DNA of 20,292 bases from a virus. Position 1 is the stretch's first letter. Each line of letters opens with the position of its first letter. The notes under the pieces are model-generated. The model searched no databases and had not been told where the DNA came from. It saw only the letters and a program-made list of their open reading frames with translations. The DNA lies in IMG/VR virus record IMGVR_UViG_3300010299_000084, positions 1 to 20,292 of that record, one strand, 5' to 3'. Shown in pieces: positions 1 to 20,292 of the stretch. Both the position numbers and the translations under genes were made by a program.

Positions 1-108
1 AGGTCTCCAGTCCGTTTGGTTTCCCCAGTGATCTGCGATATTATAAACCTCAAAGAGACTTCTCTCTTGGTTTAGATAATCTTGTTCGTTTTTATTCCAC
101 TGAGCCAT
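1..108 (-). CDS. Partial CDS, N-terminus only; terminase large subunit gp17 by position (unproven)
   Basis: An ATG at 108-106 opens 36 codons that run without a stop to the window edge, so only the N-terminus is visible. It starts MAQWNKNEQDYLNQ and continues with an LFEV motif and a Trp-containing stretch ending TDWRP. It begins four bases after the stop of the 100-residue gene, in the same late operon. In T4-like phages the large terminase gp17, the packaging ATPase/nuclease, follows small terminase gp16, so gp17 is the positional expectation. No ATPase or nuclease motif falls inside these 36 residues. The 'NQxRSLFEV...AD..GN' pattern also resembles the N-termini of some marine phage virion proteins. 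That the fragment is coding is well supported; its identity is inference. No clear Shine-Dalgarno is seen upstream. Confidence 0.5.
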   Translation of the reverse strand, partial: MAQWNKNEQDYLNQERSLFEVYNIADHWGNQTDWRP

Positions 109-112
109 AACT

Positions 113-415
113 TTAGATCCAATCTAACTTTGCTGGATGATATCTCTGTGCATTTTTAATTTTGCTTGAGTCAGCACCAGGATAAATGTTATGAACAATA
201 GCACCAGGGTATTCTCCCTGAATATGCTCTGCTAATTCATTTTTACTCATCATACTGCCTTCTACTTCTAAACGATAGAGTTTACCCTCCCAAACAACAT
301 CAGCAAAGAAAGATTCTTTTGCCTCTTCTGGTTGAGAACCTCCTACGTTTAAGGTTCCATTAAAGTCACCGTTGATGGTGATACTTTCGGAAAGAAATTG
401 TTGAAAACTTTTCAT
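113..415 (-). CDS. 100-aa protein with capsid-targeting-like leader; candidate packaged internal head protein
   Basis: Function is not established. The first ten residues, MKSFQQFLSE, match the T4 internal-protein capsid targeting sequence (MKTYQEFIAE) by identity or conservative change at every position. The next residue is Ser, compatible with cleavage by a gp21-type prohead protease after Glu10. Residues 12-27 form a Gly/Asn/Thr stretch. Residues 36-80 form a compact alpha/beta domain with W-x-GK-x-Y near 42-47 and YPGA...YPG at 69-80. The same domain occurs at residues 300-347 of the upstream 490-residue protein. The ATG lies one base after that gene's TGA (TGATATG), which suggests translational coupling. 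Being a packaged, processed internal protein is inference from the leader and the setting among assembly genes. A cytoplasmic accessory protein remains possible. Confidence 0.75.
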   Translation of the reverse strand: MKSFQQFLSESITINGDFNGTLNVGGSQPEEAKESFFADVVWEGKLYRLEVEGSMMSKNELAEHIQGEYPGAIVHNIYPGADSSKIKNAQRYHPAKLDWI

Positions 416-416
416 A

Positions 417-1889
417 TCAGCAGTTCCAAGCTCTAAGGGACTTATTGATTCTGCTATCTGGATCGCTAGCAGTTTTGGCAGAAGTGAGTTTCTTCTTCAT
501 ACCTTTCATTCTTGCACAGAAAGATGCGCGACGCTTATTTCCAACCTTCTTAGAAGGTGATTTTAAATCACTACCAGGATTCTCACGCTCATAAGACTTA
601 CGACCCTTCTCGTTTAATCCACCAGAAGGGTTTTTACCTGCACTACGAGTCCAGGCAGCAGATTCTTGTTGTTGGACTTGAACATCACCACTCTTCTGTT
701 TAGCAGACTGAGCAAGACGTTTCTTTGCTTGTTGAGTCTTTCTAAGGTTCAGTGCAATTTGTTGCTTCTGAAGTTGGATATCTTTGGGATCCATTTGGAC
801 CTGTTCAACCTTTGTCATAAAGGTTGGTTTGGTCGGATCATTCATTGAAGGATAATATGTTTGAAGCAATGCTCCTGGATAGACTTTATTGACAGCATCT
901 TGAACTTCTTTCCGTGTGGGAATTCTTAAAGAAGGGAAGAAGATCTGAATAGAGAACATCTTCCCACGGAAATTAAGATAGACGGTTACCGTTTGACCGT
1001 TCTGTGTGGAAATCCGAGTAGCAGCCTCATCGAGAGATGAACAATTTTCGTGTTCCAGATCCTGTCCATAATCGTTCTCCTTGACACAACGATTGTAGGT
1101 CTTACCGAAGAGTTTCTGCGTGCCTACTTTTTTGTATCCCTTCCAGCACTTCTTGCCTGCTTCATTGATATCAATCATACCACAATTTTCAAGAGCAGCA
1201 ATCTGTGCTGGTGTGAAACCTTCCTTCTTGGTGCTGTTGCCCCAATTTGAAGCACCTTTCTTACGACACTTAACTAAAGCACCAGAAGCATATGCGCTAG
1301 GCCATACCTTATAACGAGACTTTACTTTGTGATAACAAGCATCCTTCTCACCCTTTGCTTCGTATTGAACTTCCTCTGGGAATGGATTGCCAACTGTATG
1401 CTTTGCTTTCTTGGTTACCTTGTCGTGAGCAGCAATGCTACCCATCTGACTGTCTGCATAATCTTTGCCAGCAGTCTTAGATCTCTTTGTGGTGCTCAGT
1501 TTAGGACCTTTCTTCTTCTCGCCAACCTTTCCTTTGGTTCTAAACTCCTTCTCACTTTCTTTTTCTGCTCGCCTTTCTTTTGCAAGCATTCTACGATATT
1601 CATCTTCGTGGATGATTGCTTCAGTCTTCACGTTAATTGCCTTCCCTGATCTTTCTGGATTTGGATCTTTTTTGTTCTTGCGACGAAACGCTGCTTCTTC
1701 TTCATCTTTAGAAAGAGAACGTTTCATTTTTGAAGAACCACATTTAGGTTTGGTTGTTTGACCTGGTTGTTTGGCACACGGTTTTCCAGCATATTTCCCA
1801 CCAAGTTGAACCCAACCTGGCTTACCATCAGAAGACTTACTCTTACTGAACCAATCGTGTAAAGAAGAATCGCCAGACTTAGAAGCCAT
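417..1889 (-). CDS. 490-aa Cys/Lys-rich modular protein of unknown function (DUF6321-like ends)
   Basis: This is a very basic, modular protein with no enzyme motif that I recognise. Residues 1-90 hold a Gly/Lys/Cys module with LHDWFSKS, GWVQLGGKYAGKPC and a second Cys at 50. Residues 91-165 are a highly charged linker. Residues 184-217 carry a Cys module (CYHKVKSRYKVWPSAY, then GALVKCRK) and 247-270 carry CWKGYKKVGTQKLFGKTYNRC. Residues 300-347 repeat the domain of the downstream 100-residue gene. Residues 365-410 are Gln/Lys-rich and probably helical. Residues 423-490 end in GGLNEKGRKSYERENPGS and SFCARMKGM and resemble DUF6321-type C-termini, from memory of that family. Cysteines at 38, 50, 185, 208, 248, 268, 458 and 490 could bind metal, but spacing does not fit a textbook zinc finger. 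A late promoter box lies 24 bases upstream. It may be a virion or DNA-associated protein; this is inference. Confidence 0.8.
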   Translation of the reverse strand: MASKSGDSSLHDWFSKSKSSDGKPGWVQLGGKYAGKPCAKQPGQTTKPKCGSSKMKRSLSKDEEEAAFRRKNKKDPNPERSGKAINVKTEAIIHEDEYRRMLAKERRAEKESEKEFRTKGKVGEKKKGPKLSTTKRSKTAGKDYADSQMGSIAAHDKVTKKAKHTVGNPFPEEVQYEAKGEKDACYHKVKSRYKVWPSAYASGALVKCRKKGASNWGNSTKKEGFTPAQIAALENCGMIDINEAGKKCWKGYKKVGTQKLFGKTYNRCVKENDYGQDLEHENCSSLDEAATRISTQNGQTVTVYLNFRGKMFSIQIFFPSLRIPTRKEVQDAVNKVYPGALLQTYYPSMNDPTKPTFMTKVEQVQMDPKDIQLQKQQIALNLRKTQQAKKRLAQSAKQKSGDVQVQQQESAAWTRSAGKNPSGGLNEKGRKSYERENPGSDLKSPSKKVGNKRRASFCARMKGMKKKLTSAKTASDPDSRINKSLRAWNC

Positions 1890-1911
1890 TAACCAAACCT
1901 ATACCGTTTAG

Positions 1912-2226
1912 TTATTTATCTTCTTCTCTCTTCTTATTTCCATTGCATCCATTATTATTACCATTGCCATTACCATTGCCATTATTATCACCCTTCTTAG
2001 TTGGATTGACTCCAAAGGTAGCAAGAGTCCCAGTAAAAATTGAGGCAATAAAAGTAGGATCAATCTTTTGTTGGGGAATGCCAGGAATTGTAATGTAGTT
2101 CAGTGTCAAAATCGCACCAGACCATCCAAGAATAACCAATCGTACAAACATAGCAACACCCTCTTCGTGCCAATCAAATCCATCGTCTTTTTTGTTATTC
2201 TTTGTCAACTCCTTTCTTTCTTCCAT
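1912..2226 (-). CDS. Small two-helix membrane protein; holin-like candidate
   Basis: The 104-residue protein has a charged N-terminal tail (1-22), a hydrophobic segment at about 23-47 (containing FVRLVILGWSGAILTLNYI), a short Pro/Gln/Lys turn, and a second hydrophobic segment at about 58-73 (TFIASIFTGTLATFGV). It ends in an Asn/Gly repeat and a charged KKREEDK-type tail. Two membrane helices with a charged C-terminus is a common holin architecture, but I do not recognise the family and no lysin lies in this window. The start is well supported: AAGGAGA at 2239-2233 stands six bases before the ATG. The gene overlaps the 3' end of small terminase gp16 by 32 bases in another frame. Alternatives are a membrane anchor for assembly or a lysis regulator. 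Confidence 0.75.
   Translation of the reverse strand: MEERKELTKNNKKDDGFDWHEEGVAMFVRLVILGWSGAILTLNYITIPGIPQQKIDPTFIASIFTGTLATFGVNPTKKGDNNGNGNGNGNNNGCNGNKKREEDK
1913..1920 (-). promoter_or_regulatory. Candidate T4-type late promoter box (GATAAATA)
   Basis: The minus strand reads GATAAATA, one mismatch from the T4 late -10 box TATAAATA. It overlaps the TAA stop of the membrane-protein gene (1914-1912) and lies about 23 bases upstream of the ATG of the 490-residue gene at 1889. This is the same arrangement as at gp13. The same octamer also occurs once inside gp8 coding, so the match alone is weak and position is the main support. Confidence 0.5.
1957..1980 (-). repeat. Perfect tandem duplication of a 12-bp unit (ATTACCATTGCC on + strand)
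   Basis: Two exact copies of the 12-mer lie head to tail, flanked by imperfect ATT-rich extensions. On the coding strand they encode Gly-Asn pairs at residues 83-90 of the two-helix membrane protein. Such short in-frame repeats are prone to slippage, so the length of this hydrophilic tail may vary between relatives. Confidence 0.85.
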
Positions 2227-2635
2227 TGTCGATCTCCTTTAGCATTTTTTGAAGTTCTGCTGTTGATCCAACAAAAAGTGCATTAGTGACGTTGGTAGGA
2301 CCAGTTACCTTCTTATCATCATCCAAATCCTTCAATTTCTTTTGTAAATCCATCAACTTGTCTGTAGCATCAGACACATTCTTGATCAATTGACCAGCCA
2401 CTTCATATGCTCTAGGCATTTCACTTTCTTGGGCAAGTTCAAGAATACCATTAATTGCTTCTTGACCTTTTTCTATAATCGAATAAAGATTCCCCCGTGT
2501 GTAGTCGTAATCTTTTTTGATGTGGTCAATATTATTTAAGTGTTTTTCAATTTTGGCATCAACGTTCTCTTTTGGCATTGGGACAATATCTGCCTCAACG
2601 TCAAACGCATTATTCAATTCACTATAATCAGGCAT
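2195..2635 (-). CDS. gp16: Terminase small subunit gp16
   Basis: At 146 residues it is close to T4 gp16 (164). The small terminase forms a ring that recognises concatemeric DNA and stimulates the large subunit gp17 during head filling. Two stretches align with T4 gp16 as I remember it: the central helical part (EMPRAYEVAGQLIKNVSDAT, about residues 72-91, against DSPRHMEVFATLMGQM) and the C-terminal NALFVGSTAELQKML (against NATVFMGSPTELMDEI). The region from about 30 to 115 is mostly helical with coiled-coil character, as expected for the oligomerising core. The start overlaps the gp15 stop as TAATG, and an AGAGGGT element lies seven bases upstream. The position directly after gp15 is the T4 order. 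Confidence 0.9.
   Translation of the reverse strand: MPDYSELNNAFDVEADIVPMPKENVDAKIEKHLNNIDHIKKDYDYTRGNLYSIIEKGQEAINGILELAQESEMPRAYEVAGQLIKNVSDATDKLMDLQKKLKDLDDDKKVTGPTNVTNALFVGSTAELQKMLKEIDNGRKKGVDKE
2233..2239 (-). promoter_or_regulatory. Strong Shine-Dalgarno (AAGGAGA) inside gp16 coding
   Basis: The minus strand reads AAGGAGA six bases before the ATG of the 104-residue membrane protein, within the last codons of gp16. Most other starts in this window have no such clear site, so it fixes this start and suggests independent, efficient initiation. Confidence 0.8.
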
Positions 2636-3714
2636 TAGATATCACCCTCTTGAGTAAATTCTTTAAAATCTTGGAAGAATGATGTGGTCTCGTTGAATCC
2701 AAAATCATCTCCAATTTCAATCAACGCATCATCTGCGGTAGACAACAGGTTGATGCAAGTACCATTGACGTGTTCAGTAGCAACTGTTCCTTCATAACCT
2801 CTTTCAACAACAAGTTGATTGCCACTAACCTGTTTAACGTGCATCAGTTCACCATCAATAACAATTCTAACGCATTTTCTTGATCCTATAGTTGTTGTCA
2901 ATTCTGCAGCAATCCCAGATGCATCTGCAACAGTGATATATCTCTCATCTGCAGAAAGATCTTCTTCAATTGTTGTAATGCAGTAACCAGAACTATTTTC
3001 ATCATATGGTTGTGTTGCTCTAGCACTAGCACTGAATCTAAGTTCTCTTGGACCTCTTGGAGATACTGTAGTAACGTCAACAGTAGAAGTAAGAATGAGA
3101 CCACTACCACTACGATCAACAGGACCAAACAGATATGTTTTAGCAGTGAAATTTAAAGTATATACAAGTGCTCTACGAGTTGTAAAATCTCCCTCATAGT
3201 CATCACTCATTGAGATTCCTTCCAGTACAACTGGAACATCTCTTTTCTCTCCAATCTCATCTACTAAATTGATAGTAATGTTATATTGTGGTTGGAAGTA
3301 AGGCAAAATTTGCTCAATAATTTCAAGAGCATCTTCATTATTCTTTGACATAATGCTCAGTTCAAATCTCATATTATATGGAACTGGCATAAATGTTTTT
3401 GTAGCCTTAGTCTTCTCCGATAATTTTTGACTAATGAATGTTTGAGTTGATGTAGTTTTTCTAGATGAATCATATGTAAGACCATTCATCTCAAATGACA
3501 TTCTCGGAAGAGACAGAGAAGTCGGTGCATTGATATTTGGATTCTGATCTAATCTTGCCAAAAACTTTTGCGTAGGACCGTAAGCAAGAGGAACTTTCAA
3601 AATACTAGTAACAGCACCTTGAGAATTAGTCTTCCTGATAGTAATGTTGTTGAAGAGAGTTCCAAAACCAATTACGGTTTTTCTAAAAATCTCGTGATAA
3701 AAATATTCAAACAT
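2635..3714 (-). CDS. gp15: Tail sheath stabiliser and completion protein gp15
   Basis: gp15 caps the finished tail tube and sheath and provides the surface that joins the head neck. Residues 1-200 match T4 gp15: the start FEYFYHEIFRKTVIGFGTLF, the central PYNMRFELSIMSKNNEDALE and EQILPYFQPQYNITI (134-148), and the YTLNFTAKTYLFGPV end of the core. T4 gp15 has 272 residues and this protein has 359. The extra length is a C-terminal beta module at about 250-324, with ITVADASG, VIDGEL, VVERGYEGT and a His-containing end. This module has relatives in two other proteins of the window. It begins 39 bases after the gp14 stop, has no obvious Shine-Dalgarno, and is coupled by TAATG to gp16. Confidence 0.92.
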   Translation of the reverse strand: MFEYFYHEIFRKTVIGFGTLFNNITIRKTNSQGAVTSILKVPLAYGPTQKFLARLDQNPNINAPTSLSLPRMSFEMNGLTYDSSRKTTSTQTFISQKLSEKTKATKTFMPVPYNMRFELSIMSKNNEDALEIIEQILPYFQPQYNITINLVDEIGEKRDVPVVLEGISMSDDYEGDFTTRRALVYTLNFTAKTYLFGPVDRSGSGLILTSTVDVTTVSPRGPRELRFSASARATQPYDENSSGYCITTIEEDLSADERYITVADASGIAAELTTTIGSRKCVRIVIDGELMHVKQVSGNQLVVERGYEGTVATEHVNGTCINLLSTADDALIEIGDDFGFNETTSFFQDFKEFTQEGDI

Positions 3715-3733
3715 AACACAAACACTTTTTTAC

Positions 3734-3741
3734 TATTTAAC
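3734..3741 (-). promoter_or_regulatory. Weak candidate late promoter box (GTTAAATA) upstream of gp15
   Basis: In the 39-base gp14-gp15 gap the minus strand reads GTTAAATA, two differences from the T4 late box TATAAATA, 19 bases before the gp15 ATG. The position resembles the better boxes before gp13 and the 490-residue gene, but the match is poor. Confidence 0.25.
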
Positions 3742-3753
3742 CAAGTTATACTG

Positions 3754-5127
3754 TTATACTTCGCCAAATGGATTTCTTTCAGTGAAGTCTAAAATACCGT
3801 CTGCTTCAGTTTCAATCGTATCATTGTCCGCAAATGCATCTGACAAATCATCAGAGTTTTGGTTTCTCATAGAGTAAACTGCACCAGACTCTCCGCCAGT
3901 AATAGATTCTCCAAGAATAAATGCCCCATTGACAATAGAAACTGTGAGTGCTTTAGTAGAAGCATTCCAAGTCTTGACTCTAGCTGTTGTGCCAGAGGTT
4001 CCTCCAGTTACAATTTCATTGAATATATAATTTCCAGATCCAACCAAAGGTGGAGGAGCAATTGTAATGGTCGGTGGTGCTGTATAACCGACTCCAGTAT
4101 TAGTAAGTCTAATTCCAGTAACAGATCCTGCAGCACTGACAATCGCAGTACCAATTGCTGTCGAACCAGAAAGGGGAGCAGAGAAAGTAATTATTGGCGG
4201 ACTACTTGAGGAATACGATGAACCACCATCTGTAACAGTTATAATTCCAACGCCGCCAGTTGTAGCAATTCCAACCGTTACGGCAACTCCAGTTCCACCG
4301 CCACCTCTAACAAGAATTGCTGGGGGAACTGTATAACCTGCTCCAGGATTTGTAATTTCAAATCTATCAATAGATCTTGAAGTTGATAGACCTGATCTGT
4401 AAGTAGTAATAGCAACGGCAGTTGCTGTAGTTCCTGGTGAAGTGCTAATTGAAACTGATGGAGTGCCAGTGAATCCATATCCACCATCAAGAATAGTGAT
4501 ATTTCTTAGACCACCATCTGTAAATGTAGCAGATGCAGTTGCAGTTGAACCAATACCGAACAGAGAGAGTGTTTGGATGTAACCAGTTTCTACAAAGTTA
4601 TTGTCGATCTCTTCTACATTAGTATCAACAACTTCATCTTCTGGTCTAAAGAGTTCACACTTCAAAGTGTAGACATAAGTCTTCTGAAGTTGATAGAATG
4701 GTTGTTCGTGCTCTACAAACTTGATTTCAAATACTCTATCCCCAAGAGGAAAATAGATTAGATCTCCTTCCTTTGGTCTTGTTGAAAGTCGGATATTTGA
4801 TTCGTTTTTAATCAAAGGAGAGATATAATTCTCAAATCTCTCTTTTGAGATTGTCAATGACAGGTCATCTTGATTTTGGATTCCAAACTTTGAAAGTAAA
4901 GTTCCTTGCCCCTCATACCCATCGTAGTTTTCTACATATGCCTCAATTGGATATGCATCATCAAACTTAGATTGAATAACTTCTCTAATGATGGTATTAG
5001 TATTCAGATACTTTCTAGGAATATAATAAACCTCAACACCATACATTCGCAGTTGTTCATTTACCAACTGCTGAATGAGGTTTTGTTCCCCTGAGGTTCC
5101 TTGTTTGAAGAAAGGATTTAAAGCCAT
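3754..5127 (-). CDS. gp14: Neck protein gp14 with a large beta-repeat insertion
   Basis: gp14 is a neck protein that, with gp13, completes the filled head and makes the site for tail joining. Residues 1-175 are the conserved core (start ALNPFFKQG, GEQNLIQQLVNEQLRMYGVE, YIPRKYLN, LSTRPKEGDLIYFPLGDRVF and FVEHEQPFYQLQKTYVYTLK). Residues 423-457 are the conserved acidic C-terminus ending DFTERNPFGEV. Between them, about 183-422 is an added segment: four Gly-rich repeats (GGYGFTGTP, NPGAGYTVPP, DGGSSYSSSSPP, NTGVGYTAPP) followed by a 'GEIVTGxTSGxxA' type module (369-416). T4 gp14 has 256 residues, so the insertion explains nearly all of the difference. The start overlaps the gp13 stop as TAATG, fitting coupled synthesis of the two partners. 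Confidence 0.92.
   Translation of the reverse strand: MALNPFFKQGTSGEQNLIQQLVNEQLRMYGVEVYYIPRKYLNTNTIIREVIQSKFDDAYPIEAYVENYDGYEGQGTLLSKFGIQNQDDLSLTISKERFENYISPLIKNESNIRLSTRPKEGDLIYFPLGDRVFEIKFVEHEQPFYQLQKTYVYTLKCELFRPEDEVVDTNVEEIDNNFVETGYIQTLSLFGIGSTATASATFTDGGLRNITILDGGYGFTGTPSVSISTSPGTTATAVAITTYRSGLSTSRSIDRFEITNPGAGYTVPPAILVRGGGGTGVAVTVGIATTGGVGIITVTDGGSSYSSSSPPIITFSAPLSGSTAIGTAIVSAAGSVTGIRLTNTGVGYTAPPTITIAPPPLVGSGNYIFNEIVTGGTSGTTARVKTWNASTKALTVSIVNGAFILGESITGGESGAVYSMRNQNSDDLSDAFADNDTIETEADGILDFTERNPFGEV
4060..4485 (-). repeat. Four degenerate 'GxGYTxPPxxxI' protein repeats inside gp14
   Basis: The four repeats begin near residues 215, 260, 300 and 343 of gp14, spaced about 39-46 residues. 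Each has a Gly-rich turn with Gly-x-Gly-Tyr or a variant, a Pro pair and a short beta strand. They are degenerate at DNA level, so this is a protein repeat family and not a recent tandem duplication. Related repeats are visible in gp8 and in the large protein at 16548-20292. Confidence 0.75.
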
Positions 5128-5966
5128 TACCCTATCATATCAAGAGGAGGAAGTTCATAAGTGTTTGACATTTTCTCCATCAATTGATCCAGTTCTTTCT
5201 GAGCATCATCATAAATTTGTCTGCCGTTAAGTTCAATTCCACCAGGAAGTTTTACGCCCTGGAACTTAATCAAGTTTTGTCCCCACTGCTTCTTAATTAG
5301 GATTGTAAGATATTGCTTTAAGAATGAATCGTTATATACTCTGGTATGTGTGGATGGATCGAGTAAACGATAGCAATCAATGATCATATAGTCACCTGCG
5401 CTAATTTCGCTCCAATCCATATCAATGTAAAGGCGATCTTGTCTTTGATTAAATCTAATATTCTTAAGAGGATTTAATAGGTAATCAATATCTGATAATT
5501 TTGACTGAACCATAGAGTAGTTCAACAAATCTAAAGAATCAAAGTAATAGATATCATTCAAAAATAGTTGATATTTCACACTAAACATTGATCCACTAAT
5601 CGTGGATGATGCTTGAAGTCTGAATACTTTATTGATACCAAGAACTGATGATGGAACAGGTATATAATTGCTATTCTCTTCAAAGTTGAATTGAGTTGTA
5701 ACTCCTACAGTTTGAGTTACTGTCTCAGTTGTGATTCCTGCTTTTGCACCATCTCTTGCCCTACCTCTATCAATATCTTCTTGCGTAAACTGATACTTCA
5801 GATAAGTCTGAATAACGCCATCGAAATGTCTCTCGTGGAAATATTGGATAGCATCATCCACTAGGTCAGAAATCTGTTCGTCAGCGACGTTGATTTCTAA
5901 CACTGGAGCTCCTAGTCTCCTTAGACAATAATCAATCAGTTCCTGTCTAGAAGCGGGTTGAGACAT
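5127..5966 (-). CDS. gp13: Neck protein gp13 (head completion)
   Basis: The 279-residue protein is close to T4 gp13 (309). It acts after DNA packaging, sealing the portal with gp14 and forming the head-tail connector. It begins MSQPASRQELIDYCLRRLG, then ISDLVDDAIQYFHERHFDG (about 28-46), the strongly conserved N-terminal part of cyanophage gp13. The C-terminal half has YLTILIKKQWGQNLIKFQG and ends with a Leu/Pro-rich EKMSNTYELPPLDMIG. Its neighbours confirm the role: gp14 overlaps its stop by one base, and gp15 and gp16 follow. A late promoter box (5994-5987) and an AGGAGA element (5982-5977) precede the ATG in the 23-base gap, so it probably heads a neck/tail-completion/packaging transcription unit. 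Confidence 0.93.
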   Translation of the reverse strand: MSQPASRQELIDYCLRRLGAPVLEINVADEQISDLVDDAIQYFHERHFDGVIQTYLKYQFTQEDIDRGRARDGAKAGITTETVTQTVGVTTQFNFEENSNYIPVPSSVLGINKVFRLQASSTISGSMFSVKYQLFLNDIYYFDSLDLLNYSMVQSKLSDIDYLLNPLKNIRFNQRQDRLYIDMDWSEISAGDYMIIDCYRLLDPSTHTRVYNDSFLKQYLTILIKKQWGQNLIKFQGVKLPGGIELNGRQIYDDAQKELDQLMEKMSNTYELPPLDMIG

Positions 5967-5976
5967 TTCCTACAGT

Positions 5977-5982
5977 TCTCCT
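5977..5982 (-). promoter_or_regulatory. Ribosome binding site of gp13 (AGGAGA)
   Basis: AGGAGA on the minus strand lies ten bases before the gp13 ATG and just downstream of the late promoter box. A second, shorter AGGAA directly before the ATG is too close to serve. Confidence 0.55.
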
Positions 5983-5986
5983 GTCT

Positions 5987-5994
5987 TATTTATG
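5987..5994 (-). promoter_or_regulatory. Candidate T4-type late promoter box (CATAAATA) for gp13
   Basis: The minus strand reads CATAAATA, one mismatch from the T4 late -10 box TATAAATA. It overlaps the TAA stop of the preceding gene (5992-5990) and lies 20 bases before the gp13 ATG. The identical octamer precedes gp8. T4 late promoters need no -35 box (sliding clamp gp45 plus gp33/gp55), and none is seen. Confidence 0.6.
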
Positions 5995-6364
5995 GGGCAG
6001 ATGAAATGCCCTTACGAACCTCAATAGAACCTTCCACAATCCTGTAAACGGTACTACCATAACTCACAAGCACATCATAATAGTGTCTACCATCATTTAG
6101 ACTTCTAGTGTCTGTAGATGATAATGAGATCTTAACCTCTCCATCATATGCACTAGTAAATCCAACTGTAAAAGTTGCTGTAGCAGCAGCACCAACGTGC
6201 TTTGCCATTTGGGAAGAACCACTGTATCCAGTGAAGTCAAAGGCAGATCCAGCTGGAGTGTTGACAGTAAAAGTATTTTCAAAACTTGCGCCAGTATTGA
6301 TTACAAGATTTGCTGTTGGAACAGCATCAGACGCAGTGTCAAAGGTGATTGTTCTACTAGACAT
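5990..6364 (-). CDS. Small beta-sandwich virion protein (BppU-like fold suspected)
   Basis: The 124-residue protein is rich in Ser, Thr, Ala and Gly and has no helix-forming stretch. Alternating hydrophobic strands and the sequence FTVNTPAGSAFDFTGYSGSS, a later GEVKISLSSTDTRSL, then GRHYYDVLVSYGSTVYRIVEG (about 92-112) suggest an immunoglobulin-like sandwich. Patterns such as 'DxTGY...GxYxYDV...YRxxEG' are frequent in phage baseplate or fibre proteins of the BppU N-domain type. This is pattern resemblance only. It overlaps the upstream coiled-coil gene by eight bases and sits where T4 carries gene 12 or wac, so a baseplate, fibre or collar role is plausible. Confidence 0.7.
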   Translation of the reverse strand: MSSRTITFDTASDAVPTANLVINTGASFENTFTVNTPAGSAFDFTGYSGSSQMAKHVGAAATATFTVGFTSAYDGEVKISLSSTDTRSLNDGRHYYDVLVSYGSTVYRIVEGSIEVRKGISSAP

Positions 6365-6641
6365 CTTTGCTTAGTCCTTGTACTAGATCTTTTAACAATG
6401 ATTTAATTTCAGAAACATCATCTTTCAATGAATTTACTTCATTCTCTAGGATTTGATGTTTCTGTTTTTCTTGTCTAACTCTGTCACCTCTTTTAATTGA
6501 TGCTTGTTCTAGAGATTCTCTGTATCTCTTATATTCTTCAATTGCTTCAAAATCTGTGTTGCACAAGAGACCCGTGCGAGGGTCTCTTGCCCAATTTTCA
6601 ACATTCTCAATTGGTTCGTATTCAAAGTGTTCTGTATCCAT
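6357..6641 (-). CDS. 94-aa coiled-coil protein of unknown function
   Basis: I do not recognise the family. The N-terminal half is acidic and has a DPRTGLLCN motif at about 20-28. From about residue 55 to the end it is a charged helix with heptad-like spacing (KHQILENEVNSLKDDVSEIK, then SLLKDLVQGL), so a parallel coiled coil is likely. The ATG lies two bases after the stop of the giant gene, and its own stop overlaps the next ATG by eight bases, so it belongs to the same operon. It occupies the place of T4 wac (fibritin, a coiled-coil trimer), but it is far shorter and no homology is visible. A chaperone or small structural connector is possible. Confidence 0.7.
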   Translation of the reverse strand: MDTEHFEYEPIENVENWARDPRTGLLCNTDFEAIEEYKRYRESLEQASIKRGDRVRQEKQKHQILENEVNSLKDDVSEIKSLLKDLVQGLSKDV

Positions 6642-6643
6642 TT

Positions 6644-9600
6644 TTAAACAAGAGCAATAACTTTCAGACCAGTGAGTCTTGGGGGATCTGCCTGGTTTCT
6701 AGCAGCACACATAATCTTAATCTTGAACTGTTGGAATGGTGCTTGATCATCAACACTAAACTTGAAGGTTTGGAATTCATCCTTCTCCGATCTAGGAACT
6801 CTTTGATCGGGTCTACCATCATTGCGAGCTTCATCAATGATCAATCCCTTAGAATCGATATTCAGATAACCTGGGAACATTGTCCACATTCCATTATCTT
6901 CAGCACCAGGACTTACGATATTGTAAGCACATCTGATATCAGCACCAGGCGGGAAGTATGCTTCAAGTCTAACTTGAAGTGCAGTTGCTGATGTTGGGAG
7001 ATCAAGAACTTTAGTTACATAAATGAATTCGTGATCATCAGTGCCTTTACCTCTCAAGATTCTCTTGTTGTTCATATAATTGTTATTGTTATATGGACGG
7101 TTGATAATATTATCGGTAAGAATAACAGCAGCTCTATCCAGATCAATCACTGGAGAGATCTTGTCATCAGCACTTTCGAGAGTTACATCCATTGTAAATG
7201 ATCTCTTTCCTGGGAAGGTAGTGGAATCAAGTTGACGAACTTCGTTCAATCTTGAAGCAACCATTCTCTCAGTCTTCAGTTCATTAATAACACCCCATTC
7301 AATTGGTTCATAATCAGCATCCTGGAATGAGTTTTCATTTCCATCAATACTTGTAGCAGTAATGGATCTGAGTCTTCCGCTAATCTTAGTATTCGGGAAT
7401 ACTAACTGATGGAAGTGTGGGGTAACTGCAGAATATGTCCAGTTTTGTGTCAAGATACCCTCGTCTCCGCCACATCTCTTGCCCTTTCTGAATGTGAGTC
7501 TTGGGAAAGATCCATCAGCAGAACGATCAATACCCTTCTGAGTTAAATCAATGTCAATATCAAAGAAGTTGTGATCTGATCTAAAGTTACGATTCTCGCC
7601 TGTAATAAGATTAGGAATCAAGTCGTGTTCGGTATTAATTCTTCTCAGAGAAATACCATCAAGTTCATATTTCTGAATCTCAGATCCCTCTTCGTGATAT
7701 GCTCTTCTTGTGAAGTCAACACCACGAGCAGTGATACCAACAAGTTTCTGACCATCAACACCAGTATATTCAATAACTTCATCGTCGATAATTACATATC
7801 CAGGATTAGTTGTACTAACGCCAACTCTCTCAAATGTATTGAAGATATTCATAGAACCTGTTACGGTAATATCAGCATTTCCTGCAGAATCAACTTCATT
7901 AGTAATTTTTCTTGGTCTCGAATCTGGTTCAATACCACGAAGTCTCACTCTGTTGTCTCTGTCATACATACCGTGACCTCTGGCATAGACTCTGATAGTC
8001 TCGCCTCCGTGATACGAATACTTATTGTATGCAGAAATACCAATACCGCTAGGAAGGAATTGTAACACTCCATCACCATCTCTATATGACAGAGAGGAAG
8101 CAGATCCAGTTGCTCCTGTATTAGGAACACCATAAACATCAGTTACTCTCAGAACAACGTTGGAACTTACTCCAGTGACGCGAGCCAAGAAGTCTCTACC
8201 AAGTTGACCATCTCCGATTGATCCGATGGAAGCAATACCAACTCTTTCATTAAGTTGCCAATCAGAACCACCATCAGTTACATTAATCTGAGTAATAGCA
8301 CCATTAGTGACGGTAACATCTGCTAACAGACCTGTTCCTTGACGGTGACGAATGCCCCAAGCATTGAGGGTTGTCAGAGCAACACCAACATAAGTCTCAA
8401 TACCACTGCTAGGAGTAAATCCAATACCAGCCTTGATAATTGTGATTGAAGTTGTGCCAAGAGCAACGCCACCTTCAGACCTTGCAATAACTGCTCTAAA
8501 GTTTGGATTCGCATTCTGTCTAATAATAGTACCACGCTTCAGCAATAATGCCTCTGCATCGCTCAGTTTTTCTGACAGAACGACTTTACCTGCTTGAGGA
8601 AGAGTTCTGATTGGATTGTCATCAAGCGAGACGATACCTCTATTACCTCTATTAAGTGGAGTGTTATAGAAAGTAGCAGTTCTTGGATTGCTAGTATCAA
8701 ATCTCGCTCTATAGAGAGTCCACTTGAGATCTTCAAGCAAACTAGGTGTCCAAGCTCCTGCTGCTTGTGATCTGAACAGTGCTCCTGACAGAGGTTGTTG
8801 TGCAATCTTACGACGATTTACACGACGAACTGCTCTCAGATAAACTCTTCTTCTTCTACCCGTTCCTCTCTTTTCAAGTCTCAGGCGGAGACCTCTGCTA
8901 GTTTCTACGAGACGACCACGAACTCTGAATTCAGCACCTCTGGCAAGATCTCTTCTTCCAGCATCTGTATCAACTCTAGCAACAATACCACCAGGACCAG
9001 GAAGATTGCGAACATTTCTAAGTCTATCGACAAATTCACCACGCTCCTGAATAGCAGCAGCACGAGAAGCACTGAGTCTTCTTCTTTCTTGTGCAGTGAG
9101 TCTAGTGTAGTCAACATAACCAGCAGTTCTAACGAATACAGATCTGCCTCTGTTATCTCTCAGAACTTCATCATCTCTGATGGTAATGTCAATCTCACCA
9201 ACTCTTGAAATCCATACTCTGTATCTTCTTGAATCTGTATCAAGAACCAGAGCATACTCCTTACCACCTTCCAGATAAATTGGTTCTTCAAAATCAACTT
9301 CAGTCTTATTTCTAGCATAGCGAGATCTACGAATATCGTCGGGTGGAATTTCTACCCTAGATCCTGGGATCACGTTATCAGTTGGAACCCCATTTTCACA
9401 AGTACGAAGTTCGGCAGTAACACTAAATCTGTTGTCCTTTCTCTGGAAGTAGAGATCAAACTTAGTTACAAATATTCCTGGAGTTTCGTCAACAGTAAAT
9501 GTTTGTGCCAGTGGATCTCTAAAGTATCCTTGCTTGACGAGTCTTCTACCAATAGCAACTCTTCTTCTCTCTGCTCTAACAGCAGATTTGTAAAGAATTT

Positions 9601-12600
9601 GTCCAGCAACTTTAAGAGCTCTCGCAGCAAGAACTTTGTTTCTTACAGCAGCTCTCTGTCCTCTACCAGCAACACCAAATGTATTTGGGTTAGCAGCATT
9701 ACCTGTCAGCAGGTTGATTTGCCTTCTAAGTTGGTTTCTAGCAATTTTATATTCTGCTCTATGTTTTCCAACAAAGACTTTGTTTAACCATCTGGATTGA
9801 TATTTGTAAACTGGATGTAAACCAGTATAGACTGGTGTCACCTTATCAACCTTACCATCACACAGAACCAGTGCCGCTGCTTCTGTTCTAGGTCTTACTC
9901 TCCATCTGTTGACTCTGCTAGCAGACAGTCTAAATTCGACCAGACCAGACTTGAACTTTCTTGGTTTCCATCTTGGATTTGGAATAAAGACAGACAGGTC
10001 AATTACGCCTCCTCTTCTGACCTTGAGGACTCTGTTAACAACTCTGGCAACGGCACCTGAAGTCTGACCCTTAAGAATCATTCCAGGAGCAATGTAACCA
10101 TAGAATCTTGGGTTTCTTGAACTTGAGAGAGTTGCCAGGTCAACGTTGATGAAACGTGAAGATGCAGTATAATTCTTAGGAATGATTCTGTTTCTTCCAT
10201 ATCCAGTTCTTCTATAAGATAAACCAAGCTTGTACTTAGTTCCTCTTAGAGCTGGATTGCGTCTCCAAGCACGAGTTTGTCCCGTTCTGATGTTGCCATA
10301 TCTATGTCTAGGATGTGCAACCCTGAAGACGATCTTGGCATTTCTTCTAGGCCAACCCCATCTCCATCTTCTCCTTGGCATATAACCAATAACTCTTTCA
10401 CCAATTCTAAATACACCTCTCTTCATTCTGATTCTGACAAGTTTAGGAGTTGTAAAACCTGTCATCTGTTTGTCGTTAATGTAGCACCAGACTCTGGCTC
10501 TCGGTCTCATCCGAGTTCCTCTTAATCTGAAGTTTCTGCTTCTGATAAATCTGGTTCCAGTTCCTGATGCGAGATACTTCTCTTCAATTCCACCAAGGTT
10601 CTTGTTAATAGCACCACGAAGAGCTTTTCTAGCACGGAAAGCAGCAATACCAACTTTAACGTGAGCAGCTGCTCTTGCTCTTCTAACGGCTGCTCTAGCA
10701 ATTCTACCGACATTTCCTTTCTTATCATTCCACCATTTTGGAATTCTTCTTCTATAACCTTTTCTTCCTCCAATGGCCCTAACTCTTCTAGCAAATCTTT
10801 GTCTACGACCAATAACCTCGTCTAACCAAGCACCCCAAACAATTTCATTATATCCAATTTGTGCTCCTTTACCAACAGAGAGTCTAAGTGCTTTGAAGTC
10901 ACCATACAGTTCGGCATTTCTAACTTTGAATCTCTTGGTAGAAACCCAGTTATCTGTTCTTGGCCATACTTGCAGTTTGCCAAACCAATATGTAATTCTG
11001 AAAGGATTGATCCTCACAGTTCTAGAGGCAAAAGGATTGCTAAGATACTCAATCTCTTCATAATCGAGAGTGAGAACATCACCCGTTCTTCTCAGACCCT
11101 CTGGGGTCTCACCCTCATCAGAATCATCAAAGTCAACTACTTGAATATCATCTTTATCTCTTGTGCTGTCATCGTCATCTTCATCTGTGATGATTCCATC
11201 TTGAGACAACTGCAACGGAAGCATTCTTGTAAAGTGCTTCGGTCTACATTCACCTTCCTCTTTATCGAGAGAAGCTTTGAACTCTGGGTCTTCCTGATCA
11301 GCAGTTAAGAAGTCTTGGAAGGTATCTACAATAACACCAGCCTTTGGTCTTTCTACTGGAGCAGGAGCAACCTCAGCACCACCTGAAGGATCATCCTTGT
11401 CTGCTTTAATCAGAGTCGTGATCTTGAGGTTCATTGCCTCCTGCTCTTCCATCAGGAGTTTATAATAATATTCGAGTGCCTTGATTCTTCTCTCAAGATC
11501 TGCGATATCCTTCATCGTATAACGCTTATGCTCAGAGAGCGTAATCGTTGCATCATCTACATCAAACAGATATGCTGGGAGACCAATGGAAGCAACCTCC
11601 ATTGCACCGCCATCAAGTTCCTCAGGAAGTTCTGGATCTTCTGCAGATTGTCCCTTAACGACCTGGAACTCACCCTCTGGTGTCAAATACAGTCTGTCAA
11701 TTCTAGACAGATAGTAATCATATGTTACCGTGATCTGTTCATCTGAAACAAGAATGTTCGGTGCAGAAAGACCAGCAACAGCAAAGTTTCTGCTCTTTTG
11801 ATCCAATGGAGATAGAGTGCTACTCAGATCATAAGCACCGACTCTTGGGCGATAGTCAATAATATCGCATTGTCTTACATCTTGAGTGAATCCAATTTTA
11901 TCGCCATAGAATTCTTGAGCATAACTCTCTACAGTGATCAGCTCTCCAGTATCTCCCTCTTCAATATCAAAGGTAGAGTAGATAATAGTCAGTCTATTAT
12001 CGGGAATTGCAAGACCCTTCTGTGCTTGACCAGCAGTCGGAATAGATCCGTCTGTCTTTGTTTCAACTCTTTCAAGAACTCCATAATTCATGAAGTCTCT
12101 CTTACGACCTTGATTCAGTTTATACTGATCTTTAATATCTTTGGCACCCTTCGTGAAATCTTTGCAAAGACCACGAACACCAGACTTACTTGCTCTAACT
12201 TGTTCTCCGTCTCTTAATTCACCATCTGAGAGCATTACAACTCTAATGTTGTTCGCATCATCAATTCTTACAACAAGAGCAACTTCTTCACTAGTTTCTC
12301 CGAAGAGTTCCTCACCAACAAGAAGATCACTCGTATCACTATTTGGACCATTCAGAGTATCAAACTCAACCTTCGGAAGATCTGGATCATCAGCATCATT
12401 TGATTCAATAACTGCCCAGATATCAACAACGTCTGGTTTCAGAAGACAGATTCTGTCATCTTGAACTCTTGTTCCATATGCATAATTTGCATCATAAATC
12501 AAACCATCATTCAGTGTGGTACTACCGATACCAGAAGCGGGGTTTGTGGATCTATTAATAGTAAGAATATTTACTGGATTAAAGATCTTTTTCTTTGCCT

Positions 12601-14947
12601 TAATATTGAACTTTTTCTGAGTAGCATATGCAATGGCATTTGTGTCTTCAGTTTTAGAAAGACCAACCAGTGTAACGCTCTTTCCATCAGTTGAAATTGA
12701 TACGTTTCCTCTGCTAAGAGGTTCAATGGTTCCGTCAGAATATGACAGAAGATATCTATCTGGTTGGAATGGTTGGAAGAAGAAGTCTGTTTCTGCTGTT
12801 GGCAGAGATGCTTGGTTTGCTGAAACAGAAACTGCACTATAGAATTTTCTGACAAAAATATCTGAACCATTCAGTTGAAGATTATCTGCAGGAGACTTGT
12901 GAAGAATCTCATACAGAGTATTCTCATCTTTTGGTTCATACTTTGCTCTAGGAGCAATAAGTTGAGTAACCTTGGTTGGAATTGGGGGCAATCCACCTTG
13001 GAATAACTTACTTACCGTTGTTACACCAGTAATTTCAACTTTGTATACACCTGCCTCAGACTTCGATGTACCAACAACAGAAGTCAGAGTTGGTTCGGTA
13101 TTTCCCTCAAGTTTAAAGGAGAGAAGAGTACCAGCTGTAGTCAGTCCAATTGGACTTGTGCTTGTAATTGTAGCGATACCACTGATAGAATCAGCAGCAC
13201 TAACGGTGTACTCTTCGTTTAAGAAGACTTTTTGTGCTCCAAGAACCAGATCAGCATTAAACGTGTTAATACCAACTGAAGAACCTTGGAAGACAGACTT
13301 TGCTTTGTTGATATCGTATGATTCAAACTGAGCAACGCTAATGGCATTATCGTCGCCATTAATCTCAATAGTTTCTCCCTGCTTGAAAGTTCCCTCAGCA
13401 GCTCTAATAGTAACAGTGAAACCAGTTCCTACAGGTCCAACAACAAATCCACCTGCTCCACTAGTTTCACCCTCAATGTGAGTACCATCACTTAAACCTA
13501 GTTCGTCAATCTCACCATCAAATGTGATCTTTGCATAATTGTCAATATCGAAGAGACGCAGAGAATATTGTGTAGTTTGATCTTCGTGGATACCATCTAA
13601 GAGATGGAAGTCATATACACGAGCTTCACCAATTACGTTACCAGAAGCAGTCGTGCTAACACTACCAACCAGTGCGTCGCGGAACTGCAGCGTGATTGTT
13701 GTTCCAAAACCAACGACAGGAGCTCCAAATACGTTGTGAACTCTGACTACTGGTCCAACATCAATTGTTACTTGCTCAAGTTCAACTGTAGAAGTATCTC
13801 TTGGTTTATTAACGTCAACATTACTGGTAGATAGTTTTTCAATTTCATATCCTTTTACATATGCCTTTCCTGCACCAATTTCATATACCATCAACTCATC
13901 TGATGGTGTTGCCCCTTCATCAGTTTCTTCAGTTGGTTTGAAAACACCATCATTTCCTTTGAAGTCGTTCAGCGACTCTTCTACTTCAAGGGTAAATGGT
14001 TTTACATAATAATTACCACTCTCATCATAAGTCCTACGAGCCATTTCATCCCGAATGTGCTTATACATCGGGTTTGCAGCCTGGAATTCTTGAACTTCTC
14101 CGTCCTTAATTCTCATAATTTCGACGAAGTTTGCATCGTCGAAATCATCAATATCCTTTCTTCCTAAGGTAGCTTCGATTCTTAATCTATCAGCACCAGG
14201 AGCAGCATAGTTGTTAAATCCCTGAGCATTATCAAGCAGAGATTCATCATCATAAGCTGTTACAATTTCTTCCTCAACAAATAAACCAACCCTGTGTGAT
14301 CCATCATTTGAATACTGTTCGAGAACAATTGACTGTTCATCAATATCACAGAAATGACCTCTTAAGAAATAAATGCCATCTTGGATCTCAACCGCAGATC
14401 CCTGTGCAACAGCATTGTTTGAAATTAACTTTGCAAATGGAGATCCTACAGGAATGACATTTCCAGCATACTCAATGCTAGACTCTGCAAGAATCAGGTT
14501 CTCGCCATCTTTAAATGACTGATTGTTACCCTCATCATCGTCCCCATCATCTTCCATTTTGACGTAGAGGGTTGTAACTCCTCTCTCAGATGATTCTGCA
14601 AAGAGAAAATCTACAACTTCAGCTTCTACAGTTGAAGTAGCACCCTTGATCTTAATTTCGTCTAATTGATCAAGATATGTTTCAACATCAACCCCATTGA
14701 ATTGAGATTCAATTTGAACTGCTGTATATCTGTTATTATATGATACGTTTCCAGGAATTACCTTAGAACCTTCTTTAAAGAAGTGGTTGCCAAACTGCTC
14801 AATTTGGTTTTGAAGCATTGACTGAACATTGTTCAGTTCACGCGCCTGAACAGGGTGAGCAGGCTTAAAAAGAACCCGATAGAACTTATCATCGGGATCA
14901 AAATCATCAAAATATGGGTTGAAATTGAGGTTAGTTCTGAGGGGCAT
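6644..14947 (-). CDS. Giant DUF4815-type virion structural protein (baseplate/fibre) with Arg-rich segments
   Basis: The 2767-residue protein occupies the position of T4 genes 9-12. The N-terminus has the DUF4815 pattern (LNFNPYFDDF, FYRVLFKPAHPVQARELNNV, QNQIEQFGNHFFKEGS). A conserved YYLSRIDRLYL is near 1075, a coiled coil (YTMKDIADLERRIKALEYYY) at about 1146-1181, VDTFQDF near 1210 and an Asp/Glu tract at about 1255-1285. Residues 1353-1808 are extremely Arg-rich yet keep family-like motifs (FIRSRNFRLRG, GYIAPGMILKGQTSGAVA). FRDPLAQTFTV...GIFVTKFDLYF (1808 onward) and PIYLEGGKEYALVL return to normal composition, followed by a second Arg-rich insert (about 1921-2046), then SGALFRSQAAGAWTPS. 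The C-terminal part carries a VIIDDEVIEYTGV module near 2380. It starts five bases from the gp8 stop. Host contact or baseplate periphery is inferred. Confidence 0.88.
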   Translation of the reverse strand: MPLRTNLNFNPYFDDFDPDDKFYRVLFKPAHPVQARELNNVQSMLQNQIEQFGNHFFKEGSKVIPGNVSYNNRYTAVQIESQFNGVDVETYLDQLDEIKIKGATSTVEAEVVDFLFAESSERGVTTLYVKMEDDGDDDEGNNQSFKDGENLILAESSIEYAGNVIPVGSPFAKLISNNAVAQGSAVEIQDGIYFLRGHFCDIDEQSIVLEQYSNDGSHRVGLFVEEEIVTAYDDESLLDNAQGFNNYAAPGADRLRIEATLGRKDIDDFDDANFVEIMRIKDGEVQEFQAANPMYKHIRDEMARRTYDESGNYYVKPFTLEVEESLNDFKGNDGVFKPTEETDEGATPSDELMVYEIGAGKAYVKGYEIEKLSTSNVDVNKPRDTSTVELEQVTIDVGPVVRVHNVFGAPVVGFGTTITLQFRDALVGSVSTTASGNVIGEARVYDFHLLDGIHEDQTTQYSLRLFDIDNYAKITFDGEIDELGLSDGTHIEGETSGAGGFVVGPVGTGFTVTIRAAEGTFKQGETIEINGDDNAISVAQFESYDINKAKSVFQGSSVGINTFNADLVLGAQKVFLNEEYTVSAADSISGIATITSTSPIGLTTAGTLLSFKLEGNTEPTLTSVVGTSKSEAGVYKVEITGVTTVSKLFQGGLPPIPTKVTQLIAPRAKYEPKDENTLYEILHKSPADNLQLNGSDIFVRKFYSAVSVSANQASLPTAETDFFFQPFQPDRYLLSYSDGTIEPLSRGNVSISTDGKSVTLVGLSKTEDTNAIAYATQKKFNIKAKKKIFNPVNILTINRSTNPASGIGSTTLNDGLIYDANYAYGTRVQDDRICLLKPDVVDIWAVIESNDADDPDLPKVEFDTLNGPNSDTSDLLVGEELFGETSEEVALVVRIDDANNIRVVMLSDGELRDGEQVRASKSGVRGLCKDFTKGAKDIKDQYKLNQGRKRDFMNYGVLERVETKTDGSIPTAGQAQKGLAIPDNRLTIIYSTFDIEEGDTGELITVESYAQEFYGDKIGFTQDVRQCDIIDYRPRVGAYDLSSTLSPLDQKSRNFAVAGLSAPNILVSDEQITVTYDYYLSRIDRLYLTPEGEFQVVKGQSAEDPELPEELDGGAMEVASIGLPAYLFDVDDATITLSEHKRYTMKDIADLERRIKALEYYYKLLMEEQEAMNLKITTLIKADKDDPSGGAEVAPAPVERPKAGVIVDTFQDFLTADQEDPEFKASLDKEEGECRPKHFTRMLPLQLSQDGIITDEDDDDSTRDKDDIQVVDFDDSDEGETPEGLRRTGDVLTLDYEEIEYLSNPFASRTVRINPFRITYWFGKLQVWPRTDNWVSTKRFKVRNAELYGDFKALRLSVGKGAQIGYNEIVWGAWLDEVIGRRQRFARRVRAIGGRKGYRRRIPKWWNDKKGNVGRIARAAVRRARAAAHVKVGIAAFRARKALRGAINKNLGGIEEKYLASGTGTRFIRSRNFRLRGTRMRPRARVWCYINDKQMTGFTTPKLVRIRMKRGVFRIGERVIGYMPRRRWRWGWPRRNAKIVFRVAHPRHRYGNIRTGQTRAWRRNPALRGTKYKLGLSYRRTGYGRNRIIPKNYTASSRFINVDLATLSSSRNPRFYGYIAPGMILKGQTSGAVARVVNRVLKVRRGGVIDLSVFIPNPRWKPRKFKSGLVEFRLSASRVNRWRVRPRTEAAALVLCDGKVDKVTPVYTGLHPVYKYQSRWLNKVFVGKHRAEYKIARNQLRRQINLLTGNAANPNTFGVAGRGQRAAVRNKVLAARALKVAGQILYKSAVRAERRRVAIGRRLVKQGYFRDPLAQTFTVDETPGIFVTKFDLYFQRKDNRFSVTAELRTCENGVPTDNVIPGSRVEIPPDDIRRSRYARNKTEVDFEEPIYLEGGKEYALVLDTDSRRYRVWISRVGEIDITIRDDEVLRDNRGRSVFVRTAGYVDYTRLTAQERRRLSASRAAAIQERGEFVDRLRNVRNLPGPGGIVARVDTDAGRRDLARGAEFRVRGRLVETSRGLRLRLEKRGTGRRRRVYLRAVRRVNRRKIAQQPLSGALFRSQAAGAWTPSLLEDLKWTLYRARFDTSNPRTATFYNTPLNRGNRGIVSLDDNPIRTLPQAGKVVLSEKLSDAEALLLKRGTIIRQNANPNFRAVIARSEGGVALGTTSITIIKAGIGFTPSSGIETYVGVALTTLNAWGIRHRQGTGLLADVTVTNGAITQINVTDGGSDWQLNERVGIASIGSIGDGQLGRDFLARVTGVSSNVVLRVTDVYGVPNTGATGSASSLSYRDGDGVLQFLPSGIGISAYNKYSYHGGETIRVYARGHGMYDRDNRVRLRGIEPDSRPRKITNEVDSAGNADITVTGSMNIFNTFERVGVSTTNPGYVIIDDEVIEYTGVDGQKLVGITARGVDFTRRAYHEEGSEIQKYELDGISLRRINTEHDLIPNLITGENRNFRSDHNFFDIDIDLTQKGIDRSADGSFPRLTFRKGKRCGGDEGILTQNWTYSAVTPHFHQLVFPNTKISGRLRSITATSIDGNENSFQDADYEPIEWGVINELKTERMVASRLNEVRQLDSTTFPGKRSFTMDVTLESADDKISPVIDLDRAAVILTDNIINRPYNNNNYMNNKRILRGKGTDDHEFIYVTKVLDLPTSATALQVRLEAYFPPGADIRCAYNIVSPGAEDNGMWTMFPGYLNIDSKGLIIDEARNDGRPDQRVPRSEKDEFQTFKFSVDDQAPFQQFKIKIMCAARNQADPPRLTGLKVIALV
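8812..9185 (-). other. Second Arg-rich insertion in the giant structural protein
   Basis: It covers about residues 1921-2046, between the conserved VGEIDI strand and the conserved IAQQPLSGALFRSQ motif, which I expect to lie close together in relatives. It includes LTAQERRRLSASRAAAIQER and EKRGTGRRRRVYLRAVRRVN. The first half looks helical and the second basic and beta-rich. The insertion status rests on remembered family pattern, not on an alignment. Confidence 0.55.
9525..10890 (-). other. Arginine-saturated region of the giant structural protein (about residues 1353-1808)
   Basis: In the 73 residues from VIGRRQRFARR to GAINKN I count 18 Arg and 7 Lys against a single Asp. Other blocks read MPRRRWRWGWPRRNAK and RAERRRVAIGRRLVK. 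Most Arg codons are AGA. The frame is correct because family-like motifs occur both inside and immediately after this segment in the same frame. Confidence 0.85.
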
Positions 14948-14951
14948 TGCT

Positions 14952-16499
14952 TTAGAATTCTAAAATGACTTTGATGTCTTCTTTTTGGTTAACAGATCTC
15001 GTTACCGCTGGTCTGTTATCCACATAAATGATATCCCCTGTATACTTGCGTACTTCGGGATTTGATACTCCAAGTTCAAAAGTTTGACCAAGATTATATG
15101 TACGATTATTTATCGTGGTTGTGATACCGCTAAACGATGTGTCGATAGCAACAGATGCCGATCCACCATCGATAGTGAAAGAACCATTGTCATCATCAGT
15201 TAGAGTATTTTGGAATCTCAAAAGAGTTGTTCCGAACTCTGGAAGAGATCCAGCAGTTTGTGCAAAACCCAGAGTTCTATCTTGCCAATATTTGATGACT
15301 CCAGTTGTATTGTCCCAGGAAACCACTCTACCAACAGCAGTAGAACCCAAACCAATGGTTTGAGTAATAACAGCATCTGGTGAAAATACAATGTCAGCAA
15401 CGTTCTGTGCTGTAACTTTAAGAGCACCAACTGCAGTTGCTCTAGAAAGGGTCAGAATATCAACGGAATCATACGCATATGGATCTTTTACGACTCCAAC
15501 ACGCGCAAATTGGTTACCAGTGATAAAGTCTGGGTTAGTATCATCGTTGTCCATCCTGGCATACATCATAACTCGGTTTCCACCGAGTTCTCTGTAGATG
15601 TCTGCTCCGTGACCGCCCTGAGGAGGAACGATTACATTAAAGTTTGCTGGACTGATTGAATTGGTAATTCCAGCATCATCAAGATCTAAAGTTCCAAAGG
15701 TATAGCTGTTACCACCTTTTTCAACATCAACTGCTTCAATCTTTCCATCAGCATTAACAGTTACCGTAGCAGTTGCACCACTACCATCTCCTTTGATAGG
15801 AATGTTGGAGTAACTTGTGGCAGTACCATATCCAGCACCTCTATCTGTAATGGTAACTACTTTGATTTGTCCACTGGTAGTGGCATTATCTCTGATTGCT
15901 TCTGTTGCTGGATTGGTAAACCAATCTCTAGGAAGAGGAATGTAGTTATTCGACTCAAACTTCAGAACGTCTGCTGGGGAAATTGTAAACAGATATTTCC
16001 AAATATAACCATCACCGCTGCTACCCGCTGCTCTTGGTTCAAGATCAGTAAATGTTGGTTCATCAAGAGATGGTCTTCCATCTGGATTTTCTGGAGACGT
16101 GCCATTGTTCAAACAAATATAAACTCTATAGTCAGAGTTCATTACATAGAAATCGGAATCATATAGATTCGTTGCACCAGTAATCGGAGATGGATTATTT
16201 CTACTATAATCTTGACGATACATCTCATAGGTAGTGCCACTACTCCAAGAGATTTTTCTGATAATTTGTCTAATATCACTGCCTTCAATTTTCTTCAAGG
16301 CAATCATAGTATCCCAAATATCATTCTCCTCATCAAAGGAATCGATAGGAGACGGTGGTTCCGTATCCCAATCAGAGAGGATCTCCGTGGGATTTGGTAA
16401 CCCAATGAATGCGTAGTAATTGTTTGTGGTGGTTCCAACACCAGCCACGAAATTACTAGCATTCAAAATCCTTAATTGATCAGTAATAATTGCTGACAT
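14952..16499 (-). CDS. gp8: Baseplate wedge subunit gp8
   Basis: gp8 is a dimeric component of the baseplate wedge, assembling with gp7 and gp10 in T4. Residues 1-205 carry the cyanophage gp8 pattern: MSAIITDQLRILNASNFVAG, YYAFIGLPNPTEIL, WDTMIALKKI, RKISWSSGTTYEMYR, NSDYRVYICLNNGTSPEN, and GRPSLDEPTFTDLEPRAAGS followed by GDGYIWKYLF. The C-terminus (GDIIYVDNRPAVTR, then EDIKVILEF) is also typical. T4 gp8 has 334 residues and this one 515. The extra length lies in Gly-rich beta modules at about 211-270 (GAGYGTATSY and KGGNSYTFGT) and 380-450 (VVSWDNTTGVIKYWQDR). A late promoter box lies 32 bases upstream. No clear Shine-Dalgarno is seen. It is followed almost directly by the giant structural gene. 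Confidence 0.9.
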   Translation of the reverse strand: MSAIITDQLRILNASNFVAGVGTTTNNYYAFIGLPNPTEILSDWDTEPPSPIDSFDEENDIWDTMIALKKIEGSDIRQIIRKISWSSGTTYEMYRQDYSRNNPSPITGATNLYDSDFYVMNSDYRVYICLNNGTSPENPDGRPSLDEPTFTDLEPRAAGSSGDGYIWKYLFTISPADVLKFESNNYIPLPRDWFTNPATEAIRDNATTSGQIKVVTITDRGAGYGTATSYSNIPIKGDGSGATATVTVNADGKIEAVDVEKGGNSYTFGTLDLDDAGITNSISPANFNVIVPPQGGHGADIYRELGGNRVMMYARMDNDDTNPDFITGNQFARVGVVKDPYAYDSVDILTLSRATAVGALKVTAQNVADIVFSPDAVITQTIGLGSTAVGRVVSWDNTTGVIKYWQDRTLGFAQTAGSLPEFGTTLLRFQNTLTDDDNGSFTIDGGSASVAIDTSFSGITTTINNRTYNLGQTFELGVSNPEVRKYTGDIIYVDNRPAVTRSVNQKEDIKVILEF

Positions 16500-16531
16500 T
16501 ATGCTATTGCGGAAACGGGCAGTTTTTGATT

Positions 16532-16539
16532 TATTTATG
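16532..16539 (-). promoter_or_regulatory. Candidate T4-type late promoter box (CATAAATA) for gp8
   Basis: The 48-base gap between the large upstream gene and gp8 holds CATAAATA on the minus strand, 32 bases before the gp8 ATG. The octamer is identical to that before gp13. It would start a unit carrying gp8 and the giant structural gene. Confidence 0.6.
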
Positions 16540-16547
16540 TTAGATTA

Positions 16548-19500
16548 TCAAAGATAATTAGATGATTTGAGTGGTTCAACTCTTTGAATAATCGGTCCAG
16601 TTGTTAGTCCACTTACACCATTATCAAGATATGCAGTAAATGCCAGTGGACTTGTTCTAGAGTAGTTGTTAATAACACCCCAAGAGAACTTACCGTAGAA
16701 GTTTGAATTGCCAAATCCACTCATACCATCATATGTATTCACGCTAACGGTGATTCTTCTGAAATATGTAGAACCAACACCAACCAGAGTTCCAAAACCA
16801 ACGGCATAATCATAAACATCAGTATAATCAATAACCTGATAGACATTATCCAAGCAACTGGTTCCAACACCAACTCTTCCACCCTCTCTATCATATGATG
16901 TATATCCAGCACCAATTGAGGTCTCTGTAATGACAATGTATTGACCAGTTGTGATTCCAGAGATTGTTGTGATTCCTAGAGGACCAGTTACATCAGATTT
17001 TCTCAATACAGAATCATTTGGAATAAGGAGATCAAATGTAATTCCTGTAGTAGCAACACCAACAGATGTTGATCCGATACCAGAAACAATACCAAAATCA
17101 CCAGAGTATTCAACAGAAGTGATTTTCTCTCTTCTGAGTCTATCTGCCTCAATCAGAATTGGCGGCAATTGAGTAAATGTATAACCAGTTCCAGGTGCTG
17201 TCATAGTGATTGCAGAGACTGTTCCAGCAGCAGAGACAGTAGCAGTTGCCTGTGCTCTAGTTGTTGTTCCAAGACCTGCTGCAGCAGCAATACTCACTGA
17301 TGGAGCATTAATATATCCAAAACCAGGATCAGTGATGTCGATAGACAGAACAGTACCAAAACCAGAGATGATGGCAGTTCCTGCAGCAGCAACTCTAGTG
17401 TCCTGATCTACAAGATATACATCCTGTTTTGTTCCCGCAAGATTCTCATAGTAACCATCAAAAATTGTTGCAACAGTATCAACATAGATGATTGTAGTAT
17501 CTGCTACACCAACACTCTTAAGAATATGAGCTGCTGGTTGAATTCTTGATCTATAAAGAGGTCTATCCTTGGTAATGTATTGTCCATTGATGAAGAGATC
17601 TGCTTGCTGCTTACACCAAGTAATAGGTCTTTCAAATCTGTTGTCAGTAGAAATACCAACTCCACTATACGGAGATGTGTTAATTGTATCAACAGTTTGA
17701 ATACCAGTAATGATTCTTTCCTCTTGGTCAAAGATTCTTACCAGATCGATGGTCGGTCTATTAAGAAGTTGAATAGTATCTCCAACCTTAATAGTCTCTT
17801 CAATGTCCCTATCAACAACATCAACTGCGCCAGTTCCCTTGTAGAACAGAATTCTGCAAGTATCGCCCTCTTTAGGAGGTTCTGTAAATGCTACCTGAGA
17901 ACCACCGTTGAAGATGTATGCTGCATTTGGTTCTTGGAGAATGTCGTTGATAAAGATAATCAGAGTTTGTCTAACATCGATGAGTGAACCTCTCTTAGCA
18001 ATAATTGAGAATGGAATGTCATCTTTTGCCAGATTAAACACCTGAGTTGTTCCATCAAATTGATCCTCAATGTTATCGAGGATTTCCAATTGTCCAAAGT
18101 GCCATCCAGTAAATGAATCGCTCTCTATATTATCAATTGTGATCTGGAACTCAATAAAGTCGTTTCCTGCTGTTGTATTTGTAGGAATACCAGCGATAGA
18201 TGCTGTATCAATTGTGAGAATTTCGCTAACATCATATCCATAACCATTATTAGTAATTTCAAATTCAATGACTGAAGATCCTTGACCAACGACGATTGTT
18301 GCAGTAGCATTAGTACCAATGTTTCTTCCAGTGCTTTCAGCACTGTAGATCAGAGGTACATTAGAGTATCTCTGTGGAGCATCGATAATAACAATTGGAG
18401 GATTGGTAAATGTGTATGCAGTTCCAGCAGAGTAAGTGGGATTAAATGTAATCTCAGTGAGATTACCATTGGAAACTGTGGCAGTACCAATAGAAAGAAC
18501 TTCAGCAGTGTCGAGATCTGTAGATCTAATGCCGACATTTACAGTGACTTCAACATAGTCTTGATTATAGAAGGTTTGAATTCCACTTCTATATCCAGAT
18601 CCACTATTTCCAATTGCGATCGAAGAGATAGTTCCAAATCCAGAGACAATTGCTGTTGCACCAGCAGAAATCAAAGGTTGATAACCAAATCCTCTAGTTG
18701 ATCCCACAGCAGCAATAACACCACCAACAGGAATACTACTTACATTCGGGTCATAAGCAACTGACGCGGCAAATCCAGAGAATGTGATGCTAGTAATTCC
18801 AGAGGATTCTTCGAGAGTGTAATCGTTCAGAATTCCTGGTTTTTGGAAAATTTGATTAACAACGATCGCAGAGTTATTAGTTGCAATGCCAGTTACATTC
18901 TGAGTTTCTGAGGTTAATGTAAATGTCTTGGTAACACCGTCAAATTGTCTTGTCAAACTATCAAAGATGTAATTATCTTCATAGGTGTGTTTTGCAGAAC
19001 CAGTTACACCACTTCTGATAAATGATCTTCCAGTGAATGTTGAAGATGTTTGAATGCCACTATAATCTGTTTGATTTGGATCAGTTGGATCTTCTTGTGG
19101 AGTTGAACCAATTGGTGCTTCAACGAAGTTCAGAGTGTTGCCAACAATATTAAAGTCACCAATTAGTTTTTCTACAGTAGAGTTAGGTGCGTGTACCTGA
19201 TTGGAAGTTCCCATCCAAGCACGAGTTACCAGGAAGATGTTTGTACTGCCAACACCAACAGAGTTAACTCTAACAATTTCATCATCAATTCTAATCAAAT
19301 CTGCACCAAAGATTGATGTAATGCCCGACAATTTCATTTGAGATTGTGTCAGGTTCATAGGTTCAATCAAGACGTTAGTAACGCCAGTAGCAACGATTGG
19401 TGCCTGAACGTTATTGTCTAAGGTCAGAAGAACTCTGGAGTTTTGATTAGTTGTGGTAAATGAGTGGGATGTTCCAATACCAACACTAGTGATGCTCAAG

Positions 19501-20292
19501 TAGTTTGGAGATGTTTGCAGTGCCTCTGTTGCAGAAGCAGCAACTCTAATTGAGCGATCATCGACCTTAACGACGTAAACTGTTGACGGTAAGAGACTTG
19601 TAGCTCCAATGCCAGGAATGGTTGTAGTCCCAATGCCAATGGATGCTGTATTTCCAACACCAGCAGGATCATATGTGAGTTTTTCGCCAGTTACATAGAA
19701 GTGATCTGGAATAATGATCTTGTCATTACTTACATCAACAACATCAGGACTTGCTGCATTGAAGTTTCTAATGAAGATCGGTCTTCCACCATTAAACAAA
19801 CCGAATGATCTTCTAACATCAGACAGTGTTCCTGTGTAAGTTCCATCGAGAGATTTAATCTTGATCGCGGTATAATCAATCTCTGGAGTTCCCTCTCCAG
19901 TCTGAGAAACGATAGCGTGTTGTACAACATCAATCTTATAGTCTTCTCCATCATAGTGTGGAGTGAACTTCAATTCAATTCTATTGTCCTCCTCGGAATT
20001 TCTATACAGGAAGACTGTTCCAATTCCACTTTCAAGAGCAGAGTTAGTTTGACCAATGCTAACAATCTTAGCAAATTCAGTCAAATACTCTTCACCACTA
20101 TCGGTGATTGCCATTGCTTCTTCAAATTGAACCGCACCAGTTGTAGTGTTTTCGATTCTGAGAATGTAATATGCACCCTTATAGTTTTCTGGGAAAGTAT
20201 GAATTGTGGTGGACCCAATTCCAGCAGACCAAGAAACTTGTCCTGCTCCAAACTCAACCTGGTTGATGGATTCTGTTCCATAACCAACGGTG
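16548..20292 (-). CDS. Large virion/baseplate protein at the gp7 position; 5' end outside the window
   Basis: The reading frame is open to the window edge. The ATG at 20114 is internal, because 59 further codons upstream of it continue in the same style (for example QVSWSAGIGSTTIHTFPENY and YYILRIENTTTGAVQF). The visible part is at least 1247 residues. It is built of repeated beta modules full of Gly-Val-Gly-Thr type turns, with 'GxGY' repeats near nt 18600, 18240, 17320 and 17190 and an IRIDDEIVRVNSVGVGS module at about 19165-19312. The C-terminus (SWGVINNYSRTSPLAFTAYL, then GPIIQRVEPLKSSNYL) is complete. It lies directly before gp8, the T4 gene 7 position, and T4 gp7 (1032 residues) organises the baseplate wedge. 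I cannot show homology to gp7, so the name is positional. A tail-fibre network protein is an alternative. Confidence 0.8.
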   Translation of the reverse strand, partial: TVGYGTESINQVEFGAGQVSWSAGIGSTTIHTFPENYKGAYYILRIENTTTGAVQFEEAMAITDSGEEYLTEFAKIVSIGQTNSALESGIGTVFLYRNSEEDNRIELKFTPHYDGEDYKIDVVQHAIVSQTGEGTPEIDYTAIKIKSLDGTYTGTLSDVRRSFGLFNGGRPIFIRNFNAASPDVVDVSNDKIIIPDHFYVTGEKLTYDPAGVGNTASIGIGTTTIPGIGATSLLPSTVYVVKVDDRSIRVAASATEALQTSPNYLSITSVGIGTSHSFTTTNQNSRVLLTLDNNVQAPIVATGVTNVLIEPMNLTQSQMKLSGITSIFGADLIRIDDEIVRVNSVGVGSTNIFLVTRAWMGTSNQVHAPNSTVEKLIGDFNIVGNTLNFVEAPIGSTPQEDPTDPNQTDYSGIQTSSTFTGRSFIRSGVTGSAKHTYEDNYIFDSLTRQFDGVTKTFTLTSETQNVTGIATNNSAIVVNQIFQKPGILNDYTLEESSGITSITFSGFAASVAYDPNVSSIPVGGVIAAVGSTRGFGYQPLISAGATAIVSGFGTISSIAIGNSGSGYRSGIQTFYNQDYVEVTVNVGIRSTDLDTAEVLSIGTATVSNGNLTEITFNPTYSAGTAYTFTNPPIVIIDAPQRYSNVPLIYSAESTGRNIGTNATATIVVGQGSSVIEFEITNNGYGYDVSEILTIDTASIAGIPTNTTAGNDFIEFQITIDNIESDSFTGWHFGQLEILDNIEDQFDGTTQVFNLAKDDIPFSIIAKRGSLIDVRQTLIIFINDILQEPNAAYIFNGGSQVAFTEPPKEGDTCRILFYKGTGAVDVVDRDIEETIKVGDTIQLLNRPTIDLVRIFDQEERIITGIQTVDTINTSPYSGVGISTDNRFERPITWCKQQADLFINGQYITKDRPLYRSRIQPAAHILKSVGVADTTIIYVDTVATIFDGYYENLAGTKQDVYLVDQDTRVAAAGTAIISGFGTVLSIDITDPGFGYINAPSVSIAAAAGLGTTTRAQATATVSAAGTVSAITMTAPGTGYTFTQLPPILIEADRLRREKITSVEYSGDFGIVSGIGSTSVGVATTGITFDLLIPNDSVLRKSDVTGPLGITTISGITTGQYIVITETSIGAGYTSYDREGGRVGVGTSCLDNVYQVIDYTDVYDYAVGFGTLVGVGSTYFRRITVSVNTYDGMSGFGNSNFYGKFSWGVINNYSRTSPLAFTAYLDNGVSGLTTGPIIQRVEPLKSSNYL

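Follow-up and report, generated by a model that had tools for sequence, protein, structure and literature searches.

A probable T4-type capsid targeting leader on a conserved 100-residue protein and on unrelated virion enzymes of T4-like cyanophages

The first ten residues of the phage T4 internal protein IPIII suffice for its packaging; within this capsid targeting sequence (CTS), residues 4 and 7 govern targeting, residues 8 and 10 govern processing, and the protease gp21 cuts after L/I-x-E (PMC9026906). CTS-like sequences are already known in close relatives of T4 (PMC9026906). Among cyanophages, virion proteomes report NMNAT and SAM hydrolase, and the choice between cargo and carry-over was left open (PMC9602691, PMC10665884). 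Our literature search found no paper that describes a leader of this kind in cyanophages or prints its sequences.

The window, that is, the whole stretch of DNA analysed here, is a 20,292-base IMG/VR fragment of a T4-like cyanophage. Profile and Pfam matches identified gp8, gp13, gp14, gp15 and gp16 on its minus strand, followed after gp16 by a 104-aa DUF6450 protein, a 490-aa basic protein, a 100-aa ORF and the start of a structural protein. Between the stop codon of the 490-aa gene and the start codon of the 100-aa gene there is a single base. The genes for gp16, gp15, gp14, gp13 and gp8 lie upstream of the 100-aa ORF, which agrees with the claim of a preliminary description of this DNA that the ORF stands among packaging-stage genes. 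A gene at 108..1 was considered as gp17 and rejected, its orthologs marking it as a virion structural protein, one of which (S-SZBM1_190) was detected in virions. A 2767-aa ORF at 6644..14947 (-), between gp8 and the gp13 region, is strongly R/K-rich in its middle. The features of the 100-aa ORF and its flanking genes are as follows.

1..108, minus strand: virion structural protein, first 36 codons (MAQWNKNEQDYLNQ...); orthologs S-CAM9 gp158 and S-SZBM1_190
113..415, minus strand: 100-aa ORF, phrog_1742, ATG start; reads MKSFQQFLSESITING...
116..313, minus strand: mature domain, residues 35-100; predicted beta-beta-alpha-beta fold, phrog_1742
314..385, minus strand: predicted disordered segment, residues 11-34 (SITINGDFNGTLNVGGSQPEEAKE), ending in the conserved E34; pLDDT about 40-45 over residues 1-30
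383..388, minus strand: putative gp21-type cleavage site E10/S11 (P3 Leu8, P1 Glu10); fits L/I-x-E, with the P1 Glu invariant
386..415, minus strand: capsid-targeting-like leader MKSFQQFLSE, residues 1-10; conserved in homologs, its pattern also found on unrelated proteins
2195..2635, minus strand: gp16, terminase small subunit, by profile and Pfam matches; context

The leader MKSFQQFLSE was compared with the T4 CTS MKTYQEFIAE, taken as reference from IPII and IPIII in the T4 record. The two share M1, K2, Q5, F7 and E10 and differ by the exchanges S/T, F/Y, Q/E, L/I and S/A, and Ser directly follows Glu10, all as the preliminary description had claimed; its placement of leader and serine at 382-415 was correct to within a base, the leader occupying 386-415 and S11 383-385. 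The positions that govern T4 targeting carry F/Y at 4 and F at 7, and those that govern processing carry I/L at 8 and E at 10.

Ten residues are few, and the resemblance to T4 could in principle be coincidental. The leader was therefore written as a codon pattern, M K [STRCW] [FY] x x [FY] [LIVMF] x E, which matched 37 sites in 19 phage genomes and contigs, whereas neither the reversed nor the permuted pattern matched any site (0 and 0). Because of these counts, the leader is not a chance occurrence, and coincidence, against which the mostly synonymous drift and the S-CREM2 virion enrichment described below also speak, can be taken as already refuted and has a very small probability. The T4 matches to the pattern were IPII, IPIII and gp61.1. 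The last of these (NC_000866 18966-19130 (-), 54 aa, hypothetical) starts with MKTFKEFIKE, a perfect match, and short proteins similar to gp61.1 occur in L107, L126, L171 and L206.

The 100-aa protein matched phrog_1742, a family listed in the library with function unknown, over residues 1-94 on profile positions 1-98 of 108 (E 2.8e-37), and a Pfam search of the protein gave no family. A search for relatives that was independent of the leader returned 135 phage records, all of them cyanophages, and these align from residue 1 even at 42-50% identity; the IMG/VR set is partly leader-dependent, with MKSFQQFL among its seeds. In 13 annotated genomes, the phrog_1742 gene sits between packaging and structural genes, usually immediately behind a DUF6321-type gene, and in most of them immediately before the same virion structural gene. 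Among 59 distinct aligned homologs, M1, F7 and E10 are invariant, only F or Y occurs at position 4 and only L, I or M at position 8, and positions 5 and 9 vary. The 60 distinct 33-nt leaders translate into just 18 different 11-aa peptides, and synonymous change is free, including AGY/TCN serine switches; the leader peptide is therefore under purifying selection. Against our preferred reading, conservation continues just past the proposed E10 cut at about the level of the leader, with no sharp change at the proposed cleavage site. Further on, E34, the last residue ahead of the folded domain, never varies in A1 and hardly ever in A2, where L61 and E63 also show high conservation. A gp21-type protease (Peptidase_S77) is encoded in 14 of 14 isolate genomes and in 5 of 5 contigs over 100 kb carrying the phrog_1742 family; this evidence comes from relatives, and, again against our preferred reading, the 20-kb window shows neither gp21 nor gp22 of its own phage.

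Next, the leader pattern was set against published virion proteomes. In S-SCSM1, the strict pattern matched one other gene start, at 88819. It belongs to NMNAT, a protein that mass spectrometry had identified in virions purified on CsCl and that the authors of the proteome could not assign to either cargo or carry-over (PMC9602691). S-CREM2, with 219 genes and 52 proteins detected in virions (PMC10665884), was searched with a looser pattern and without use of the proteome coordinates. The annotated ATG starts matched were those of a SAM hydrolase/lyase (ORF6), ORF136 and a cytidylyltransferase (ORF154), and all three proteins are among those detected in virions (p=0.013); allowing GTG starts added the kinase ORF14, likewise in virions (4/4, p=0.003). 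A wider rule, set after the sequences had been seen, added ORF13 (detected) and ORF175 (not detected), giving five of six. One further match, at 132446, was rejected as a leader gene, lying inside nrdA at no gene start. The cytidylyltransferase of S-SZBM1 virions begins with MRFRQFIIE, followed by A. The leader therefore predicts virion presence for several unrelated enzymes.

Other leader-like sequences were noted in the same phages. The leader stands on NMNAT/cytidylyltransferase in S-SCSM1 (NC_070962.1 88819-90048), S-SKS1 (NC_020851.1 73234 (-)) and S-CREM2 (OR473000 124608), and also at Syn9 149735 and S-SSM5 148916, both assigned by position. S-CREM2 (L262) has leader-like starts on its virion-detected SAM lyase ORF6, 78-aa ORF13 and kinase ORF14. 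Its virion-detected, Cas9-annotated ORF12, for which a Pfam search gave no match, has RFASFMAE followed by A about 20 residues in and KTFRDFLN at its C-terminus. S-SCSM1 (L250) gp281 NMNAT and S-CREM2 ORF12 and ORF14 have in common a short post-leader stretch resembling KAxxLGLxxDGHGxW, which may be a further element for packaging or an adaptor. The virion-detected, 69-aa gp279 of S-SCSM1 (91626-91835) has a leader-like motif at its C-terminus, KKRTFKEFLEYIE.

When IMG/VR was scanned with a narrower form of the leader pattern, the matches listed showed the leader on many unrelated proteins. Among those matches, 49 mutually dissimilar proteins have only the leader in common (mean column identity 6%), so that at least 49 IMG/VR proteins stand beside the 37 sites in 19 genomes as unrelated carriers of the same leader. 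Represented among these carriers are SAM lyases, methyltransferases, DUF6321 proteins, a GNAT and an ART-PolyVal ADP-ribosyltransferase. High-potential iron-sulfur-like (HiPIP-like) proteins (PF01355) were also seen behind the leader in L222 (S-SRM01 47292) and L147. Judged from their domain matches, the SAM lyase, ART, GNAT, methyltransferase, DUF6321 and HiPIP-like proteins would suit a role as delivered effectors and are candidates for one. In L118, L123, L168, L177, L209 and L215, two to five genes whose bodies are unrelated stand in tandem, each behind an MKTFKQF-type leader; these runs are candidate cargo islands.

The neighbouring 490-aa protein contains several modules that are found elsewhere as separate proteins behind the leader.

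417..1889, minus strand: 490-aa basic multi-module protein, pI 9.9; orthologs in virions are S-SCSM1 gp029 and S-CREM2 ORF137
426..638, minus strand: DUF6321 module (Pfam), C-terminus of the 490-aa protein
801..1028, minus strand: internal phrog_1742-like domain, about residues 288-363 (phrog_1742 E 3.4e-5)
1026..1034, minus strand: LDE/A junction just before the internal domain (residue 288), candidate gp21 site
1161..1169, minus strand: INE/A junction before the GKKCWKGYKK module (residue 243), candidate gp21 site

DUF6321 stands alone behind the leader in L132, L157 and L212, the GKKCWKGYKK (CWxGYKK) module does so in L123 and L215, and the phrog_1742-like domain forms a separate leader-bearing protein in phage Sf-FS3 (L224). 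The motif [LIVM]xE immediately precedes the fused domain in 26 of 29 distinct copies, compared with 4.8% of other positions, and the strict [LI]xE in 10 of 29, compared with 2.0%; the 29 copies are related and hence not independent, and P2 and P3 vary while the motif persists. These junctions in DUF6321 proteins suggest that a multi-module precursor may be processed in the head. For the cluster of the 490-aa protein, GC119, the records give the note 'similar to Synechococcus phage S-SM1 protein', apparently a label for proteins detected in S-SM1 virions. Near residue 541 of the S-SZBM1 multi-module protein (PP650_gp082, L096:254-2377, 707 aa) lies TYREFIAE, an internal sequence that closely resembles the T4 leader and stands exactly at the alignment point of the standalone leader proteins. 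The detected 87-aa S-SZBM1_195 was considered as the tail of the leader-DUF6321 gene and rejected, gene order showing a separate gene at 125377-125640.

Because of its conservation, the pattern counts, the virion-borne leader enzymes, the protease and the [LIVM]xE junctions, the leader is most probably a working T4-type CTS. A further-reaching possibility, with a probability of roughly 0.45, is that this one conserved leader is a general delivery tag of T4-like marine phages for varied cargo that is released at infection (NMNAT, SAM lyase, kinase, ADP-ribosyltransferase, acetyltransferase, HiPIP-like proteins and the beta-beta-alpha-beta domain), and that the same modules are also strung together in one basic precursor cut by the head protease in the prohead, the 100-aa and 490-aa proteins being the single and the strung-together forms. 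During head assembly, the leader would bind the growing prohead core (a gp22-like scaffold), thereby enclosing the 100-aa protein; a gp21-type protease would then cut after Glu10, leaving a mature protein of roughly 90 residues inside the head, with residues 35-100 folded. The mature product would survive in the mature head, be released into the host at infection and act there. The 100-aa protein would thus belong to a wider group of packaged proteins sharing this leader or gp21-type junctions, among them NMNAT/cytidylyltransferase, SAM lyase, kinase and multi-module DUF6321 proteins.

Detection in virions is reported for other leader proteins and not for the 100-aa protein itself. Its S-SCSM1 ortholog is annotated as hypothetical and has no virion label, both of its neighbours being labelled 'virion protein', and its S-SZBM1 ortholog is not in the 30-protein virion list of that phage, nor is the leader-bearing DUF6321 protein of S-SZBM1. 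Absence from S-SCSM1 is weak evidence, because that ortholog can yield only two tryptic peptides of 7-30 residues, but absence from S-SZBM1 counts, because the ortholog there can yield six. The proposal in the preliminary description of a packaged internal protein stands as regards the leader, which behaves like a T4-type CTS, and is left without a counterpart among the reported virion proteins of S-SCSM1 and S-SZBM1. The 100-aa protein may be scarce, may have been missed or may be consumed in maturation.

The last of these would make it a core component that enters the prohead and is cut by gp21 after E10, perhaps also at E34 or L61-x-E63, its pieces leaving the head and never reaching the host. 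T4 core proteins do likewise, for example most of gp22 and gp67 (PMC9026906), and both the absence of orthologs from the two virion proteomes and the conservation of E34, L61 and E63 fit such a fate. However, the 100-aa protein has one well-predicted folded domain, the same domain occurs in the 490-aa-type protein whose orthologs stay in virions, and shallow proteomics could have missed the 100-aa protein, so that we consider consumption in maturation unlikely. The missing virion reports and the position of the gene between gp16 and a virion structural protein gene would also suit a leader that is neither a packaging nor a cleavage signal, being instead a conserved amphipathic N-terminus for some other assembly contact (e.g. 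at the neck or portal, near gp13-gp15). The same leader is nevertheless borne by NMNAT, SAM lyase, kinase, ART and HiPIP-like proteins encoded at a distance from the neck genes, and it matches T4 at positions 4, 7, 8 and 10, which makes such a contact improbable.

The structure of the 100-aa protein was predicted with AlphaFold2. Residues 1-31 were disordered, and a beta-beta-alpha-beta domain began at residue 35, right behind the conserved E34; a domain-only model gave the same fold as the full-length model. Foldseek and VIA-align searches of the mature domain returned no significant fold (best E 0.09, no Z >= 5). With both models, the Foldseek match of highest probability was T7 Gp2 (probability 0.99, E 0.10-0.15), followed by YkzG, an RNAP-binding protein; the VIA match to Gp2 was also weak (Z 4.5-4.8, rmsd 2.3-2.4 over 48-49 residues). 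Matches at a similarly weak level comprised Gp2, YkzG, phi29 p6 and p56, and ribosomal and phycobilisome-linker domains. FrCas9 also came up (Z 4.8, rmsd 4.8) but was discounted because its alignment is scattered. The modelled domain thus weakly resembles T7 Gp2, which we treat as a lead only, because the fold is small and common.

This lead bears on an extension of the CTS reading, in which the 100-aa protein would be an injected anti-host factor, for example a small RNA-polymerase-binding protein acting in the first minutes of infection. Other leader cargo resembles enzymes of host take-over or of defence against restriction (SAM lyase, ART, GNAT), the leader-bearing SAM lyase is present in S-CREM2 virions, and the highest-probability Foldseek match, T7 Gp2, is a host RNA polymerase inhibitor. 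However, for the fold matches E is near 0.1 and VIA Z does not reach 5, on a par with phi29 p6, as befits a common small fold, and the Gp2 score is not far above those of ribosomal and phycobilisome-linker domains. The gene is moreover syntenic and well conserved, unlike the variable T4 IP genes, which looks more like a structural or assembly role. An anti-host factor of this type is possible though somewhat doubtful, and the same holds for delivery of the 100-aa protein to the host together with an anti-host role, as the preliminary description had suggested, which is plausible but unproven.

Compared with known systems, the 100-aa protein is closest to T4 IPI, IPII and IPIII in its 10-residue leader, with the same kinds of residue at positions 1, 2, 4, 7, 8 and 10, in the gp21-type cut after Glu10, proposed here likewise, with the protease encoded by cyanophage relatives, and in its size, the T4 IPs being small cargo as well and IPII also having 100 aa. 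The mature domains are unrelated in sequence, and the T4 IPs are basic, whereas the mature 100-aa product is acidic (pI 5.0, net charge -5). The T4 IP genes are not highly conserved, whereas the 100-aa gene is conserved across cyanophages in a syntenic place from gp16 to the structural gene; and the T4 IPs are packaged, whereas the 100-aa protein is known here from sequence. T4 Alt, a packaged and injected ADP-ribosyltransferase, is head-packaged and gp21-processed by a comparable route, and leader-bearing ART-fold proteins exist in IMG/VR contigs (L177), but the 100-aa protein has no ART domain. T7 Gp2 has a small beta-beta-alpha-beta arrangement like that of the mature domain, without sequence relation (E about 0.1, Z under 5), and to our knowledge it is not a head-packaged, leader-bearing protein.

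The virion NMNAT/cytidylyltransferase (S-SCSM1 ORF91, S-CREM2 ORF154, S-SZBM1_140; T4-GC190) has the same type of leader and is found in purified virions, but it is an enzyme of 286-409 aa unrelated to the 100-aa domain. The T4-type leader likely explains its repeated presence in cyanophage virions, and the occurrence of this leader on exactly NMNAT and SAM hydrolase is a specific, testable answer to the question of cargo or carry-over. The T4 system is most probably extended in this way to cyanophages, with a wide range of cargo and possibly a processed multi-module precursor, and with the leader one can list, from sequence alone, the cargo that may enter marine picocyanobacteria with their T4-like phages.
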